From the NCBI RefSeq assembly GCF_003432065.1, contig NZ_QWDE01000001.1:1674001-1738000 (forward strand): a stretch of DNA of 64,000 bases, in the 5' to 3' direction. A program made the translations under genes and the position numbers. The notes below the pieces were generated by a model. It worked only from the letters and a program-made list of their open reading frames with translations, did not search any database and had not been told where the DNA came from. This document shows positions 1-64,000 of the stretch, in pieces (within the stretch, counting starts at the first letter, position 1; the number at the start of each line of letters is the position of its first letter). The stretch is from Mucilaginibacter terrenus (GTDB lineage Bacteria; Bacteroidota; Bacteroidia; Sphingobacteriales; Sphingobacteriaceae).

Positions 1-743
1 CAGCCGCGCCAGTTAAACGGAACCAGTTTCTCTACGTAATCCTTTTTAGGTGCTGTACCTAACCAAAGATTCCAATCTAATTCTTTCGGAATGTTTTGGC
101 TTGGCTCGGGCCATTTGATGCCCTGAGGCCACACTGGACGGTTAGTCCAGCAGTATACGGTATGCACATCGCCAATCAGGTCGGCATCATACCATTCGGA
201 CATCAGGCGGGTACCATCGTTAGATGCACCCTGGTTACCCATTTGGGTTACCACCTTGTATTTTTTAGCTGCGTCAGTTAACAAGCGTGCCTCCCAAATA
301 TCATGGGTGAGTGGTTTTTGCACGTAAACGTGCTTGCCCATTTGCATGGCATGGTATGCTATAATAGCGTGGTTATGATCTGGGGTTGATACCGAAACCG
401 CATCAAAGTTCTTGTGCTCTTTGTCGTACATCTCGCGCCAGTCCTTGTAATATTTAGCTTTCGGGAATGATGCACGTGATTTTGCAGCACGGCGGTCGTC
501 AACGTCGCAAAGGAACGCGATGTTAGCTTTTCCACTTTTCGCGAATGCAGCAATGTCGCTTTCGCCTTTACCGCCGGCACCAATGCCTGCTACGTTCAGC
601 ATGTCACTTGGGGCAATAAAACCTTTGCCGCCCAGCACAAAACGCGGAACGATCATGAAGCCTGCAGCGGCTAATGAACCAGTTTTGATAAAATCGCGCC
701 TGGATTGATTTTGCTCCTGCACGTTGTCTTTCTTCTCGGTCAT
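1..743 (-). CDS. Gfo/Idh/MocA family oxidoreductase, partial (C-terminus off left edge)
   Basis: The reading frame starts at ATG 743-741 and runs off the left edge, giving about 247 residues. Residues 14-33 hold a twin-arginine signal (SRRDFIKTGS, then a hydrophobic stretch), so the protein is probably exported to the periplasm. An NAD(P)-binding fold follows (GIGAGGKGESDI), then the family's dinucleotide-domain landmarks STPDHNHA and GKHVYVQKPLTHD, where Lys and Pro are characteristic. The end of the fragment (WNLWLGTAP) is typical of the Bacteroidota Tat-exported subgroup. The gene lies 21 bp downstream of a GMC oxidoreductase and is the last visible member of the cluster. Known members oxidise or reduce sugars and 3-keto sugars; the substrate here is not readable. 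Confidence 0.9.
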   Translation of the reverse strand, partial: MTEKKDNVQEQNQSRRDFIKTGSLAAAGFMIVPRFVLGGKGFIAPSDMLNVAGIGAGGKGESDIAAFAKSGKANIAFLCDVDDRRAAKSRASFPKAKYYKDWREMYDKEHKNFDAVSVSTPDHNHAIIAYHAMQMGKHVYVQKPLTHDIWEARLLTDAAKKYKVVTQMGNQGASNDGTRLMSEWYDADLIGDVHTVYCWTNRPVWPQGIKWPEPSQNIPKELDWNLWLGTAPKKDYVEKLVPFNWRG

Positions 744-764
744 GATGTTTTTTATTCTTAGATG

Positions 765-2444
765 TTAGATGTTTCCTTTTTTAAGCTCTTTAACCGCGAA
801 GTCAGCTGCACGTGCGGTAAGCGCCATGTAAGTTAATGAAGGGTTCTGGCAAGCTGCTGAGGCCATTGCGGCGCCGTCCGTAACAAATACGTTTTTAGCA
901 TCCCAAACCTGGTTCCACTCGTTCAATACCGACACCTTCGGATCGCGGCCCATACGTGCTGTACCCATTTCATGAATACCACGCCCCAATACCGGCTCCA
1001 TGCTGTAGGTCTGCACGTCTTTAACGCCGGCAGCTTCCAGCATTTCTTTGGCGTCGTTCATCATATCGATGCGCATTTTGCGTTCGTTATCTTTAACTTC
1101 CGCATCAACGGCCAGTACCGGCAAACCCCATTTGTCTTTCTTGTTTTTATCCAGGTAAACGCGGTTTTCATGATACGGTAAAGTCTCACCGAAACCACCT
1201 ATACCCATGCTCCAGTCGCCTGGTTCGCTCAGCGCGTCTTTAAAGGCGCCACCAATATTCATTTCGGCGATGTCACGGCTCCAGCCCCCGCGGCTTGCAC
1301 CACCCTGGTAGCCAAATCCACGGATATAATCGCGTTTTTCACCATTTAAGTTACGGTAACGTGGTATATAGATGCCGTTAGCCCTGCGGCCAAAGAAATA
1401 CTTATCCTGGAAACCTTCTATACGGCCACCTGCACCTACGTTAAGGTGATGGTCCATTACGTTGTGGCCCAGCTGACCGCTGCTGCTGCCTAAGCCTTCC
1501 GGCCAGATATCTGTAGCAGAGTTCATCAACACCCAAGCGCTGTTTAAAGCAGAAGCATTAACAAACACAATTTTAGCGTAGAACTCGTAAGTTTTGTTTG
1601 TTTCAGCATCCAGTACTTCTACGCCTTTCGCTTTCTTGGTATCCTTATCATAAAGGATCTTGGTAACAATTGACCATGGGCGAACGGTAAGATTACCGGT
1701 TGCCATTGCTGCCGGTAAAGTGGCAGACTGCGTGCTGAAGTATGCGCCAAACGGACATCCTAACCAGCACTTGTTGCGGTACTGGCAATTTGTACGGTTG
1801 TTGTGTGGTACTGTAATATTAGCTGTACGGCCAATAATAAAATGGCGCTGATCTTTATAAAACTCTTTAAAACGTTTTTTTACGTCCTTTTCAACAACGT
1901 TCATTTCCATAGGTGGCATAAAGTCGCCATCCGGAAGGATTGGAACGCCATCCCTGCTGCCAGAAATACCTGCGAAACGCTCGGCATAGCCGTACCATGA
2001 CTCCAGATCTTTGTAACGGATAGGCCAATCTGTACCAATACCGTCTTTTAAGTTAGCTTCAAAGTCGGTATCGTGCCAGCGGTAAGACTGACGGCCCCAC
2101 ATTAGTGAACGGCCACCCATGTGATATCCACGGAACCAGTCGAAACGTTTTATCTCAGTATAAGGACTTTCTTTTTCGTTAACCCAGTAATCAAGGTTAG
2201 TTTCGTTAAGAGGGTAATCGCGTTTTAAAACCGGATAATCCTCTATCATTTGCTGTGTACGGCCACCACGATGCGGGAACTCCCAGGGGGCTTTGTTGGC
2301 ATTCACATAATCCTTAATGTGCTCTATATTCTTGCCGCGCTCCAACATAATGGTTTTCAAGCCCTTCTCGGTCAGTTCTTTAGCAGCCCAGCCGCCAGAT
2401 ATACCTGAACCAATGACTATAGCGTCATAAGTGTTTGTAGACAT
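765..2444 (-). CDS. GMC family oxidoreductase (FAD-dependent sugar dehydrogenase type)
   Basis: This 559-residue flavoprotein has an N-terminal dinucleotide-binding motif GSGISGGWAAKEL (about 12-24), a Cys-rich GCPFGAYFS segment near residue 228, and the GMC C-terminal signature HEMGTARMG (about 488) followed by NPSLTYMALTARA. GMC enzymes oxidise alcohols or sugar hydroxyls. Members paired with a gluconate-2-dehydrogenase subunit-3-like protein form membrane-linked sugar dehydrogenases, and some produce 3-keto sugars. The protein has no signal of its own, so export would have to be by piggyback on the Tat-bearing small subunit at 4316-4927 (inference). It is clearly paralogous to the next gene. 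The start ATG at 2444 gives the expected N-terminus just before the FAD motif. Confidence 0.92.
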   Translation of the reverse strand: MSTNTYDAIVIGSGISGGWAAKELTEKGLKTIMLERGKNIEHIKDYVNANKAPWEFPHRGGRTQQMIEDYPVLKRDYPLNETNLDYWVNEKESPYTEIKRFDWFRGYHMGGRSLMWGRQSYRWHDTDFEANLKDGIGTDWPIRYKDLESWYGYAERFAGISGSRDGVPILPDGDFMPPMEMNVVEKDVKKRFKEFYKDQRHFIIGRTANITVPHNNRTNCQYRNKCWLGCPFGAYFSTQSATLPAAMATGNLTVRPWSIVTKILYDKDTKKAKGVEVLDAETNKTYEFYAKIVFVNASALNSAWVLMNSATDIWPEGLGSSSGQLGHNVMDHHLNVGAGGRIEGFQDKYFFGRRANGIYIPRYRNLNGEKRDYIRGFGYQGGASRGGWSRDIAEMNIGGAFKDALSEPGDWSMGIGGFGETLPYHENRVYLDKNKKDKWGLPVLAVDAEVKDNERKMRIDMMNDAKEMLEAAGVKDVQTYSMEPVLGRGIHEMGTARMGRDPKVSVLNEWNQVWDAKNVFVTDGAAMASAACQNPSLTYMALTARAADFAVKELKKGNI

Positions 2445-2601
2445 AAAAGTATTGAGTTAAAATAAATCTTGTTTAGTATTGGTTACTCCGCCTAATGTAT
2501 GAACAAAAAATAACCTTACAAATTTTTTTCATTGTGTTTTGCAAACACATTCAGCATAATACACCGTCCAATAATCCTTAAACTAATTAAGGATCGGGCG
2601 T

Positions 2602-4314
2602 TTAGCTGTTCAGTTTCTTTTTCTCTCCTACGTAATGATCTACTGCGCGTGCTGCAAATGCCATATAAGTAAGCGAAGGGTTTTGGTATGATGTTGAGGT
2701 CATACTCGCCCCGTCGGTCACGTAAACATTTTGGCATGCATGCAAGCGGTGCCATTTATCAAGCATTGATGTCTTAGGATCGTTACCCATGCGCACGCCA
2801 CCCATTTCATGGATATCCAGCCCGGGAGCACGGTGATCGCTTTCGCCTTTTATATTTTTGAAACCGGCAGAAGTGAACATTTCTGTCAGCTGCGCCAAGT
2901 AATCGGCTTTCATCTTAGCATCGTTATCGTCATAATCCACAGATATTTTAAGCTGCGGTATACCCCAGGGGTCTTTCTTGCTCTTATCAAGCGCTACATA
3001 GTTACTCTCCTTAGGGATGGTTTCGCCCATCATGTGCGATCCTACACGCCAAGGGCCAAGGTCCTTTTTAGCAAGGTTTTGTTTCAATTCGTCGCCAATA
3101 CCTTCGCCACTGCTGGTGCGGCCACGGTAAGCGCTTAAGCCAGCCCCATAACCACGTAGGAAATTGGTTTCTTGTTTATGTAAGTTACGGAAACGCGGGA
3201 TATAACCACCACCCGCGGGATTGCGCCCGTCGGTTGCCCATTCTTCAAAACCCTCTACCTCGGCGCTGATGTGCGCCGAATAATTATGAAACGCAACATA
3301 TTTACCCAGTGTGCCACTATCATTACCTAAACCGTTAGGGAAACGATTGGAGGTTGAATTAAGCAGCACAAGATTACTGTTCAATGCCGCCGCATTAAGG
3401 AATATCACATCGGCATGGTAGTCTATAGCTTCTTTAGTATTAGTGTCTATAACCCGTACGCCGGTTGCTTTGCCCAGCTTTTCATTGTAAATAATAGATT
3501 CAACTACCGAGAACGGCCTAAGTGTAACGTTGCCGGTTTTTAGCGCCCACGGCATGGTAGACGAGTTAGCACTAAAATAGCCACCAAACGGACAACCACG
3601 CTGGCAAAGGGTACGCTCCTGGCATTGTGCCCTGCCCTGTTGCAGATGGATCGGGTTCGGCTTTGACAAATGCGCGCAGCGGGCGCTTATAACATCACGG
3701 CTGTATTTAGTTTTTACGTGCTTGCTGAAGTAACTCTCTACAGCATTTAACGGGAAAGCCGGTAAAAATTCACCATCCGGCAAGTGCGGTAAGCCATCGC
3801 GATTACCAGATATACCAGCGAATTTTTCTACATGGCTGTACCATGGTGCAATGTCTTTATACCGTATAGGCCAGTCTACCGCGAAACCATCGCGTGCAGG
3901 GCCTTCAAAATCAAAATCGCTCCAGCGTTGGGTTTGGCGTGCCCACAGTAAGGATTTACCGCCTACCTGGTATCCGCGAATCCAGTCGAACGGTTTCTCC
4001 TGAACGTAAGGATGCTCAGCATCTTTAACAAAGAAATGAGCAGCGTCCTCACCAAAGGCATAACAACGATTTACTATGGGGTTTGCCTTTTGAACATCCT
4101 CGGGGATTACACCGTGGTGCGGAAACTCCCAGGGATATAAATTGGTTGTAGGGTAATCCTTTATATGTTTAACATCACGGCCACGCTCTAACACAAGCGT
4201 TTTTAGCCCTTTTTCTCCAAGTTCTTTTGCTGCCCAGCTACCGCTCATGCCCGAGCCGATAACTATGGCATCAAACGTGCGTTCTTTTACGCTATCTATA
4301 TTTAAAAATGCCAT
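2602..4314 (-). CDS. GMC family oxidoreductase (second paralogue)
   Basis: This 570-residue paralogue of the neighbouring 559-aa protein has an FAD motif GSGMSGSWAAKEL near residue 20, GCPFGGYFS near residue 238, HEMGGVRMG near residue 500 and a C-terminal NPSLTYMAFAARA. Its start is 1 bp after the stop of the subunit-3-like gene, so the two are probably translationally coupled and form one dehydrogenase. Sequence between the landmarks differs widely from the first paralogue, which suggests a different substrate rather than a recent duplication. No signal peptide is visible; export would rely on the Tat partner. Electron transfer to a cytochrome cannot be assigned because no cytochrome gene is in view. 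Confidence 0.92.
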   Translation of the reverse strand: MAFLNIDSVKERTFDAIVIGSGMSGSWAAKELGEKGLKTLVLERGRDVKHIKDYPTTNLYPWEFPHHGVIPEDVQKANPIVNRCYAFGEDAAHFFVKDAEHPYVQEKPFDWIRGYQVGGKSLLWARQTQRWSDFDFEGPARDGFAVDWPIRYKDIAPWYSHVEKFAGISGNRDGLPHLPDGEFLPAFPLNAVESYFSKHVKTKYSRDVISARCAHLSKPNPIHLQQGRAQCQERTLCQRGCPFGGYFSANSSTMPWALKTGNVTLRPFSVVESIIYNEKLGKATGVRVIDTNTKEAIDYHADVIFLNAAALNSNLVLLNSTSNRFPNGLGNDSGTLGKYVAFHNYSAHISAEVEGFEEWATDGRNPAGGGYIPRFRNLHKQETNFLRGYGAGLSAYRGRTSSGEGIGDELKQNLAKKDLGPWRVGSHMMGETIPKESNYVALDKSKKDPWGIPQLKISVDYDDNDAKMKADYLAQLTEMFTSAGFKNIKGESDHRAPGLDIHEMGGVRMGNDPKTSMLDKWHRLHACQNVYVTDGASMTSTSYQNPSLTYMAFAARAVDHYVGEKKKLNS

Positions 4315-4315
4315 C

Positions 4316-4927
4316 TTATGCTGTTGCCTTCTTTTTAACCGGGAACATTGCGTTGTACCTGCCCGGCACTAATTCATAAACTACCTGTTTGGTCATGAAG
4401 TATTGGGATGTAGTGTACCCAAACACTGTATAGCCTTTCACCATACCGTAAAACGTATCCAGCTTTGCCGGCTCTTCGGGTTTGTGGTTCTTATCAGCCT
4501 TGACTGCGGCTTCTTCCTTAGCACCTCTTTCTTTAGCCTGTTTCTCCAGGTCAACAACAAAGGCGGTACGCTCCTGCTGAGTTAGCTGATTGAAGGATTT
4601 GCCGTATTTTTTTTCTGCTGCTTCGTCAAACTCTTTAAGGCCTGCTTTGAAAGCGTCCTGCTGCTCTTTGCCCGTACAATCATCTATCATTTTTAATATA
4701 AAAAGATTTATACCGAGTTCTTTAGCACCGGGGGTACTCGTTCTAGGCAAAATGGTTTCTGCAAGGTTAGTAACCAGGTTTTCCTGGTCGGCATCTATCT
4801 CCAGATGTTTAAGTTCTACTACCGGCTTGCCTTTTTTGTCGTTAAAGCAGGATGGTAGTACCGCCGCGCTGCCTAAAATAAGCGCCATGTTGCGGATGGC
4901 TATTCGCCGGTTCATTTGAAGGTTCAA
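4316..4927 (-). CDS. Gluconate 2-dehydrogenase subunit 3 family protein, Tat lipoprotein
   Basis: The 203-residue product begins with a twin-arginine signal (NRRIAIRNM) and a hydrophobic run ending in a lipobox-like VLPSC, so it is probably a Tat-exported lipoprotein. The mature part contains ETILPRTSTPGAKELGINLF, the hallmark of the subunit-3 family, and a YTTSQYFMTKQVVYELVPG stretch near the C-terminus. Such subunits escort and anchor GMC dehydrogenases. The gene is immediately upstream (1 bp) of a GMC gene in the direction of transcription, which supports a two-subunit enzyme. Residues 120-160 are Lys/Glu-rich. The start could be either of two Mets four residues apart. Confidence 0.88.
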   Translation of the reverse strand: MNLQMNRRIAIRNMALILGSAAVLPSCFNDKKGKPVVELKHLEIDADQENLVTNLAETILPRTSTPGAKELGINLFILKMIDDCTGKEQQDAFKAGLKEFDEAAEKKYGKSFNQLTQQERTAFVVDLEKQAKERGAKEEAAVKADKNHKPEEPAKLDTFYGMVKGYTVFGYTTSQYFMTKQVVYELVPGRYNAMFPVKKKATA

Positions 4928-5016
4928 TTTATAGCGATGTTTAGTTTAATGATCGGTTAGGGGAACGCTTGCGCGCTGTCCCGACATACTTAACGCTGAA
5001 AAGTACGGTTAAACTA

Positions 5017-5931
5017 CTAATAACCCCACTTTTTCATGGTTTGTAAATCAATTTTTACAGAGTCAATCGGGTCCATTCCCTGGTACGACTCCTGCTCAAT
5101 AATCAAGTAGGTAGTATTGCCGTCTTTTTTGGCAGCTTTAAGTACATCTTGTACAGGCAATACACCTTTACCCAACACACAGCTTTCGTATCCGGTGCCT
5201 TCATTAGGGTGCTCTGCACTCTTAATTTCATCTTTTACGTGCATCAGCTCAAACCTGCCCGGATACTTTTTGATAAGAGACACTGCTGAATTTTCGCGTC
5301 CGTACATGTTGCCCATATCCAGCTGCTGTGCCACCAGGGAAGGATCGGTATGCTGAAGTATATAGTCAAACAGCCTTATATCGCCTACCATGGTGGTAAA
5401 CTCAAAATCGTGATTGTGATAGCCAAACTTCATCCCCGATTTCTTACAAAGCTCACCACTCTTATTAAACTGATCCAGGATTCGGTTAAGTGCATCTTTA
5501 TCGGTACGCACCCTTTCGTCCATCCACGGGCTTATCACATATTTCTGCTCAAGAATAGCAGCGTCTTCTACAGTATATTTCCAGGCATCGGTAAAATCAT
5601 TTTTAGCAGCGTCCCAATGCTGGGCGGTCATAACGGTATGCCCGCTAGGCATTTTTAATCCTAAATCATCTAATACCTTTTTAAACTCTTTTGCATTCCA
5701 GCCATAAAACTTGCGGTCGATATAATTGGCATGCTCTACGTATACATAACCCATATCTGCAAGCTTTTTCAGCGTTCCAGACGGATCGGTTTTCATACGC
5801 TCGCGTACGGAATACAACTGTAAGCCTACCCGTTGTAGTTTTGGTGCAGCCAATACATTTTTAGGTAAGAAAGCCGCGGCAGTTACCGCCAGGGCGCCGG
5901 TTTTAATAAAGCTTCTGCGAGATGGATTCAT
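5017..5931 (-). CDS. Sugar phosphate isomerase/epimerase family protein, Tat-exported
   Basis: This 304-residue xylose-isomerase-like TIM-barrel protein has an N-terminal Tat signal (SRRSFIKTG, then a hydrophobic segment ending near AAP). Landmarks include RVGLQLYSVRER at the start of the barrel, GYHNHDFEF near residue 173, QLDMGNMYG, and a late EQES motif; His, Glu and Asp in these motifs usually bind a divalent metal. Exported members of this superfamily occur in Bacteroidota sugar clusters, where some act on 3-keto-glycosides as lyases or epimerases. The 11-bp gap from the gene upstream and the GMC genes downstream suggest an operon. The precise reaction is not determinable from sequence. 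Confidence 0.88.
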   Translation of the reverse strand: MNPSRRSFIKTGALAVTAAAFLPKNVLAAPKLQRVGLQLYSVRERMKTDPSGTLKKLADMGYVYVEHANYIDRKFYGWNAKEFKKVLDDLGLKMPSGHTVMTAQHWDAAKNDFTDAWKYTVEDAAILEQKYVISPWMDERVRTDKDALNRILDQFNKSGELCKKSGMKFGYHNHDFEFTTMVGDIRLFDYILQHTDPSLVAQQLDMGNMYGRENSAVSLIKKYPGRFELMHVKDEIKSAEHPNEGTGYESCVLGKGVLPVQDVLKAAKKDGNTTYLIIEQESYQGMDPIDSVKIDLQTMKKWGY

Positions 5932-5942
5932 ATTTTTGAGAT

Positions 5943-7478
5943 TTAGTTTTTTGCTATCGGGAACACAGGAAATAAAAGGTCTGAATTGCTTACAAAGGCA
6001 ATGTGCTTACTATCCGGCGACCAGGATGGTGTATTTATAGTACCCTGCCCACCGTAAAGATAAGCAACTACTTTAGACGGACCGCCGGTTACAGGCATCA
6101 CTCTTATATAAACATGTTTGTAAAAAGGATGATCGCCAGGTGCAACCTCGTTTTTAAGGAATGTGATGTAAACGATCCACTTCCCGTCCGGCGAAACGTG
6201 CGGAAACCAGTTGTTATAATCATCATTAGTAATCTGCACCTGGTTTTTGCCATCTGCATCCATTCGCCACACCTGCATCAGGCCAGACCGCACTGAGTTG
6301 AAGTAAATGTACTTACCATTGGGCGTATATTCAGGCCCGTCGTCAAGCCCCGGGGTTGTGGTAAGGCGCTCTTCGGGACCACCGCCTGAAGGGATGCGGT
6401 ACACATCGTATTCGCCCTTGCGCTCTCCACAAAATACCAGGTATTTACCATCAGGAGACCAGCCGTGCATATATGAAGCACCAACGCCTTTGGTGGTTAC
6501 AGCCTTGGCCTCGCCCCCGTTTACCGGTACAGTATAACCAATTGAGGGCCCGCCATCGCCGCTGCTGATGGTAAGCATTTTGCCATCAAAAGATATAACA
6601 TGATCGTTATTATTGTTTTTAGCAGGGTTTGTATTTAATGGTACAGGTGTGTTGCTAGCAAGGCTATACTTGTACAAGGTTCCGTCACTATTATAAATGA
6701 GGGATTTGTTGTCCTTTGTCCAGTTTGGTGCCTGTAATGATTTTGGCGACTGGTAGATGATCCGGCTGTGTTGAGTTTCCATATCCAGTATCTCAATAGC
6801 GCTGCCAAGATATTTTTTGTATGGAACAAGATCTGCAGGGGCCGGAGACACAATGCGAACGTTGCTGAAGATTGCCTTTTCGGTAACATCAGGATTGTGC
6901 GAGCAAACGAATAATCCGACGTATACCTCATCTCCAAGATCAAGGTCGACCTTTTCCTCGGGACCAAATACATCGCCTTTTTTTGCTGCCGACATAGTGT
7001 AAGTATTTCCCTTTCGCTCCAGTTGTATCACACCTGCAAACGTCACTGTAGATTTTTGTTCTTCAGTTACCGCACCCGCTGTTTTACGGTATTGCAAAGA
7101 GGTTAAACCGTCGCCATGTACAACAGCATTAACGTGTGCAGAATTGCCCTCTAATGTTTTACGTACCATAAAGCCCCACTTGCGGTGCAGCTCTACGCCT
7201 TTGCCTATAAACTCCGCGTTCGTACGCAGAATAAAGTCGCCCTTTAGTTTTTTCCAAACAAAATGAAACTCATCAGTATTTGCCCAAATATTAGTTCCCG
7301 ATCCGCTGATGGTATATTGCTGTTTGGCAGCATTGTACATTACCTCGCCTTTGTGCTTTACAGCACCTACATTGGTATGGCTGTCAAAAATACCAGGGCC
7401 GGAATTTTGTGCGCAAGCAGCAACAGTAAATTGCAGGGCAGCAACAACCACTAAAAAGCAAGATAATCTCTTAAGCAT
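5943..7478 (-). CDS. Secreted TolB-like PD40 beta-propeller with N-terminal ConA-like domain
   Basis: The 511-residue protein has a signal peptide with a Cys-containing end (about 1-24). Residues 30-215 look like a concanavalin-A-like/DUF1349-type lectin fold (WGFMVRKTLEGNSAHVNAVVHGDG). The C-terminal half has WD40-like PD40 blades with SPDGKYLVF, TPNGKYIYF, SPDGKWIVY and SPDSKHIAF repeats, as in TolB-family propellers. It is the first gene of the minus-strand cluster, so a promoter probably lies in 7479-7555. Its likely site is the periplasm or outer membrane. A sugar-binding or hydrolytic role is inferred only from its neighbours. Confidence 0.85.
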   Translation of the reverse strand: MLKRLSCFLVVVAALQFTVAACAQNSGPGIFDSHTNVGAVKHKGEVMYNAAKQQYTISGSGTNIWANTDEFHFVWKKLKGDFILRTNAEFIGKGVELHRKWGFMVRKTLEGNSAHVNAVVHGDGLTSLQYRKTAGAVTEEQKSTVTFAGVIQLERKGNTYTMSAAKKGDVFGPEEKVDLDLGDEVYVGLFVCSHNPDVTEKAIFSNVRIVSPAPADLVPYKKYLGSAIEILDMETQHSRIIYQSPKSLQAPNWTKDNKSLIYNSDGTLYKYSLASNTPVPLNTNPAKNNNNDHVISFDGKMLTISSGDGGPSIGYTVPVNGGEAKAVTTKGVGASYMHGWSPDGKYLVFCGERKGEYDVYRIPSGGGPEERLTTTPGLDDGPEYTPNGKYIYFNSVRSGLMQVWRMDADGKNQVQITNDDYNNWFPHVSPDGKWIVYITFLKNEVAPGDHPFYKHVYIRVMPVTGGPSKVVAYLYGGQGTINTPSWSPDSKHIAFVSNSDLLFPVFPIAKN

Positions 7479-7555
7479 AGCAGGAGGATAAATAATTGGT
7501 TTACTAAGTTAGCTAATCATTTTAAAAAACATGCTTTTAACCAATCATTTGCAAT

Positions 7556-7587
7556 AAAAAAAGGGATGCTGTCACATCCCTTTTACA
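7556..7587 (-). terminator. Rho-independent terminator of the desaturase gene
   Basis: GGGATG (7563-7568) pairs with CATCCC (7575-7580) and is extended by four A-T pairs; the loop is CTGTCA. Read on the minus strand the stem is followed by a run of seven T residues, which suits the desaturase transcript ending 45 bp upstream of it. Confidence 0.8.
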
Positions 7588-7632
7588 TTTACCATTTTGA
7601 GGCGGTAAAATAATATCATGATAAGTTAAAAC

Positions 7633-8706
7633 CTACTTAGTTGCAAAAATCTGCTTGCCGGTTTGCGGACAGTAAACAGGTTCGGGCTGTAAGGCCGGCT
7701 GTACATATTCTTTAAGGAACTGGGCTTTGCTATCCTTATACTGGCTAACTGCACCAAACGTATACATCAATTTGATATAAACCCAGGCCATGTCTATCTG
7801 GTAAGGCTTAAAACCCGAGCGGGCGCTTTTAGGGAACAGGTGATGGTTGTTGTGCCACTCACCGGCAACAAGGCCAGGCCAAAGCTGATTTACCGACATG
7901 TCCTTACGGTTATGATCAATACCTTCGCGGCGTTTATCTTCACCCTTTCCGTGGCCTTCATAGTTAAATGTACGTACTCCTACGGCCCAAAACCCTGCAG
8001 CGCCAAATATGGCACAAGCCAGCGCTGGTCCGCCAATAAGGTAAAACACCGTGAACCAGAAGGCCCAGTTGGCAATTACCCCTAATATCATATTAAAAGG
8101 TTTAGCCAGCGATCCCCATTTTTGGTATTGTGTGTAACTATTGCAGGTAACACCGGTGTGCTTCATTAGGGTAAGGCAACGCTGATAATCCTTCTCGTTC
8201 ATGTTGCGGTTAATGGGCTGGTGGTTAACATCTGCCAGGAAACAGTATAAAAAGCCTCCCTGCGCGTTGTACGGATCGCCTGGGGTATCTGAAAGTGCGT
8301 GGTGCACGTGGTGCGATATAGCGTAAATCTCTTCAGGAATGATTTTCAACGTAAGATTTTGAGTAACAAAGCGCCAGAAATTATTGCTGAACTTATAGGC
8401 GCCATGGGTACAGTACCTGTGGTACCAGATGGTGCCATGCGTACCCATTACCACCATGCTGTATACAAAAGCAATGATAAGGCCCTGCAGAGAGAAATAT
8501 TTAAAAACGAACAGCAGCAGGAACACTGCCAATACAGCTACCATAGCCCAGCTCATAAAAGAAAGCCAGTTCTTTTTGCTGCGAAAGATGTTTAGTCGTG
8601 AAAAAAATTCTTTAAATATTTGGCCAGGAGCAGGTTTGGCAAGGTTGCCGTTCTCATCCTTCCAGCCATAGGAAGGGCGCTCTAGCACATCATGGATAAA
8701 TGCCAT
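7633..8706 (-). CDS. Acyl-CoA desaturase (membrane fatty acid desaturase)
   Basis: This 357-residue integral membrane enzyme has the three histidine boxes of the acyl-CoA/acyl-lipid delta-9 class: HRYCTH near residue 92, HHVHH near residue 130, and HNNHH near residue 283, which together hold the di-iron centre. Two hydrophobic hairpins lie around residues 45-90 and 205-240. The enzyme would introduce a cis double bond into fatty acyl chains and adjust membrane fluidity. It is transcribed alone, divergent from the outer-membrane barrel at 8935, with its own terminator. The 228-bp divergent region 8707-8934 is AT-rich; I see no confident promoter match there. Confidence 0.92.
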   Translation of the reverse strand: MAFIHDVLERPSYGWKDENGNLAKPAPGQIFKEFFSRLNIFRSKKNWLSFMSWAMVAVLAVFLLLFVFKYFSLQGLIIAFVYSMVVMGTHGTIWYHRYCTHGAYKFSNNFWRFVTQNLTLKIIPEEIYAISHHVHHALSDTPGDPYNAQGGFLYCFLADVNHQPINRNMNEKDYQRCLTLMKHTGVTCNSYTQYQKWGSLAKPFNMILGVIANWAFWFTVFYLIGGPALACAIFGAAGFWAVGVRTFNYEGHGKGEDKRREGIDHNRKDMSVNQLWPGLVAGEWHNNHHLFPKSARSGFKPYQIDMAWVYIKLMYTFGAVSQYKDSKAQFLKEYVQPALQPEPVYCPQTGKQIFATK

Positions 8707-8934
8707 CAGTATCGGGAGGTTAGTTTAAATTAACGGTTTATAATTTAGTTATTAGGGGGCGTTTTAAAGATACTAACTTTATTTTAAAAAACACATACTT
8801 ACTCTTAAAAATATTAAGATATAATTAAACTAGTAGTTAACAAGTACTATACTCTGCAACAATAGTATGACATAGAACAGATTTTTAAACCTGTTAGCGC
8901 ATTAATGGTCATGTGATGAGTTAATTGCTTTATC

Positions 8935-11718
8935 ATGATCAAACGTTTAGCCCCCTTGTTGTTATTATTATTTATTGCTGCAAAAGTGTCTGCCCAACAG
9001 CCAAGATCTGTTAGCGGATCTTTAGTAGATAGCGTAGGTGCCGTGCCGGGGATGACGGTGAAGCTCACATCAGAGAAAGACAGCGTGGTGGTGGCGAGCG
9101 ATATTAAGGGTGCGTTTGTCTTTGGCGCTGTATTTTCTAAAAACTTTAAAATAACGGTAAGCGGGCTAGGTTACCAGGCGTTCTCAAGGCGGTACGCTAT
9201 GGATGATAATACCGGCGCTATACGTTTGGAGCCCATAAGGTTGATAATGGCAACCAACATGCTGAACACGGTTAATGTTACGGCCATAAACCCTATCACC
9301 ATAAAAGAAGACACTGTTGAATACAAAGCCGCTGCCTACAAAGTGCGGGAAGGCTCGCCGGTTGAGGATTTGTTAAAAAAGTTGCCCGGCGTATCAGTAG
9401 ACAAGGACGGCAACGTAACTGCACATGGGAAACAAGTTACCAAGGTGCGGGTAAACGGCAAAAATTACTTTAGCGGGGATGTACAAACCGCTACGCAAAA
9501 CCTTCCGGCAGATATCGTGGAGAACATACAGGTGATTGATGACTACGGCGACCAGGCTAACCTTACAGGCATTAAAACGGGCGATCCTGAAAAGATATTA
9601 AACATCACTATACAAAAAGGGAAACGTACGGGCAAGTTTGGCCAGGGTACCGCCGGGATAGGTAACGATGACCGGTATGTTGTACGTGCATCGGCAAATG
9701 CCTTTAAGGAAGATGAGCAACTGTCACTTATTGGTACTATAAATAATACCAATGCCAACGCTTTTAACCTTGGATCAGGTGGAGGTGGTGGCGGGCGCGG
9801 TGGACGTGGCGGAGGCAACGCCGGCGCTTCCGGCGGGGTAAGTACCGCTAATGGTATCACCACAAACCGCTCGCTGGGATTCAACTACCGCAACGAATGG
9901 GGCAAGAAAATAACTGCTTATGGCAGCTACAGTTTTGCCGACCGTGATAAGCTGGCAACTACTACATCGCAGCAACAAAACCTCTTTCAATCGGGTACCA
10001 TCATCAATAATGATAATAGCGAAAGCAAAACACATAACCTTAACCACCGATTCGACTTCAACATCGAGTACCGCATAGATACACTCAACTACCTGAAGGT
10101 AAACCCTAGCTTTTCGTACAATTCATCAAACGATAACACCTCGGATGTCTTTAGCAACACCCGCAACAATTCACTTGTAACCGGTAACGAACTTGCACTT
10201 ACCAACGCAACATCTCCCAGCGGCGGTGTGAGCGTGCTGTACAATCATAAGTTCCGCAAGAAAGGGCGCAACTTTAGCATCAATACCAATCTTAACTATT
10301 CAAAAAACACACAGGACCTAAACGATCAGTACACCACCCGGCAGGACACCGTTGTAACGCCGCTGTATCAGCAAATAAATACTAACAACAGCTCGTCCCG
10401 GGTTGGGGTGTCGTTATCCTATACAGAGCCGCTGGTCGCCGGTAATTTTTTGGAAGCAAATTATGCTTATAACCGCAGCAATACTGATAATGAACGTGAC
10501 AACTTCAACATTGATCCGCTTACCGGCGTGCAAACCTTTACCGATTCGTTAAGCACTTTATATAACTATCAGTTCATCACTAACCGTTTTGGATTGAACC
10601 TGCGTGGTGTAAAGGCCAAATACAACTACACTCTCGGCCTGGCAGTACAGCCAACTGAGTTAAACGGGCAGTCGAAAAATTTCAGCACCAGTACACATAC
10701 CTTTAACTATATACCTACAGCAAGATTCATCTACAACTTTTCACGCAACCACTCGCTTGCAGTTAACTACACCGGAAGTAACAACCAGCCAAGTTTTACA
10801 CAGCTGCAGTTACAACCGGATTTTTCTAACCCCCAAAATCGCGTCTACGGCAACCCGGATCTGAAGCCGGAGTTCAGCAACAATATCAGCCTGCGCTACA
10901 ACCAGTTTGACATTGCCAGCGGAAACTCCTTGTTTACTAACTTGTCTTTTACTTCTACGCAGGATAAAATAGTAGCCAATACGCGGCCGGTAACGCTGGA
11001 CAGCAGTGCTATAGGCACCCGCAACAATACAGCACAGGAAACGCGCTATTTGAATACCGATGGCTTTTACTCAGCCAATGGCAATTACGCGTTCTCAAAA
11101 CCGTTTGCTAACCGAAAGTTCACAGTGACACTTAACGGCGGAGCAAGTTTTAGCAACAATGTTTCTTTTATAGAGGACGAGCGTAATGTGGGTAAGAACT
11201 GGGTATTTAACCAGGGCGCCCGGCTAAGGATTGATATTGACAGCCTGATGGATACGGAGATAAGTGGTAATTACAGCGTAAACACCACTAAGTACAGTTT
11301 GCCGTCTTCTATAAACACCAATGCCCGTACCTGGACGCTGGGACTAGATGGCCGCAACTACTTCTTTAATGACTGGGTATTGGGTTATAATCTTACCCAA
11401 ACTATAAACAACGGCTTCAGCAGCACCGTAAAGGCCAACCCTACCCTGCTAAGTACTTATGTAGAGTACCAGTTTTTGAAAAGCCATATAGGTTCTCTGC
11501 GTTTCCAGGCGTTCGACTTGTTTAACCAAAATACAGGCGTAAGCCGCAGTGTAGCAGGCAACCAGATTATTGATACACGTACCAACAGGTTGGGCAGGTA
11601 TTTTATGCTCACGTTTACGTTGAGACTGCAAAAATTTGCCGGCAGCCAGCGCGGGCGTGGTAACGGCGGTGGAGGACGACGAAACTTTGGCGGTGGCCGG
11701 CGCGGTGGCGGTCAGTAA
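8935..11718 (+). CDS. Outer-membrane beta-barrel protein (OMP_b-brl_3 type) with carboxypeptidase-like regulatory domain
   Basis: The 927-residue protein has a signal peptide (about 1-21, ending VSAQ), a CarboxypepD-reg-like beta domain (about 25-105), a plug-like region with VEDLLKKLPGVSVDKDGNV and VRVNGKNYFSG (about 140-215), and a long barrel of alternating strands. It lacks a clear TonB box, which fits the family of TonB-receptor-like barrels in Bacteroidota. A Gly/Arg-rich insert lies near residues 281-300 and the last 25 residues are again Gly/Arg-rich instead of ending in an aromatic barrel strand. The next gene starts 26 bp downstream, so the three genes 8935-12873 may be cotranscribed. 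The ligand is unknown. Confidence 0.88.
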   Translation: MIKRLAPLLLLLFIAAKVSAQQPRSVSGSLVDSVGAVPGMTVKLTSEKDSVVVASDIKGAFVFGAVFSKNFKITVSGLGYQAFSRRYAMDDNTGAIRLEPIRLIMATNMLNTVNVTAINPITIKEDTVEYKAAAYKVREGSPVEDLLKKLPGVSVDKDGNVTAHGKQVTKVRVNGKNYFSGDVQTATQNLPADIVENIQVIDDYGDQANLTGIKTGDPEKILNITIQKGKRTGKFGQGTAGIGNDDRYVVRASANAFKEDEQLSLIGTINNTNANAFNLGSGGGGGGRGGRGGGNAGASGGVSTANGITTNRSLGFNYRNEWGKKITAYGSYSFADRDKLATTTSQQQNLFQSGTIINNDNSESKTHNLNHRFDFNIEYRIDTLNYLKVNPSFSYNSSNDNTSDVFSNTRNNSLVTGNELALTNATSPSGGVSVLYNHKFRKKGRNFSINTNLNYSKNTQDLNDQYTTRQDTVVTPLYQQINTNNSSSRVGVSLSYTEPLVAGNFLEANYAYNRSNTDNERDNFNIDPLTGVQTFTDSLSTLYNYQFITNRFGLNLRGVKAKYNYTLGLAVQPTELNGQSKNFSTSTHTFNYIPTARFIYNFSRNHSLAVNYTGSNNQPSFTQLQLQPDFSNPQNRVYGNPDLKPEFSNNISLRYNQFDIASGNSLFTNLSFTSTQDKIVANTRPVTLDSSAIGTRNNTAQETRYLNTDGFYSANGNYAFSKPFANRKFTVTLNGGASFSNNVSFIEDERNVGKNWVFNQGARLRIDIDSLMDTEISGNYSVNTTKYSLPSSINTNARTWTLGLDGRNYFFNDWVLGYNLTQTINNGFSSTVKANPTLLSTYVEYQFLKSHIGSLRFQAFDLFNQNTGVSRSVAGNQIIDTRTNRLGRYFMLTFTLRLQKFAGSQRGRGNGGGGRRNFGGGRRGGGQ

Positions 11719-11744
11719 CAGCCTGCTTTCATTATATTAGCACC

Positions 11745-12170
11745 ATGTTAAACCAGCGCAGGGTATTTCCGTCTAAAAGAGGATTTGTAATTTACATCCC
11801 TTTAATAATTATGGTTGCTATAGGAGGCATTTACCTGTATACCGGTGAATACATTGCGCTTGCCGTAATGCTGACCGTTATCTGTGCCATTTTTCTGCCG
11901 GCTTTTTTTGACACCTGGTATGCTGTTAGCGATACATCCTTACAGGTTAAGAGCGGGCTGTTTCATAACAAGATTATAGAGATAGCGGCAATTAAAAAAA
12001 TAGAAGATACCAGGACCATTTTCAGCGCTCCTGCTTTATCACTAGACCGGCTGGAAATATTTTACAACAAATTTGACTCGATAGTTATTTCCCCGGAAAA
12101 CAAAGCCGAATTTATTCGCTTGTTGAAAGACTATAATCCATTAATAGAATACGTTAATAAACATGCTTAA
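11745..12170 (+). CDS. Small membrane protein with bacterial PH-like (bPH_4/YyaB-like) domain
   Basis: This 141-residue protein has two membrane segments (about 14-31 and 35-58) followed by a domain with SDTSLQVKSG, ALSLDRLEIFYNKFDSIVISP and EFIRLLKDYNP, the pattern of the YyaB-like bacterial PH domain (PF06713 type). Its function is unknown; such domains are thought to mediate interactions at the membrane face. The 3' end overlaps the next gene by 8 bp, which suggests translational coupling. The start ATG at 11745 is only 26 bp from the preceding stop. Confidence 0.8.
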   Translation: MLNQRRVFPSKRGFVIYIPLIIMVAIGGIYLYTGEYIALAVMLTVICAIFLPAFFDTWYAVSDTSLQVKSGLFHNKIIEIAAIKKIEDTRTIFSAPALSLDRLEIFYNKFDSIVISPENKAEFIRLLKDYNPLIEYVNKHA

Positions 12171-12873
12171 TAAACTATATAAATGTTATTTGCCGCTGAT
12201 GTTGGTTCTACTGTTGAACGCGGCCAGCGGCCATGCACAGGAGCTTACTCAACGTAAAAACCGGCTAACCGATTCGGTTACAGAAGTGTACCAAACCTAT
12301 AAAGAAAATAAGAACATAATGCATGGCCTTTACCAGGCACTGTACAAAAAGAGTACACCTGTAGCTTCGGGCATGTATAACAAAAACGTGCGGGTTGGCA
12401 TATGGCGTTTTTTTGACAGCAAAGGCCGGCTTATAGAAACTTATGATTACGACAACAAGGAATTAAAATTTGAGGGAAGGGAGGATATCACCTCCGCGCT
12501 AAGGTATTTTGTAGACCGTGACCTTGACTCAACTGCTAAGGTGACCAAACCAATAAAGATAGGCGGCAGGTATTACGGATACATACCCTATTTAAGACTA
12601 TTTACCCTACCGAGAGACTTGAGTGACATCAACAAAAACATCTTCTCGGCAGTGGTAGAATTACTGGTAAGCCCTTACGGACGACTGGCAGACTACAAGG
12701 TTCACCTGGTGGCGCCAAATTTTGAACGCGTTATAAATATGAATACGCACCTGCCCGACCCTGCTGATATGGTATTTACGCCAGCCACTTTAAACGGAGA
12801 AGGCATATCATGTCGCATCATGATCAAGGCGTACATTACCGACGATGGTCACCTCGATTTCGATAATGAGTAG
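12163..12873 (+). CDS. Secreted hypothetical protein with MORN-like/YwqK-like repeat
   Basis: The 236-residue product has a signal peptide (about 1-26, ending GHAQ). Residues 45-95 contain HGLYQALYKKSTPVASGMY and VGIWRFFDSKGRLIETYDYD, resembling MORN-type or YwqK-antitoxin-like beta repeats. The C-terminal half (about 120-236) has no family I recognise. It starts 8 bp inside the upstream PH-like gene and ends just before a strong bidirectional hairpin, so it closes that transcription unit. A periplasmic location is inferred. Confidence 0.75.
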   Translation: MLNKLYKCYLPLMLVLLLNAASGHAQELTQRKNRLTDSVTEVYQTYKENKNIMHGLYQALYKKSTPVASGMYNKNVRVGIWRFFDSKGRLIETYDYDNKELKFEGREDITSALRYFVDRDLDSTAKVTKPIKIGGRYYGYIPYLRLFTLPRDLSDINKNIFSAVVELLVSPYGRLADYKVHLVAPNFERVINMNTHLPDPADMVFTPATLNGEGISCRIMIKAYITDDGHLDFDNE

Positions 12874-12878
12874 AATAA

Positions 12879-12906
12879 GAAGGCCCGCTATACAGCGGGC
12901 CTTTAT
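12879..12906. terminator. Bidirectional terminator hairpin
   Basis: A perfect 10-bp stem (12880-12889 with 12894-12903, core GGCCCGC/GCGGGCC) with a 4-base loop sits between the convergent gene ends at 12873 and 12915. T-tracts on both sides are short, so it may serve both transcripts. Confidence 0.7.
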
Positions 12907-12914
12907 CGTTTTTG

Positions 12915-13415
12915 TTAGTGGCTGTGGTGACCATCCGGGCCGTGCGCGTGGCCATGGGACAGTTCTTCCGGTGTTGCCGGGCGAACATTAATGATCTCGC
13001 CTTTAAAATGCAGGTCCTGTCCGGCCATTGGGTGGTTCAGGTCTACAATTACCGAATCTTCGGTTACTGATACTACCTGGCCCTGGAAACGGTTGCCATT
13101 GTTATCCTGTAACGGCAGCACCTCGCCTATCTGGGGCAGGTCGGAACCGTTAAACATTTCTTTTGGAAGGTTAGCTACGGCTTCTTCGTCAAATTCGCCG
13201 TATGCTTCTGCTGCCTGTATATGAAAATCGTAGCTATCGCCAGTGGACAGGGTGCTCAAATTTTCTTCAAACTTTGGTATCATTTGGCCTGCGCCGAATA
13301 AAAAGGTAAGCGGCTGCTCCTGGGTTGCGCTTTCTACAAGGCCTTCGCTGCCGTCCTCTTGTTTGGTGTAAAGATCGTAGGTTAATGATACTACGTGCTG
13401 TGGTTCTATTTTCAT
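12915..13415 (-). CDS. FKBP-type peptidyl-prolyl isomerase, SlyD-like
   Basis: The 166-residue protein has the SlyD arrangement: an FKBP half (GAGQMIPKFEENL), an inserted IF chaperone domain containing AYGEFDEEAV, the return strand NHPMAGQDLHFKGEI, and a His-rich C-terminal tail (GHAHGPDGHHSH) that could bind Ni or other metals. It would assist protein folding in the cytoplasm; no signal peptide is present. It is transcribed convergently with the 12163 gene and appears monocistronic. In other bacteria SlyD homologues also feed metal into hydrogenase maturation, for which there is no context here. Confidence 0.9.
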   Translation of the reverse strand: MKIEPQHVVSLTYDLYTKQEDGSEGLVESATQEQPLTFLFGAGQMIPKFEENLSTLSTGDSYDFHIQAAEAYGEFDEEAVANLPKEMFNGSDLPQIGEVLPLQDNNGNRFQGQVVSVTEDSVIVDLNHPMAGQDLHFKGEIINVRPATPEELSHGHAHGPDGHHSH

Positions 13416-13504
13416 GAGAATTTATTTGCTCGTTTAATAATGTGTAAAAAACATTGCCTGCAAAACTAAGGCCGTTTTATTACCAGCTTAATAATAAACG
13501 TTTA

Positions 13505-15523
13505 TTATTCAATTTGTTTTAACGAATCTGCCACATTGTCTGCCGGTAAGCTGCAAACCCTATCCCTGCATACATATATCTTAGATACATTGCCGGGCTT
13601 ATCCGCCAGCAACGATAAAGTTGCTGCATCACCTCCTAAAATGATCTTATTTGGGACATAATAGCTCTCGAACTCCGCGCGCAGTTGCCCTGCATCCTGC
13701 CCTGTAATAGCCACTTCGTAAGTTCCCAATATCTCCTCAGCAAGCAGCGTTGTCCAGTTCGGGTAAGCTGTGCCGTATTTTGCAAGATGTGGTACTATGT
13801 TCCGCAGCATTTGGGCGGCTATCTCGTGATAGCTTTCCTCATCAAAAAACAGCGCCAATTTACGTAGGTTACGCGCCATTACCGAGTTAGATGATGGTAT
13901 CACCCCATCCATTATCTCATACTTACGGGCAATAAGGTGCTGGTCATCGTCTGCTGTGTAATAGAATATGCCGGTTTGTTTATCATAGTAGTGCAGTATA
14001 GCGTAGTCTGCAATGCCTTTGGCCGTTTGCAGCCATTGCTCGTTAAAGGTAACCTCATAAAGGGCTATCAAGGCTTCGGTAACGTTAGCGTAATCGTCTA
14101 AAAAGGTTGCAATTGGCTCATGGTCGCCGTTTGGCAGCAATACCGGTTCTTTAAAAACCCGCAGCAACTTATCGCCCGACAATAAATTAGTTGTGATGAA
14201 CTCCGCGTTGCGCAGCGCCAGATCAAGGTAGCCCACATTGCCAAACGCCCTATAAGCATCACAGAGGCCTTTCAGCATCAGCCCGTTCCAACTTGCCAGT
14301 ATTTTGTTGTCCAAACCTGGCCTTATGCGTTTATCACGCGCATCAAAAACCTTCTGGCGGGCGAGGTTGATCCTTCCGCGAAGCTCATCTGCCGCTATGC
14401 CCAGCTTTTGAGCAAGTTCTTCGTCGTCGTCTCGCCGGAAAAATACGTTAGAGTGCTCTTCTTCCCAGTTACCTTCATCGGTTACATTGTAATAAATGCA
14501 AAATAGTTCGGTGTCACCATCCAATATCTGTTGAAGTTCAGCTTTAGTGAAAATGTAATACTTTCCTTCTTTGCCTTCACTATCTGCATCCAGCGCCGAG
14601 TAAAAACCATATTCAGGTGACGTAAGCTCACGTTCCACAAAAGTGATTATCTCATCGGCAATGGTTTCATACAGCTGATCACGTTTCCAGGTGTAAGCTT
14701 CCGAGTAAAGGCTGAGCAGTTGCCCGTTATCATACATCATCTTCTCAAAATGCGGCACATGCCATACACCATCTACCGCATAGCGTGCAAACCCGCCGCC
14801 TATGTGGTCATATATGCCACCATACGCCATCTTTTTAAGTGTAAGCTGTACTGATGCAGCTATATCATCGTCCTTAAGCAAATGCGCATACCGCATCAGG
14901 AATATCCAGTTGTTAGGCATCGGGAATTTAGGCGCTCCGCCAAAACCACCTTCCTTATTATCTATATACCTGCGCCAGGTCTTCATTATTGGCTCCAGGT
15001 CTGCACGGCTGTATTCTGCCTGTTCATGCACAAAGGCTACAGATTCATATTGGTTTATGCCCTCGGTAAGTTTTACCGCGTACTCCTCTGCCTCATCGGG
15101 CTTGGTGTTGTAAAAATCGGCCAGGTTAAACAGCAGGCTTACCCAATCGTTCTTACGGAAGTATGTACCGCCGTAAATTGGGCGCTGATCTGGCAGGCAG
15201 ATACAGTTAAGTGGCCAACCGCCCCGACCCGTCATTAGTTGCACCGCGCTCATGTAAATCTGGTCTACATCGGGGCGCTCCTCCCTGTCAACCTTTATAC
15301 AAACAAAATGTTCGTTCATAACAGCGGCAACACCTTCGTCCTCAAAGCTTTCGTGTTCCATAACATGGCACCAGTGGCAAGCGGAATACCCAATGCTTAC
15401 GAGTATCAGCTTATTTTCTTCTTTAGCTTTTCGCAGTGCTTCAGGTCCCCAGGGATACCAGTCTACAGGGTTATTGGCGTGCTGCAATAGATATGGAGAA
15501 GTGGAATTGGCGAGACGATTCAT
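13505..15523 (-). CDS. Thioredoxin-domain protein of the YyaL/SPATA20 (DUF255) family
   Basis: This 672-residue cytosolic protein starts with the conserved family opening [21 protein letters not shown], cut here at the edge of that motif, then a thioredoxin-like fold with a CHWCHVM active site near residues 48-54 and the WPLNC motif about 50 residues later. The rest is the alpha/alpha-toroid region typical of the family, with FPMPNNW and a [17 protein letters not shown] segment. The length fits the family (about 670-700). The biochemical role is still unsettled in bacteria. It is a single gene with no close neighbour on its strand. Confidence 0.92.
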
Positions 15524-15615
15524 GCGGTAGTACTTTGTGGTATGACAAACGGTGGCAATTATAGTTGTAAAAAAAACAAAATGCTAACATTCATGCGCGG
15601 TATATTTCAATTTAT

Positions 15616-15648
15616 TTTGAAAGTTCAATTATAATAATCTTAACTTTG
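15616..15648 (+). promoter_or_regulatory. Bacteroidota-type promoter (TTTG-N21-TAACTTTG)
   Basis: A -33 TTTG at 15616-15619 and a -7 TAACTTTG at 15641-15648 are separated by 21 bp, matching the Bacteroidota housekeeping consensus. Transcription would start near 15654, 13 bases before the ATG at 15667, which rules out the in-frame TTG at 15646 as the start codon. Confidence 0.65.
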
Positions 15649-15666
15649 AGCGTTAATTCTATAACT

Positions 15667-16077
15667 ATGAAAGCTTCGGATCGCCTGAAACGGGCCCGCA
15701 TTATCATGTTTCTAGCTGCTATTTACAATATTGTTTGGGGCATTGTTATATCGGCATGGCCGCAGATCATGCTTTTTGGCAACCCACCTACTGATTTTCT
15801 GCTGATCCTGATCCGCTGCATTGGCATGCTGGTGGGTGTGTATGGCATTGCTTACTATTTTGCCTCACGTGATCCTAATACTTATTGGCCGCTTATACTC
15901 GTGGGGTGGATAGGAAAGTTGTTAGGGCCGGTAGGTTCGTTGTACTACATATGGGCAGGTAAGCTTACGCCCGTATTTTTGTGGGTAAATGTTTGGAACG
16001 ATGTAATATGGCTAATACCTTTCGGCTGGATAATATGGCAGGCGGTGAGAAAACAGCTTATACTTACTGCAAACTAA
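15667..16077 (+). CDS. Small four-helix membrane protein, unknown function
   Basis: The 136-residue product is mostly hydrophobic, with about four membrane segments (near 10-28, 42-60, 70-90 and 98-125). I do not recognise the family with certainty; similar small polytopic proteins in Bacteroidota are annotated as hypothetical. The start is set at ATG 15667 rather than the upstream in-frame TTG, because the latter lies inside a promoter -7 element. It converges with the regulator at 16083, with only 5 bp between stop codons. Confidence 0.75.
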   Translation: MKASDRLKRARIIMFLAAIYNIVWGIVISAWPQIMLFGNPPTDFLLILIRCIGMLVGVYGIAYYFASRDPNTYWPLILVGWIGKLLGPVGSLYYIWAGKLTPVFLWVNVWNDVIWLIPFGWIIWQAVRKQLILTAN

Positions 16078-16082
16078 TTAAG

Positions 16083-16985
16083 TTATATCTGCGCTGGCTG
16101 GTTAACATCCAGCTTGTACCCTTTGCTGCGTACAACAATAATTTTAACAGTTGCATCAGCTTCCAGCTTCTTTCTGAGTTTTGAGATGAACATATCCAGG
16201 CTGCGCCCAACAATAACGCCTTCATCCTCCCATATTTCCTTTTGCAGCCTGCTTCTTTCTATTATCTCGTTAGGAGCCAAAGCGAAAATTCGCAGCAAAC
16301 GGGTTTCTGTCCCGGTAAGCTCTGTTGTGTTTCCGTTAACAAAGAGCTTACGGTTTTTTGCGTCGAACAATCCTTGCCCCAAGGTTAACGTGTTGGTATA
16401 CTGCACCTCTGTTAAAGCCTTTGGTGGCTTGCCATATCTAAATAAAACAAATCCCACCAGTGCCAAAAACGGCAGGCCACCCAGCAGGATTTTATTTCTT
16501 ACCGTGATTATAGCACCCGGTTTAAATTTTATATTGATTGTGTAATACGCTTTGGGTTGCTTCCTGCCGATACAGGCCACAATATCATATTTCTTATTTT
16601 CAGAAACAGCATAACCGTAGGTTATGCCAGCACCGCCGCTATTAAGTACGTTAACAACATAATCACCTGCAAGCGGGTCTTTGGCCAACAACCGCCTGGT
16701 AGTATTTACCAGTGAATCCGGCAGAAAAGTAAAATCTTTCTCAAAACTTATCTGGTACTCGTTATTTGCTATTTTCTTAACAGGTAGCACTCTCGATGTA
16801 CTATCACCTGATTGTAACAGCAACTCATGCCCAATCCTGCGGAGCAAAATCTCTCTCCTTGCCAGGTCAAAGTCATCGCCCTGCGCCATACCAAAGGCCA
16901 CGCAGATTGTCGAGATCAGCAAAAGCGTTATCGCTGCAAAGACGTAGTTAAGTTTCCCGGAGAGCAGGTTTCGGCTATCAGCCAT
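16083..16985 (-). CDS. Membrane-anchored one-component regulator with C-terminal winged helix
   Basis: The 300-residue protein has a membrane segment near residues 13-33, an extracytoplasmic region of about 130 residues, a second membrane segment near 168-187, and a C-terminal OmpR/PhoB-type winged helix (about 200-298) containing LTGTETRLLRIF, RSLDMFISKLRKKL and VRSKGYKL. This is the reverse of ToxR, where the DNA-binding domain is N-terminal. A signal sensed in the periplasm would control DNA binding at the inner membrane. It is divergent from a BNR propeller gene, and three TTTACAA direct repeats lie right upstream of its start, suggesting autoregulation. Confidence 0.85.
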   Translation of the reverse strand: MADSRNLLSGKLNYVFAAITLLLISTICVAFGMAQGDDFDLARREILLRRIGHELLLQSGDSTSRVLPVKKIANNEYQISFEKDFTFLPDSLVNTTRRLLAKDPLAGDYVVNVLNSGGAGITYGYAVSENKKYDIVACIGRKQPKAYYTINIKFKPGAIITVRNKILLGGLPFLALVGFVLFRYGKPPKALTEVQYTNTLTLGQGLFDAKNRKLFVNGNTTELTGTETRLLRIFALAPNEIIERSRLQKEIWEDEGVIVGRSLDMFISKLRKKLEADATVKIIVVRSKGYKLDVNQPAQI

Positions 16986-17000
16986 AGCGTCAAGAATTTA

Positions 17001-17028
17001 TTTACAAAGTTTACAATTTTATTTACAA
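17001..17028. promoter_or_regulatory. Three TTTACAA direct repeats, candidate operator
   Basis: TTTACAA occurs at 17001-17007, 17010-17016 and 17022-17028, in the same orientation with 9- and 12-bp periodicity, 16-43 bp upstream of the regulator start. OmpR-type winged helices bind direct repeats at about one helical turn. The assignment to the adjacent regulator is inferred. Confidence 0.4.
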
Positions 17029-17132
17029 TCTAAGTTCCTCATGCCTAAATACATCAAAGTATTTTTGTTGCACCAACTCTGACAGGATCAGAAAACTAAT
17101 TCTGAACATAAACTCTACTTAAAACTCATCAA

Positions 17133-18236
17133 ATGAAAAGATTATTGTTATTTATTCCGGCTATCTTCCTGGGAGTATTTCTACTAAATTCTTTTGTACT
17201 TACAGATAAGGAAGTAAAAAAGGCACCTACAAAAGAGGGCAAATCATTGTCGATTGCAAACATCATTTTTAAATCTGCTGATGGCGGACAAACATGGCAG
17301 GACATTAGTAACGGATTGCCTGAGAATTTGCAGAGAGAAGGTGTGTGGAGAGGTGGTTTATTTGCAGATGACCTGGGGCTGTATTTACGTGCTGGCAATG
17401 GATTTTATCGCAGTGATCCAAAGTCCGCCACGCCATTCTGGGCGAAAGAAATGTTTCCGGGTAACCAACGTAACATCATCCCTGGCAAAAATGGGATGCT
17501 CGCCTATGATTTACGGGGCCAGTTTTTACAAAAACCGGAAGGAACAAATAGTTGGTCACCCATTTATACCAATTTTCAGGAGCAAGCCACAAGCATTGAC
17601 AAAACAGAAGATTGGATGTACAAGAATTATAAGGAGAAAGAAGTAAGAACCGTTTTTGAAACTGCGGCAGGCACAGTTCTCGTTGGCTCGAGCAACAGCC
17701 TTTTCAGATCAACTAACAATGGGAAAACCTGGAAACAAGTGCATGTTGGAGACGGAAGAATGCAGATAGTAGAATCGGATGGGGTACTCCTGACCACCAG
17801 CAAAAATGGAATATTAAGATCTACTAATGAAGGAGAAAATTGGGAGCCTGTACTTAGTGAGGGCGGCCTCGGCATCGCTGTAGAGCGTATAGACGGCGGA
17901 TTTGCTGCGATAGTGTACAACACCATAACTCAGACCAACAGCCTGCACATCTCTTTAGACAGCGGAAAAACATGGAAAGCCATAGGCGAAGAACTGAAAC
18001 CATCCTGGAGTGGTTTACTAATGAAAAAAATAGGCTTGCTTAAATCCTCATCGGATATTTTGTCGGTAAAACAGATGGGTAAATATTTGATATGTGGTTG
18101 CGCAAATGGTTTATTCCGGTCAGCCGACATGGGTAAAACCTGGCATAAACTAAGCTTTCCTGCTATAGGTAATACTGGCTTCAACTTATCTGTTGCCGGT
18201 AACGTGATCTACGTGATACCTAATAAAGGATGTTAA
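17133..18236 (+). CDS. Exported BNR/Asp-box beta-propeller protein
   Basis: The 367-residue product has a hydrophobic N-terminal segment (about 4-22) and at least five Asp-box motifs of the S-x-D-x-G-x-T-W kind: SADGGQTWQD, STNNGKTWKQ, STNEGENWEP, SLDSGKTWKA and SADMGKTWHK. These mark a sialidase/VPS10-like propeller. Catalytic residues of true sialidases (an arginine triad and a nucleophilic Tyr) are not evident, so it is more likely a binding or sensory protein. It is divergent from the membrane regulator at 16083-16985 and could be its periplasmic partner or target. A -7-like TATTTTTG lies at 17060-17067 without a clear -33. Confidence 0.82.
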   Translation: MKRLLLFIPAIFLGVFLLNSFVLTDKEVKKAPTKEGKSLSIANIIFKSADGGQTWQDISNGLPENLQREGVWRGGLFADDLGLYLRAGNGFYRSDPKSATPFWAKEMFPGNQRNIIPGKNGMLAYDLRGQFLQKPEGTNSWSPIYTNFQEQATSIDKTEDWMYKNYKEKEVRTVFETAAGTVLVGSSNSLFRSTNNGKTWKQVHVGDGRMQIVESDGVLLTTSKNGILRSTNEGENWEPVLSEGGLGIAVERIDGGFAAIVYNTITQTNSLHISLDSGKTWKAIGEELKPSWSGLLMKKIGLLKSSSDILSVKQMGKYLICGCANGLFRSADMGKTWHKLSFPAIGNTGFNLSVAGNVIYVIPNKGC

Positions 18237-18264
18237 AAATCAAGTTCCGTAATGATAAGTATAA

Positions 18265-18297
18265 GTATGCTGGCGCAAGTAGGTAGCGTCAGCATAC
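18265..18297 (+). other. Stable hairpin between the BNR gene and the DUF6660-like gene
   Basis: GTATGCTGGCGC (18265-18276) pairs with GCGTCAGCATAC (18286-18297), giving 12 bp with one G-U pair and a 9-base loop. There is no T-tract on either side. It could be a weak terminator for the upstream gene or a 5' UTR element of the downstream pair. Confidence 0.45.
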
Positions 18298-18331
18298 AAT
18301 ATACTATCTGCATTCTCACTATATTTGCCAT

Positions 18332-18646
18332 GTGAGATCATTTGCCATTCTGCTGTTGTTATATGTGCTGATGCTGGCTGTAAGGCCATGCTGCAGCGAC
18401 AACTGCATGGAAACAGCACCCCTGCAAAAAGAACTTGCAGGCAAAAGCCTGCCAAAGGAAAAAGGCTGCCAGGGCTGCTCGCCCTTTTTCTCTTGCGGAA
18501 GCTGTGCAGGTTTTGTGGTAAATAATGCAGTGTTTTATACGGCAACTATCGCCCGCGAAGAACCTGTAGAACATTCCTCTGCCTATCGGCAGCCAATTTT
18601 AAAAGAGGTAGCGCAATCCATCTGGCAGCCGCCAAAAATAAGTTAG
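18332..18646 (+). CDS. Small secreted Cys-rich protein, DUF6660-like
   Basis: The 104-residue product starts at GTG 18332, has a signal peptide (about 1-19), then a cluster of nine Cys residues: VRPCCSDNC near the mature start and a CQGCSPFFSCGSCAGF segment around residues 44-60. The C-terminal half is polar. Short Cys-rich proteins of this type are common directly upstream of TonB-dependent receptors in Sphingobacteria and are named DUF6660; a metal-handling role is plausible but unproven. It lies 55 bp upstream of such a receptor, separated by a nested inverted repeat. GTG is chosen because the signal peptide begins there and no ATG upstream keeps the frame. Confidence 0.75.
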   Translation: MRSFAILLLLYVLMLAVRPCCSDNCMETAPLQKELAGKSLPKEKGCQGCSPFFSCGSCAGFVVNNAVFYTATIAREEPVEHSSAYRQPILKEVAQSIWQPPKIS

Positions 18647-18690
18647 CCGTACGTTAATGCCGCTCTGCGGCAATCACATTGCTAACTTAT
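18638..18690 (+). other. Nested inverted repeat ahead of the TonB receptor
   Basis: ATAAGTTAGC (18638-18647) is a perfect inverted copy of GCTAACTTAT (18681-18690); inside it is a GCCGC-TCT-GCGGC hairpin (18659-18671). The outer left arm covers the stop codon of the Cys-rich gene, and the right arm is 11 bp from the receptor ATG. It looks like an RNA regulatory stem or a paired operator. Confidence 0.5.
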
Positions 18691-18701
18691 AAATCCTCTT
18701 C

Positions 18702-20882
18702 ATGAAAAAAATGTTCATGCTGGTGCCGGCGCTATTATTTGCTGTCACCGCAGTTTCTCAAAATACCTTTAAGGCAGTTATTAAAGACGCTAAAACAAAC
18801 CTGCCGCTTATTGGCGCCACCGCAACATTACTAAACAGTACAAAAGCAGCGGCAGCAGACACCGCCGGACTGATTATCTTGACCAATATCCCGAACGGCA
18901 AACAGGTGCTGCAGTACCGTTATGTTGGTTATAAAACCCGTACAGACACCCTTGTTTTCCCGGTACAGCAAACACAGCCTATACTGGTATTACTCGAGAC
19001 TGAAGATGAAGGTGAAGAACTGGAAGAAGTGCGGGTAAGCGCCACACGTAGCAGCCGAACCATTGCCAACATCCCTACCCGGGTAGAAATGATTGCAGGG
19101 GAAGAAATAGACGAAAAAGGCAATATGAAGCCCGGCGACATCCGCATGATGCTTGCCGAAAGCACCGGGATACAAACACAGCAAACATCTGTTACAACAG
19201 GCAACTCCAGCATACGTATACAAGGCTTAGACGGCAAGTACACGCAGATCATTCGCGATGGTTTCCCGCTATATTCTGGCTTTTCGGGAGGCTTGGGCCT
19301 GTTACAAATAGCCCCGCTGGATCTTAAACAGGTCGAGGTGATAAAAGGCTCCTCCTCTACCCTTTACGGCGGCGGCGCGATAGCCGGCCTGGTAAATCTG
19401 GTGTCTAAAAGCCCTTCAGACAAAAGGCAGCTTAACTTTCTGCTGAACGGAACATCTGCCGGCGGACTGGATGTGAGCAGCTTTTACGCCGAAAAGTTCA
19501 ATAAGACTGGTGCTACAGTTTATGCCGCCTATAATCATGGCTCACCGTATGATCCTGCCGGTATCGATCTTACCGCCATCCCCAAATTCGACCGGTTTAC
19601 GCTAAACCCGAAGCTGTTCCTTTATTTATCGCATCGTACAGATCTGTCTATCGGGGTCAACAGCACAATTGAGAAACGCATCGGCGGCGACCTGCACTTC
19701 ATCCGCGGCGATGGCGACGCGCAGCACACTTACTTTGAAAACAATAAAACCGGCAGGTACAGCACTCAGGCAACCTTACAACATAGGTTGGACAACAACA
19801 GCAGTATAATTGTAAAGAATAGCCTGAGCTACTTCGACCGAACAATAACATTACCCGATTACCGGTTCGCAGGGAAACAAATCTCTACCTACAGCGAAGC
19901 CAATTACTCCTACAAGGGGGCCAAAAGCGAGTGGATCTCGGGACTGAACTATCTGACTGAGAATTTTAGCGAAACCCGCAGCAGCGACTTCCCTTTAAGA
20001 AGTTATAATTACGTAACGGTGGGTGGTTTTGTGCAAAATACATGGGATATCAGCCGGAAAGTGATATTGGAGACCGGCCTTCGCGCCGACCATCATAACC
20101 GTTACGGCTGGTTTGTACTACCGCGGATATCGGCCTTGTGGAACATCAGCGATAAGTTATCTACACGGCTGGGTGGCGGTTTGGGCTACAAGGCACCAAC
20201 GGTGTTTACAGAAGACGCTGAACGCATACAGTTCCGCAATGTGCTGCCTGTAGATGTTGCAAACACCAAAGCAGAACGTTCTTATGGCGCTAATTATGAT
20301 ATAAACTACCGTACCGGCCTGTTTGACAATCAGGTTGGACTTAGCATTAACCAATTGTTCTTTTACACCCGAATAGAACAGCCTATCCTGCTGACCGCCC
20401 TGTCTAACGGCAACCTGCAATACCAGCAGCCGCCCGGAGATTTGAACACCAAAGGGATAGAAACAAATGTTAAGCTCTCCTATAAAGATTTTAAGCTGTT
20501 TATTGGTTACACTTATGCTGATGTTAGTCAGCACACGGGCAATACCATTAGCACCTATCCCCTTGTTTCCAAACACCGGTTGAACAATGTGCTTATTTAT
20601 GAAATAGAAGACCTCCTGAAGATCGGGCTGGAAGCCTATTACTTTAGTCCGCAAAAACTTAACAATGGTACAACCGGTCGTGCCTACTGGACCACCGGCC
20701 TGATGGCTGAAAAGATGTGGAAGCGGTTCTCGCTTTTTATAAACTTTGAGAACCTCACAGATACCCGGCAAACGAAGTTTGGCAGCATATACACCGGCAG
20801 CATCACTAACCCAACCTTTAACGACATCTATGCCCCGCTGGATGGCTTTGTTGTGAACGGTGGTATAAAAATTAAACTTTAA
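18702..20882 (+). CDS. TonB-dependent receptor with carboxypeptidase-like regulatory domain
   Basis: The 726-residue outer-membrane receptor has a signal peptide (about 1-19), a CarboxypepD-reg-like domain (about 22-100), an EVRVSATRSSRTIANIP linker resembling a TonB-box region near 110, a plug domain with IRIQGLDGKYTQIIRDG and VEVIKGSSSTLYGGGAIAG (about 170-235), and a 22-strand-type barrel to the C-terminus, which ends GGIKIKL. Receptors of this size take up siderophore, cobalamin or metal complexes. The adjacent Cys-rich protein hints at a metal, possibly copper, but no specificity motif is visible. Confidence 0.92.
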   Translation: MKKMFMLVPALLFAVTAVSQNTFKAVIKDAKTNLPLIGATATLLNSTKAAAADTAGLIILTNIPNGKQVLQYRYVGYKTRTDTLVFPVQQTQPILVLLETEDEGEELEEVRVSATRSSRTIANIPTRVEMIAGEEIDEKGNMKPGDIRMMLAESTGIQTQQTSVTTGNSSIRIQGLDGKYTQIIRDGFPLYSGFSGGLGLLQIAPLDLKQVEVIKGSSSTLYGGGAIAGLVNLVSKSPSDKRQLNFLLNGTSAGGLDVSSFYAEKFNKTGATVYAAYNHGSPYDPAGIDLTAIPKFDRFTLNPKLFLYLSHRTDLSIGVNSTIEKRIGGDLHFIRGDGDAQHTYFENNKTGRYSTQATLQHRLDNNSSIIVKNSLSYFDRTITLPDYRFAGKQISTYSEANYSYKGAKSEWISGLNYLTENFSETRSSDFPLRSYNYVTVGGFVQNTWDISRKVILETGLRADHHNRYGWFVLPRISALWNISDKLSTRLGGGLGYKAPTVFTEDAERIQFRNVLPVDVANTKAERSYGANYDINYRTGLFDNQVGLSINQLFFYTRIEQPILLTALSNGNLQYQQPPGDLNTKGIETNVKLSYKDFKLFIGYTYADVSQHTGNTISTYPLVSKHRLNNVLIYEIEDLLKIGLEAYYFSPQKLNNGTTGRAYWTTGLMAEKMWKRFSLFINFENLTDTRQTKFGSIYTGSITNPTFNDIYAPLDGFVVNGGIKIKL

Positions 20883-20954
20883 ACATCAGGGGTGTTACCT
20901 TTAACCTTTCGGCGCAATTAGCTAATTTCGCAACTTTAGAAAAGAGGACAGGAT

Positions 20955-23249
20955 TTGGATTATTTAAAAGGGCTAAACCCCGAACAAAAAGCCGCAGTAC
21001 TGCAAATTGAAGGCCCGGTAATGATTATTGCAGGTGCCGGCTCCGGCAAAACGCGTGTTATTACCTACCGTGTGGCTCACCTTATACGTAGCGGGGTAGA
21101 TTCGTTTAACATACTGGTGCTTACGTTTACGAACAAGGCCGCAAAGGAAATGCGCGAGCGTATCAACCACATATGCGGGCCCGAAGCCAAGAACATTTGG
21201 ATGGGTACCTTCCACTCGGTGTTTGCCAAGTTATTGCGCGTTGAAGCAGAGAAGATTGGCTACCCTAACAACTTTACCATTTACGATACCGACGACAGCA
21301 AGAGTGTAATCCGCGCGATACTTAAAGAAATGAGCCTGGATGATAAACTGTATAATGCAAATTTTGTATATAACCGCATCTCTGCCGCTAAAAACAACCT
21401 GGTAGGCTGGCAGGAATACCAGCAGAACGATCAGATTCAGGCAGATGACCATTCCAGCGGCCGCGGCAAGCTTGGTGTTATTTACCAAACCTATGCGCAG
21501 CGTTGTTTCCGTGCAGGGGCGATGGACTTTGACGACCTTCTGTTCAAGACGAACGAGTTACTGAAGAACCACCCCGATGTACTGCACAAATACCAGCAAA
21601 AGTTTAAATACCTGATGGTGGATGAGTATCAGGATACCAATTTTTCTCAGTACCTGATCGTGAAACGCCTTGCTGCGGTGCGCGAAAATATCTGCGTGGT
21701 AGGCGACGACGCGCAGAGTATATATGCTTTCCGTGGTGCAAACATCCAGAACATCCTCAACTTTGAGAAGGATTACCCTGATCTGAAGGTGTTTAAGCTG
21801 GAGCAGAACTACCGCTCTACTCAAAATATTGTTAACGTTGCCAACAGCATTATCGCCAATAATAAGGATCAGCTTAAGAAGAACGTTTTCTCCGAAAAAG
21901 AGACAGGCGACAAAATAAAAGTAATGCGCGCCTTCAGCGACAACGAGGAAGGCAAGATGGTGGCAGAAGCCATTATGCAGGACCGTAGCAACTACAGTAT
22001 GAAGTGGCACGACTTCGCTATATTGTACCGTACTAACGCGCAGTCCCGCTCTATGGAAGAGGCGCTTAGAAAGCTTAACATCCCGTATAAAATTTATGGC
22101 GGCCTCTCCTTCTATCAGCGTAAAGAAATAAAGGACCTTATCGCCTATTTCAGGCTCACCTTTAACCCTAACGATGAAGAAGCGTTAAAACGCGTTATCA
22201 ACTACCCTAAACGTGGTATTGGCGATACAACTGTAGACAGGGTGATAGTAGCGGCAGACAAACACCAGCTTACCCCTTTTGAGATCATACTGCAGGCTAA
22301 CCGTTACGTGGAGAAAGCACCTGCGTCGCTGGTGAACTTTGCCACCATGATTCAGAGTTTCCAGGTGATCACCAAAAATCAGAGCGCCTATGAAGCTGCC
22401 TTGCATATTGCCCAGCACTCGGGCTTGCTTAAGGACTTGTACGAGGATAAATCTGTAGAAGGGCTTAACCGCTACGAAAACATACAGGAGTTGTTAAACG
22501 GTATAAAGGAGTTTTCGGAACGTGAGGACATTGAGGAAAAAGGCCTGGATATTTTCATGCAGGACGTTGCGCTGCTTACCAATGACGACAACGACAAGAA
22601 CCCCAACGCCGATACTGTTTCGCTCATGACCATCCACTCGTCAAAAGGATTGGAGTTCCCGCAGGTATATGTAGTTGGTTTAGAGGAAAATCTGTTCCCG
22701 TCGCAAATGTCACTCAATTCAAGGTCAGACCTGGAGGAAGAGCGCCGTTTGTTCTACGTAGCCGTAACCCGTGCTGAGCGTAAGCTAAGCATCAGCTACG
22801 CTACTTCTCGTTTTAAATTTGGCACACTCATTAACTGCGAGCCAAGCCGCTTTCTGGACGAGATAGACGCCAAGTTCCTTGATCTGGAAAAATCGGCTAA
22901 ACCGGCAACAAGTTCGTTTTTTGATGACGAACGTACCGCCTGGAGCCGTAAAGCCGATAGCAAACCCGATACATTTTCACGGCCAAAGGTTGCTACCGCA
23001 CCGTCAGCCGCTAAAACAACATCCATACTGGCTAAGGCACACGTGCCATCACCCGGCTTTAAACCGTCTGACACATCTAACCTGCAGGTAGGCATGCAGG
23101 TAGAACATGAACGTTTTGGATTTGGCAAAGTTATTAGCCTGGAAGGCAACAAGCCCGATATAAAAGCAACCATCTTTTTTAAAGACATAGGGCAGAAACA
23201 ACTGCTGCTTAAATTTGCTAAACTGAGCATCGTAAACGGGAATGAGTAA
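20955..23249 (+). CDS. ATP-dependent DNA helicase, UvrD/PcrA family
   Basis: This 764-residue superfamily 1A helicase has Walker A AGAGSGKT at residues 26-33, VLTFTNKAAKEM (motif Ia), a Walker B MVDEYQDTN near 220, DDAQSIYAFRGA, LEQNYRST, MTIHSSKGLEF and VAVTRAERKL. The C-terminal GMQVEHERFGFGKVISLEG is the accessory PcrA-like tail. It acts in nucleotide excision repair, replication restart and recombination control. The start is TTG at 20955, preceded by AGAGGACAGG, a good Shine-Dalgarno for this phylum; no in-frame ATG is available upstream and family members begin at this residue. The stop codon lies in the loop side of a terminator hairpin. Confidence 0.95.
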   Translation: MDYLKGLNPEQKAAVLQIEGPVMIIAGAGSGKTRVITYRVAHLIRSGVDSFNILVLTFTNKAAKEMRERINHICGPEAKNIWMGTFHSVFAKLLRVEAEKIGYPNNFTIYDTDDSKSVIRAILKEMSLDDKLYNANFVYNRISAAKNNLVGWQEYQQNDQIQADDHSSGRGKLGVIYQTYAQRCFRAGAMDFDDLLFKTNELLKNHPDVLHKYQQKFKYLMVDEYQDTNFSQYLIVKRLAAVRENICVVGDDAQSIYAFRGANIQNILNFEKDYPDLKVFKLEQNYRSTQNIVNVANSIIANNKDQLKKNVFSEKETGDKIKVMRAFSDNEEGKMVAEAIMQDRSNYSMKWHDFAILYRTNAQSRSMEEALRKLNIPYKIYGGLSFYQRKEIKDLIAYFRLTFNPNDEEALKRVINYPKRGIGDTTVDRVIVAADKHQLTPFEIILQANRYVEKAPASLVNFATMIQSFQVITKNQSAYEAALHIAQHSGLLKDLYEDKSVEGLNRYENIQELLNGIKEFSEREDIEEKGLDIFMQDVALLTNDDNDKNPNADTVSLMTIHSSKGLEFPQVYVVGLEENLFPSQMSLNSRSDLEEERRLFYVAVTRAERKLSISYATSRFKFGTLINCEPSRFLDEIDAKFLDLEKSAKPATSSFFDDERTAWSRKADSKPDTFSRPKVATAPSAAKTTSILAKAHVPSPGFKPSDTSNLQVGMQVEHERFGFGKVISLEGNKPDIKATIFFKDIGQKQLLLKFAKLSIVNGNE

Positions 23250-23264
23250 CACTTATTCCCGTTT
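23234..23264 (+). terminator. Terminator hairpin overlapping the helicase stop codon
   Basis: A 14-bp stem (23234-23247 with 23251-23264, one G-U pair) has a 3-base loop. Its left arm encodes the last residues NGNE and runs into the TAA at 23247-23249. The T-tract afterwards is weak (GTTTCTTG). Confidence 0.6.
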
Positions 23265-23398
23265 CTTGTAGAAGTAATTCCACACTTTTTTTTCATCAAC
23301 AATTAACTATGCCTTAATACAGCAGTCAAATGCACATATATGAATATGGCACTGGGTTTGGATAGTATTTGATACCCTTTTCCTATAATTAATTTATT

Positions 23399-23776
23399 AT
23401 GTACATGATGAGCGAATCAATTAAAAAGAAAACCAACAAATCGGCTGGTAAGAACATCCGTACGCTTCGCCACGAACGCGGCTGGAGCCAGGAAGATGTA
23501 GCTAACCGTTTAGGTATTTCTATTCCTGCGTTCTCAAAAATTGAAACCGGAGTTACCGACATCAATTTATCTCGTCTGGAACAAATCGCCAATATTTTTG
23601 AAGTGAGTGTAGTAAACCTGCTATCGCTTGAATATGTTGAGGAACCAACCACACAAGACCACAGCCTTACTCTTGTTCAAAAGAAGTTATTTGACAGAGA
23701 GACAGAGATTACCAGCCTGCAGCGCAAGGTGATACTGCTTTATGAAGAGCTATTAAGCAAGAACGGCAGCTTATAA
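23399..23776 (+). CDS. XRE-family HTH transcriptional regulator
   Basis: The 125-residue protein has a Lys-rich lead, a Cro/CI-type HTH (about 18-75; KNIRTLRHERGWSQEDVANR, FSKIETG) and a C-terminal helix (about 90-120) likely to form a coiled-coil dimer. ATG codons at 23399, 23405 and 23408 are all possible starts; the third gives MSESIKKK. It is a monocistronic gene closed by a good terminator. Targets are unknown; no phage or toxin partner is next to it, so a stand-alone regulator is likely. Confidence 0.88.
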   Translation: MYMMSESIKKKTNKSAGKNIRTLRHERGWSQEDVANRLGISIPAFSKIETGVTDINLSRLEQIANIFEVSVVNLLSLEYVEEPTTQDHSLTLVQKKLFDRETEITSLQRKVILLYEELLSKNGSL

Positions 23777-23777
23777 A

Positions 23778-23817
23778 AAGTGGGTGTTGTTTAGTAAAAG
23801 CAACACTTACTTTTTTT
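23778..23817 (+). terminator. Rho-independent terminator of the XRE gene
   Basis: AAGTGGGTGTTG (23778-23789) pairs with CAACACTTACTT (23801-23812), including two G-U pairs, followed by a run of T residues. Confidence 0.8.
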
Positions 23818-23997
23818 GTGGACATCTCAATTTTTCGCATTACTTAATATAGTTTAACCTATCGTAAAAATATTGCGCAAGGTGAAATTTAACGCTTTAA
23901 ATGTTAAGTTATAAAACTTAATGTGTTAAATATCTTAAACAAACTGGTTTTGGAAATATAATTGTAAGGTAAACGACGTAATCAAAACGGAGAGTTT

Positions 23998-24288
23998 ATG
24001 TCGACTTACATGATATCTATTTCAAACGCTGACGTGCAGAAGGATGGTACTATTCATGATCCTAGTAATAAGCTTAAAGTAAAGGCTTTTAACTTGCTAA
24101 AAGCAAGATTTAAACCGCGTAAGGGAGAAGTGAGGTTTTTTGTTACCGCCGGTGATGAAAAGCTTGCCTTTGAAACCGAGGGGTACGAGCGCCACAGGCA
24201 GTTACACATCCTGCAGATGATATCTCATTATTGTGTATACCTCGGATTACTGGAAGCGCAAATTCATACCCATTTACCGGCTGCTTAA
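23998..24288 (+). CDS. Hypothetical 96-residue cytosolic protein
   Basis: I do not recognise this protein. It has no signal peptide or membrane segment. The N-terminal half is basic (KLKVKAFNLLKARFKPRKGE), followed by a beta-rich EVRFFVTAGDEKLAFETEGYE and a helical C-terminus with HRQLHILQMISHYCVYLGLLE. GGAGAG precedes the ATG at 23998 by 5 bp. The 180 bp between the XRE terminator and this gene is AT-rich and contains an inverted repeat TTAAGTT-ATAA-AACTTAA (23904-23921). It converges with the TPR protein with 2 bp between stops. Confidence 0.65.
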   Translation: MSTYMISISNADVQKDGTIHDPSNKLKVKAFNLLKARFKPRKGEVRFFVTAGDEKLAFETEGYERHRQLHILQMISHYCVYLGLLEAQIHTHLPAA

Positions 24289-24290
24289 GA

Positions 24291-25727
24291 TTATGCCATG
24301 GGGTTGCTGGTATCATTAAGCATGTCGCTCATTTCAATAATTTTCTGATCAATGTCTGATACGCATTTGTCCATCATCCGTATACATTCTTCCTGATCAA
24401 CCAGTCCTTCTTTTTCCAGATTCATTAGTCCGCGCAATGTTGCTATTGGCCCCCTTATCTGGTGAGATAGGTAGCTGGAGTAGTCGGACAGCTTTTTATT
24501 TTTCAGCTGGAGATCTTTGGTGCGCTCATCTATAATCTCTTCCAGGTGGTGGTTTATCCTGTCCAGGTTATCTTTTTGCCGAGATACTTCCCCGTTCAGG
24601 TCTGTAAGCTTAGCGTTGGTAGCTGCTTTGCGCTTTACGTTGCTCACCAGCAAAGCAATTACTACCAGCAGCAGGCCGGCTACTATGGTTACCGCCCAAA
24701 ACTTTATACGGTCGTTTTGCTGCCGCTGTATAATCAAGTCTTTATCCCGCTGCTCTGCCTGTACCTTAAATTGTTCTTGTATGATGTTTATCTGGGTCGA
24801 CTCGTTGGAGATATGAATAGTACTGTCCTGCTTAAAAATCATTTGCAGGTATTTAAGCGCTCGCTCGTAGTTCTTCCGCTTTAGTTCCAGCTGGTAAATC
24901 GTCCAGTTATAATCAGATGCCAGCTTTTCGTCCTCAACCTGCTTAGAATAGGCAAGCCCTTCCTGCATTATCCTTTCGGCATCATTAAATTTCCCTTTGG
25001 CAATGTATAATGATGCAAGTGTAAGGTTTGTGCTGGCCACAAGCTTGTTAAGGTCCATCTGTTTGGCTGCCTTGTTGGCCGAGAGTAACAGGTTCTCGGC
25101 CGTATCAAGCTGGTTAAGCGCGAAGTAAATTACCCCCCTGTTCTGTTCGGCCTGTACAATGTTTACGGTATCCTTTGTTTTAATAAAAAGTTCGTTACTC
25201 TTGTTATAAAAGTTAAGCGCCTGGTTAAAGCTTTTTTTACGATAGTAAACGTTGCCTATGTTAAGGTATGTTGAAGCTATTAATTGCTCATCTTTTAGCT
25301 GCCGTGCTACCCCAAGTGATTTATTAAGATAATCGAGCGCCATGCCGTAATTATTATCCAGGTATAAGTTACCTATGTTGTTATACACCTTGGCCTCGCT
25401 GCGGATATCATTGGCTTGCTTAAAAAAATCAAGAGCGTTAAGGTAGTCGTCAATAGCCTGCCTTGATTGGTTAAGATAGTAGTTACCAATACCCCTTATC
25501 CGGAAAGACTCGCCTATGCCGCGGGTATACTTAATATCTTTTGCTATCCCCAAAGCACGGGAGGCGTAAGACACCGTTTGCTGTGGGCTGGTTAACCGGT
25601 TGGCATAAGCCAGCTTATTTAGCTTAACTACTTCGGTGGTATCGTTGTTGTTTAATTCGGCGCTACCATTAGCACGAGCAGCCGAACCTAAAAACAAGAA
25701 TATACCCAGTAAATAAACTTTGATCAT
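24291..25727 (-). CDS. TPR sensor protein with HisKA-like helix, lacking the kinase ATPase domain
   Basis: The 478-residue protein has a signal peptide (about 1-20), tetratricopeptide repeats over about residues 55-310 (NNIGNLYLDNNYGMALDYLN, STYLNIGNVYYRKKSFNQAL), a membrane segment near 334-356, a coiled coil (about 360-405), and a HisKA-like dimerisation helix with YLSHQIRGPIATLRGLMNLE around 412-435. The chain ends about 45 residues later with no N, G1 or G2 box, so it cannot bind ATP as a histidine kinase does. It may be a receptor or phospho-acceptor working with a separate kinase. It is divergent from the RKDVGTAD peptide array across a 318-bp regulatory region. No frameshift remnant of an ATPase domain follows. 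Confidence 0.85.
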   Translation of the reverse strand: MIKVYLLGIFLFLGSAARANGSAELNNNDTTEVVKLNKLAYANRLTSPQQTVSYASRALGIAKDIKYTRGIGESFRIRGIGNYYLNQSRQAIDDYLNALDFFKQANDIRSEAKVYNNIGNLYLDNNYGMALDYLNKSLGVARQLKDEQLIASTYLNIGNVYYRKKSFNQALNFYNKSNELFIKTKDTVNIVQAEQNRGVIYFALNQLDTAENLLLSANKAAKQMDLNKLVASTNLTLASLYIAKGKFNDAERIMQEGLAYSKQVEDEKLASDYNWTIYQLELKRKNYERALKYLQMIFKQDSTIHISNESTQINIIQEQFKVQAEQRDKDLIIQRQQNDRIKFWAVTIVAGLLLVVIALLVSNVKRKAATNAKLTDLNGEVSRQKDNLDRINHHLEEIIDERTKDLQLKNKKLSDYSSYLSHQIRGPIATLRGLMNLEKEGLVDQEECIRMMDKCVSDIDQKIIEMSDMLNDTSNPMA

Positions 25728-26045
25728 CGGCCTCTGTATGTTGATTTTAGTGGAAAGTTAGGAATATTATGACAAGTAAACAGGTTAAAGTAAAATTTCA
25801 AAAAAATGTGCTTAACTTTTTCGACAATATTTACTGTTAATTAAAAAACATAAGTATATTTGAACTGTTAAATTACTGTAAAACAACAACTTAGTGTCAC
25901 CTAAGGTTATTGTTTGGCAAATTTACAAAACATCAATCTACCTTTTGAAAATTGCACATCGCTAGGGATGTGCTTTTATTAACAAAGCATACTGGTTGTT
26001 GATAATTAAAAGTATCTGTCAATGATATTACACGTACAAAACCCT
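25728..26045. promoter_or_regulatory. 318-bp AT-rich divergent control region
   Basis: This gene-free stretch separates the TPR sensor from the peptide array. On the plus strand it holds an exact -7 motif TATATTTG (25855-25862, no good -33), a second candidate pair TTTG (25913-25916) and TACCTTTTG (25939-25947) spaced by 22 bp, and a terminator-like hairpin at 25954-25980. No open reading frame of note is present. The first peptide ATG is 65 bp past the hairpin. Confidence 0.5.
25954..25980 (+). terminator. Intrinsic-terminator-like hairpin in the leader of the peptide array
   Basis: GCACATC (25954-25960) pairs perfectly with GATGTGC (25967-25973), with loop GCTAGG, followed by TTTTATT. No plus-strand gene ends here, so it would either attenuate transcription into the peptide genes or end a small RNA of roughly 35-110 nt made from the upstream promoter motifs. 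Confidence 0.6.
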
Positions 26046-26186
26046 ATGAAAAAAATCCGCCTTACGACATTTATTGTTTTGACAGGTATACTGGCTTCCT
26101 GTATGCAGCGAACAGATATAAAGGTAGTCAAGGTTACTCTTAAAGCTGGCGTAGGCCTCCGCAAAGATGTAGGCACAGCAGATTGA
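26046..26186 (+). CDS. RKDVGTAD peptide 1: 46-aa lipoprotein-like precursor
   Basis: The first of seven tandem small genes. The product starts MKKIRLTTF, has a hydrophobic signal with lipobox-like LASC at residues 16-19, a short linker (MQRTDIKVVKVTLKAGVGL), and ends with a single RKDVGTAD. The hydrophobic signal followed by Cys predicts a lipoprotein. It differs from the later copies in signal and linker while the C-terminal octapeptide is identical, so that octapeptide is the conserved functional part. No family is known to me. Confidence 0.75.
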   Translation: MKKIRLTTFIVLTGILASCMQRTDIKVVKVTLKAGVGLRKDVGTAD

Positions 26187-26221
26187 TCATCCATAAATTA
26201 TAACGAATTAAATACATCAAT

Positions 26222-26362
26222 ATGAAAAAAATTATAATAGCAGCCCTTGTATTAGTGTCGGCAACAGTTGTTTCCTGCAAAAAACAACTTACGGCAAAAA
26301 CGGCCTCAGTTATTGAGCAAAACACCAGCCCCTTTAGAAAAGACGTAGGCACGGCTGATTAA
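26222..26362 (+). CDS. RKDVGTAD peptide 2: 46-aa lipoprotein-like precursor
   Basis: The product begins MKKIIIAALVLVSAT, has a lipobox-like VVSC (residues 16-19), the linker KKQLTAKTASVIEQNTSPF, and one C-terminal RKDVGTAD. It lies 35 bp after peptide 1 and has the same length. Its signal segment is intermediate between peptide 1 and the repeated five, which suggests it is close to the ancestor of the amplified form. Only the C-terminal octapeptide and the MKK-hydrophobic start are shared with all other members. Confidence 0.78.
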   Translation: MKKIIIAALVLVSATVVSCKKQLTAKTASVIEQNTSPFRKDVGTAD

Positions 26363-26409
26363 TAAAAAGAAAATAATAAACTCTATAAAAGCAATTCAAT
26401 AATAAAACA

Positions 26410-26601
26410 ATGAAAAAGACAATTATCGCGGCAGCACTAGTATTTACCACCGGCGTTATCTCGGCATTCACCGTTATCCCTGCCCAACGCGACACCATCA
26501 CTAAGAAGACCACCTCTACAAGAAAAGACGTAGGAACTGCGGACACCAGGAAAGATGTAGGTACTGCAGATACAAGAAAAGACGTAGGCACGGCGGACTA
26601 A
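26410..26601 (+). CDS. RKDVGTAD peptide 3: 63-aa secreted, three repeats
   Basis: The precursor has MKK plus a hydrophobic signal (about 4-20, with a likely cleavage after ISA), a short spacer (FTVIPAQRDTITKKTTS) and three direct TRKDVGTAD units at residues 37-63, the last ending the protein. Basic residues at each junction (TRK) could be protease sites. The three units use different codons, while the same unit in the sister genes uses near-identical codons. The gene lies 47 bp after peptide 2 with no terminator between them. Confidence 0.85.
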   Translation: MKKTIIAAALVFTTGVISAFTVIPAQRDTITKKTTSTRKDVGTADTRKDVGTADTRKDVGTAD

Positions 26602-26671
26602 GCATAAAACCTAAGTCAAGAGGCAAGAGTCAAGAATTAAGAATTAAGAATTAAATCAAAGTATTAAAAAC

Positions 26672-26863
26672 ATGAAAAAGACCATCATAGCAGCAGCATT
26701 AGTATTAACAACCGGTATCGTATCAGCATTCACCATCGCTCCCGCTCACCGCGACACAATCACTAAAAAGACCACCTCTACAAGAAAAGACGTTGGAACT
26801 GCCGACACCAGGAAAGATGTTGGTACAGCGGACACAAGAAAAGACGTAGGCACTGCTGATTAA
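26672..26863 (+). CDS. RKDVGTAD peptide 4: 63-aa secreted, three repeats
   Basis: Same layout as peptide 3, with signal MKKTIIAAALVLTTGIVSA, spacer containing APAHRDTITKKTTS, and three TRKDVGTAD units. The second and first units carry GTT for Val where peptide 3 has GTA, and several Ala and Asp codons differ, all silently. It follows peptide 3 by 70 bp of AAGAATT-rich spacer that recurs between peptides 5-6 and 6-7. Confidence 0.85.
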   Translation: MKKTIIAAALVLTTGIVSAFTIAPAHRDTITKKTTSTRKDVGTADTRKDVGTADTRKDVGTAD

Positions 26864-26922
26864 TTAAGTAACAGGTAGAAAAGTAAATCATCAGTAATCA
26901 TAGAAAATCAAAATCAAGAATC

Positions 26923-27114
26923 ATGAAAAAGACCATTATAGCAGCAGCATTAGTATTAACAACAGGTATCGTATCGGCATTCACCATCGTTCCCGCTCAC
27001 CGCGATACCATCAATAAGAAGACCACCTCTACAAGAAAAGACGTAGGAACTGCGGACACCAGGAAAGATGTAGGTACTGCAGATACAAGAAAAGACGTAG
27101 GCACGGCGGACTAA
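26923..27114 (+). CDS. RKDVGTAD peptide 5: 63-aa secreted, three repeats
   Basis: Same layout, with DTINKKTTS in place of DTITKKTTS. The 81-bp repeat tract is identical in nucleotides to that of peptide 3, including the following GCATAAAACCTAAG, which points to recent duplication or gene conversion between these two copies. The 59-bp spacer before it differs from the other spacers. Confidence 0.85.
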   Translation: MKKTIIAAALVLTTGIVSAFTIVPAHRDTINKKTTSTRKDVGTADTRKDVGTADTRKDVGTAD

Positions 27115-27184
27115 GCATAAAACCTAAGTTAAGAGGCAAGAATCAAGAGTCAAGAATTAAGAATTAAATCAAAGTATTAAAAAC

Positions 27185-27376
27185 ATGAAAAAGACCATCA
27201 TAGCAGCAGCATTAGTATTAACAACAGGTATCGTATCGGCATTCACCATCGTTCCCGCTCACCGCGATACCATCACTAAGAAAACAACCTCCACAAGAAA
27301 AGACGTCGGAACTGCCGACACCAGGAAAGATGTAGGTACAGCAGACACAAGAAAAGACGTAGGCACAGCGGACTAA
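27185..27376 (+). CDS. RKDVGTAD peptide 6: 63-aa secreted, three repeats
   Basis: The protein is the same as peptide 7 in every residue, yet the two genes differ at many third positions, for example GTC/GTT for Val in unit 1 and AAAACAACC versus AAGACCACC for KTT. Signal, spacer and three TRKDVGTAD units are as in peptide 4. A 70-bp AAGAATT-rich spacer precedes it. Confidence 0.85.
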   Translation: MKKTIIAAALVLTTGIVSAFTIVPAHRDTITKKTTSTRKDVGTADTRKDVGTADTRKDVGTAD

Positions 27377-27439
27377 GCATAAAACCTAAGTTAAGAGGCA
27401 AGAATCAAGAGTCAAGAATTAAATCAAAGTATTAAAAAC

Positions 27440-27631
27440 ATGAAAAAGACCATTATAGCAGCAGCATTAGTATTAACAACCGGCATCGTATCTGCATTCA
27501 CCATTGTTCCCGCTCACCGCGACACTATCACTAAGAAGACCACCTCTACCAGAAAAGACGTTGGAACTGCTGACACCAGAAAAGATGTAGGTACTGCAGA
27601 TACAAGAAAAGACGTGGGCACAGCCGACTAA
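27440..27631 (+). CDS. RKDVGTAD peptide 7: 63-aa secreted, three repeats (last of array)
   Basis: Last copy, same protein as peptide 6. All three repeat units again differ from each other only at synonymous sites. The spacer after it is unrelated to the internal spacers, and an imperfect hairpin follows before the convergent lipoprotein gene, so the array ends here. Confidence 0.85.
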   Translation: MKKTIIAAALVLTTGIVSAFTIVPAHRDTITKKTTSTRKDVGTADTRKDVGTADTRKDVGTAD

Positions 27632-27660
27632 CCAGAGGGCTGATCGCATACATTTGAAAT

Positions 27661-27686
27661 GGTGCCAAGCACATTGGCCTGACACC
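27661..27686. terminator. Weak hairpin after the peptide array
   Basis: GGTG-CCAA pairs with TTGG-CACC with a 5-base bulge, followed by a T-rich stretch. It lies between convergent stop codons at 27631 and 27695 and is the only terminator candidate there. Confidence 0.35.
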
Positions 27687-27694
27687 GGAGTTGT

Positions 27695-28201
27695 TTATTT
27701 GCCTTTGGTACAGTTATCCAGGTTGTAGTTCAGCGTATAACCTGCACGGCTGTCCGTTTGCTGTCTGCCCGTTTTGGTGTCTGTAACGTATGGCTTTTGG
27801 CCAAGGCTTTGTGATGAAAGCTTAAACTGAACGGCCATGGTATCCTTTTGGCCTTCCTGCATAAAGCTCCATACGGCATCAATTTTATTACCGTTTAGTG
27901 TGCCCAGCAAAGTACCCTTTCGCCTGTCTTTTTCTTTTGGCAACCAGTTTAATTCGCCGCTTACTTTATTCCCGTTTATTATCAGGTGAACAGCAGTGGT
28001 ATCCTGGTTCTCCGTTCCTTCAGTGCGTAAAAAACAATACTCCATGTTTTGCGCCGGCGTATTTAGCTTCGCGGCGTAAGAAGTGTCCCCTTTCCCGCTG
28101 TCGGTAGCAAGGCTGTCTGCATTTTTTTCGCTTTTGTTTCCTGCGCATGAGGCCATGGCAGCTGCTAATATTATTACGTATCGTCTCATGTTGTGTAACA
28201 T
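27695..28201 (-). CDS. Lipoprotein, hypothetical
   Basis: The 168-residue product has a lipoprotein signal ending AMASC near residue 19, a Ser/Asp/Lys-rich linker (about 20-48), then a beta-rich domain of about 110 residues with YCFLRTEGTENQDTTAVHL and VSGELNWLPKEKDRRKGTL. This layout is common among Bacteroidota outer-membrane or periplasmic lipoproteins of unknown function. ATG 28189 (MRRYVIIL) is an alternative start four codons downstream and gives a more usual signal length. It faces the peptide array convergently; no functional link is evident. Confidence 0.75.
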   Translation of the reverse strand: MLHNMRRYVIILAAAMASCAGNKSEKNADSLATDSGKGDTSYAAKLNTPAQNMEYCFLRTEGTENQDTTAVHLIINGNKVSGELNWLPKEKDRRKGTLLGTLNGNKIDAVWSFMQEGQKDTMAVQFKLSSQSLGQKPYVTDTKTGRQQTDSRAGYTLNYNLDNCTKGK

Positions 28202-28285
28202 TTAAGTTGGATATACTACAAGTATATGCTTAAATAGTTCTTTTTCTTTTTGGTTTAAAGCTATATTCGGGTTAATCAATTCGCC

Positions 28286-28852
28286 ATGCTTGTAACTAAT
28301 TTCACACCCTTCCCAACACTAAAAACCAACCGCCTGTTGCTTCGTGACATTGAGCTTGCGGATGCTGAGCATGTGCTCAGCGTACGGTCCGACCCACAGA
28401 TGATGCAGTACATTGGCAGGCCTTTGATGACCGGCCGCGATGAGGCAAATGCCTGGGTGGAGGTAATAAAAAGCAACCAGGCGGCAAATGAAAGTATTAA
28501 CTGGATGATAACAGAGCATGCTGATAATGAAGCGATTGGAAATATTTGCCTTTGGCGCATAGAAAAACACAACTACCGTGCAGAAATTGGTTATATGCTG
28601 GCTGCAAGCCACCAGGGCAAAGGACTTATGCAGGAAGCTATTGCAGCTGTTATAGCCTACGGCTTTAATGATATGGGCTTACACTCCATTGAAGCTAACG
28701 TTGACCCGGACAACCAAGCCTCTATAAAACTGCTGGAGCGCAACGGTTTTGTACGGGAAGCCTACTATAGAGAGAACCATTACTTTGATGGTAAATTCCT
28801 CGATTCTGCAGTCTACTCGCTGGTCGTAACAAATTATACGAGCCCGTATTAA
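28286..28852 (+). CDS. GNAT family N-acetyltransferase, RimJ/RimL-like
   Basis: The 188-residue protein fits the Acetyltransf_3 layout: TNRLLLRDIELADAEHVLSV at the start, NICLWRIEKHNYRAEIGYML in the middle, the acetyl-CoA-binding HQGKGLMQEAI (about 110-120), and HSIEANVDPDNQASIKLLER near 140. RimJ/RimL relatives acetylate N-termini of ribosomal proteins, but most members act on unknown small molecules or proteins. It is cytosolic and apparently monocistronic. Confidence 0.9.
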   Translation: MLVTNFTPFPTLKTNRLLLRDIELADAEHVLSVRSDPQMMQYIGRPLMTGRDEANAWVEVIKSNQAANESINWMITEHADNEAIGNICLWRIEKHNYRAEIGYMLAASHQGKGLMQEAIAAVIAYGFNDMGLHSIEANVDPDNQASIKLLERNGFVREAYYRENHYFDGKFLDSAVYSLVVTNYTSPY

Positions 28853-28982
28853 ATTTGTTAGTTAATTAGAAATACATATCTTGCCGGCTGCAAACCTAAT
28901 GCTGTGCTTATCACAACTTAACGCAGGCTTCTAAAAACAATTTATAAACAATACAGTTACACTAAAAAAAACATTACACATC

Positions 28983-29195
28983 ATGGCAGCAAAATCAGGA
29001 GGCATTACGGCCTATTCGGTAAAAACAAAGACTAAAAATGTACCTATGATCGATCCGGTTATCGATATTAAGTCTGGCAGATATATTGCAACCGGCAAAG
29101 ATGCCGAAGGCAACAAAATGGCTGCTATAATGGGTAAAGCCACTGCCGAAGAGCACATCAAAAACGGCAACGCTAAAAAAGGTAGCGGCTGGTAA
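28983..29195 (+). CDS. Small conserved hypothetical protein (70 aa)
   Basis: A short soluble basic protein starting MAAKSGGITAYSVKTKTKNV and ending KKGSGW, with a central PVIDIKSGRYIATGKDAEGN. It has no signal or membrane segment. The composition (Gly, Lys, Ala) and size suggest an RNA- or DNA-associated protein, but I do not recognise the family. A strong terminator follows 20 bp after its stop, which supports it being a real expressed gene. Confidence 0.7.
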   Translation: MAAKSGGITAYSVKTKTKNVPMIDPVIDIKSGRYIATGKDAEGNKMAAIMGKATAEEHIKNGNAKKGSGW

Positions 29196-29215
29196 ATAAT
29201 ACTTCCTGTAAAAAG

Positions 29216-29255
29216 GAAAAAAGGAGCGGTTGCCTTGGTAACCGCTCCTTTTTTT
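29216..29255. terminator. Strong bidirectional terminator
   Basis: GGAGCGGTT (29223-29231) pairs with AACCGCTCC (29240-29248), flanked by A-runs on the left and a run of seven T residues on the right, so it works on both strands. Confidence 0.88.
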
Positions 29256-29337
29256 ATGGAATTAAAAATCAGCCGCTTTATACCTGTAAAAAAACTCCAC
29301 ATTCCAAAAAAAGCTGAAAATTACAATGTGAATTAGT

Positions 29338-29481
29338 GCGATTTTTAAAGGCTACTGCACACAAAATAATACAAAAACAGTCATTTTGATGCTGTTAAGG
29401 GCTATTTCTGAAGGTTTTCTGCAGGTGTTCAAATTGCGCTAAAATTGCACCGGCACAAAAAAAGCTGAACACTTTTGAACA
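29338..29481 (+). repeat. 145-bp interspersed intergenic element, copy A
   Basis: The right end, 29446-29481, is an exact 36-bp inverted match to 41083-41118. The left end 29338-29359 matches 41206-41227 in inverted orientation at 19 of 22 positions. The middle is diverged but equal in length. Copy A begins 13 bp beyond the stop of the CYTH gene on the minus strand. Confidence 0.8.
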
Positions 29482-29494
29482 GTTGGAGTAAAAA

Positions 29495-29977
29495 TCAGAT
29501 GCTCACTCCGCCCCAGTTTTTGTAAGGTGTAACCGCCAGGTTAGAGTTATGGTATCGGTTATCAGTACTTACTTCCTGCAGCACCCAGTCGGGCTTTTCA
29601 AACTGCTGGTCTTCGCTGTTTAGTTCTATTTCCGCCACAATCAGTCCCGCGTTATCGCCGGTAAACACATCTACCTCCCACGTGTTGCCGCCAACCTCTA
29701 TTTCGTAACGGGTCTTCTCTATCTTAGATACGGTGAGGTCATTAAGTATCTCATTACCATCAGCAATTGGTATTTCATACTCGTATTCGCTGCGGGTAAT
29801 ACCCGTGGTGCTGCCTTTAAGGGTAAGGTAAGCAACTGTATCCGTCACACGGATGCGCACGACCCGGTGGTCATCACTTAATATATAGCCCTGCTTAAAC
29901 AACCTGCCTTCGGGTTTGCTAATTGCCTGCCATTTTGCATGGTCAACCAAAAACTTTCTTTCTATTTCGATACCCAT
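29495..29977 (-). CDS. CYTH domain protein (triphosphate tunnel metalloenzyme family)
   Basis: The 160-residue protein opens with EIERKFLV (residues 3-10), the CYTH signature, followed by the alternating basic and acidic strands of the tunnel fold: YILSDDHRVVRIRVTD, YLTLKGSTTGITRSEYEYEIP, KTRYEIE, and LIVAEIELNSEDQ. Family members hydrolyse inorganic or thiamine triphosphate, or make cAMP; small bacterial proteins like this one are most often triphosphatases. It is a single minus-strand gene whose 3' flank is the 145-bp element. Confidence 0.9.
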   Translation of the reverse strand: MGIEIERKFLVDHAKWQAISKPEGRLFKQGYILSDDHRVVRIRVTDTVAYLTLKGSTTGITRSEYEYEIPIADGNEILNDLTVSKIEKTRYEIEVGGNTWEVDVFTGDNAGLIVAEIELNSEDQQFEKPDWVLQEVSTDNRYHNSNLAVTPYKNWGGVSI

Positions 29978-30078
29978 ACTATTTATCTAACAATAATGTT
30001 ATAAAGTGTTAAAACCCCTGCATATTAAACAGCCCATAAAGCTAAATGTTTATCTTAGCCCGGTACACTTATTTTACG

Positions 30079-32796
30079 ATGAATTTAAAAAGATACGCAT
30101 TATTTCTTCTGCTGACCGCGTTTTGCCTGCCTGCTTTAGCACAGCGCGATACAGTAAGTTTAAATACGATAGTTACCAAAACTTCAAAACAGATAGCCAC
30201 CTACCCTTTCGAGAAAGTTTATCTTCATCTGGATAAGCCCTACTATGCCGCAGGAGATACTATTTGGTTTAAGGCATATGTAACTATGGATAATCACCTG
30301 CCAACACAAATAAGCAATGTAGTGTACGTAGATATTGCAAACGGCCAGGATTCTATCAGCAGGTTACTTAAACTCCCGATAGTTAATGGTGTAGCAAGCG
30401 GCAGCCTGCCACTGCTACCTGCCGATTTCCGACAGGGAAATTATCATTTAAGAGCCTACACAGCTTACATGCGCAACTATGAACCCGAGTACTTTTTTAA
30501 TAAGAATGTAGTAATAGGCAATGCCGTGCAAAACGAGGTAGCTACAAACGCTTCATTTAAATCTACAGTAAACGGCGGCGCAACCAAGGTTAACGCAGCT
30601 ATAACCTATAAAGAGCAGAGCAACACATTACTGTCCAATAAAAAAGTAACCTGGACGGTAGTATCAAACGGCGAAGAGATAAGCAAAGGCAAAGGCACCA
30701 CTGATGCAAATGGGATACTAACAGCTGAATTTACCGGCAGCGCCGGACCCATAAAAAACGGAACGCTGGTTACGGTGATAGATATGGGCAACCGCAAAGC
30801 GGTGACCAGCAGTTTCCCACTTAAGAACTTTGTTGGTGGTAACGATATTCAGTTCTTTCCGGAAGGCGGCGAACTTATTACCGGTGTACGTTCTAAGGTG
30901 GCATTTAAAGCGATTAACAACAATGGCACAGGTACTGATGTGAAAGGCGACGTTACAGACAACACCGGAACTGTGGTAGCTACAATCACCTCAGCGCATT
31001 TGGGAATGGGTTTCTTCGCCTTTACACCCGAAGAGGGTAAAACTTATAAGGCCAACGTCACCTACACCGACGGTAATAAAGGCAGCTACGACATGCCCCG
31101 CATCCGTACTTCAGGAATAAACCTGTCAGCTTATAACAACGATCCTGAGAACCTTACAATAAAAATTTCGGCAAACAGCACCTATTTTCAAGCCAACCAA
31201 GGCAAGGTCTACTATATAATTGCACAAAGCGGGGGCGCTGTTTTCTTCGCAGCACAAACGTCGTTAACAAGCGCCATTTACAGCGCAGCAATCCCTAAAA
31301 GCAAATTCCCGACCGGATTAGTACAACTTACTCTATTAACTGATCATGGTGTAGCGCTTTCAGAACGTGTTGTTTTCATGCAGCATAATGATGCACTTAA
31401 TTTATCGCTAACTTCAGCCGCAAAAAGCTATACCACGCGTCAAAAGGTCAGGTTGGCAGTATCCGCTAAAAACAAAACCTTACCGGTAGCCGGCAACTTT
31501 TCAATATCGGTAATAGACGAAACCAAGGTACCGTTTGATGAGAGCTCTGAAACTACAATCTTAACAAGCCTGCTGCTTACATCAGACCTTAAAGGCTATA
31601 TAGAAAAGCCTAACTACTATTTTGGCAAAGATGCAGCTGCAGCAGATAACCTGGACATATTAATGCTTACTCAAGGTTACAGGCGCATTTCTTACCGAAA
31701 TATAATTGCAGGAAAGGCACCTAACATCACTATACTTCCAGAACAAAACGGGCTTGAGGTAAGCGGAGTTTTACGTAATAGTACCGGCATGACCATCTCC
31801 AAAGGGTATGTAAAACTACAGGTACCTTCTAAGAACTTTTTTGCAGAGTCGGTGACCGATATGGTCGGCAATTTCCGCTTCTCCAAATTAAACTTCGCCG
31901 ATTCCTCTAAAGTTATTATTACTGGCCGTGCATCCAACACACCAAGCAGGAACCTGGTTGTAACTGCGAATGATGAAACTTACCAGTACCCATCAAAAAA
32001 TAACATGACAGGAGATGAGGTGGTAAATATCGACAGTACATTTAAAGACTATCTGCAAAACAGTAAACGCAGGTACGATAACCTGCACATTTTGAAAGAA
32101 GTAGTGATTAAATCTACTGTTATAAAGCCTGCGAGTCACTCAAATTTTCCCGCTTTAACCGGCTTACCAGCACTCGCCGACCAAACTGTTGATGGTAGCA
32201 GACTTAAAGGATGTAATAACTTGATGACCTGCTTACCATCCATGCTGCTTGGGGTAACGGTCGATAACAACATAATTTATCTTGCTCGTAATTACAACAG
32301 CGACAAAAAACCTATGCAAGTCTTTCTAAACGGGATGCCGGTAGATTTCACCTCACTAAGTACAGTTTCTGTTGCGGAAGTTGATAACATTGAGGTGTTT
32401 AAAAATACTGGCGTTAGCGGCATTGACGCGCAGTACGGCACTGCCGGCCTTGTAGAAATAACGCTGAAAAAGAAAGAGAAAGGCACTAAAGTATCATTTG
32501 CACAATTACAGGAGTTAATACCGCCTCCAAATATACTTACCATAATGCCGCTGGGCTACGCCATTAACCGGGAGTTCTACTCTCCTAAGTATGATGTTAT
32601 TAAAACAGGCAATCTTGGTGGTGACCTACGTACTACCATTTACTGGAACCCTAAGGTGGTAACGGATAAAACAACCGGCGCTACTTTTGTGGAATTCTAC
32701 AATGCAGATGGCAGGGGAACTTACAAGGCAACTATAGAAGGCATGGATGCTGATGGCAACCTGGGGCGGTACGTATATAGATACACTGTTAAATAG
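30079..32796 (+). CDS. Exported macroglobulin/MG2-like protein with plug-like C-terminal domain
   Basis: The 905-residue product from ATG 30079 has a signal peptide (about 1-21, ending LAQ), an MG-like segment EKVYLHLDKPYYAAGDTIWF near 45-65, several beta-sandwich regions resembling macroglobulin domains, a carboxypeptidase-like stretch (about 555-620), and a region near 755-800 (MQVFLNGMPVDFTSLS, VDNIEVFKNTGVSGIDAQYG) like a TonB-receptor plug. No barrel follows. Similar proteins are widespread in Bacteroidota and unassigned. An upstream in-frame ATG at 30046 is less likely, as it would add 11 residues before the signal and overlaps a TATCTTAG -7-like element. Confidence 0.8.
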   Translation: MNLKRYALFLLLTAFCLPALAQRDTVSLNTIVTKTSKQIATYPFEKVYLHLDKPYYAAGDTIWFKAYVTMDNHLPTQISNVVYVDIANGQDSISRLLKLPIVNGVASGSLPLLPADFRQGNYHLRAYTAYMRNYEPEYFFNKNVVIGNAVQNEVATNASFKSTVNGGATKVNAAITYKEQSNTLLSNKKVTWTVVSNGEEISKGKGTTDANGILTAEFTGSAGPIKNGTLVTVIDMGNRKAVTSSFPLKNFVGGNDIQFFPEGGELITGVRSKVAFKAINNNGTGTDVKGDVTDNTGTVVATITSAHLGMGFFAFTPEEGKTYKANVTYTDGNKGSYDMPRIRTSGINLSAYNNDPENLTIKISANSTYFQANQGKVYYIIAQSGGAVFFAAQTSLTSAIYSAAIPKSKFPTGLVQLTLLTDHGVALSERVVFMQHNDALNLSLTSAAKSYTTRQKVRLAVSAKNKTLPVAGNFSISVIDETKVPFDESSETTILTSLLLTSDLKGYIEKPNYYFGKDAAAADNLDILMLTQGYRRISYRNIIAGKAPNITILPEQNGLEVSGVLRNSTGMTISKGYVKLQVPSKNFFAESVTDMVGNFRFSKLNFADSSKVIITGRASNTPSRNLVVTANDETYQYPSKNNMTGDEVVNIDSTFKDYLQNSKRRYDNLHILKEVVIKSTVIKPASHSNFPALTGLPALADQTVDGSRLKGCNNLMTCLPSMLLGVTVDNNIIYLARNYNSDKKPMQVFLNGMPVDFTSLSTVSVAEVDNIEVFKNTGVSGIDAQYGTAGLVEITLKKKEKGTKVSFAQLQELIPPPNILTIMPLGYAINREFYSPKYDVIKTGNLGGDLRTTIYWNPKVVTDKTTGATFVEFYNADGRGTYKATIEGMDADGNLGRYVYRYTVK

Positions 32797-32798
32797 CG

Positions 32799-32831
32799 TT
32801 TGCATTACTTGCCCATAATTGATTAGTTTTA
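32799..32831 (+). promoter_or_regulatory. Candidate promoter for the DUF1761-like gene
   Basis: TTTG at 32799-32802 and TAGTTTTA (one mismatch to TAnnTTTG) at 32824-32831, spaced by 21 bp. Transcription would start near 32838, 18 bp before the ATG. Confidence 0.4.
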
Positions 32832-32855
32832 TTATCACTTAAAACCTAGTTAATT

Positions 32856-33260
32856 ATGAATATGTCGCTCGTACACTGGCCAGCTATTATCATAGCTGCT
32901 TTATCAGCCTTTTTGATTGGAGGCTTATGGTATTCACCTCTCCTGTTTGCTAACGCTTGGCAATCAGACAACAATTTAAATACCGAACAACTCCAAGCCT
33001 CCAACAAGATCAGGATCTTTGGGTTTACAGCCTTTTTCTCACTCTTGATGGCCGCTAACCTGGCCATGTTTTTGGCCGATGCAAAAACCGATGCAAGCTG
33101 GGGTGCTACCGCAGGCTTCTTAGCGGGAGTATGGACCTTTGCTGCCATAGCGATACACAGCCTTTTCGAACTAAAATCATGGAGGCTGATTTTTATCAAC
33201 GGCGGATACAGCGTCGTTTCACTAACTGTAATGGGATTTATAATTGGCGTTTGGCGATAG
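32856..33260 (+). CDS. DUF1761 family membrane protein
   Basis: The 134-residue protein has four membrane segments (about 8-28, 52-72, 82-102 and 112-132) and the characteristic opening VHWPAIIIAALSAFLIGGLW with the YSPLLFANAW motif. DUF1761 proteins are small four-helix membrane proteins of unknown function, common in Bacteroidota and Proteobacteria. It is 77 bp upstream of the aldo/keto reductase and may be cotranscribed with it. Confidence 0.85.
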   Translation: MNMSLVHWPAIIIAALSAFLIGGLWYSPLLFANAWQSDNNLNTEQLQASNKIRIFGFTAFFSLLMAANLAMFLADAKTDASWGATAGFLAGVWTFAAIAIHSLFELKSWRLIFINGGYSVVSLTVMGFIIGVWR

Positions 33261-33337
33261 TATATGACACATCTATGGCGTTGTATTATGAACAATGTCA
33301 CCAGTCCCACGTTACTTATTTGATAAATTAAATAACG

Positions 33338-34207
33338 ATGAGCAACGAAATAACATCTCAAAAAACATTTAGCATAGGCGGCGATCTTACGATAAACCGG
33401 CTTGGTTATGGCGCCATGCGTATAACCGGCAAAGGAATTTGGGGACCACCGAAAGATCACGATGAATCTATACGCGTATTAAAGCGAGCCTTAGAATTAG
33501 GCGTTACTTTTATAGACACGGCTGATAGCTACGGCCCTAACGTGTCGGAAGAATTAATTGCCGAGGCATTACACCCTTACCCGGCTAATCTGGTAATTGG
33601 CACTAAAGGGGGTTTGCTTCGTACCGGGCCAGATCAATGGCCGGTAGACGCAAGTCCCGCCCACCTTAAAGAAGCTCTGGAAGGAAGCCTTAAAAGATTA
33701 AAGCTTGATCAAATCGATCTTTATCAGTTACATCGTATTGATCCCGAAGTGCCCGCCGAAGAAACTTTTGCCTTCCTTAAACAGGCGCAACAGGATGGTA
33801 AAATCAAGCACATTGGGTTGTCAGAAGTGGATGTCGAAGACATAAAAAAAGCTCGTGAGTTCTTTGAGGTGGTGTCTGTGCAAAATATGTACAGTGTAGA
33901 TAACCGCAAATGGGAGGGTGTTTTAGAATACTGTGAACAAAACAATATAGCCTTTATACCATGGTACCCGCTTAGTGGAGGAAATATACACAGCCAGGAA
34001 GTGCTGCAGAAAGTAGCGGATAAACATGGTGTCACTGTTCACCAGGTAGCACTAAGCTGGCTCCTGAACCACTCGCCTAACATCTTACTAATCCCGGGTA
34101 CATCAAGTGTTACACACCTGGAAGAAAACATGGAAACCGCTAACGTTAAGCTTGACCAAGAAGATATCGATGAACTCGATGCTATCTCGCCGCCGGTAGG
34201 TGGATAA
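33338..34207 (+). CDS. Aldo/keto reductase
   Basis: The 289-residue TIM-barrel oxidoreductase shows the AKR pattern: GYGAMRITGKGIWGPP, FIDTADSYGPNVSEELI with catalytic Asp and Tyr (about 61-66), GTKGGLLR with the catalytic Lys, YQLHRID with the catalytic His, and the NADPH-binding IPGTSSVTHLEEN near residue 260. It would reduce aldehydes or ketones using NADPH in the cytoplasm. The motif spread resembles the plant-like/YdbC subgroup. A strong terminator follows. Confidence 0.93.
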   Translation: MSNEITSQKTFSIGGDLTINRLGYGAMRITGKGIWGPPKDHDESIRVLKRALELGVTFIDTADSYGPNVSEELIAEALHPYPANLVIGTKGGLLRTGPDQWPVDASPAHLKEALEGSLKRLKLDQIDLYQLHRIDPEVPAEETFAFLKQAQQDGKIKHIGLSEVDVEDIKKAREFFEVVSVQNMYSVDNRKWEGVLEYCEQNNIAFIPWYPLSGGNIHSQEVLQKVADKHGVTVHQVALSWLLNHSPNILLIPGTSSVTHLEENMETANVKLDQEDIDELDAISPPVGG

Positions 34208-34211
34208 GTTT

Positions 34212-34247
34212 AAAGGAAAAGGGCACTAATAAGTGCCCTTTTCCTTT
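34212..34247. terminator. Strong terminator after the aldo/keto reductase
   Basis: A perfect 16-bp stem (34212-34227 with 34232-34247, core GGGCACT/AGTGCCC) has a 4-base loop, with T-rich right arm; a mirrored A-rich left arm makes it bidirectional in principle. Confidence 0.85.
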
Positions 34248-34269
34248 AACTACTAATATCTTTGAACGG

Positions 34270-34680
34270 ATGAAAACCAAAGAAGAAATACTAAACAGCT
34301 ACGAAGTAAAACACGCAGATGGTGTACCGGAAATATCCGCCGAAGACCTTCTGAAAGCGATGGAAGAATATCGCCTGCAAGCAGAGCAGGCCGCTTTCGA
34401 AGCAGCCCGCCAGTCAGCTGGCTCTGTAGCGGGCATCACCTACAAGTTTGCAAATTTTGACGATTACCAGGCGAGTTTACAACCTCCACCTATCGTTAAT
34501 AATCAGGCTGCAAACATCCAGTTAATAGCCGATAGTATATTAGAACAATTCATCCCGCAGGATAAATCAGTATACAACCTTTCGTTCAACATTCGCACCG
34601 AGGGACATAGTTACTCCGTAAACTATGTCAAAAATCCGCAGGGCTACTGGTACTTTGACAGTTTTTCTGATGCTGAGTAA
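34270..34680 (+). CDS. Hypothetical 136-residue cytosolic protein
   Basis: I do not recognise the family. Residues 1-50 are helical and acidic (EEILNSYEVKHADGVPEIS, LLKAMEEYRLQAEQAAFEAA), then a beta-rich second half ending SVNYVKNPQGYWYFDSFSDAE. It has no signal peptide. It is convergent with the YCII protein (13 bp between stops) and begins only 23 bp after the upstream terminator, so its promoter would overlap that hairpin region. Confidence 0.7.
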   Translation: MKTKEEILNSYEVKHADGVPEISAEDLLKAMEEYRLQAEQAAFEAARQSAGSVAGITYKFANFDDYQASLQPPPIVNNQAANIQLIADSILEQFIPQDKSVYNLSFNIRTEGHSYSVNYVKNPQGYWYFDSFSDAE

Positions 34681-34693
34681 TTAACTGCTGGTA

Positions 34694-34987
34694 CTATCCC
34701 ACACTGGCAACTCGGAACGGCTTTACATCCACCGTTTCCCATATCTTTTGCACAATGTAGGGTTCACTTTGTTTCCAGGCTTCAAGCCCTTCTTCACTTT
34801 CAAACTGGAGTACCATCACAGAGCCGATCATCTTGCCATCATCGTTCAGAATTGCTCCTCCTAGCACATAGTTCCCACTGGCTTTTAGTGCAGCAGCTCC
34901 GTCCAGATGATGCGAGCGTACATTCATTCGGCGGTCAATAGCGCCTTCATCCGTATAGTCGTAGGCTGTAATTAAGTATTGGTTCAT
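34694..34987 (-). CDS. YCII-related domain protein
   Basis: Starting at ATG 34987 the product is 97 residues: MNQYLITAYDYTDEGAIDRR, then HLDGAAALKASGNYVLGGAI, LNDDGKMIGSVMVLQFESEE and DPYIV-like EPYIVQKIWETVDVKPFRVA. This is the YciI fold, a small ferredoxin-like domain with conserved His and Asp; its role is poorly known. A longer in-frame TTG start at 35017 would add ten residues with no family match, so the ATG is preferred. Confidence 0.88.
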   Translation of the reverse strand: MNQYLITAYDYTDEGAIDRRMNVRSHHLDGAAALKASGNYVLGGAILNDDGKMIGSVMVLQFESEEGLEAWKQSEPYIVQKIWETVDVKPFRVASVG

Positions 34988-35119
34988 TTTTTGATTGTTA
35001 GTATAACTGACTAACAAGTATACAGAGCTTGTGTTTAACCAACAAAATAAATCTATAATCTGCCAAACCGCCGCAAATAACTGTAAGTTTTACAATATTT
35101 GCGCTATACTACTACAACC

Positions 35120-36289
35120 ATGGAAGATCGCCTGAGAGAAGAGTTTTCTACATACTACGATAAGCAACCTACGCAAACCTATTTCTGCCCTGGAAGGGTG
35201 AACCTGATAGGCGAACATATAGACTATAATGGCGGCTTGGTTATGCCATGTGCCGTAACATTTGGAACTTACCTGCTGGTTGCACCAAACGATGATAACG
35301 TATTTCGTTTTAAAAGCCTCAATTTTGAAGATACTGCTGAGGTTGCGCTTAAAGATACTTACGAAAAGACCGGGACATACTGGTATAACTATCCATTAGG
35401 TGTTATTACGCACTTCTTAAAAGATGGTAAAACTCTGAAAGGGTTAGATATACTTTACTACGGCAACATCCCTATTGCTTCGGGCCTATCGTCGTCGGCT
35501 TCGATAGAGGTAGCTACCGCTTTTGCGCTAAATGACCTTTTTGATGGGGGATATACAAAGCTCGAACTCGTTCTTCTTTCTAAATGGGTAGAAAACGTCT
35601 TTATCGGTCTGAACAGCGGCATAATGGATCAGTTCTCGGTAGCTTTTGGTGAAAAGAACAAGGCCTTGATGTTAGATTGCAACACACTCGAATACGAGGC
35701 TGTAGACAGCAATCTTGGAGAGTACGTACTCGCTATCATAAATACCAACAAGCCACGCAAACTGGCAGAATCTAAATACAATGAACGTGTGCAGGAATGC
35801 CATACAGCTTTAGCTGCGCTGAAGCAGGAGCTAAACATAGAAAACCTCTGCGATATAGATACCGATACCTTCAACAAACATAAACACCTGATAACCGACG
35901 AAATGGTATTAAAGCGCGCCACACACGTTATCGAGGAAAACGACCGTGTTAAGTTGGCGGCTAACGCTTTAAATGCTAATGATCTTAACGAATTCGGTCG
36001 GCTGATGTATGCCTCCCATGACTCCTTGCGCGATTTGTACGAGGTAAGCGGTAAAGAGTTGGATGCAGTTGTGGACTATAGCAAAACCAACCCCAATGTT
36101 GCCGGTGCCCGGATGACTGGCGCGGGTTTCGGAGGCTGTGCCATTGCGCTGGTAAAATCGAGCGCATTTGAAAAATTTAGCGCTGATGTAACGGAGTATT
36201 ACACAAACACCATCGGCTACGCTCCTGCTGTTTACAGCTCATTAATTGGCGATGGAGTAGGTTTATTGCAAGATACAGTACATGCGTAA
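35120..36289 (+). CDS. galK: Galactokinase
   Basis: The 389-residue enzyme phosphorylates galactose to galactose-1-phosphate in the Leloir pathway. It has the galactokinase signature PGRVNLIGEHIDYNGGLVMP (about 23-42), the GHMP ATP-binding loop GLSSSASIEVATAFA (about 123-137), and the C-terminal GARMTGAGFGGCAIAL. ATG 35120 is chosen over an in-frame TTG at 35099, which sits in an AATATTTG element resembling a -7 box. The 3' end overlaps the RNA methyltransferase start by 8 bp. No galT or galE gene is nearby. Confidence 0.95.
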   Translation: MEDRLREEFSTYYDKQPTQTYFCPGRVNLIGEHIDYNGGLVMPCAVTFGTYLLVAPNDDNVFRFKSLNFEDTAEVALKDTYEKTGTYWYNYPLGVITHFLKDGKTLKGLDILYYGNIPIASGLSSSASIEVATAFALNDLFDGGYTKLELVLLSKWVENVFIGLNSGIMDQFSVAFGEKNKALMLDCNTLEYEAVDSNLGEYVLAIINTNKPRKLAESKYNERVQECHTALAALKQELNIENLCDIDTDTFNKHKHLITDEMVLKRATHVIEENDRVKLAANALNANDLNEFGRLMYASHDSLRDLYEVSGKELDAVVDYSKTNPNVAGARMTGAGFGGCAIALVKSSAFEKFSADVTEYYTNTIGYAPAVYSSLIGDGVGLLQDTVHA

Positions 36290-36812
36290 ACTTAAGCTGG
36301 ACGAACTCAACCGTGCATCGGTAGAGGAATTTAAAACACAGGAAAAACTGCCGGTTGTAGTTGTACTTGACAATGTGCGAAGCATGCACAACATCGGCTC
36401 CATTTTCCGCACAGCCGACGGCTTTGCCGCAACTGCTGTATACTTGTGCGGCATTACGGCACAACCGCCGCATCGCGAAATAGAGAAAACGGCTCTCGGT
36501 GCCACGCAATCAGTACACTGGGAGTATTTTGAGGATGTAACTGCCGCTCTTAATCAATTACGCAATGATGGTTACAAGATAGTCGCCGTTGAACAAGCCG
36601 AAAACAGCACAATGCTAAACGAGTTTACCCCAGCTGCCGGAGAAAACTACGCCCTTATTTTCGGCAATGAAGTTAATGGCGTAAGCGATGAAGCTATGCA
36701 GATGATAGACACCTGCCTTGAAATACCGCAATTCGGTACCAAGCATTCGTTTAACATCGTGGTATCGGCAGGTATTGTGCTTTGGGATTTCTTTTCTAAA
36801 CTAGCCGAGTAG
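36282..36812 (+). CDS. SpoU/TrmH family RNA 2'-O-methyltransferase
   Basis: This 176-residue SPOUT methyltransferase has DNVRSMHNIGSIFRTADGF near residue 29 (motif 1), LIFGNEVNGVSDEA (motif 2) and IPQFGTKHSFNIVVSAGIVL (motif 3), the knotted SAM-binding site. It uses S-adenosylmethionine to methylate a ribose in tRNA or rRNA; the exact site cannot be read. It overlaps galK by 8 bp, an unlikely functional pair but clearly coupled in expression. Confidence 0.92.
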   Translation: MRKLKLDELNRASVEEFKTQEKLPVVVVLDNVRSMHNIGSIFRTADGFAATAVYLCGITAQPPHREIEKTALGATQSVHWEYFEDVTAALNQLRNDGYKIVAVEQAENSTMLNEFTPAAGENYALIFGNEVNGVSDEAMQMIDTCLEIPQFGTKHSFNIVVSAGIVLWDFFSKLAE

Positions 36813-36855
36813 CTCTAATTTTTTTTTATCTTTCAGGTACCTAAGGTATCACAAA

Positions 36856-39800
36856 ATGATAAAATTTTACCAACCGTGTACATCATGTTTTATGGTGTTT
36901 AAATCAGCCAGAAATTTTGCAGTAGCAATAATAGGTTTTGCAATGCTCTGCTCTACTGCATCTGCGCAACAAAAAAGGCCATACAATTTACTCTGGAAAG
37001 TTACCGGACAAGGTATGGCGAAGCCATCTTTCCTTTTCGGCACCATGCACGTGAAAGATGATCGCGCTTTCCATTTCAGCGATTCCGTAATGCTCGCTAT
37101 TCAAAGCTGTCCATCTTTTGCGCTTGAGGTGCACCCTGATACAGTGGTGAAGGAGATGTTCATCACCATGAGCAACCGCGACAGCACACGCAGCCTTAAA
37201 AACATGCTAAATAAAGCCGATTACGACAAATTGGCCAAACGCTTTAAGAAGAAGAACGGCTATCCCATGGGAGATATAGACCCAATTCAGGCCGAGTCAA
37301 CCCTTAAACCTGAAAGGGAGAGGCCGGATGATCGAAAAACCTTTGTTGATGCCTACCTTTTTGGTGTTGCGCGAGCAATGGAAAAGAACATTTACGGACT
37401 GGAAAATGCAGGCGATCAGTTCAAGGGATATTTTGGAGCGCACAGTACGGAAATAAAGGAAAGGCTGGCGTACCTTGCAGACAGCGATAACGACGAGGAA
37501 GAACTGGATCAAACTGACAAGTTGGTAACTGTCTACCAGGAGGGCAACGTAGATTATATTGCTGAATATATGGGAGAAGCCAACATAGCTGATTCTATAA
37601 TGATATTACGTAATGGCGTAATGCTTAACAGCATGATAGCGCGAATGAAAGAGCAGCCTATTTTTACTGCTGTTGGTGTAGCTCACTTACCCGGAGAAAA
37701 TGGACTTATTAAGCTGTTACGTGATAAAGGCTATATTGTTACCGCTGTGGCCGCTGATTTTACAGGTGTTGCTGAAAAATATGGTACCGATTACAGCGAA
37801 CTTAAATGGACAGCTTTTACTGACGAAAGCAGGGGCTACTCCTTAGAAGTTCCTTTTACCCCTATACAAACAGATAAGATACTCGGTGTAAATACGGTAT
37901 TCTTCCAGGACATTGCCAATGATATGTTTTTTGGTGCATTTGCCGCGCTTGAAAGTGCTCGGGGCAGCCAGCCTGTTGGTCAAAAAGCTATCGATAGGAT
38001 GGTAAAACGGCTCTCTGCAAATCAACAATACAAGGTTGCAAGCATCAAGAATATTCTTGTAGATGGTAAAAAGGCAGTAGACATCTTCCTGAAAGACAAT
38101 GCCGGCAAGGGAACACGATATCGCGTGGTTGAAAATAACAATATGCTGTATTGCCTTTATGCGGGGAACAACTTTAGCTCTCTAAACTCCTTTTACGCTA
38201 ATCGTTTCTTCAACTCGTTTAAAAGTTTTAATCCGAACATTGAAAAGAATAAAAGCTGGATAACCTTTAAAAATGATTCGGCTGCATTCAGCGTGAAGAT
38301 ACCCGTGCAGCCTCAACTGATACACAGAATCATCCCCACGAAAATAAGCCAACATACCTACAACGTAGATGTAAACATGTACATGTCAATAGATAGTGCA
38401 AATCTCCAGAACTATCTTGTAAGACACAACGACTATCCCGCAGGTACCTTCCTTGCACAGCCGGAAAAGGCATTTGACGCTCTAACAAAAGAAATGACCA
38501 GTAAAGGAGTAAAAGTTATAAGCCAGAAGCAGATAATTAAAGATGGCAACGAAGGCCGCGACTTACGATTAGTCATGAATAACTTCAACATGCACGCACA
38601 AGTGTTTATACGAGGCAACCGCGTATATATGCTCTTAAAGCAAAACATCAGTGAAGGTAAGCCAATTGAAGACAATGATGACTTTTTCAGTTCTTTTACC
38701 TTTATGCCTTACCTAAGGTCAGAACTAAAAGAATACGCACTAGACGGCGGCAATCTGACTGTAAAGGTTTTTGACAAACCACGGGTTATACCTGATTCTA
38801 CAATTACCTACGACTCGTTCCTGCCAAAGTCTACCACATTCTTCACCACAAACCCTGCCTCTGGTGATCTGTTTGGGGTAGAACATGCAACTATCAGCAA
38901 CTATTACAGGATTGCAAATATAGATTCCTTATACAAACGACTAGGTAATGGCTTGGTCAAGTATTCTGATACGCTAGTAAGAGACAGTGCAATTACAGTA
39001 AACGGAATTGGCGGCCACGACTTCCTAATCAAAGCTAAAGAATCCAGCAACATGCATCGTTACAGGTTGTTTATTAGCAATGACGATGTTGTTTACTTAT
39101 CCTCCTATCAATCCGGTAAAGAGCTTTACAGCGATCAAAGCAACATGTTTTTTAACTCTATCAGTAAGATAAACGAAACCGCTCCAATATCATTGGCATC
39201 GTCGAAAGCGCAACTGATCCTAAACGATCTGGCCAGTACAGATAGTGTAACTTACAAGTACGCAAGGGGAGCCTTATCTTATTACAAGTTTCAAAGAGAC
39301 GAACTGCCATTACTGTACAAAGCATTACACAGAAGTTATGACGACGACAGTCTGGCTACTGGTACACGCGGAAAGTTGATACAGTTACTTGCAGATACCA
39401 ATGACGTAAATACGCTTTCCGAGCTGACAAAACTTTATAATGTAATCGCAAAAGACAAGCAAGAACTTAGGCCCTTAATACTGAAAACTATTGTTGATGC
39501 TAATAAAAAGGCCGGTTATGACCTTTACCTGAACTTACTTACGGGCGGCGAATCGATTGAATCTGACAATCTTTATACTGCATTCAGGCCGATGTCAGAC
39601 TCTTTAAACTTTGTTGTTGCAAACAGTGCCCGCATAATACCACTTTTTAAAAACCCACACTATCGTAAAAATTTGCTTAACGTAGTCAATAACATGACTA
39701 ATGAAAAAGGTAAATACGACACCTATTTGAAAGAGCACTTTAATGAAATTACGGCGCACGCAATGGAGGATTTGAACGGCTACTTAATGCACAAAGATTC

Positions 39801-40386
39801 GACTTCAAATAACTGGTATGTAGGCGTTTACTACTACCTGGAACTTATGAATGCTATAAAAAGGCAACCTATCACCAATAGTTTCACCAACACCATCATC
39901 CAGAAAGATAATTATGCTGGTTTGGTTAACAATGCCGCTATTACAAGAATAAAAAATCACCTTTCCGTATCTCCAACTGTCTTGAATAAACTTTTGGATA
40001 GTTTGAGTACCAGGCTAGGCGTATTAAAAGCGCTTAACGATGAAAAACAACTTGAAAAAGCCCCTGCTAAATACCGCACGCAACTTGCTTTTGCTAAAAC
40101 ATGCCTGTATAATTACCTAACTGAAGCTGAAGATATTACAATTGATAAAATTGGCTTATTAGGTACGGTGACCAACAAAGGGAACTTGTATTATGCTTTT
40201 AAATTCAGCTCAGATAGTGAAAAAGCAGAACATTTAGGCATTGCAGGACCTTTTAAATCTGGCTCTGCCAAATATAATTTTAAGAAATATAATGCATACG
40301 CAGACTTTGGCGACTCGAAAGTTAAAAATTGGCAGATACAGGCAAAAAAGATAATACCCGATCTGCTCGCCTCTGATGCTAACTAG
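36856..40386 (+). CDS. TraB/GumN family protein with three tandem extra domains and helical C-terminus
   Basis: This 1176-residue exported protein has an N-terminal TraB/GumN domain (about 40-310; FLFGTMHVKDDRAFHFSD, FALEVHPDT, VGVAHLPGENGLIKLLRDKG). Three copies of a 130-160-residue domain follow: GYSLEVPFTP (about 326), AAFSVKIPVQP (about 475) and GGNLTVKVFDKP (about 631) begin them, and RFFNSFKSF, DFFSSFTF and MFFNSISK end them. Residues from about 780 to 960 look like alpha-helical HEAT-like repeats. The best signal peptide starts at ATG 36892 (MVFKSARNFAVAIIGFAMLC), so the first 12 residues may not be translated. Confidence 0.82.
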   Translation: MIKFYQPCTSCFMVFKSARNFAVAIIGFAMLCSTASAQQKRPYNLLWKVTGQGMAKPSFLFGTMHVKDDRAFHFSDSVMLAIQSCPSFALEVHPDTVVKEMFITMSNRDSTRSLKNMLNKADYDKLAKRFKKKNGYPMGDIDPIQAESTLKPERERPDDRKTFVDAYLFGVARAMEKNIYGLENAGDQFKGYFGAHSTEIKERLAYLADSDNDEEELDQTDKLVTVYQEGNVDYIAEYMGEANIADSIMILRNGVMLNSMIARMKEQPIFTAVGVAHLPGENGLIKLLRDKGYIVTAVAADFTGVAEKYGTDYSELKWTAFTDESRGYSLEVPFTPIQTDKILGVNTVFFQDIANDMFFGAFAALESARGSQPVGQKAIDRMVKRLSANQQYKVASIKNILVDGKKAVDIFLKDNAGKGTRYRVVENNNMLYCLYAGNNFSSLNSFYANRFFNSFKSFNPNIEKNKSWITFKNDSAAFSVKIPVQPQLIHRIIPTKISQHTYNVDVNMYMSIDSANLQNYLVRHNDYPAGTFLAQPEKAFDALTKEMTSKGVKVISQKQIIKDGNEGRDLRLVMNNFNMHAQVFIRGNRVYMLLKQNISEGKPIEDNDDFFSSFTFMPYLRSELKEYALDGGNLTVKVFDKPRVIPDSTITYDSFLPKSTTFFTTNPASGDLFGVEHATISNYYRIANIDSLYKRLGNGLVKYSDTLVRDSAITVNGIGGHDFLIKAKESSNMHRYRLFISNDDVVYLSSYQSGKELYSDQSNMFFNSISKINETAPISLASSKAQLILNDLASTDSVTYKYARGALSYYKFQRDELPLLYKALHRSYDDDSLATGTRGKLIQLLADTNDVNTLSELTKLYNVIAKDKQELRPLILKTIVDANKKAGYDLYLNLLTGGESIESDNLYTAFRPMSDSLNFVVANSARIIPLFKNPHYRKNLLNVVNNMTNEKGKYDTYLKEHFNEITAHAMEDLNGYLMHKDSTSNNWYVGVYYYLELMNAIKRQPITNSFTNTIIQKDNYAGLVNNAAITRIKNHLSVSPTVLNKLLDSLSTRLGVLKALNDEKQLEKAPAKYRTQLAFAKTCLYNYLTEAEDITIDKIGLLGTVTNKGNLYYAFKFSSDSEKAEHLGIAGPFKSGSAKYNFKKYNAYADFGDSKVKNWQIQAKKIIPDLLASDAN

Positions 40387-40401
40387 CAAAACCACCCTAT
40401 C

Positions 40402-41064
40402 ATGATCAGCCCCCTTGCCAAAAAACTGTTAATGAAGCCCGGACAAACCTGGTTAATCCTTGATGCTCCTGAAGGTTATACCACTAAGCTGGAACCCCTG
40501 CCTGACAGCATTATGCTGACCTACAGCTTGGATGATGCTGTCGATGGCGTACAGTTTTTTGTTAAGAACAGCACTGAATTTAAAAGCTCGCTTAAGCTGC
40601 TAGCAACTATACTTAAACCCGGTACTATACTTTGGTGCATATACCCCAAGAAGAACAAGGGCATAGATACCGATCTAGAGATGATGAGCGGCTGGGAAGC
40701 TTCTAAACCTTACGGATTACGCCCTGTAGCATCTGCAGCTATAGATGATGTGTGGACCACCCTCCGTTTCCGGCCGGAAAGCCTGGTAAAGCATTCTGAA
40801 TCATGCAACGAAGCTATAAAAGCAAACGACTACTCGGCGTATATTAACCCGGATGATAAGACCGTACGATTGCCTGATGATGCCGCAGTACTCCTCTCGC
40901 AACAGCCCCAGCTTCTTAATTATTTTAACTCCCTCGCCTACTCTCATAAAAAGGAATACGTTGTTTGGATATTAAGCGCCAAACAGGAAAAAACCCGTGA
41001 GGCACGCCTGACTAAGATGGTGGAAATGCTTGCTGCCGGTAAGAAAAATCCTTCAGAAAAATAG
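40402..41064 (+). CDS. DUF3052-like plus YdeI/OmpD-associated (OmdA) two-domain protein
   Basis: The N-terminal half of this 220-residue protein (PLAKKLLMKPGQTWLILDAP, LWCIYPKKNKGI, AIDDVWTTLRFRP) resembles DUF3052. The C-terminal half (about 150-220; PQLLNYFNSLAYSHKKEYVV, WILSAKQEKTREARLTK) is the OmdA/YdeI bacteriocin-protection domain, whose name comes from one report and whose general role is unknown. It is cytosolic, 15 bp after the TraB gene, so the two are probably cotranscribed. The 145-bp element begins 19 bp after its stop. Confidence 0.8.
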   Translation: MISPLAKKLLMKPGQTWLILDAPEGYTTKLEPLPDSIMLTYSLDDAVDGVQFFVKNSTEFKSSLKLLATILKPGTILWCIYPKKNKGIDTDLEMMSGWEASKPYGLRPVASAAIDDVWTTLRFRPESLVKHSESCNEAIKANDYSAYINPDDKTVRLPDDAAVLLSQQPQLLNYFNSLAYSHKKEYVVWILSAKQEKTREARLTKMVEMLAAGKKNPSEK

Positions 41065-41082
41065 GAGGCTAATTAAGTCAGA

Positions 41083-41227
41083 TGTTCAAAAGTGTTCAGC
41101 TTTTTTTGTGCCGGTGCATTTTGAACACTCTTTTGGCGAACCGTTATCTCATGGTAAAAACCTTTGAAAAAAGCATCGTTAAGGCGTCTTTTTACTTGAA
41201 AACCTTGCAGTAACCTTCAAAAACCGC
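41083..41227 (-). repeat. 145-bp interspersed intergenic element, copy B
   Basis: Inverted copy of the element at 29338-29481. The end nearest the 41064 stop (41083-41118) is a 36-bp exact match that includes seven consecutive T residues; the far end (41206-41227) matches at 19 of 22. In both copies the conserved end begins 13-19 bp beyond a stop codon, so read from that gene both transcripts would contain the same 3' sequence. Confidence 0.8.
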
Positions 41228-41308
41228 AGCAAAAAAACAGGTAAAAACAAAATAAATTTGCAAGTAATAGTATTTATTACAGGTGTAAAAAGCCGTTTGC
41301 CCGCCAAC

Positions 41309-41338
41309 AAAAAAAGGCCGCCATAAGGCAGCCTTTTT
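41309..41338. terminator. Terminator of the gltBD operon
   Basis: AAAAAGGC pairs with GCCTTTTT with an internal GCC/GGC extension and one mismatch; read on the minus strand it is followed by T residues, 24 bp after the gltD stop. The remaining sequence 41228-41308 holds no gene; a TAAATTTG motif at 41253-41260 stands alone. Confidence 0.75.
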
Positions 41339-41361
41339 ATATTCTAATCTTCTAAAACGTG

Positions 41362-42843
41362 TTAATAGAATACCTGCTCAAACTGGTTAACGGCATCCTT
41401 GCTTTCCAGGTTGGAGTGCCCCATCAGGAACTCGTCTACCTTACGTGCAGCCTCACGGCCTTCGGATATTGCCCAAACCACCAGCGACTGTCCGCGGCGC
41501 ATGTCGCCTGCTGCAAACACTTTGCTTACGTTGGTGCGGAAGTTACCTTCTTTAGCCTTCACGTTTTTGCGGTCGTCCAACGCTACGTTAAGCTGCTGTA
41601 AAGCACCTTCGAACTGTGGGTTAACAAAGCCCATTGCCAGGAAAACACGCTGGCAAGGTATCTCCCGTTCGCTGCCGGGTACTTCGCTAAACTTAATTGG
41701 CCGGCCCATTACATCTATTTCCCAGCTAACTTCGCTCACCTTAAGTGCACGCAGTTCGCCGTTCTCGTCGCCTAAAAACTCTTTGGTGTTGATGCCCCAG
41801 AAACGCTCAACCCCTTCTTCATGGCTGCTGGTTGTCTTAAGTACCATTGGGTACGTTGGCCATGGCATGTGCGGCGTGCGCTGCTCTGGCGGTTGTACCA
41901 TTACCTCAAACTGTTTTACAGAACGTGCACCCTGGCGGTTTGATGTACCCACGCAGTCACTGCCGGTATCGCCACCGCCTATAACTACCACATCTTTATC
42001 TGTAGCAATAATCTCCTCGCCCTCAACAGCAATGTCGCTTACACGCTTGTTTTGCTGTTTCAGAAAATCCATGGCGTAGTGAACACCCTTTAGCTCCCTG
42101 CCGGGTATAGGTAGGTTACGCGGAATGGTTGAGCCACCAGCTAGTACAACTGCATCATGTGTGCGCACCAGTTCGTCTGCAGGGATGGTCTTCCCTACTT
42201 CCACGTTGGTTTTAAACACCACACCATCTTCTTCCATGATCTGGATACGGCGGTCTATAACCCACTTCTCCAATTTAAAATCCGGAATACCGTAACGGAG
42301 CAAACCACCCGGGCGGTCGTCGCGTTCGTAAACTGTCACGCTGTGTCCCGCTTTGCTTAGCTGTGCCGCGGCGGCTAGTCCTGCCGGGCCTGAGCCTACT
42401 ACAGCCACCTTTTTGCCCGTTTTAATAAGCGGCGCAACAGGCTTAACCATATTTTTGGAGTAAGCTATCTCTATAATGTGCTTCTCTATTTCCTCGATAG
42501 CAACAGGCGGTTTGTTAATGCCTAACACACATGCCGACTCGCACGGAGCCGGGCATATCCTGCCGGTAAACTCCGGGAAGTTGTTTGTTGATGATAATAT
42601 CTGGTAAGCTTCGCCCCAGTTCTTGCGGTATACCGCGTCGTTAAACTCAGGTATAACATTACCCAGCGGGCAGCCGTTGTGGCAAAAAGGTATACCGCAG
42701 TTCATACAGCGTGCAGACTGCTGGTTAAGTTTTTCCTCTGGGTACAGGCCTACAAACTCGTTATAGTTCTTTACCCTTTCGGCAACCGGTGTTTTTTGGG
42801 GAAGTTCCCTGTTAAATTCCTGAAATCCTGTAACTTTTCCCAT
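41362..42843 (-). CDS. gltD: Glutamate synthase small (beta) subunit
   Basis: The 493-residue subunit has an N-terminal 4Fe-4S region (CMNCGIPFCHNGCPLGN and ICPAPCESACVLGI, about 41-110), an FAD-binding GSGPAGLAAAAQL near 151, and an NADPH-binding GGGDTGSDC near 285. It transfers electrons from NADPH to the large subunit for the synthesis of glutamate from glutamine and 2-oxoglutarate. It lies 4 bp downstream of gltB in the same operon and is closed by a terminator. The length is typical of bacterial GltD. Confidence 0.95.
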   Translation of the reverse strand: MGKVTGFQEFNRELPQKTPVAERVKNYNEFVGLYPEEKLNQQSARCMNCGIPFCHNGCPLGNVIPEFNDAVYRKNWGEAYQILSSTNNFPEFTGRICPAPCESACVLGINKPPVAIEEIEKHIIEIAYSKNMVKPVAPLIKTGKKVAVVGSGPAGLAAAAQLSKAGHSVTVYERDDRPGGLLRYGIPDFKLEKWVIDRRIQIMEEDGVVFKTNVEVGKTIPADELVRTHDAVVLAGGSTIPRNLPIPGRELKGVHYAMDFLKQQNKRVSDIAVEGEEIIATDKDVVVIGGGDTGSDCVGTSNRQGARSVKQFEVMVQPPEQRTPHMPWPTYPMVLKTTSSHEEGVERFWGINTKEFLGDENGELRALKVSEVSWEIDVMGRPIKFSEVPGSEREIPCQRVFLAMGFVNPQFEGALQQLNVALDDRKNVKAKEGNFRTNVSKVFAAGDMRRGQSLVVWAISEGREAARKVDEFLMGHSNLESKDAVNQFEQVFY

Positions 42844-42847
42844 AAAA

Positions 42848-45800
42848 TTAACTAGCTGTTTGGTATTGTTGTTTTTCTATCACCTTCTTGTACTCTTTCG
42901 GATAAACCTTCACAAAGTTGCCCGACGCTTCATTCCAGTTCTTCAGGATGGTTTGCGCAACCTTGCTGCCGGTAAGGTGAATGTGTTTCTTAAGTAAGTC
43001 TAATATTTGCTCTTCGTCTTTTAACGACAGCGGGTCAAGGTCTACCATTTCGGTGTTGCAGTTGGCTGCAAAACTTTTCTCCGGATCGTATATCCAGGCC
43101 AAACCGCCGCTCATGCCTGCCGCGAAGTTGCGGCCTGTTTTACCAAGGATAAGTGCACGGCCGCCGGTCATGTACTCGCAACCGTGGTCGCCGGTACCTT
43201 CTACCACGGCTGTGGCGCCGGAGTTACGCACCGCAAAACGCTCGCCTGCCATACCACGAACAAACAGTTCGCCGGAGGTAGCGCCGTAAAGCGCAACGTT
43301 ACCTATGATAATGTTATCCTCCGGAGTAAAGGTTGAGTTTGCAGCAGGATAAATAGCCAGTTGTGCTCCGGATAAGCCCTTACCTACATAGTCGTTAGCT
43401 TCGCCTTCCAGTTCAAAAGAAATACCTTTTGTGGTGAACGCGCCAAAGCTTTGCCCTGCCGAACCTTTAAATTTATAGTTGATAGTATTATCAGGCAAGC
43501 CTGCAGAACCGTAGATCTTTGATATTTCGTTAGAAAGAAGTGTACCAATGGTGCGGTCTACGTTCTTTACATCAAACGTGGCGAATACCGGGGTCTTGTC
43601 CTCCAGCGCAACTTTAGCGCTCTCCAACAATTTCCAGTCAAGGATGGCATCCATGCCGTGATCCTGTTTTTCGCTGTTGTAAAGTGTTAAGCCTTTAGCA
43701 TTGGTCACCGGGTGCAGTATGCCGCTCAGGTCAACCTTTTTAGCTTTCCAGCTCTGGATGTTGTCCCTAACCTTCAGGAACTGTACGCGGCCCACCATCT
43801 CGTTAATGGTACGGAAGCCAAGCTCAGCCATTATCTCGCGCAGCTCTTCAGCCATAAAGCGGAACAGGTTCACAATGTGGTCAGCCTTACCGCTGAATAG
43901 TTTTCTCAGTTCCGGATCTTGTGTAGCTACACCAACTGGGCAAGTGTTCAGGTGGCATTTACGCATCATGATACAGCCGCCTGCAACCAGTGCAGCTGTT
44001 GCAACACCCCACTCTTCGGCACCCATAAGGGCGGCAATGGCAAGGTCGCGACCGGTTTTTAGCTGGCCATCTGTTTGCAGCACTACACGGCTGCGTAGCT
44101 TATTGCGTACCAGGGTCTGGTGCGCTTCGGCCAGGCCAAGTTCCCAAGGCAAGCCTGCATGTTTTATAGAGCTTATTGGCGATGCACCTGTACCACCATC
44201 ATAACCTGCTATCAATATTACATCGGCATGTGCTTTTGCAACACCTGCTGCAATGGTGCCTACACCCGCTTTTGATACCAGCTTAACGTTGATACGGGCA
44301 GCACGGTTAGCATTTTTAAGGTCGAAGATCAGCTGTGCCAAATCTTCAATAGAGTAAATATCGTGGTGCGGCGGTGGCGATATTAAACCAACACCCGGTG
44401 TAGAGTGACGGGTTTTGGCAATCCAGTCATCTACCTTGTGGCCCGGTAGCTGCCCGCCTTCGCCTGGTTTTGCACCCTGCGCCATCTTTATCTGCAGCTC
44501 ATCGGCATTGGTGAGGTAATTGGCTGTTACACCAAAACGTGCAGAAGCTACCTGCTTTATAGCAGAACGCATCGAATCGCCGTTTGGCAGCTTATCGTAG
44601 CGTATCTCGTCTTCGCCGCCTTCGCCGGTATTGCTTTTGCCGCCAATGCGGTTCATAGCAATAGCCATTGTGCTGTGCGCTTCGTGCGAGATAGAGCCGA
44701 ACGACATGGCACCTGTAGCAAAGCGCTTCATGATGTTTTCTGCCGGTTCTACCTCATCTATACTGATGGATTCGCGGTGATGCGCAAAGTCCAGCAGGCC
44801 GCGTATAGTGTAATGCTTTTCTGTTTGTTCGTTAACTTTGGCAGCGTAGTTTTTGTAAACCGCATAGCTGTTGCTGCGGGTAGCATGCTGCAGCAGGTGC
44901 ACCGTATCCGGGTTAAACAAGTGTGCTTCGCCCCTGCGTTTCCACTGGTAAATGCCACCCTCGGCAAGCAGCTTGGTATCAGTTTTATTGCTGCTGAAGC
45001 CAATTTTGTGCTTGCAAAGCGCCTCGCGGGCAATCTCGTCAAGGCCAAGCCCGCCAATGCGGGTAACTGCACCGTGAAAGTACTTATCTACAACGGCTTT
45101 GTTAATGCCCAATATCTCAAATACCTGTGAACCGTGGTACGACTGCAGGGTAGAAATTCCCATTTTAGAGAATATCTTCAGTAAGCCGTCGTTTACAGAT
45201 TTCACATAGTTTTTGTAAAGCGACTTCAGATCCAGATCAGTCTCCAGGTTGCCATTGTTCCTTAGCGTTTCTATAGTAGAAAGCGCCAAGTAAGGGTTAA
45301 TGGCTGTTGCGCCAAATGCCAGCAAGGTGGCAAAGTGGTGCACTTCCCAAGCGTCGCCCACTTCGGCAACAATACCTACTGAACCACGACATCCTTTTTT
45401 AATTAGATGGTGGTGCACAGCCGAAACAGCCAGCAGCATCGGTATAGGTGCGTGTTCAGAATCTACAGCACGGTCAGACAGGATCAACACCTCGAACCCG
45501 TCATCAACAGCATCCTCGGCATAGCGGCACAGGCGCGCTATACCTTTCTCCAGTGAGCCCGGCAGGCCATCAGCCTTGAAATACGTTTGTAAGGTTTTAG
45601 CATGGAAAAGGCCGGTATCAATAGAGCGAAGCTTTTCCAGCTGGTGGTTTTTTAATATTGGGTGGTTAAGCACTACGCAGTGGCAGTGCATTTTATCTTC
45701 GTCCAGCAGGTTACCGTTGTTGCCTATAAAAGTAGCAAGGCTCATTACCAAACGCTCGCGGATAGGGTCTATCGGTGGGTTGGTAACCTGGGCAAAAAAT

Positions 45801-47368
45801 TGCTTAAAGTAGCTGGAAAGGTGCTGAGGTTTATCTGACAGGATAGCCAGCGGCACATCGGTACCCATAGAGCCGATAGGCTCCTTACCGTCCAAAGCCA
45901 TAGGCTTAATGATGGTATCTATATCCTCGCGGGTGTAACCAAACACCTGCTGGTAGCGGAAAACCGAATCAGGCGATAAGCTCGCGAATGCCAAACGAGG
46001 CTCGGAAAGTTCACCTAGTTGTATTTTATAATTCTCCAGCCAGCGGCCATAAGGCTGCTGCGAAGCAACTTGTTTCTTTATTTCATCGTCCGTAATAATG
46101 CGTCCTTTTTCGGTATCTATCAGGAGCATTTTGCCAGGCTGCAGTCGGCCTTTACGTACCACGGTGCTCTCGTCAATGGTAAGCGTGCCTGCTTCTGAAG
46201 CAGCTATAACGCGGCCATCATTGGTTATAACGTAACGCAGCGGGCGAAGACCATTACGGTCAAGCAAGGCGCCTACCAGTTTACCATCGGTAAAAGTAAT
46301 GGCAGCCGGGCCGTCCCATGGTTCCATCAGCGTAGCATGGTATTCGTAAAACGCCTTTTTAATAGGGTCCATCTGCTCGTTACCATCCCATGCCTCGGGT
46401 ACCAGCATCATCATTACGTGGGGTAACGAGCGGCCGGAATGCAGCAACACTTCTATAATGTTATCCAGGCAAGCTGAGTCGGACTGGTTGTTGTCGATAA
46501 CCGGCAGCAACATGTCCATTTCTTCAGCAGTGAAGTAAGACGAAGCATAGGACTTTAAGCCCGAATAGAACCAGTTAAGATTACCGGTAAGCGTGTTGAT
46601 CTCGCCATTGTGCGCAATTAAGCGGAATGGCTGAGCCAGTTTCCAAGAAGGGAAAGTGTTAGTTGAAAAGCGCGAGTGGATCATGGCAAAGCCTGATGCC
46701 ATACGCGGATCAGCAAGATCTGAAAAATATTTACGCAGCTGGTAAGTAGTTACCTGGCCTTTGTATACGATGGTTTTGCAGGATAGCGAGGTAAAGTAAA
46801 AGTACTCCCCTGCGCCGGGCACAGTATCAACAACTGTTTTGTTGATGTAGCGCCTTAATATATACAGCTTACGCTCAAAATCGTCGGCGTTGGTAATGTG
46901 GTGCGGGCGGGAGATGAACAGCTGTTCCACGTCCGGCTCGGCCTGGCGGGCGGTTTCACCAATAACTGATGAATCAACCGCCATTTTGCGGTAACCCAGT
47001 TTGTGCAGCCCAAGTTTTTCTATTGCATTGGTAATAATGGTTCGGCAGGCCTTTTTTAATGATGGCTCCTTAGGGAAAAAGATCATCCCTACGCCGTACT
47101 CGCCGGGTTCCGGCAAACTAATCTCCAGGTTAGAGCATTCTTCCATCAAAAATTCGTGCGGAAGCTGTATCAATATACCTGCACCGTCGCCGCTTTCCGG
47201 GTCACAGCCACAGGCACCACGATGCTCCATGTTTTCCAGCATCGTTAAAGCATCATCAATAATGTTGTGCGATTTATGTCCGTTGATGTTGGTTATAAAA
47301 CCTGTTCCGCAAGAGTCGTGTTCAAATTCGGGCCTGTAGAGACCCTGGTTGCCTTCAGTTTGATCCAT
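42848..47368 (-). CDS. gltB: Glutamate synthase large (alpha) subunit
   Basis: The 1506-residue subunit carries an N-terminal glutamine amidotransferase class II domain starting at a Cys in HDSCGTGFITNINGHKSHN (about residue 20; the family removes the preceding residues), a central domain, an FMN-binding synthase domain with GEGGEDEIRYDKLPNGDSM and KPGEGGQLPGHKVDDWI, the Cys cluster CHLNTCPVGVATQ of the 3Fe-4S centre, and the C-terminal GXGXG beta-helix domain. Together with gltD it is the main ammonia-assimilation pathway. Its divergent control region 47369-47620 has an inverted repeat TTTTACA-TTAT-TGTAAAA. Confidence 0.96.
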   Translation of the reverse strand: MDQTEGNQGLYRPEFEHDSCGTGFITNINGHKSHNIIDDALTMLENMEHRGACGCDPESGDGAGILIQLPHEFLMEECSNLEISLPEPGEYGVGMIFFPKEPSLKKACRTIITNAIEKLGLHKLGYRKMAVDSSVIGETARQAEPDVEQLFISRPHHITNADDFERKLYILRRYINKTVVDTVPGAGEYFYFTSLSCKTIVYKGQVTTYQLRKYFSDLADPRMASGFAMIHSRFSTNTFPSWKLAQPFRLIAHNGEINTLTGNLNWFYSGLKSYASSYFTAEEMDMLLPVIDNNQSDSACLDNIIEVLLHSGRSLPHVMMMLVPEAWDGNEQMDPIKKAFYEYHATLMEPWDGPAAITFTDGKLVGALLDRNGLRPLRYVITNDGRVIAASEAGTLTIDESTVVRKGRLQPGKMLLIDTEKGRIITDDEIKKQVASQQPYGRWLENYKIQLGELSEPRLAFASLSPDSVFRYQQVFGYTREDIDTIIKPMALDGKEPIGSMGTDVPLAILSDKPQHLSSYFKQFFAQVTNPPIDPIRERLVMSLATFIGNNGNLLDEDKMHCHCVVLNHPILKNHQLEKLRSIDTGLFHAKTLQTYFKADGLPGSLEKGIARLCRYAEDAVDDGFEVLILSDRAVDSEHAPIPMLLAVSAVHHHLIKKGCRGSVGIVAEVGDAWEVHHFATLLAFGATAINPYLALSTIETLRNNGNLETDLDLKSLYKNYVKSVNDGLLKIFSKMGISTLQSYHGSQVFEILGINKAVVDKYFHGAVTRIGGLGLDEIAREALCKHKIGFSSNKTDTKLLAEGGIYQWKRRGEAHLFNPDTVHLLQHATRSNSYAVYKNYAAKVNEQTEKHYTIRGLLDFAHHRESISIDEVEPAENIMKRFATGAMSFGSISHEAHSTMAIAMNRIGGKSNTGEGGEDEIRYDKLPNGDSMRSAIKQVASARFGVTANYLTNADELQIKMAQGAKPGEGGQLPGHKVDDWIAKTRHSTPGVGLISPPPHHDIYSIEDLAQLIFDLKNANRAARINVKLVSKAGVGTIAAGVAKAHADVILIAGYDGGTGASPISSIKHAGLPWELGLAEAHQTLVRNKLRSRVVLQTDGQLKTGRDLAIAALMGAEEWGVATAALVAGGCIMMRKCHLNTCPVGVATQDPELRKLFSGKADHIVNLFRFMAEELREIMAELGFRTINEMVGRVQFLKVRDNIQSWKAKKVDLSGILHPVTNAKGLTLYNSEKQDHGMDAILDWKLLESAKVALEDKTPVFATFDVKNVDRTIGTLLSNEISKIYGSAGLPDNTINYKFKGSAGQSFGAFTTKGISFELEGEANDYVGKGLSGAQLAIYPAANSTFTPEDNIIIGNVALYGATSGELFVRGMAGERFAVRNSGATAVVEGTGDHGCEYMTGGRALILGKTGRNFAAGMSGGLAWIYDPEKSFAANCNTEMVDLDPLSLKDEEQILDLLKKHIHLTGSKVAQTILKNWNEASGNFVKVYPKEYKKVIEKQQYQTAS

Positions 47369-47448
47369 CGTTTTTAACCGAGTATTTGTAATTCGGGTAA
47401 TAACGAAGTTACTTAATAATAATAATTTTATAATATCAGAGGTACAGT

Positions 47449-47466
47449 TTTTACATTATTGTAAAA
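47449..47466. promoter_or_regulatory. Inverted repeat between gltB and the GmhB-like gene
   Basis: TTTTACA (47449-47455) and TGTAAAA (47460-47466) form a perfect 7-bp dyad about 80-100 bp upstream of gltB and 155 bp upstream of the phosphatase. It could be an operator; no cognate regulator is in the window. Confidence 0.3.
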
Positions 47467-47620
47467 CAATCAGCAGAACAAATATGCTTTTTGCAATGTC
47501 TATAAAAATAGTCTACAAAAAATAGTAAGTTGATAATTTTGGACTTGCTATTAATATGCACACATAATAAATGAAGCCTTTGCAGTAATTTTGCCGCCTA
47601 TAATATCTGATAGCTATAAT

Positions 47621-48112
47621 ATGTCCGAAAAGAATAAGGCAGTATTTCTGGACCGCGATGGCGTACTTAACCAGGAAATGGGCGATTATGTTTGTAAAGT
47701 AGAAGACTTTCATATCCTTGATAATTTTGACGCGCTGAAAGAACTGCAAGACCGTGGCTATTTACTGCTGGTAGCAACTAATCAGGGCGGCATTGCAAAA
47801 GGCTGGTACTCCGAAGACGAACTGGGCAAAATGCACGCGCTTCTTAAAACAAAGTACGCTGAACATGGCGTAGACATAAAAGATTTTTTCTATTGCCCGC
47901 ATCACCCGTTGTTTACGGGCGACTGCGATTGCCGCAAACCAAAGCCAGGCCTATTGCTACAGGGGATTGAAAAGTACAATATAGATCCATCGAAGTCGTA
48001 CTTTATAGGTGACCGTGAGCGCGATGTAGTTGCCGGAACAGCAGCCGGTGTCAAGGGAATTTTGATTGACAGCGACCAGCCGATAAGCACTGTGCTGGAC
48101 CTCATAGACTAG
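47621..48112 (+). CDS. HAD phosphatase, GmhB-like (D,D-heptose 1,7-bisphosphate phosphatase family)
   Basis: From ATG 47621 this is a 163-residue HAD IIIA phosphatase: FLDRDGVLNQEMGDYVCKVE contains the catalytic DxD, VATNQGGIAKGWYS the Thr motif, a Cys/His zinc cluster CPHHPLFTGDCDCRKPKPGL, and YFIGDRERDVVAG the final Asp motif. GmhB removes a phosphate from heptose bisphosphate in LPS core synthesis; close relatives are the histidinol-phosphatase half of HisB. An in-frame TTG at 47591 falls within a TAATTTTG -7-like motif (47586-47593) and is rejected as a start. Confidence 0.88.
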   Translation: MSEKNKAVFLDRDGVLNQEMGDYVCKVEDFHILDNFDALKELQDRGYLLLVATNQGGIAKGWYSEDELGKMHALLKTKYAEHGVDIKDFFYCPHHPLFTGDCDCRKPKPGLLLQGIEKYNIDPSKSYFIGDRERDVVAGTAAGVKGILIDSDQPISTVLDLID

Positions 48113-48195
48113 TTTTCGCAAGTTCCTTTAAGTGCTGGTTTATAGCAGCCAAACACGCAAGTGAAACAATCGGGTATTAAACACGTTAAAACCGC

Positions 48196-49734
48196 ATGGC
48201 CTTTTCGCGTTCAATTAAAGATCTTGACACGTTAATAGCTTGCGCCGCGGGCTTTTTCCTTATCTGCCTTTTTACGAGTTACAGCGGCATTGGCATCTCG
48301 CCAGACTCCATTATGTACACCAGCGCTGCCCGCAGTTTTGCTACTGACGGCTCGCTAAAAACGTTCAATCATATACCCATTGTAGATTTTCCGGTATTCT
48401 ATCCATTGTTCCTGGGTTGCATAACGGTGATCTCCCGTATAGATCCCGTAGCTTTCGGCGCTGTGTTAAATGCCACACTGTTCGCATCGCTGCTGTACAC
48501 CAGCGGGTGGATCATGAACCGGTTTGTGCCATCCTCACAGCTTTACAAATGGCTGATGCTGGTTGCCATAGCACTGAGCCCCGGCCTGCTGCAGATCTAC
48601 TCCTATCTATGGTCAGAAACGCTTTTTATAATCGAGGTACTTTTCTTTATTATCGCCTTCAGGCAATATTTAAATACACATACGCTTAAGTGGCTGGTTA
48701 TTGCAGCCGTTATAGCGGCGATCAGCTGTATAACCCGATATGCGGCGGTCACTATTGTGGGCACAGGCGGCCTGCTCCTGCTGCTGGACCGTACGCTTAC
48801 CATCAAAAGGAAGATAGGCCACATAGTAATATACGGGCTGATATGTATTTCATTACTGGTTGCCAACCTGGTTCACAACGCGCTGGTAACCGGCACCGTA
48901 ACCGGCCCGCGCGAACCATCTATAACGCCGTTTATAGACAACCTGTACTACTTTGGCACTGTGATGTGCGATTGGGCAGGCTTTACTCCCAATCAGTACT
49001 TCCTGGCTATACCGATTGCTTCGGTAATGTTGCTGGGTTTTATAGCCGCGCTTACTTATAACTTTTATCGCCGCCACCTTAACAGCTATGAGAACCTGGC
49101 TATTACCTTTTCGCTGGTTTACGGGCTGTTCATCATACTGTCGTCTACTTTCTCCCGTTACGAGCGGATAAACAGCAGGTTGTTGTCGCCCCTTTACCTT
49201 ACTACGCTTTGGGGATATACCAGTTGGGCGTTGCTATGGTTGAAGACCATACAGATGAAACGTACGCGGATGATCGTAGGCGCGGTGTTCACGTTGTTAA
49301 TGCTGGGCTTTTGCGTAAAAGAGTTCATTATAGATTATAAACGTTACAAGGACCAGGTAGCAGATGAATACGGCGCTCCTGGCTACACCGATAACAGCTG
49401 GGCAGAGTCGCCTATGGCCAACTACCTGCGCACCATGGACAAAAAGCTGTTTGACCCGAAAGTTATTGTTTATACCGACGCGCACGAAGCGGTATACTTT
49501 TTCTCGGGAATGTCCAGTTACCTGGTGCCGCATGTGTTCTTTAAAGATAACATCAAACGCTTTATGGATACCCGGAGGTTTTACCTTATCTGGTTCAAAG
49601 CGCTGGAGAATAAGGAGCTGATTACCCTGCCTGACATACAGAAACAAAAGAAGCTGCGCCTGATCAAAGACTTCGGCGAAGAAGGTGCGATATACGAGTA
49701 CAACGGGTTGGACACTTTGAAAGGAAGCAAGTAG
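48196..49734 (+). CDS. Polytopic membrane protein, ArnT/GT-C glycosyltransferase-like
   Basis: This 512-residue protein has about ten membrane segments in the first 380 residues and a soluble C-terminal domain of about 130 residues. The first loop has GIGISPDSIMYTSAARSFATDGSL, an Asp-containing loop of the type seen in GT-C (Pmt/ArnT) enzymes that use polyprenyl-phosphate sugars. The specific donor and acceptor cannot be read. It is 83 bp downstream of the GmhB-like gene on the same strand; together they hint at lipid A or core modification. The his promoter follows 33 bp after its stop. Confidence 0.78.
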   Translation: MAFSRSIKDLDTLIACAAGFFLICLFTSYSGIGISPDSIMYTSAARSFATDGSLKTFNHIPIVDFPVFYPLFLGCITVISRIDPVAFGAVLNATLFASLLYTSGWIMNRFVPSSQLYKWLMLVAIALSPGLLQIYSYLWSETLFIIEVLFFIIAFRQYLNTHTLKWLVIAAVIAAISCITRYAAVTIVGTGGLLLLLDRTLTIKRKIGHIVIYGLICISLLVANLVHNALVTGTVTGPREPSITPFIDNLYYFGTVMCDWAGFTPNQYFLAIPIASVMLLGFIAALTYNFYRRHLNSYENLAITFSLVYGLFIILSSTFSRYERINSRLLSPLYLTTLWGYTSWALLWLKTIQMKRTRMIVGAVFTLLMLGFCVKEFIIDYKRYKDQVADEYGAPGYTDNSWAESPMANYLRTMDKKLFDPKVIVYTDAHEAVYFFSGMSSYLVPHVFFKDNIKRFMDTRRFYLIWFKALENKELITLPDIQKQKKLRLIKDFGEEGAIYEYNGLDTLKGSK

Positions 49735-49767
49735 CTCTCGAAAAACGCACAAATATCTTCATATCAT

Positions 49768-49797
49768 TTTGATTTAATAAACAACTGTCTATATTTG
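49768..49797 (+). promoter_or_regulatory. Histidine operon promoter (TTTG-N18-TATATTTG)
   Basis: A -33 TTTG at 49768-49771 and an exact -7 TATATTTG at 49790-49797 with 18-bp spacing match the Bacteroidota consensus. Transcription would begin near 49803, about 27 nt before the leader peptide ATG. Confidence 0.75.
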
Positions 49798-49829
49798 CAG
49801 CGCTTACCCATAGTTTTACTATATAAAAA

Positions 49830-49892
49830 ATGGAACAGTACAAACAACATCATCTGCATCTGCACCATCACCGCCCGGTGATGAATAGATAA
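49830..49892 (+). CDS. His operon leader peptide (20 aa, six histidines)
   Basis: ATG 49830 opens a 20-codon frame whose residues 7-14 are HHLHLHHH, then RPVMNR and TAA. It sits between the his promoter and hisG, as attenuator leader peptides do: ribosome stalling at His codons under histidine shortage would change downstream RNA folding. Part of it can fold as a CATCACC-GCCC-GGTGATG hairpin (within 49865-49883). A run of seven T residues lies at 49923-49929, but I cannot find a convincing terminator stem directly before it. Confidence 0.78.
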   Translation: MEQYKQHHLHLHHHRPVMNR

Positions 49893-49950
49893 TGTATGTT
49901 TCTACGTGAAATAACAACCCCATTTTTTTATAGTACCTTAATTCCAGCTT

Positions 49951-50802
49951 GTGAAAACACTAAAAATAGCGATCCAAAAATCGGGTCGGCTCAACGAAAA
50001 ATCCGTTGAATTATTAAAGAATTGCGGCTTAAACTTCGAAAATTACAAAAGCTCGCTTATCTCCCCTGTCTCCAACTTCCCGTTAGAAATACTTTTCCTG
50101 CGCGACGATGATATCCCAGAATATGTTCAGGATGGCATCGCCGATCTGGGCATTGTAGGCGAGAACGTTATACAGGAAACAGAGGTTAAAGTAAGTTACC
50201 TGCAGCGGCTTGGATTCGGCAAGTGCTCGCTTAAAATCGCGGTGCCTAACAACACCGGCATCGAAAGCATTGGCCAGCTTAACGGCCGCTCGATAGCTAC
50301 CACCTACCCGGTGATTCTTGGGAAGTTCCTGAAAGAACAAAACATTGTTGCTGATATCCGCACCATTTCCGGCTCCGTAGAAATATCACCCGGGCTGGGC
50401 CTGAGCGATGCCATCTGCGACCTGGTATCAACCGGTGGCACCCTGAAAAGCAACGGGTTAAAACCCTTTGCTGATGTAATGTCGTCTGAAGCGGTGCTGA
50501 TCGGCCGCGCTGGTAGCGAGAACGAAGATTTGATACAGGAACTTATCCAACGCATTCAGTCAGTTTTACGGGCAAAAGAAACCAAATACGTGGTTTTGAA
50601 CGTAGAACGCGATAATCTTCAGGCGGTAATTGCTTTATTGCCCGGCGTAAAAAGCCCGTCGGTGGTGCCACTGGCCGAAGAAGGTTGGGTAGCTGTACAC
50701 ACCGTGATACCCGAGCGCGACTTCTGGGATCGCATTAGTCAGCTAAAGCAAGCAGGTGCACAGGGCATTGTAGTAATGCCTATAGAGAAGATAATATTGT
50801 AG
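49951..50802 (+). CDS. hisG: ATP phosphoribosyltransferase, long form
   Basis: The 283-residue product starts at GTG 49951. It has KIAIQKSGRLNEKS at the start, DLGIVGENVIQE, a PRPP-binding DLVSTGGTLKSNGL near residue 155, and the C-terminal regulatory domain (about 205-283) that marks the long, HisZ-independent form that is usually inhibited by histidine. It catalyses the first step of histidine synthesis. It is the first gene after the leader peptide. Confidence 0.95.
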   Translation: MKTLKIAIQKSGRLNEKSVELLKNCGLNFENYKSSLISPVSNFPLEILFLRDDDIPEYVQDGIADLGIVGENVIQETEVKVSYLQRLGFGKCSLKIAVPNNTGIESIGQLNGRSIATTYPVILGKFLKEQNIVADIRTISGSVEISPGLGLSDAICDLVSTGGTLKSNGLKPFADVMSSEAVLIGRAGSENEDLIQELIQRIQSVLRAKETKYVVLNVERDNLQAVIALLPGVKSPSVVPLAEEGWVAVHTVIPERDFWDRISQLKQAGAQGIVVMPIEKIIL

Positions 50803-50823
50803 TATAGAGTTTGCAGTGGCAGT

Positions 50824-50857
50824 TTGCAGTAATGTGCAAAACTTGCACCAACTGCAA
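50824..50857 (+). other. Intergenic hairpin between hisG and hisD
   Basis: TTGCAGT (50824-50830) pairs with ACTGCAA (50851-50857), and inside it GTGCAA (50834-50839) with TTGCAC (50843-50848). It is a stable imperfect stem in the middle of the operon without a T-tract, so more likely mRNA processing or stability than termination. Confidence 0.5.
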
Positions 50858-50875
50858 GCCAAACCTCAATCGTAG

Positions 50876-52162
50876 ATGAAGATTTACAGTTACAAAGATT
50901 TAAAGTCGACCGATATTACCAGTGTTGTTCAACGCAATGTTGACCCTGCTAACGAGATACGTACGCTTGTCGAAGATATCATAGACAATGTTAAACAGCA
51001 TGGCGACAGCGCTTTGGTTGACTACGCCAGCAAGTTTGACAAGGTGCTGTTAGAGAAGCTATACCTGGATAATGCCGAACTGACCGAAATAGCTGCTGCG
51101 GTATCTGCAGATCAGCAAAGGGCGCTGCAAACGGCTTATGACAATATCTACAAGTTCCACCAATCACAGGTAAAAACAGAAGATAAGGTGGAAACCATGC
51201 CGGGAGTAACCTGTTGGCGCGAACTTAGGCCGATAGAAAAGGTTGGGTTATATATACCAGGTGGCACAGCAGTTTTACCATCCACCTTTCTGATGCTGGG
51301 CATCCCGGCAAAAATTGCCGGCTGTAAAGAGATAATTGTTTGCTCTCCACCGCAAAAGAATGGTAAGGTGAATGCCTTTATCGCCTATGTGGCCTTGATG
51401 CTGGGTATTGATAAGGTATACCTCGTTGGAGGTGCGCAAGCCGTAGCAGCAATGGCTTACGGTACTGAAACCATCAGCAAGGTAGATAAGATATTTGGCC
51501 CGGGTAATCAGTTTGTAACCAAGGCTAAAACTATAATACAAAGCACAACAACCACCGCCATAGATATGCCTGCGGGCCCATCGGAAGTGTTGGTTATTGC
51601 AGACGAAACTGCAAACCCGGCCTATGTAGCTGCGGATCTTTTGGCGCAGGCTGAGCACGGAATAGACAGCCAGTCGGTGTTGGTAAGCACCTCTCAGCGG
51701 TTGATCGACGCGACGCTGCTGGAGGTAGAAAAGCAATTACAGGTGCTGCCAAGGGCAGAGATTGCACGCCAGGCAGTAGATAACTCTTACGCGGTGCTAA
51801 CGAATAACCTGCTTGAGGCTATGGAATTCAGCAACCAATATGCCCCGGAACACCTGATATTAGCAACCGATAATTGGGAGCAAGTAACACCGGAGATCAT
51901 TAATGCCGGATCTGTTTTCCTCGGGAACTTAACACCGGAAAGTGCAGGTGATTATGCATCGGGCACCAATCACACACTGCCAACCAGCAGTTACGCGCGG
52001 GCTTACTCAGGGGTATCTGTAGATTCATTTGTAAAGAAGATCACTTTTCAGCATTTAACAGAACAGGGCATCCAAAACATTGGTCCATCGGTAGAGATAC
52101 TTGCCGAACTTGAAGGGTTGCACGCGCACAGGAATACGGTTTCAATCCGCCTTAACAGCTAG
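50876..52162 (+). CDS. hisD: Histidinol dehydrogenase
   Basis: The 428-residue enzyme oxidises L-histidinol to histidine in two NAD-dependent steps. Landmarks are GLYIPGGTAVLPSTFLMLGI near residue 120, KIFGPGNQFVTKAK, DMPAGPSEVLVIAD, the zinc-ligand region AQAEHGIDSQS, and the C-terminal YAPEHLIL and DYASGTNHTLPT. The start ATG 50876 and length agree with the family. The last step of the pathway is encoded second, as in most his operons. Confidence 0.96.
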   Translation: MKIYSYKDLKSTDITSVVQRNVDPANEIRTLVEDIIDNVKQHGDSALVDYASKFDKVLLEKLYLDNAELTEIAAAVSADQQRALQTAYDNIYKFHQSQVKTEDKVETMPGVTCWRELRPIEKVGLYIPGGTAVLPSTFLMLGIPAKIAGCKEIIVCSPPQKNGKVNAFIAYVALMLGIDKVYLVGGAQAVAAMAYGTETISKVDKIFGPGNQFVTKAKTIIQSTTTTAIDMPAGPSEVLVIADETANPAYVAADLLAQAEHGIDSQSVLVSTSQRLIDATLLEVEKQLQVLPRAEIARQAVDNSYAVLTNNLLEAMEFSNQYAPEHLILATDNWEQVTPEIINAGSVFLGNLTPESAGDYASGTNHTLPTSSYARAYSGVSVDSFVKKITFQHLTEQGIQNIGPSVEILAELEGLHAHRNTVSIRLNS

Positions 52163-52242
52163 AAAGCTTTAGTACGAGAAACGAAGACGATAGTGAAACT
52201 GAAGCCGATGCTTGGGTTTGATAATTAAAGATGTAAATAAAC

Positions 52243-52323
52243 CGTCATTGCGAGGTACGAAGCAATCTCTACACATGCTAGTAGAATTGAAGCAGTGAGA
52301 TTGCTTCGTACCTCGCAATGACG
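52243..52323. repeat. Perfect 27-bp inverted repeat (MITE-like) between hisD and hisC
   Basis: 52243-52269 and 52297-52323 are perfect inverted copies of 27 bp, with a 27-nt loop. The arm begins CGTCATTGCGAGGTACGAAG. Similar CGTCATTGCGAGG repeats occur in many Bacteroidota genomes and are probably mobile. It sits 16 bp before hisC, where it could fold into a large mRNA stem. Confidence 0.85.
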
Positions 52324-52338
52324 AGCAAAAGATGAAAG

Positions 52339-53385
52339 ATGTTTGATATAAATAACCTTCTCAGGGATAACATTAAACGCCTTGTACCCTACTCGTCTGC
52401 ACGGGATGAGTTCCAGGGAGAGGCCAGTGTGTTTTTAGATGCTAACGAAAATGCCTTCGGCTCGCCGCTGGTACAGGCGTTTAACCGCTACCCGGATCCG
52501 ATGCAGCACCAGGTTAAGCTGCGCCTGAGCCAGATAAAAGGTGTGCCTGCCCGTAATATTTTTTTAGGTAACGGCAGCGACGAAGCTATCGATGTGCTAT
52601 TCCGCAGTTTTTGCAACCCGGGTGTAGATAACGTAATTATCGTCCCACCCACCTACGGCATGTACGAGGTGTCAGCCAACATAAATGATGTTGCTATAAA
52701 AAAGGTGCTGCTTACAGATGGATATCAATTAAACCTGGAAGGCATTGCCGAAGCTATAGATGATAACACCAAGCTCATCTTTATCTGCTCACCCAACAAC
52801 CCTACAGGTAACTCCATCAATCGTGATGATATAGAAACGTTACTGGCAAATTTCCATGGCATAGTAGTAGTTGATGAAGCTTACATAAACTTTAGCCGGC
52901 AGAAAACCTTTATACAGGAACTTACCGAATACGCCAACCTGGTAGTATTACAAACGCTTTCAAAAGCGTGGGGGCTTGCAGGTTTGCGCGTGGGTATGGC
53001 GTTTGCCAGTGAAGAGATTATTGAAGTTATGAATAAGGTTAAGCCACCTTATAACATTAACGAAGCATCGCAAACACTTACTTTGCAGGCACTGGCCAAT
53101 GTAGAACAGGTAAATGCCTGGATAAAAGAAACGCTGGAACAGCGCGACAAACTGGTGCTTACCTTAAAAGACATGACCTTTGTGCGTGACATCTACCCTT
53201 CCGATGCTAACTTTATCCTGGTAAAGACAACCGATGCTAAAGGTATTTACAACTACCTGGTAGATAACGGTATAATTGTGCGAAACCGCAATAACGTAGA
53301 GCTTTGTGAAGGTTGCCTGCGCATTACTATAGGCACGCCGGAAGAAAACAATAAACTGATAGCTACTTTACAACAATATCAATGA
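52339..53385 (+). CDS. hisC: Histidinol-phosphate aminotransferase
   Basis: This 348-residue PLP enzyme (fold type I) converts imidazole acetol phosphate to histidinol phosphate. It has [11 protein letters not shown], the PLP-contact [24 protein letters not shown] near residue 150, VVDEAYINF, and the Schiff-base Lys in [16 protein letters not shown] (about 210). The ATG at 52339 fits; a nearby ATG at 52332 is out of frame and closed by a stop. Its stop overlaps the hisB ATG by 4 bp. Confidence 0.95.
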
Positions 53386-54527
53386 GCCAATTGCAAAAAG
53401 TTCTGTTTATAGACCGCGACGGCACACTTATTAACGAAACGCCTGATGAGCAGATAGACTCATTTGAAAAGCTGACCTTTTACCCGGGCTGCCTGCAATA
53501 CCTTCCAAAAATAGCTGCAGAATTCGGCTATGAACTGGTAATGGTAACCAATCAGGATGGTATGGGTACCTCGTCATTCCCGGAAGATACTTTTTGGCCG
53601 GTGCACAACTTCATTATTAATACTTACGAGAACGAAGGTGTACATTTTACGCGTCAGGCTATAGATCGCACTTTTGCAAAAGATAACCAACCAACGCGTA
53701 AACCGGCTACGGGCTTGCTTACGCAATACCTGGATGCTACCAGGTACGACCTTGCAAACTCCTTTACCATTGGCGACCGTAAGAACGATATTTTACTGGC
53801 CCGTAACCTGGGTGCAAAAAGCATTTGGTTAAATAACCGCACCGGCTTAGGTGACGGGGAGTTTGATGCCGGCAGTGATAACCTCGCCGATGTTATAGCC
53901 TTGGAAACTAACAGTTGGAAAGACATCTATGAGTTCTTGAAATTAGGCAAACGTGTGGTAGAACACCGCCGCGCAACTAAGGAAACCGACATATACATAA
54001 AGTTAAATCTGGATGGTACCGGCGATGCGAAGGTTTCTACAGGACTGCACTTTTTTGACCATATGCTGGACCAGATAGCCCGCCACGGAGGCTTCGACCT
54101 TACCGTAGAGGCAAAAGGCGACCTGCACATAGACGAGCACCATACCATAGAAGATACCGGAATTGCATTAGGCGAGGTTTTTGCTTTAGCACTAGGCAAC
54201 AAAATGGGGATAGAACGTTATGGTTTTTGCCTGCCCATGGACGATTGCCTTGCACAAGCAGCCATTGATTTTGGCGGCCGTAACTGGATAGTTTGGGACG
54301 CCGATTTTAAGCGTGAAAAGGTTGGAGATGTACCTACCGAGATGTTCTACCACTTTTTTAAATCGTTTAGCGATGCGGCAAAGTGCAACCTGAACATAAA
54401 GGCAGAGGGACAAAACGAGCATCACAAAATAGAGGCGATATTTAAAGCATTTGCCAAAGCTATTAAAATGGCTGTTAAGCGGGACCCGGATAAAATGGTT
54501 TTACCGAGTACCAAAGGGCTGCTTTAA
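53382..54527 (+). CDS. hisB: Bifunctional histidinol-phosphatase/imidazoleglycerol-phosphate dehydratase
   Basis: The 381-residue fusion has an N-terminal HAD phosphatase (about 1-170; [45 protein letters not shown]) and a C-terminal dehydratase (about 190-381; [30 protein letters not shown] and the later [13 protein letters not shown]). The zinc cluster of GmhB is not present in the phosphatase half. It performs steps 7 and 9 of the pathway. Start and stop are closely packed: 4-bp overlap with hisC, and the stop overlaps the first C-rich repeat arm. Confidence 0.95.
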
Positions 54528-54550
54528 CCCCCTAGCCCCTTAAAGGGGGG
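54526..54550. repeat. C5/G5-type repeat arm upstream of hisH (degenerate)
   Basis: ACCCCCTAGCCCCTTAAAGG and two or three extra G residues form a partly paired copy of the CCCCCTGAAGGGGG repeat family. It begins within the hisB stop codon and is inverted with respect to the copy at 54628-54656. Confidence 0.65.
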
Positions 54551-54591
54551 AACCAGGACTTAATCCTTTAAACGGTTTACACGTTAGCAAA

Positions 54592-55239
54592 ATGGATAAC
54601 GAAAATAATAAAGAAGAAGCTCAAGAGCTCCCCCTTCAGGGGGTTGGGGGGCTTGGCATCATACGCTACGGCGCCGGCAATATCTTTTCGCTTACCGCGG
54701 CGCTAGACCGCCTTGGCGTAAGCTATGGCATGATAAATACCGAAGAAGACTTCGAAAAGTACGATCGTTACATCATTCCGGGAGTTGGGCATGCGGGCGC
54801 TGCAATGGCTAAACTACAGCACACCGGTTTAGTACCCAAAATAAAATCGCTTAACAAGCCTACCCTGGGTATTTGCGTTGGCATGCAATTACTTACAGCT
54901 TACAGCGAGGAAGGCAGTGCCGATCTGTTGAATCTTTTTCCGATCAAAACGCTTAAGTTTCCGCATAGCGAAGGATACAAAGTACCCCACACCGGCTGGA
55001 ACCAGGTATTTACAGAGAAAGACAACCCACTTTTTGCCAATATCCCGTCGGGGAGCCATTTTTACTTTGTACATTCATACTTTATTGAGTACGATAAGCT
55101 ATATACTTTATCATCAACAAATTACATTAACAAGTTTTCGGCATCAATTTGGCATGATAACTTTTACGGAGTGCAGTTTCACCCCGAGAAGTCAGGTGTG
55201 TATGGTGAAACCTTATTAAAAAACTTTGCAAATATTTAA
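54592..55239 (+). CDS. hisH: Imidazole glycerol phosphate synthase glutaminase subunit, with repeat-derived N-terminus
   Basis: The 215-residue product has the class I amidotransferase triad (catalytic Cys in GICVGMQLL near 97, His and Glu in QFHPEKSG near 195) and supplies ammonia to HisF. HisH proteins normally start directly at the GIIRYGAGNIFSLT segment; here 21 residues precede it (MDNENNKEEAQELPLQGVGG). Residues about 12-20 are encoded by a GC-rich repeat arm and NKEEA resembles the end of a DUF559 protein. No ATG or GTG is closer to the family start. Confidence 0.92.
   Translation: MDNENNKEEAQELPLQGVGGLGIIRYGAGNIFSLTAALDRLGVSYGMINTEEDFEKYDRYIIPGVGHAGAAMAKLQHTGLVPKIKSLNKPTLGICVGMQLLTAYSEEGSADLLNLFPIKTLKFPHSEGYKVPHTGWNQVFTEKDNPLFANIPSGSHFYFVHSYFIEYDKLYTLSSTNYINKFSASIWHDNFYGVQFHPEKSGVYGETLLKNFANI
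54628..54656. repeat. C5/G5-type repeat arm inside hisH
   Basis: CTCCCCCTTCAGGGGG followed by a further G run, translated as part of the HisH N-terminus (ELPLQGVGG). Same family as the arms at 54526 and 55999, in inverted orientation to the former. Confidence 0.85.
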
Positions 55240-55243
55240 ACAC

Positions 55244-55993
55244 ATGTACATTATCCCCGCAATTGATATTCTGGATAAAAAGGTTGTTCGCCTGCGTGAA
55301 GGTGACTACAGCCAGGTAACCGAATACGACGTTACACTGGAAGAGATGATAGAAAGGTACCAGAGCAACGGTACAAACTTCATCCACATCATCGACCTGA
55401 ACGGCGCCAAAAACGATTTCAGCAATCAGCAATACCTGTTTGATGTAATACAGAAAACAGACATGAAGGTTCAATACGGCGGCGGTATACGCAGCATAGA
55501 TAAGGTTAAAGAACTTATTGATTCTGGTGTGCACCGCGTTATTGTAGGCACACAAGCACTTACAAATCCATCATTCCTGCCTGATCTGAGCAAAGAAATT
55601 TGTGGCCGCGACAAATGCAGCGACCAGGTGGTAGTTGCTATTGACGTGCTGGACGAGGTGATAAAATATTCCGGCTGGATGGAAAGCTCGCCAATTAAGC
55701 TAATGGACTACGTAGACAAGTGCCTGGCGCTGGGTTTCTTCCGTTTCCTGTGTACGGATATTAATAAAGATGGAAAGTTGGGCGGTGCAGGTGTAGAGCT
55801 TTACAGCAAATTGTTGGATCATTCACCATTCATTAAACTGATCGCCTCGGGTGGTGTAAGCTCAATGAGCGACATAGAGCAGCTTAGCAAAATAAAGGTA
55901 GAATCGTGCGTGGTAGGCAAAGCCATATATGAAAACCGCATCAGCATAGAAGACATCAAGAACTGGAATCTGGAAAGCTTGATGTCGATATAA
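55244..55993 (+). CDS. hisA: 1-(5-phosphoribosyl)-5-[(5-phosphoribosylamino)methylideneamino]imidazole-4-carboxamide isomerase
   Basis: This 249-residue TIM barrel opens IIPAIDILDKKVVRLREGDY with the first catalytic Asp, has QYGGGIRSIDKVKELIDSG near residue 80, the second Asp in CTDINKDG near 165, and IASGGVSSMSDI near 205. It isomerises ProFAR to PRFAR, the substrate for HisF. An in-frame TTG at 55226 overlaps hisH; ATG 55244 is chosen, 4 bp after the hisH stop. Its stop is followed after 5 bp by the first arm of the DUF559 cassette. Confidence 0.94.
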   Translation: MYIIPAIDILDKKVVRLREGDYSQVTEYDVTLEEMIERYQSNGTNFIHIIDLNGAKNDFSNQQYLFDVIQKTDMKVQYGGGIRSIDKVKELIDSGVHRVIVGTQALTNPSFLPDLSKEICGRDKCSDQVVVAIDVLDEVIKYSGWMESSPIKLMDYVDKCLALGFFRFLCTDINKDGKLGGAGVELYSKLLDHSPFIKLIASGGVSSMSDIEQLSKIKVESCVVGKAIYENRISIEDIKNWNLESLMSI

Positions 55994-55998
55994 AGCAG

Positions 55999-56025
55999 CA
56001 CCCCCCCAGCCCCCTGAAGGGGGAG
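55999..56025. repeat. C5/G5 repeat, left arm of DUF559 cassette
   Basis: ACCCCCCCAGCCCCCTGAAG plus GGGGAG; it matches the reverse complement of 56413-56438 in all but one inserted base. The two arms enclose the DUF559 coding segment. Confidence 0.88.
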
Positions 56026-56053
56026 TTATTATTTGCACGTTGTTCAACAAATC

Positions 56054-57190
56054 ATGAGTAAACATTTATTTCTAGGTGCAGGTCCGGAGATATTTGAAAA
56101 TGCGAAAGGATTGCGTTACAACATGACCCAGGCTGAGACAGTACTTTGGGGACATTTGAAAGGAAATCAACTTGGGGTACGGTTTAGGCGGCAGCATCCA
56201 TTGGGCATTTACATAGCAGACTTTTACTGTCATCAGCATAAATTAATAATTGAACTTGACGGAAAAATCCACAACCGACAGGACATTGCAGCCAATGATA
56301 TTATCAGGCAACGAAGCCTGGAGTCTGATGGCTTTAAGGTAATCCGATTTACAAACAACCAAGTATTTAGTCAACTAGAAAGAATTTTGACCACTATAAA
56401 AGAAGAGTTAAGCTCCCCCTTCAGGGGGCGGGGGGGGTTATCTAAAAGACTTATCCCCTGCCTCGACGTTAAAGATGGCCGCACTGTAAAAGGTGTCAAC
56501 TTTGTTGACCTGCGCGATGCCGGCGACCCGGTAGAGCTTGCCTGGAACTATTCGCAGCAAGGTGCCGACGAACTGGTGTTCCTGGACATTACAGCAACGG
56601 TAGAACGCCGTAAAACCATGGTAGAACTGGTAAAGTCGGTTGCCCGGCAGATCAACATACCTTTTACCATTGGGGGCGGTATAAACGAAATAGCAGATGC
56701 AGATGCACTGCTAAATGCAGGAGCAGACAAGATATCGATCAACTCGGCTGCAGTACGTAACCCGGCGTTAATAGATGAACTGGCAAGAGCATTTGGTGTT
56801 CAGTTCGTGATCGTTGCAGTAGATACCCGTGTAATGGATGGCAAAAATATTGTACACCTTAATGGAGGACGCTTGCCAACTGAAAAGGAAACACTGGACT
56901 GGATATTAGAGGCTGAAAGCCGTGGTGCTGGTGAAATACTGCTTACCTCTATGGACCATGACGGCACAAAAGGCGGATTTGATAACGGCCTTTTAAAACA
57001 GGTGAACCAAGTTGTAAATATACCCGTGATCGCGTCGGGTGGTGCGGGTTCAGTACAGCATTTTGTGGACGTGTTCCATCAGACGGGTGTAGACGCTGCT
57101 TTGGCAGCATCTGTCTTCCATTACGGTGAGATACTGATACCGGATTTAAAAGCGACCCTGAAACAAAATAACATCGAGGTGCGGATTTAA
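56054..57190 (+). CDS. hisF: DUF559 endonuclease-like domain fused to HisF (imidazole glycerol phosphate synthase cyclase subunit)
   Basis: From ATG 56054 the 378-residue frame encodes a complete DUF559 domain (about 10-118; [38 protein letters not shown], with PD-(D/E)xK-type Asp and Glu), then SSPFRGRGG from a repeat arm, then intact HisF from [20 protein letters not shown] (about 129 on). HisF landmarks are all present: catalytic Asp in [20 protein letters not shown], and [12 protein letters not shown] with the second Asp. HisF has no start codon of its own between the domains, so it must be made as the fusion. A TTG at 56033 is an alternative start. Confidence 0.9.
56413..56438. repeat. 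C5/G5 repeat, right arm of DUF559 cassette, inside the coding frame
   Basis: CTCCCCCTTCAGGGGGCG plus a G run and TT; translated as SSPFRGRGG between the DUF559 and HisF parts. Inverted with respect to 55999-56025. Confidence 0.88.
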
Positions 57191-57245
57191 ACGCACCTGC
57201 CCGTCATTGCATCGTACCGCGCAAAGACAGAAACTGAAAACAAAA

Positions 57246-57833
57246 ATGAATATCAATTTCAATAAATCTGACGGCCTTGTGCCTGTTGTAATACAGGACG
57301 AGCAAACCCTTGAGGTGCTAATGCTGGGCTACATGAACCAGGAAGCGTATGATAAAACCGTTGAGGAAAATGTCGTTACGTTCTTCTCACGCTCAAAGAA
57401 CCGCTTGTGGACCAAAGGCGAGACGAGCCAAAATTACCTGCACGTTAAAAGCATAGATATTGACTGTGACGACGATACACTGCTGATAAAAGTAAAAGCG
57501 GATGGGCCAACCTGTCACACAGGTTCGCGCAGCTGCTTTAAAACAGAGTATAATCAAAACTTTATAAATCAACTGGAAAGTATCATTGCCGACCGGTATG
57601 AAAACCCACAGGAAGGATCCTACATCAATAAGTTGCGTGGCAAGGGCTTAAATAAGATCGCTCAGAAGGTTGGCGAAGAAGGTGTAGAGACAGTAATAGC
57701 AGCCCTTGCAGAAACAGAAACCGATCTGATCAACGAAGCTTCAGACCTGGTTTTCCATTTGCTGGTACTATTAAAAGAGAAGAATCTTAGCCTGGCAACC
57801 ATTGCCAAAAACTTAGAAGGAAGGCACAAATAA
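57246..57833 (+). CDS. hisIE: Phosphoribosyl-AMP cyclohydrolase/phosphoribosyl-ATP pyrophosphohydrolase
   Basis: The 195-residue bifunctional enzyme has an N-terminal HisI half (about 1-105; TLEVLMLGYMNQEAYDKT, FSRSKNRLWTKGETS, and the zinc-binding VKADGPTCHTGSRSCF) and a C-terminal HisE half (about 110-195; KVGEEGVETVIAAL, ETDLINEASDLVFHLLVLL). ATG 57246 is preferred over an in-frame TTG at 57207, which would add residues lacking in the family. It is the last his gene; a WD40 gene begins 5 bp later. Confidence 0.95.
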   Translation: MNINFNKSDGLVPVVIQDEQTLEVLMLGYMNQEAYDKTVEENVVTFFSRSKNRLWTKGETSQNYLHVKSIDIDCDDDTLLIKVKADGPTCHTGSRSCFKTEYNQNFINQLESIIADRYENPQEGSYINKLRGKGLNKIAQKVGEEGVETVIAALAETETDLINEASDLVFHLLVLLKEKNLSLATIAKNLEGRHK

Positions 57834-57838
57834 AGCCT

Positions 57839-58741
57839 ATGAACGCTCAGAAACTATCGGAACTTACCGGCCACGGCAATCCTATCTTCAGCATTGAAAT
57901 GTCCCAGAAGCCCGGAATATTGTTCAGCGGTGGCAATGATAAGGGGCTGGTGGAATGGAGCCTTAGCGACAATGCATTTATTAAAGTGATGTTTCCAGTG
58001 CCGGCATCAATCTACGCCATACACTGCCCGGTTGGCTTTCCGCTGATGTTTGCAGGATTACGCAACGGTGAGGTGCTGGTGTTCAACTTTGTTGAGCAGA
58101 AGATAACACACAGGCTGCGGCATCATCTAAAGCCAATATTTGATATAAAATCGATCTCTCAGAAAAAAGAATTACTTGTGGCTTCAGAAGACGGGTCGGT
58201 TTCGGTATGGAACATGGACAATTTGGAGCTTCTGCACACCATTAAGGTTTCTAACGATACCGTGCGATGCATAGCCATAAGCCCGGATAAAGAGCAGGTA
58301 GCACTAGGCTGCCGCGACGGCCGTGTCATGACCTACGACGCGATCGATTACGCACCTGTTAAGGCACTTATTGGCCACACAATGGCAGTTTTCACTCTAC
58401 AATATTCACCCAGCGGTAATTACCTTATTTCTGGTAGCAGAGATGCACAGTTGAAGATATGGGATACCGATAATTCATCGCTGATCACCAGCGTTGCAGC
58501 ACACATGTTCGCGGTAAATCACATTGTTTTTCACCCTACCCGGCCGTACTTCGCAACGGCCAGTATGGATAAAAGCATTAAGATATGGGATGCAGTCGAA
58601 TTTAAACTGCGCAAGATCATTAGTCGCGAAAAAGGCTACGAGAGCCACGCTTTATCAGTTAACAAGCTTGTTTGGGATGGCGATAAGCTGCTGTCCGCGA
58701 GTGACGACAAGAAGATCATCACCTGGAATATAGAGTTCTAG
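57839..58741 (+). CDS. WD40 repeat protein
   Basis: The 300-residue cytosolic protein has about seven WD40 blades, seen from motifs such as SGGNDKGLVEWSLSD, VASEDGSVSVWNMDN, SGSRDAQLKIWDTDN, TASMDKSIKIWDAVE and SASDDKKIITWNIEF. There is no extra catalytic domain, so it probably acts as a scaffold. It follows hisIE by 5 bp and may be transcribed with the his operon. Its last 4 bp overlap the stop of the convergent C40 peptidase. Confidence 0.9.
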   Translation: MNAQKLSELTGHGNPIFSIEMSQKPGILFSGGNDKGLVEWSLSDNAFIKVMFPVPASIYAIHCPVGFPLMFAGLRNGEVLVFNFVEQKITHRLRHHLKPIFDIKSISQKKELLVASEDGSVSVWNMDNLELLHTIKVSNDTVRCIAISPDKEQVALGCRDGRVMTYDAIDYAPVKALIGHTMAVFTLQYSPSGNYLISGSRDAQLKIWDTDNSSLITSVAAHMFAVNHIVFHPTRPYFATASMDKSIKIWDAVEFKLRKIISREKGYESHALSVNKLVWDGDKLLSASDDKKIITWNIEF

Positions 58742-59499
58742 AAAAAACGGCGAATACTGTGCAGTTGATGGGTGTGACGTTTTAAATCCTTCGAGTATAT
58801 CCCCTCATTATCTATCGAGTCTATTTTTACCTTTCCCGAAGCATGAATAATCTGACCGTTGTTCAGCAATATACCAACGTGTGTTATTTTACCTTCCGGA
58901 TTATTGAAGAAAGCCAGGTCGCCCAATTTACCGTTCGACAAGGTTTCTACAGTTTCTCCTTGTTGCGCCTGTAAAGAAGCATCCCGTTTGATGTTGGTGC
59001 CGCACAAGCGATATACCACCTGGGTAAAGCCCGAACAGTCTATACCAAAATGTGTACGCCCGCCCCACAGGTAAGGTGCATTCATAAACGATTTCGCAAC
59101 ATTAGCTATATGGTCCCGCTCTCCTATCTCGCCTATAATTTCGAATTTTTCATTTCCTATAAAACAGGTAGTGCCTTCTAAAAATGCAAGTGAGCTGCCT
59201 GCTGCCAGGTATATTACCGTATTATCCTCTATCTTCCAGGCCTGTGTAATAGGCTTGTGAGTTAAGGGTGCAGGCTTACGCTGCAGGTTTTGGTAAGCCA
59301 AATGGCCCAGCATTACAAACTGCAACCTGTCAACCCAGCCCGTGTAGCTATCAAACGCCGTTTTAATCCTCGCCCACTTGTTTGTCCATTCTAAAATCTC
59401 GAAGGTCTCGCCAAATAAAAGTTGCGATACCAGTTCTGCACGGTCGCTGGGTTCGGCGCGCAGCGGCACAATAGCAATATTACAAATGCCGTATTCCAT
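58738..59499 (-). CDS. C40 (NlpC/P60) peptidase with N-terminal SH3-like domain
   Basis: The first 110 residues of this 253-aa protein resemble bacterial SH3 repeats (RAELVSQLLFGETFEILEW, KWARIKTAFDSYTGWVD). The C-terminal catalytic domain has the nucleophilic Cys in HFGIDCSGFTQVVYRLCG (about 154), the His in KITHVGILLNNGQIIHASG, as in gamma-D-glutamyl-diamino-acid peptidases that cut cell-wall stem peptides. No classic signal peptide is visible at the N-terminus (MEYGICNIAIVP), as in many Bacteroidota homologues. Confidence 0.9.
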   Translation of the reverse strand: MEYGICNIAIVPLRAEPSDRAELVSQLLFGETFEILEWTNKWARIKTAFDSYTGWVDRLQFVMLGHLAYQNLQRKPAPLTHKPITQAWKIEDNTVIYLAAGSSLAFLEGTTCFIGNEKFEIIGEIGERDHIANVAKSFMNAPYLWGGRTHFGIDCSGFTQVVYRLCGTNIKRDASLQAQQGETVETLSNGKLGDLAFFNNPEGKITHVGILLNNGQIIHASGKVKIDSIDNEGIYSKDLKRHTHQLHSIRRFF

Positions 59500-59552
59500 T
59501 AGGGTTATTAAGAAACAATGTTGTTATTCAGCGTTATATAGTGCAATTTAAC

Positions 59553-59584
59553 AAAAAAGGGAAGACATATTTTGCCCTCCCTTG
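59553..59584 (-). terminator. Terminator of the ferredoxin gene
   Basis: Read on the minus strand, AAGGGAG pairs with the TTCCCTT that precedes a run of T residues, about 22-50 bp after the ferredoxin stop at 59606. The loop is long (about 14 bases). Confidence 0.5.
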
Positions 59585-59605
59585 TAAAGGTTATTCGTTT
59601 TACTA

Positions 59606-59959
59606 TTAGCCGTTCATGTGCAGCCAATCTTTTTTGGCAAGCAGTTCTTCTTCAGTTTCACGTACGTCTTCGTCATCAACGCAGCAATCAACAGGGCAAA
59701 CAGCAGCGCACTGTGGCTCGTCGTGGAAACCAACACACTCGGTGCACTTATCAGGTACAATGTAATATATATCGTCTGACAAAGCTGCCTGAGCTTCTTC
59801 TGCATTCAATGTATTGCCGTCGCCAAAATCTATAACGCCACGCAGGTCCGTACCGTCAGAAAAACGCCAGGCGGCACCGGCATCGTAAATAGCATTGTTA
59901 GGGCACTCTGGTTCGCAGGCCCCGCAGTTAATGCATTCATCGGTGATTATGATCGCCAT
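59606..59959 (-). CDS. 2[4Fe-4S] ferredoxin
   Basis: The 117-residue protein has the classic first cluster motif [16 protein letters not shown] at the N-terminus (Cys spacing 2-2-3) and a second cluster formed by [22 protein letters not shown] near residue 75. An insert of about 40 residues separates them, as in Azotobacter-type ferredoxins. It carries electrons in the cytoplasm. It is divergent from the LuxC-like gene, and no partner is adjacent. A plus-strand TAACTTTG (59985-59992) upstream could serve the neighbour. Confidence 0.92.
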
Positions 59960-60060
59960 ATTCTTTTTATTCTTATTATCTCAATAACTTTGCCCCAACT
60001 GTAATGGGCTCGCAAATATAACAAAAAAACCATTTAAGGGTTTAGCTACAACACATATAT

Positions 60061-61086
60061 ATGTCAAAAATAAGCACCGATAGTGTAATAGATACGTTCT
60101 CTGAATTAGGCAGACGGCTTGCAACTCCTGACGATGAACTGATGGACATTATCAACTCCGAAAGGTACCATAATGCCTGGTTTACACCCGAAAGTGTACT
60201 TTCTGCCGTACAGGCGAATGGCGAGATGCTGAACCGCGCAGATTTGGAAACATGGCTTCAGCGTTATCCTGTTCAAAACCATCAGCCTAAAAACATCGGC
60301 CTTATACTGGCTGGCAATATACCGCTTGTTGGCTTTCACGATGTGCTTTGCGTGCTGCTCAGCGGGAACAACACCCTTATCAAAGCCTCATCTCAGGATG
60401 CTCGTCTGATTAAGTACGTGCTGGACCTGCTTGTACAAATAGCAACACACTACCAACAACAGTACAGTTTTGTGGAACGTCTCACAGATTTCGATGCTAT
60501 TATTGCCACCGGCAGCAATAACAGTTCCCGATACTTTGATTACTATTTTGGCAAAGTACCCAACATCATCCGCAAAAACCGCAACAGCGTAGCCGTGCTT
60601 ACCGGCAATGAGTCCACCGAACAACTGCACGCACTAGGCCGCGACATATTTGACTACTTTGGCCTGGGCTGCCGCAACGTATCAAAGCTGTTTGTGCCTG
60701 AAGGATATAATTTCAATCACTTTTTTGAATCTATTGAAGTATATAACACCATCATCCATCATCATAAATACAACAACAATTACGATTACAACAAATCGAT
60801 TTTTTTGGTGAACAGGGATGAGCACCTGGATAATGGATTCCTGATGCTTAAGCAGGACGATCGACTTACTTCGCCTTTGGCAGTAGTTTTTTATGAAACC
60901 TACAGTGATGTTAAAGCGCTGAACGATAAACTTTCCGGCCTTAGCGATCAATTACAATGCATTGTTACAAGTACACCGCTTAACACCAGTAATCAAATAG
61001 TTGATTTTGGCGAAAGTCAACACCCCAAACTGTGGGACTACGCTGATGGTGTAGATACTATGGAATTCTTAACCGGCTTGAGGTAA
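60061..61086 (+). CDS. Acyl-CoA reductase (LuxC-like)
   Basis: The 341-residue protein resembles LuxC-type fatty-acyl-CoA reductases: IGLILAGNIPLVGFHDVLCV, LLSGNNTLIKASSQDARLI, TGSNNSSRYFDYYFGKVPNI near residue 150 and the catalytic-Cys region FGLGCRNVSKLFVPEG near residue 205, which resembles aldehyde dehydrogenases. It would reduce acyl-CoA to aldehyde with NADPH. The family's function in non-luminous Bacteroidota is not settled. It is monocistronic and divergent from the ferredoxin. Confidence 0.88.
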   Translation: MSKISTDSVIDTFSELGRRLATPDDELMDIINSERYHNAWFTPESVLSAVQANGEMLNRADLETWLQRYPVQNHQPKNIGLILAGNIPLVGFHDVLCVLLSGNNTLIKASSQDARLIKYVLDLLVQIATHYQQQYSFVERLTDFDAIIATGSNNSSRYFDYYFGKVPNIIRKNRNSVAVLTGNESTEQLHALGRDIFDYFGLGCRNVSKLFVPEGYNFNHFFESIEVYNTIIHHHKYNNNYDYNKSIFLVNRDEHLDNGFLMLKQDDRLTSPLAVVFYETYSDVKALNDKLSGLSDQLQCIVTSTPLNTSNQIVDFGESQHPKLWDYADGVDTMEFLTGLR

Positions 61087-61186
61087 AAGCAGAAAGCGAA
61101 AAGCGAATGACCGCAATGTCGGTTAAAAAAGATAAATTTGCCTGAAGGCTTTTTCACCTTTGGGTTGAAGCTTTACACAAGCAAAC

Positions 61187-61390
61187 ATGTACATTATAAA
61201 AGTAAAAGGCGTCGCCAAAATACCTGATTACGTGCAGTTAAGAGACGATAAGTTTACCTTGCTGGCGTACTTTAGGGTAGACAGGCCCGAAAAATCATTA
61301 GATAAGGTTGGCCTTGGGGACAAACACGATTACATAATGGAAATTGTAAGGGACCTTCCCTTTGGGCAAATTTTAAAACTGGAGCTATAA
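61187..61390 (+). CDS. Small hypothetical protein upstream of the FtsE-like gene (67 aa)
   Basis: A short soluble protein (MYIIKVKGVAKIPDYVQLRD, then AYFRVDRPEKSLDKVGLGDK, ending LPFGQILKLEL) with alternating beta strands. It ends 7 bp before the FtsE-like gene and is probably its expression partner. I recognise it only as a small protein seen in that position in Sphingobacteria. A -7-like TAAATTTG at 61133-61140, without a clear -33, lies 47 bp before it. Confidence 0.7.
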   Translation: MYIIKVKGVAKIPDYVQLRDDKFTLLAYFRVDRPEKSLDKVGLGDKHDYIMEIVRDLPFGQILKLEL

Positions 61391-61397
61391 AAATAAG

Positions 61398-62081
61398 ATG
61401 ATCGGTAACTCTATAATAAAACTGAACAACGTTGATATCTTTCAGCAAAAGCACCTGGTGTTATCAAACGTAAACCTGCATATAGATAAAGGCGACTTTG
61501 TTTGGCTCATAGGCCAAACCGGATCTGGCAAGAGCAGTTTGCTTAAAGTTATCTATGGCGACCTGCTTGTTGCAAATGGCACAGGCCACGCCTGCGGTTA
61601 CGAACTAAGTAAACTAGCCAATAAAGACATCCCTTACCTCCGCCGCAAGCTAGGCATCGTTTTTCAGGATTTCCAGTTGCTTACTGATAGGTCTGTAGAG
61701 CAGAACCTGCAATTTGTACTGCGTGCCACAGGCTGGGATGATAAAAAACTTATTGGTGACCGCATACTGGACGTACTGGAAAAAGTAGGACTGCGTTCTA
61801 AACTAAAAAAGATGCCACATGAGCTTTCGGGCGGCGAGCAGCAGCGCGTGGTAATTGCCCGTGCCCTGCTTAACAACCCTGAGATTATACTGGCAGATGA
61901 ACCAACAGGTAACCTGGACCCGGATACATCAGAAGAAATAGTTTTACTGCTGAAACAGATCAGCCAGATGGGGACAGCTGTTGTAGTAGCCACACACGAT
62001 TATCACATCATCCGTACCTTCCCGTCACGTATAATTAAATGCGAGAGCGGGAAAGTACTTGAGGATGTGCAGATAGCTTAA
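61398..62081 (+). CDS. FtsE-like ABC transporter ATP-binding protein
   Basis: The 227-residue ATPase has Walker [10 protein letters not shown] (about 38-46), a Q-loop in [12 protein letters not shown], the signature LSGGEQQRV near 143, Walker [14 protein letters not shown] near 163, and a switch His in VATHDYH. FtsE works with FtsX in the septal ring to control peptidoglycan hydrolases. No FtsX gene is next to it, unlike in Proteobacteria, so the partner must be elsewhere. It could also be a LolD/MacB-type ATPase. Confidence 0.88.
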
Positions 62082-62186
62082 CAGTTGTAGTGCTAACCTC
62101 CAGTCTTAATGACACATGGAGTAGAGCAAACTGACAACTGCGCATTGCACACCTGCAAACATAACATACAACTTTAAAAATCTACT

Positions 62187-62197
62187 GACACGCTGTC
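62187..62197. promoter_or_regulatory. GACA-CGC-TGTC dyad upstream of grpE
   Basis: A short inverted repeat (GACA 62187-62190, TGTC 62194-62197) lies 41 bp upstream of the grpE ATG. It could be part of a heat-shock control site, but I see no full CIRCE element or sigma-32 consensus. Confidence 0.25.
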
Positions 62198-62237
62198 GGG
62201 TTTAACCTGATGGAATGAAACTTGATTAGCACTATAC

Positions 62238-62825
62238 ATGAATTTTAACGACATGTTGAAGAAAAAAAAGAAGGAAAATTCAGAAGCGGAAAATACTGTG
62301 GACATGGAAAACACAACCCCTCAGACAGATGAGCAGGACGAAAACCAGCAAGCGGAGAACACCGAAGAAACCCCTTCTGCAGAAGATAAATTTAAACAGC
62401 AGTTGGGCGAAGCGAATGACAAATATTTGCGCCTATACGCTGAGTTTGACAACTTCCGCCGCCGTACAATAAAAGAACGCGAAGAAGCCCGCAAAACAGA
62501 AGGTAAGGACGTAATTGTTGCTCTGTTACCTGTACTTGACGATTTTGAGCGTGCTCTTCGTGCTATGGAAAATGCAACAGAAGTGACTTCGGTAAAAGAA
62601 GGTGTTGCATTGATACAGCATAAATTAAAGAACATACTTGCTGCAAAAGGCTTAAAAGAGATGAGCTCGGTAGGCCAGCCATTTGACGCTGATTTACACG
62701 AGGCTATCACCAGCATACCTGCACCAACAGATGACCTGAAGGATAAAGTAGTTGACGAGATGGAAAAAGGTTATCAGCTCAATGATAAGGTTATCCGTTT
62801 TGCAAAAGTAGTTGTAGGAGCATAA
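62238..62825 (+). CDS. grpE: Nucleotide exchange factor GrpE
   Basis: The 195-residue protein has an acidic, low-complexity N-terminus (about 10-55), a long helix with AEFDNFRRRTIKEREEARKT near 75-95, and the C-terminal beta domain with GQPFDADLHEAITSI and VVDEMEKGYQLNDKVIRFAKVVV, the GrpE signature. It forms a dimer that speeds ADP release from DnaK. dnaJ follows after 161 bp, and dnaK is not in the window. Confidence 0.95.
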   Translation: MNFNDMLKKKKKENSEAENTVDMENTTPQTDEQDENQQAENTEETPSAEDKFKQQLGEANDKYLRLYAEFDNFRRRTIKEREEARKTEGKDVIVALLPVLDDFERALRAMENATEVTSVKEGVALIQHKLKNILAAKGLKEMSSVGQPFDADLHEAITSIPAPTDDLKDKVVDEMEKGYQLNDKVIRFAKVVVGA

Positions 62826-62986
62826 TACAATTGGTGAGTCACTAAGCTGGAATTAATGGTTAAGCCAGGCAACTGAAAGGCTCAATCATTAAACCGTTAA
62901 GCTCATTAAATTCACTAAACGATATATTAAACAAGTGACAAGGGATTATTTACTGATTCACCTATTCACAATCATTAATTTAAAAA

Positions 62987-64000
62987 ATGGCTAAGAGAGA
63001 TTATTACGATGTGCTGGGTGTAAGCAAAGGCGCAGATGCCGATGAAATAAAGAAGGCATATCGTAAGATGGCTATAAAATATCACCCGGATAAGAATGAG
63101 GGTGACAAAGCTGCCGAAGAAAAATTTAAAGAGGCAGCCGAGGCTTATGAGGTACTAAGCTCGCCTGAGAAGCGCCAGCGGTACGATCAGTTTGGCCATG
63201 CAGCCAACGCATCATCAGCTAACGGTGGAGGTTACGGCGGCGGCAACATGAATATGGACGACATATTCAGCCAGTTTGGCGATATATTCGGTGGCGGCAG
63301 CCCGTTTGAAGGTTTCTTTGGTGGCGGTGGCGGCCGTCAGGGAGGCGGTGGCCGTCGCGTAGCACGTGGCAGTAACTTACGCATTAAAGTGCGCCTGACA
63401 TTGGAAGAAATAGCCAACGGTGCCGAAAAGAAAATAAAGGTAAACAAGCAGGTAGTTTGTAAAACCTGCGATGGCAGCGGCGCAAAAGATAAATCATCTT
63501 TCTCAACTTGTAAAACCTGTGGCGGACAGGGTTCTGTACGCCGGGTTACCAATACTATACTGGGCCAGATGCAAACCACCAGCACCTGCCCTACCTGTAA
63601 CGGCGAAGGAAGCACCATTACCAACAAATGTAATGTTTGCCATGGCGACGGTGTTGTACGCGGTGAAGAGACCATTACCATAAACGTACCAGCCGGTGTA
63701 AGCGAAGGCATGCAACTGAGCATGAGCGGCAAGGGTAATGCTGCCCCACGTGGCGGTGTACCGGGCGACCTTATCATCCTAATTGAGGAAGTACCACACG
63801 AGACCCTTAAACGTGATGGCAATAATGTAATATACGACCTGCACGTGAACTTTGTTGACGCTGCGATAGGTACCAGCGTTGAAGTGCCAACCATTGATGG
63901 TAAAGCAAAAATAAAGATTGAACCAGGCACCCAGGGCGGTAAGATTCTCCGTCTAAAAGGTAAAGGCGTACCGGAGGTGAACTCTTACCACAGAGGCGAT
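62987..64000 (+). CDS. dnaJ: Chaperone DnaJ, partial (C-terminus off right edge)
   Basis: The visible 338 residues contain a J domain (about 1-70) with HPD at residues 33-35, a Gly/Phe-rich linker (about 78-120), the zinc-binding region with four CxxCxGxG repeats (CKTCDGSG near 158, [16 protein letters not shown] and CNVCHGDG), and the start of the C-terminal substrate-binding domain ([20 protein letters not shown]). The frame is open to the edge, with roughly 45 residues missing compared with the usual length of 370-390. It stimulates the DnaK ATPase. Confidence 0.96.

Follow-up and report, generated by a model that had tools for sequence, protein, structure and literature searches.

Organization of the mini-protein array in M. 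terrenus

The analyzed window is a stretch of 64,000 nucleotides of the Mucilaginibacter terrenus genome (contig NZ_QWDE01000001.1, positions 1,674,001 to 1,738,000). Between positions 26046 and 27631 of this window, seven consecutive genes on the plus strand encode small proteins that end in the octapeptide RKDVGTAD. Genes 1 (26046-26186) and 2 (26222-26362) code for 46 amino acids with a single unit (at 26160-26183 and 26336-26359, respectively) and carry the lipobox-like sites LASC and VVSC, whereas genes 3 (26410-26601), 4 (26672-26863), 5 (26923-27114), 6 (27185-27376) and 7 (27440-27631) code for 63 amino acids with three units each and have no lipobox-like site. For gene 1, the reading of open reading frames also gives an upstream ATG at 26022, which would extend the protein to 54 amino acids. 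The first-pass annotation had described seven tandem genes with 17 units (1 + 1 + 5 x 3) and lipobox-like sites in the first two only, and both statements are borne out by the open reading frames. It had also placed the unit always at the exact end of the protein. This holds for all seven window genes, but in the 92 loci described below for only 295 of 405 array genes.

In the 4.6-Mb genome, a degenerate DNA pattern for RKDVGTAD matched 17 times on the forward and never on the reverse strand, always at the array locus, and the reversed control pattern gave no match in the whole genome. The 17 units are identical as proteins and comprise 14 distinct DNA sequences. Among the eight codons, variable sites were found once at position 1, never at position 2 and seven times at position 3, with only about one quarter of the possible single changes in the unit DNA being silent. 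The same preference for third positions was observed in 11 other loci when only exact copies of the most frequent octamer were compared, a design that leaves out replacement variants; one of the 11 varies at positions 1 and 2 as well, via serine codons. Since the 14 DNA forms vary mainly at third positions, the array is neither a product of chance nor solely a repeat at the DNA level. A DNA repeat without coding meaning is ruled out by this variation under constant protein, and the amino acid sequence of the unit is under constraint.

Promoter-like box and leader

A conserved block, AATTAAAAAACATA..TATATTTG, is located at 25839-25862 on the plus strand and reads into the array. We take positions 25855-25862 to be a -7 box of the Bacteroidota type. 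On the array strand, TANNTTTG occurs in 82 of 92 intergenic regions, where simple base shuffling gives 21.6 on average, and on the opposite strand in 16, where it gives 27.8; in a few of these loci the first gene bounding the region is a spurious open reading frame. All six gaps between the seven window genes lack TANNTTTG on the array strand, so that the genes are likely transcribed together. Such a transcript would start with a long 5' leader (25863-26045, plus strand), and the leader measures 165-191 nt in 17 aligned relatives, window included. No consensus RNA structure was found over these 17 leaders and no Rfam family matched at gathering scores, which leaves a structured RNA leader without support. 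The terminator-like hairpin of the window leader is not a general trait, any such hairpin being present in only 8 of 82 leaders.

The divergent gene encodes a putative TPR receptor

Diverging from the array, a gene on the minus strand (24291-25727) encodes a putative receptor of 478 amino acids. It consists of a helix with a signal-like sequence (residues 2-16), a TPR ectodomain (about 22-300), a hydrophobic stretch within a long helix that is read from the sequence as a transmembrane segment (about 343-362), a coiled coil and a HisKA-like DHp domain with His422. Pfam detects TPR_12 (7.6e-19), whereas HisKA remains just under its cut-off (6.2e-5, 23.4 bits, cut-off 26.9), and the NCBIfam model of FimS reaches 69 bits at a cut-off of 600. 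His422 is invariant in 92 of 92 aligned homologues, all of which end after the DHp domain (lengths 470-535). Neither the window protein nor the homologue of L220 has a Pfam match to HATPase (CA domain). The protein therefore has the phosphoacceptor histidine of a sensor histidine kinase within a DHp domain and lacks the catalytic ATPase domain. No close DHp paralogue was found in its own genome, the next best match having E 1.8e-8 and 30% identity.

The AF2 model has a mean pLDDT of 86. Among the matches listed, the closest solved folds to the modelled ectodomain include RapF with inhibitory peptide (Z 25.4), the Phi3T Rap with pheromone (24.4), RapJ with CSF (24.4) and NprR with NprX (22.9). 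Rap, NprR and AimR entries range from Z 19 to 25. The predicted fold is similar to that of Rap and NprR, and this similarity is partly generic because TPR proteins of the APC/C and separase score almost as high (Z 20-23); APPBP2 bound to a degron reaches Z 27.5. An asparagine at position 6 is present in TPR repeats 3, 4 and 5 of 90, 91 and 85 of the 92 homologues, respectively. The same helix A position-6 asparagine in three successive repeats is found in the asparagine-ladder TPR proteins OGT and, by fold, LGN, which are eukaryotic and do not have the output domain found here. The ladder asparagines of OGT are described as lining the lumen and holding the peptide backbone (excerpt of PMC10618255). 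The groove is not hypervariable, with a mean entropy of 1.59 compared with 1.87 at other non-structural positions (1.29 for helix A, 1.80 for helix B), and specificity through divergence of the groove is thus without support.

Distribution of the two-part locus

The TPR-DHp gene was identified in 138 of 149 Mucilaginibacter genomes. The motif KD[VI]GTAD matched in 31 genomes of the genus, a count that is too high, as five of the matches (L104, L108-L111) fall inside one unrelated 390-aa protein; in L105 the place has no listed open reading frame. Genomes over-counted in this way may nevertheless contain arrays with other octamers, as G267, G370 and G159 do. A single-strain oddity is ruled out by the recurrence of both the motif and the two-part locus in related genomes, and the absence among relatives that would have spoken against the first-pass annotation was not seen.

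We analyzed 92 loci, consisting of 81 Mucilaginibacter loci (of 138 with the gene), which were picked for contig room and spread and not at random, and 11 loci (of 16) from other genera. G435, with no TPR gene on its contig, and G183, with a 3-kb contig, were dropped. An array with at least two genes or at least four units lies on the divergent side of the TPR gene in 80 of the 92 loci (72 of 81 in Mucilaginibacter, 8 of 11 in other genera), counted loosely with up to three mismatches and including one spurious open reading frame in G240. Of the other 12, 11 have a single matching gene and one has none that is convincing; L160, L163, L165, L167 and L170 are counted here with one gene, although each contains two mini-ORFs whose ends differ.

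Outside the genus, 16 of 44 genomes of the family contain the TPR gene and 28 do not at E 1e-40. At least one exported mini-ORF is located on the divergent side in 15 of these 16 loci, with one truncated. A profile of the mini-proteins matched at E<=1e-8 in 13 of the 16 genomes with the TPR gene (12 over the full profile), 9 of which had supplied profile rows so that 4 are independent, and in 0 of the 28 genomes without it. At E<=0.01 some match occurs in all 44, mostly to the signal region. In a class-wide search with a TPR profile (E<=1e-50), 12 of 296 genomes were positive, 7 inside the family and 5 outside. No array was seen in the flanks covered for the latter five. The two TPR-DHp proteins of similar size outside the family (L238, L240) have no array in the 1.5 kb covered around them.

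Octapeptides are largely shared within genomes and change between species

The octapeptide is largely common to a genome and differs between species. It occurs in 63 forms, for example KKDLGTAD, KKDVSSAD and KKDMGGWD, the last aspartate being invariant by construction because the pattern for the commonest octamer demands A, G, S, W or M followed by D at the end; linker octamers on a manually compiled list were excluded as well. The most frequent octamer is KKDVGTAD in 9 loci and KRDLGSAD in 6. In some genomes more than one octamer occurs, and the final gene of the array frequently deviates. Other genera show departures from the typical end, with SSHCD in L186 and TTYGE in L189. The spacing of the units ranges from 9 to 24 depending on the locus, so it is the octamer that is kept and not the period.

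Within a genome, the octamers of the first single-unit gene and of a multi-unit gene have an identity of 0.75, compared with 0.59 across genomes, and none of 10000 permutations was as high (44 usable loci, the window genome not among them; in the rows L147, L149, L152 and L173 a distinct last gene was taken as the single-unit gene). In the same 44 loci, the identity of the leaders is 0.32 within a genome and 0.36 between orthologues. In addition, the octamer distance tracks the distance of the TPR ectodomain beyond that of UvrD, with a partial r of 0.49 in 47 loci that was reached in 0 of 5000 permutations. Both the Mantel and the permutation statistics ignore the tree. The mean distance is 0.48 for the TPR ectodomain and 0.13 for UvrD.

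The first-pass annotation had proposed basic TRK junctions as candidate processing sites. As a general site this fails, since 945 of 1045 units are preceded by D, T, N, P or E. The first residue of the unit itself is K or R in 79 of 91 loci, and no shared protease site was seen across the array units.

Relation to known families and neighboring genes

That the array matches no known family had been stated from the letters of the sequence, and curated models agree, the array proteins of the window being below the cut-offs of Pfam and NCBIfam. Five relatives' proteins were likewise below cut-off, and a search of the window's array proteins against PHROGs gave E 0.15 at best. The clear family hit that would have spoken against the first-pass annotation was thus not obtained. 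Array gene 2 has a sub-threshold match to the PG1828 family lipoprotein (NF050142; E 1.6e-4, 22 bits, cut-off 50), which spans residues 1-28 only and leaves the C-terminal unit unmatched.

Pfam was also applied to 14 neighbors in the window, which comprise a TonB receptor, UvrD, HTH, TPR-DHp, GNAT, CYTH, DUF1761, aldo/keto reductase and galactokinase, with five lacking any match. No RiPP maturation enzyme, toxin or exporter family was detected among the 14, some of which are without a match, and no response regulator was found among the neighbors scanned.

A possible peptide signalling locus

We favor, with a probability of roughly 55%, a secreted-peptide signalling locus, in which the octapeptides would serve as ligands of the adjacent TPR sensor in a manner similar to Rap-Phr but outside the cytoplasm. 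The array genes would encode Sec-exported precursors, some with and some without a lipobox, whose task would be to display, or release by proteolysis, one octapeptide (RKDVGTAD in M. terrenus). On the outer side of the inner membrane, the peptide may bind to the concave TPR groove of the membrane protein encoded by the divergent gene and thereby alter the state of its DHp domain. As this protein has no ATPase domain of its own, the DHp domain would need a partner and might act by phosphotransfer, hetero-dimer formation or docking. The peptide could be a signal between cells or serve a self-sensor. The earlier suggestion of a peptide-signal or processed-peptide system is the best supported reading, but it was incomplete, as the divergent TPR gene, the species-specific octapeptides and the fused precursors had been missed.

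The main rival, which we regard as unlikely yet worth weighing, is that the mini-proteins are surface or envelope repeat proteins with the octamer as a binding or assembly epitope, and that the TPR sensor just controls their expression. The divergent order and the promoter-like box would fit such a sensor-target pair equally. Fused precursors point in the same direction. One species (L129) has 26 copies in one protein, and masked bases make the unit counts of some fused genes too low. This protein is predicted by single-sequence AF2, at moderate confidence (mean pLDDT 70), to form a beta-repeat and not to be disordered. The predictor is known to be unreliable when it gives a beta-repeat for one perfect-repeat sequence. 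The fused protein has no Pfam match and scores 179 bits (E 1.2e-52) against the collagen-like adhesin Lcl (NF046116), below the cut-off of 500, a score likely caused by repeat composition. The motif C-x-K-(D/E)2, described as a surface-export signal in Capnocytophaga (excerpt of PMC5080379), is present in 33 of 42 lipobox-bearing array proteins of other genera, but in only 1 of 126 of Mucilaginibacter. Against surface proteins, the mature part of many array proteins contains one unit and is no longer than about 25-30 residues, which is probably too short for a fold, the spacing of the units is not conserved, and the same octamer follows leaders that bear little resemblance to each other, which hints at a common partner.

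Clearly less probable is a self-monitor of envelope proteolysis or lipoprotein traffic, in which the units are bait and the TPR domain senses when they are cleaved or mislocalised. Lipobox and non-lipobox forms share the same end and the TPR fold is also near degron-bound APPBP2, but by itself such a monitor explains neither the species-specific octamers nor their high copy number. Slightly more doubtful still is kin or self-recognition or antagonism, in which released peptides hit neighboring cells and the TPR protein is the immunity or recognition partner. A species-specific peptide linked to a fast-changing ectodomain would suit this, but relatives often have the same peptide, the scanned neighbors include no toxin or exporter family, and the conservation of the DHp domain speaks for signalling. 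Finally, that the mini-proteins are RiPP precursors with the octamer as core is very improbable, for despite a leader and repeated core, and sub-threshold matches of three relatives' proteins to a chryseobasin-related precursor model (E 0.01-0.07), the leader resembles a Sec or lipoprotein signal and no maturation enzyme is encoded among the 14 window neighbors.

Comparison with described systems and significance

Much is known about peptide signalling in Gram-positive bacteria. In the Rap-Phr/RRNPP systems (Rap, NprR, PlcR, AimR), an exported precursor with a C-terminal peptide is linked to the gene of a TPR receptor, as here, and the peptides are re-imported into the cell. Some Phr precursors contain several repeats of the putative autoinducer (excerpt of PMC5199041). 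RRNPP members are described as cytoplasmic regulators of Gram-positive bacteria (excerpt of PMC7376267). The locus analyzed here has a predicted TPR fold of the peptide-binding type, in part generic, and the adjacent gene of a small exported propeptide, but its putative receptor, instead of being cytoplasmic without signal or membrane segment, combines a signal helix and a membrane stretch with a DHp domain, the host belongs to the Bacteroidota and several precursor genes are present per locus. Sensor kinases with a TPR ectodomain, like FimS, have the TPR region, the transmembrane stretch and the DHp histidine in common with the putative receptor, which differs by the missing ATPase domain and by the lack of a response regulator among the scanned neighbors. 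Yeast mating-factor precursors carry several copies of one peptide in a secreted precursor. The same is described for KEX2-processed repeat proteins (KEP; excerpt of PMC9769878). In contrast to both, the array is bacterial, has multiple tandem precursor genes and shows no shared KEX2-like site between units.

In the open-licence literature, our search found no description of such a system for Sphingobacteriaceae, and DVGTAD, DIGTAD or DLGTAD were not found as peptides. The octapeptide arrays and the TPR sensor seem to make up a hitherto undescribed system of chemical signalling or self-sensing. More tentatively, at a little short of even odds, they may represent a class of peptide communication in Bacteroidota, in which tandem or fused precursors would yield many copies of a lineage-specific linear octapeptide, to be read by a Rap-like TPR domain that faces outward on a kinase-less DHp protein. 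Whatever its function, the array is a conserved gene family which is not recognized by Pfam and NCBIfam. If the signalling reading is true, dozens of species would supply ready cognate pairs of peptide and receptor, and synthetic octapeptides could be used to test specificity, signal evolution and the part played by a DHp domain that lacks a kinase.

Octamer arrays and the adjoining TPR gene

The seven consecutive small genes with 17 C-terminal RKDVGTAD units, described in the first-pass annotation at 26046-27631 (+), were borne out on re-reading of the window. In a whole-genome pattern search the octamer was confined to this locus (17 forward and 0 reverse matches), and a reversed control pattern gave no match in the whole genome. 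The 17 units are encoded by 14 DNA sequences, which differ at codon positions 1, 2 and 3 in 1, 0 and 7 of the 8 codons, respectively. What is conserved in the window is the amino-acid sequence of the unit. The codon bias is alike in 11 other loci, compared over exact copies of the commonest octamer only, except for serine-codon switches in one locus.

The search in relatives that the annotation had proposed covered 399 family genomes and found RKDVGTAD in five, each a Mucilaginibacter. The relaxed form KD[VI]GTAD occurs in 31 of the 149 genus genomes, and 15 of these carry 10-33 copies; for five of the 31, the matched place falls within a 390-aa protein that is unrelated, and for another one no ORF is listed. 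A scan for the C-terminal form gave 35 stretches, mostly from Mucilaginibacter (Sphingobacteriaceae); one stretch came from genus genome G416, where the contig bears only the label Bacteroidetes, and there were ten single matches in other organisms. In arrays with KD[VI]GTAD, 1-5 proteins of about 45-62 aa come first, each with a single unit and some of them with a lipobox; multi-unit proteins follow, and the array often closes with a further one or two single-unit proteins, about 57 aa long, whose C-terminus reads KSDIATAD or similar. The window array does not have this closing protein.

Of 22 array loci compared, 21 have a divergently oriented TPR-protein gene adjoining the array (24291-25727, minus strand, in the window), with shared gene order. 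Of the 149 genus genomes 138 carry this gene, or 116 of 117 if only good ones are counted, and it is far more widespread in the genus than KD[VI]GTAD. The divergent side of this gene in 60 further genomes revealed arrays with other octamers, among them KKDLGTAD, KKDVSSAD, KKDIGSAD, KRDLGSAD, KKNVGTAD, KRTVGTGD, KHNTGSSD, KNNLATAD, KQDIGQAD, KGTLSQAD and KSDVGSGD. At 92 loci (81 from the genus, 11 from other genera), at least two array genes or at least four units were found in 80, a single matching gene in 11 (five of these have another mini-ORF with a differing C-terminus) and no convincing array gene at one (G240). By a loose rule, 405 array genes were counted, 295 of which end exactly with a unit. 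The commonest octamers of 91 loci comprise 63 distinct sequences that share the skeleton K-x-D-hydrophobic-G-x-[A/G/W]-D, in which the final two residues are constrained by the search pattern itself, and the dominant unit spacing differs between loci, within a range of 9 to 24 residues. Fusion of the units was seen in several species, one example being the 26 copies of KRDLGNAD within one 423-aa protein. This precursor (L129:1935-3203) scored 179 bits against the collagen-like adhesin model Lcl (cut-off 500), probably due to its repeat composition. A second contig of genome G048 (C11:77010-77671) bears near-identical array genes, perhaps because the assembly broke at the repeats; G001, G020, G101 and G213 likewise have arrays spread over contigs.

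Gene neighbourhood and candidate signals of expression and protein location

Between uvrD and the TPR gene lie genes for an XRE-type HTH protein (23399-23776, +) and a 96-aa protein without Pfam or NCBIfam match (23998-24288, +), both possible output partners. By tblastn, the HTH gene was found in 47, the 96-aa gene in 45 and uvrD in 49 of the 92 loci, many of which were not fetched on the uvrD side. Beyond the array lies a convergent lipoprotein-like gene without Pfam match (27695-28201, -), which recurs in 18 of the 22 array loci under comparison. The scan of 14 window neighbours detected no RiPP-enzyme, exporter or protease families; for five of the 14 it gave no match.

In the window (25855-25862, +) and close relatives, a TATATTTG box oriented towards the array lies about 190 nt upstream of the first gene. 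The pattern TANNTTTG occurs in 82 of 92 regions versus 21.6 in shuffles, and the box is absent from all six gaps between the seven array genes. A terminator-like hairpin with U-run between box and gene 1 (25954-25973) could be an attenuator; hairpins of this kind were found in just 8 of 82 leaders. Among lipobox-bearing array proteins, C-x-K-(D/E)2 is present in 33 of 42 from other genera and 1 of 126 from Mucilaginibacter. In Capnocytophaga this motif is described as directing lipoproteins to the surface (PMC5080379).

Covariation of octamer and TPR ectodomain

In 44 Mucilaginibacter loci with both gene kinds, the window genome left out, octamer identity between single-unit and multi-unit genes was 0.75 within the own genome and 0.59 across genomes; single-unit genes compared with each other across genomes gave 0.58. 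The value of 0.75 was reached in none of 10000 permutations, a test which, like the distance correlations below, ignores the tree. For the leaders there is no such excess (0.32 within the own genome, 0.36 between genomes), and therefore it is the octamer that stays matched within a genome rather than the gene as a whole. Over 47 loci, octamer distance correlated with TPR-ectodomain distance (r 0.76) and with that of the neighbouring UvrD (0.69). The partial correlation with the ectodomain given UvrD was 0.49 (0 of 5000 permutations), the reverse one 0.22. The ectodomain is fast-changing (mean distance 0.48), compared to 0.17 for the DHp part and 0.13 for UvrD.

Fold of the TPR protein

The model of the TPR protein (mean pLDDT 86, from 44 sequences) consists of an N-terminal helix, helix pairs from residue 22 to about 300, a single long helix crossing the presumed membrane stretch into the DHp domain, and a second DHp helix. 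His422 is kept in 92 of 92 aligned proteins, all of which stop after DHp. Solved relatives by sequence profile include designed TPRs, LGN, kinesin light chain, Rap and NprR. Structurally, the nearest entries were APPBP2 with degron (Z 27.5, rmsd 3.8, 291 aligned), RapF with inhibitory peptide (Z 25.4, rmsd 3.9, 288 aligned), pheromone-bound Phi3T Rap (24.4), CSF-bound RapJ (24.4) and NprX-bound NprR (22.9), and APC/C and separase TPRs come next (Z 20-23). A fold in common, as modelled here, is no proof of function. Asn at helix A position 6 is found in repeats 3, 4 and 5 of 90, 91 and 85 of 92 proteins, resembling the Asn ladder of OGT, which is described as gripping peptide backbones (PMC10618255). 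The groove-lining helix A is more conserved than helix B. This pattern is in line with one shared peptide skeleton and argues against the groove being a site of strong specificity switching.

Loci outside the genus

In other genera, the TPR gene was found in 16 of 44 family genomes and 10 of 20 genera (E 1e-40). Locus L178 is cut by a contig end and has no mini-ORF, L177 has a truncated mini-ORF only, and the ORF of L189 does not end in D. The remaining 13 encode 1-8 exported mini-proteins each, mostly ending in WD (KKDMGGWD, QKDNGNWD, KKDLGTWD, KKDTTQWD), with SSHCD, GMGD and SGMD as exceptions. A profile built from 11 single-unit mini-proteins matched (E<=1e-8) in 13 of 16 genomes with and 0 of 28 without the TPR gene (best E 3.5e-7); only four of the 13 (G001, G006, G020, G025) are independent, because nine supplied profile rows. 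Of the class-wide TPR matches, five lie outside the family, and none of these five has an array in the flanks seen. L238 and L240, from other Bacteroidia families, encode TPR-DHp-like proteins (495 and 508 aa) and show no mini-protein array in the flanks seen; they perhaps represent a wider class of kinase-less TPR sensors.

Interpretation

The simplest account is that the octamer is the ligand of the adjoining putative TPR sensor, because many dissimilar exported precursors share a lineage-specific octamer beside the gene for a predicted outward-facing TPR sensor of peptide-binding type. Real weight remains with the main rival, in which the array proteins are regulated surface proteins and thus target rather than ligand of the sensor, since ligand and target are not separable from gene order alone and the fused precursor is predicted as beta-repeat.

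In open-licence literature, we found no description of a Mucilaginibacter peptide pheromone or of TPR kinases without ATPase domain in Bacteroidota, and only unrelated mentions of the octamer motif. Among the matches listed, no such peptide signalling system was described for Bacteroidetes in titles and abstract starts, and nothing relevant by title was found on small secreted proteins or tandem repeats of Sphingobacteriaceae. The TPR protein is not a canonical kinase, and the system lies outside RRNPP because RRNPP receptors are cytoplasmic, whereas this one is predicted not to be. As none of the tests applied placed the array or the TPR gene in a described family, we rate the two together as a categorically new system, in which the octamer would act as ligand on an outward-facing TPR sensor, similar in working principle to Rap-Phr, where repeats of the putative autoinducer within one precursor are also reported (PMC5199041).
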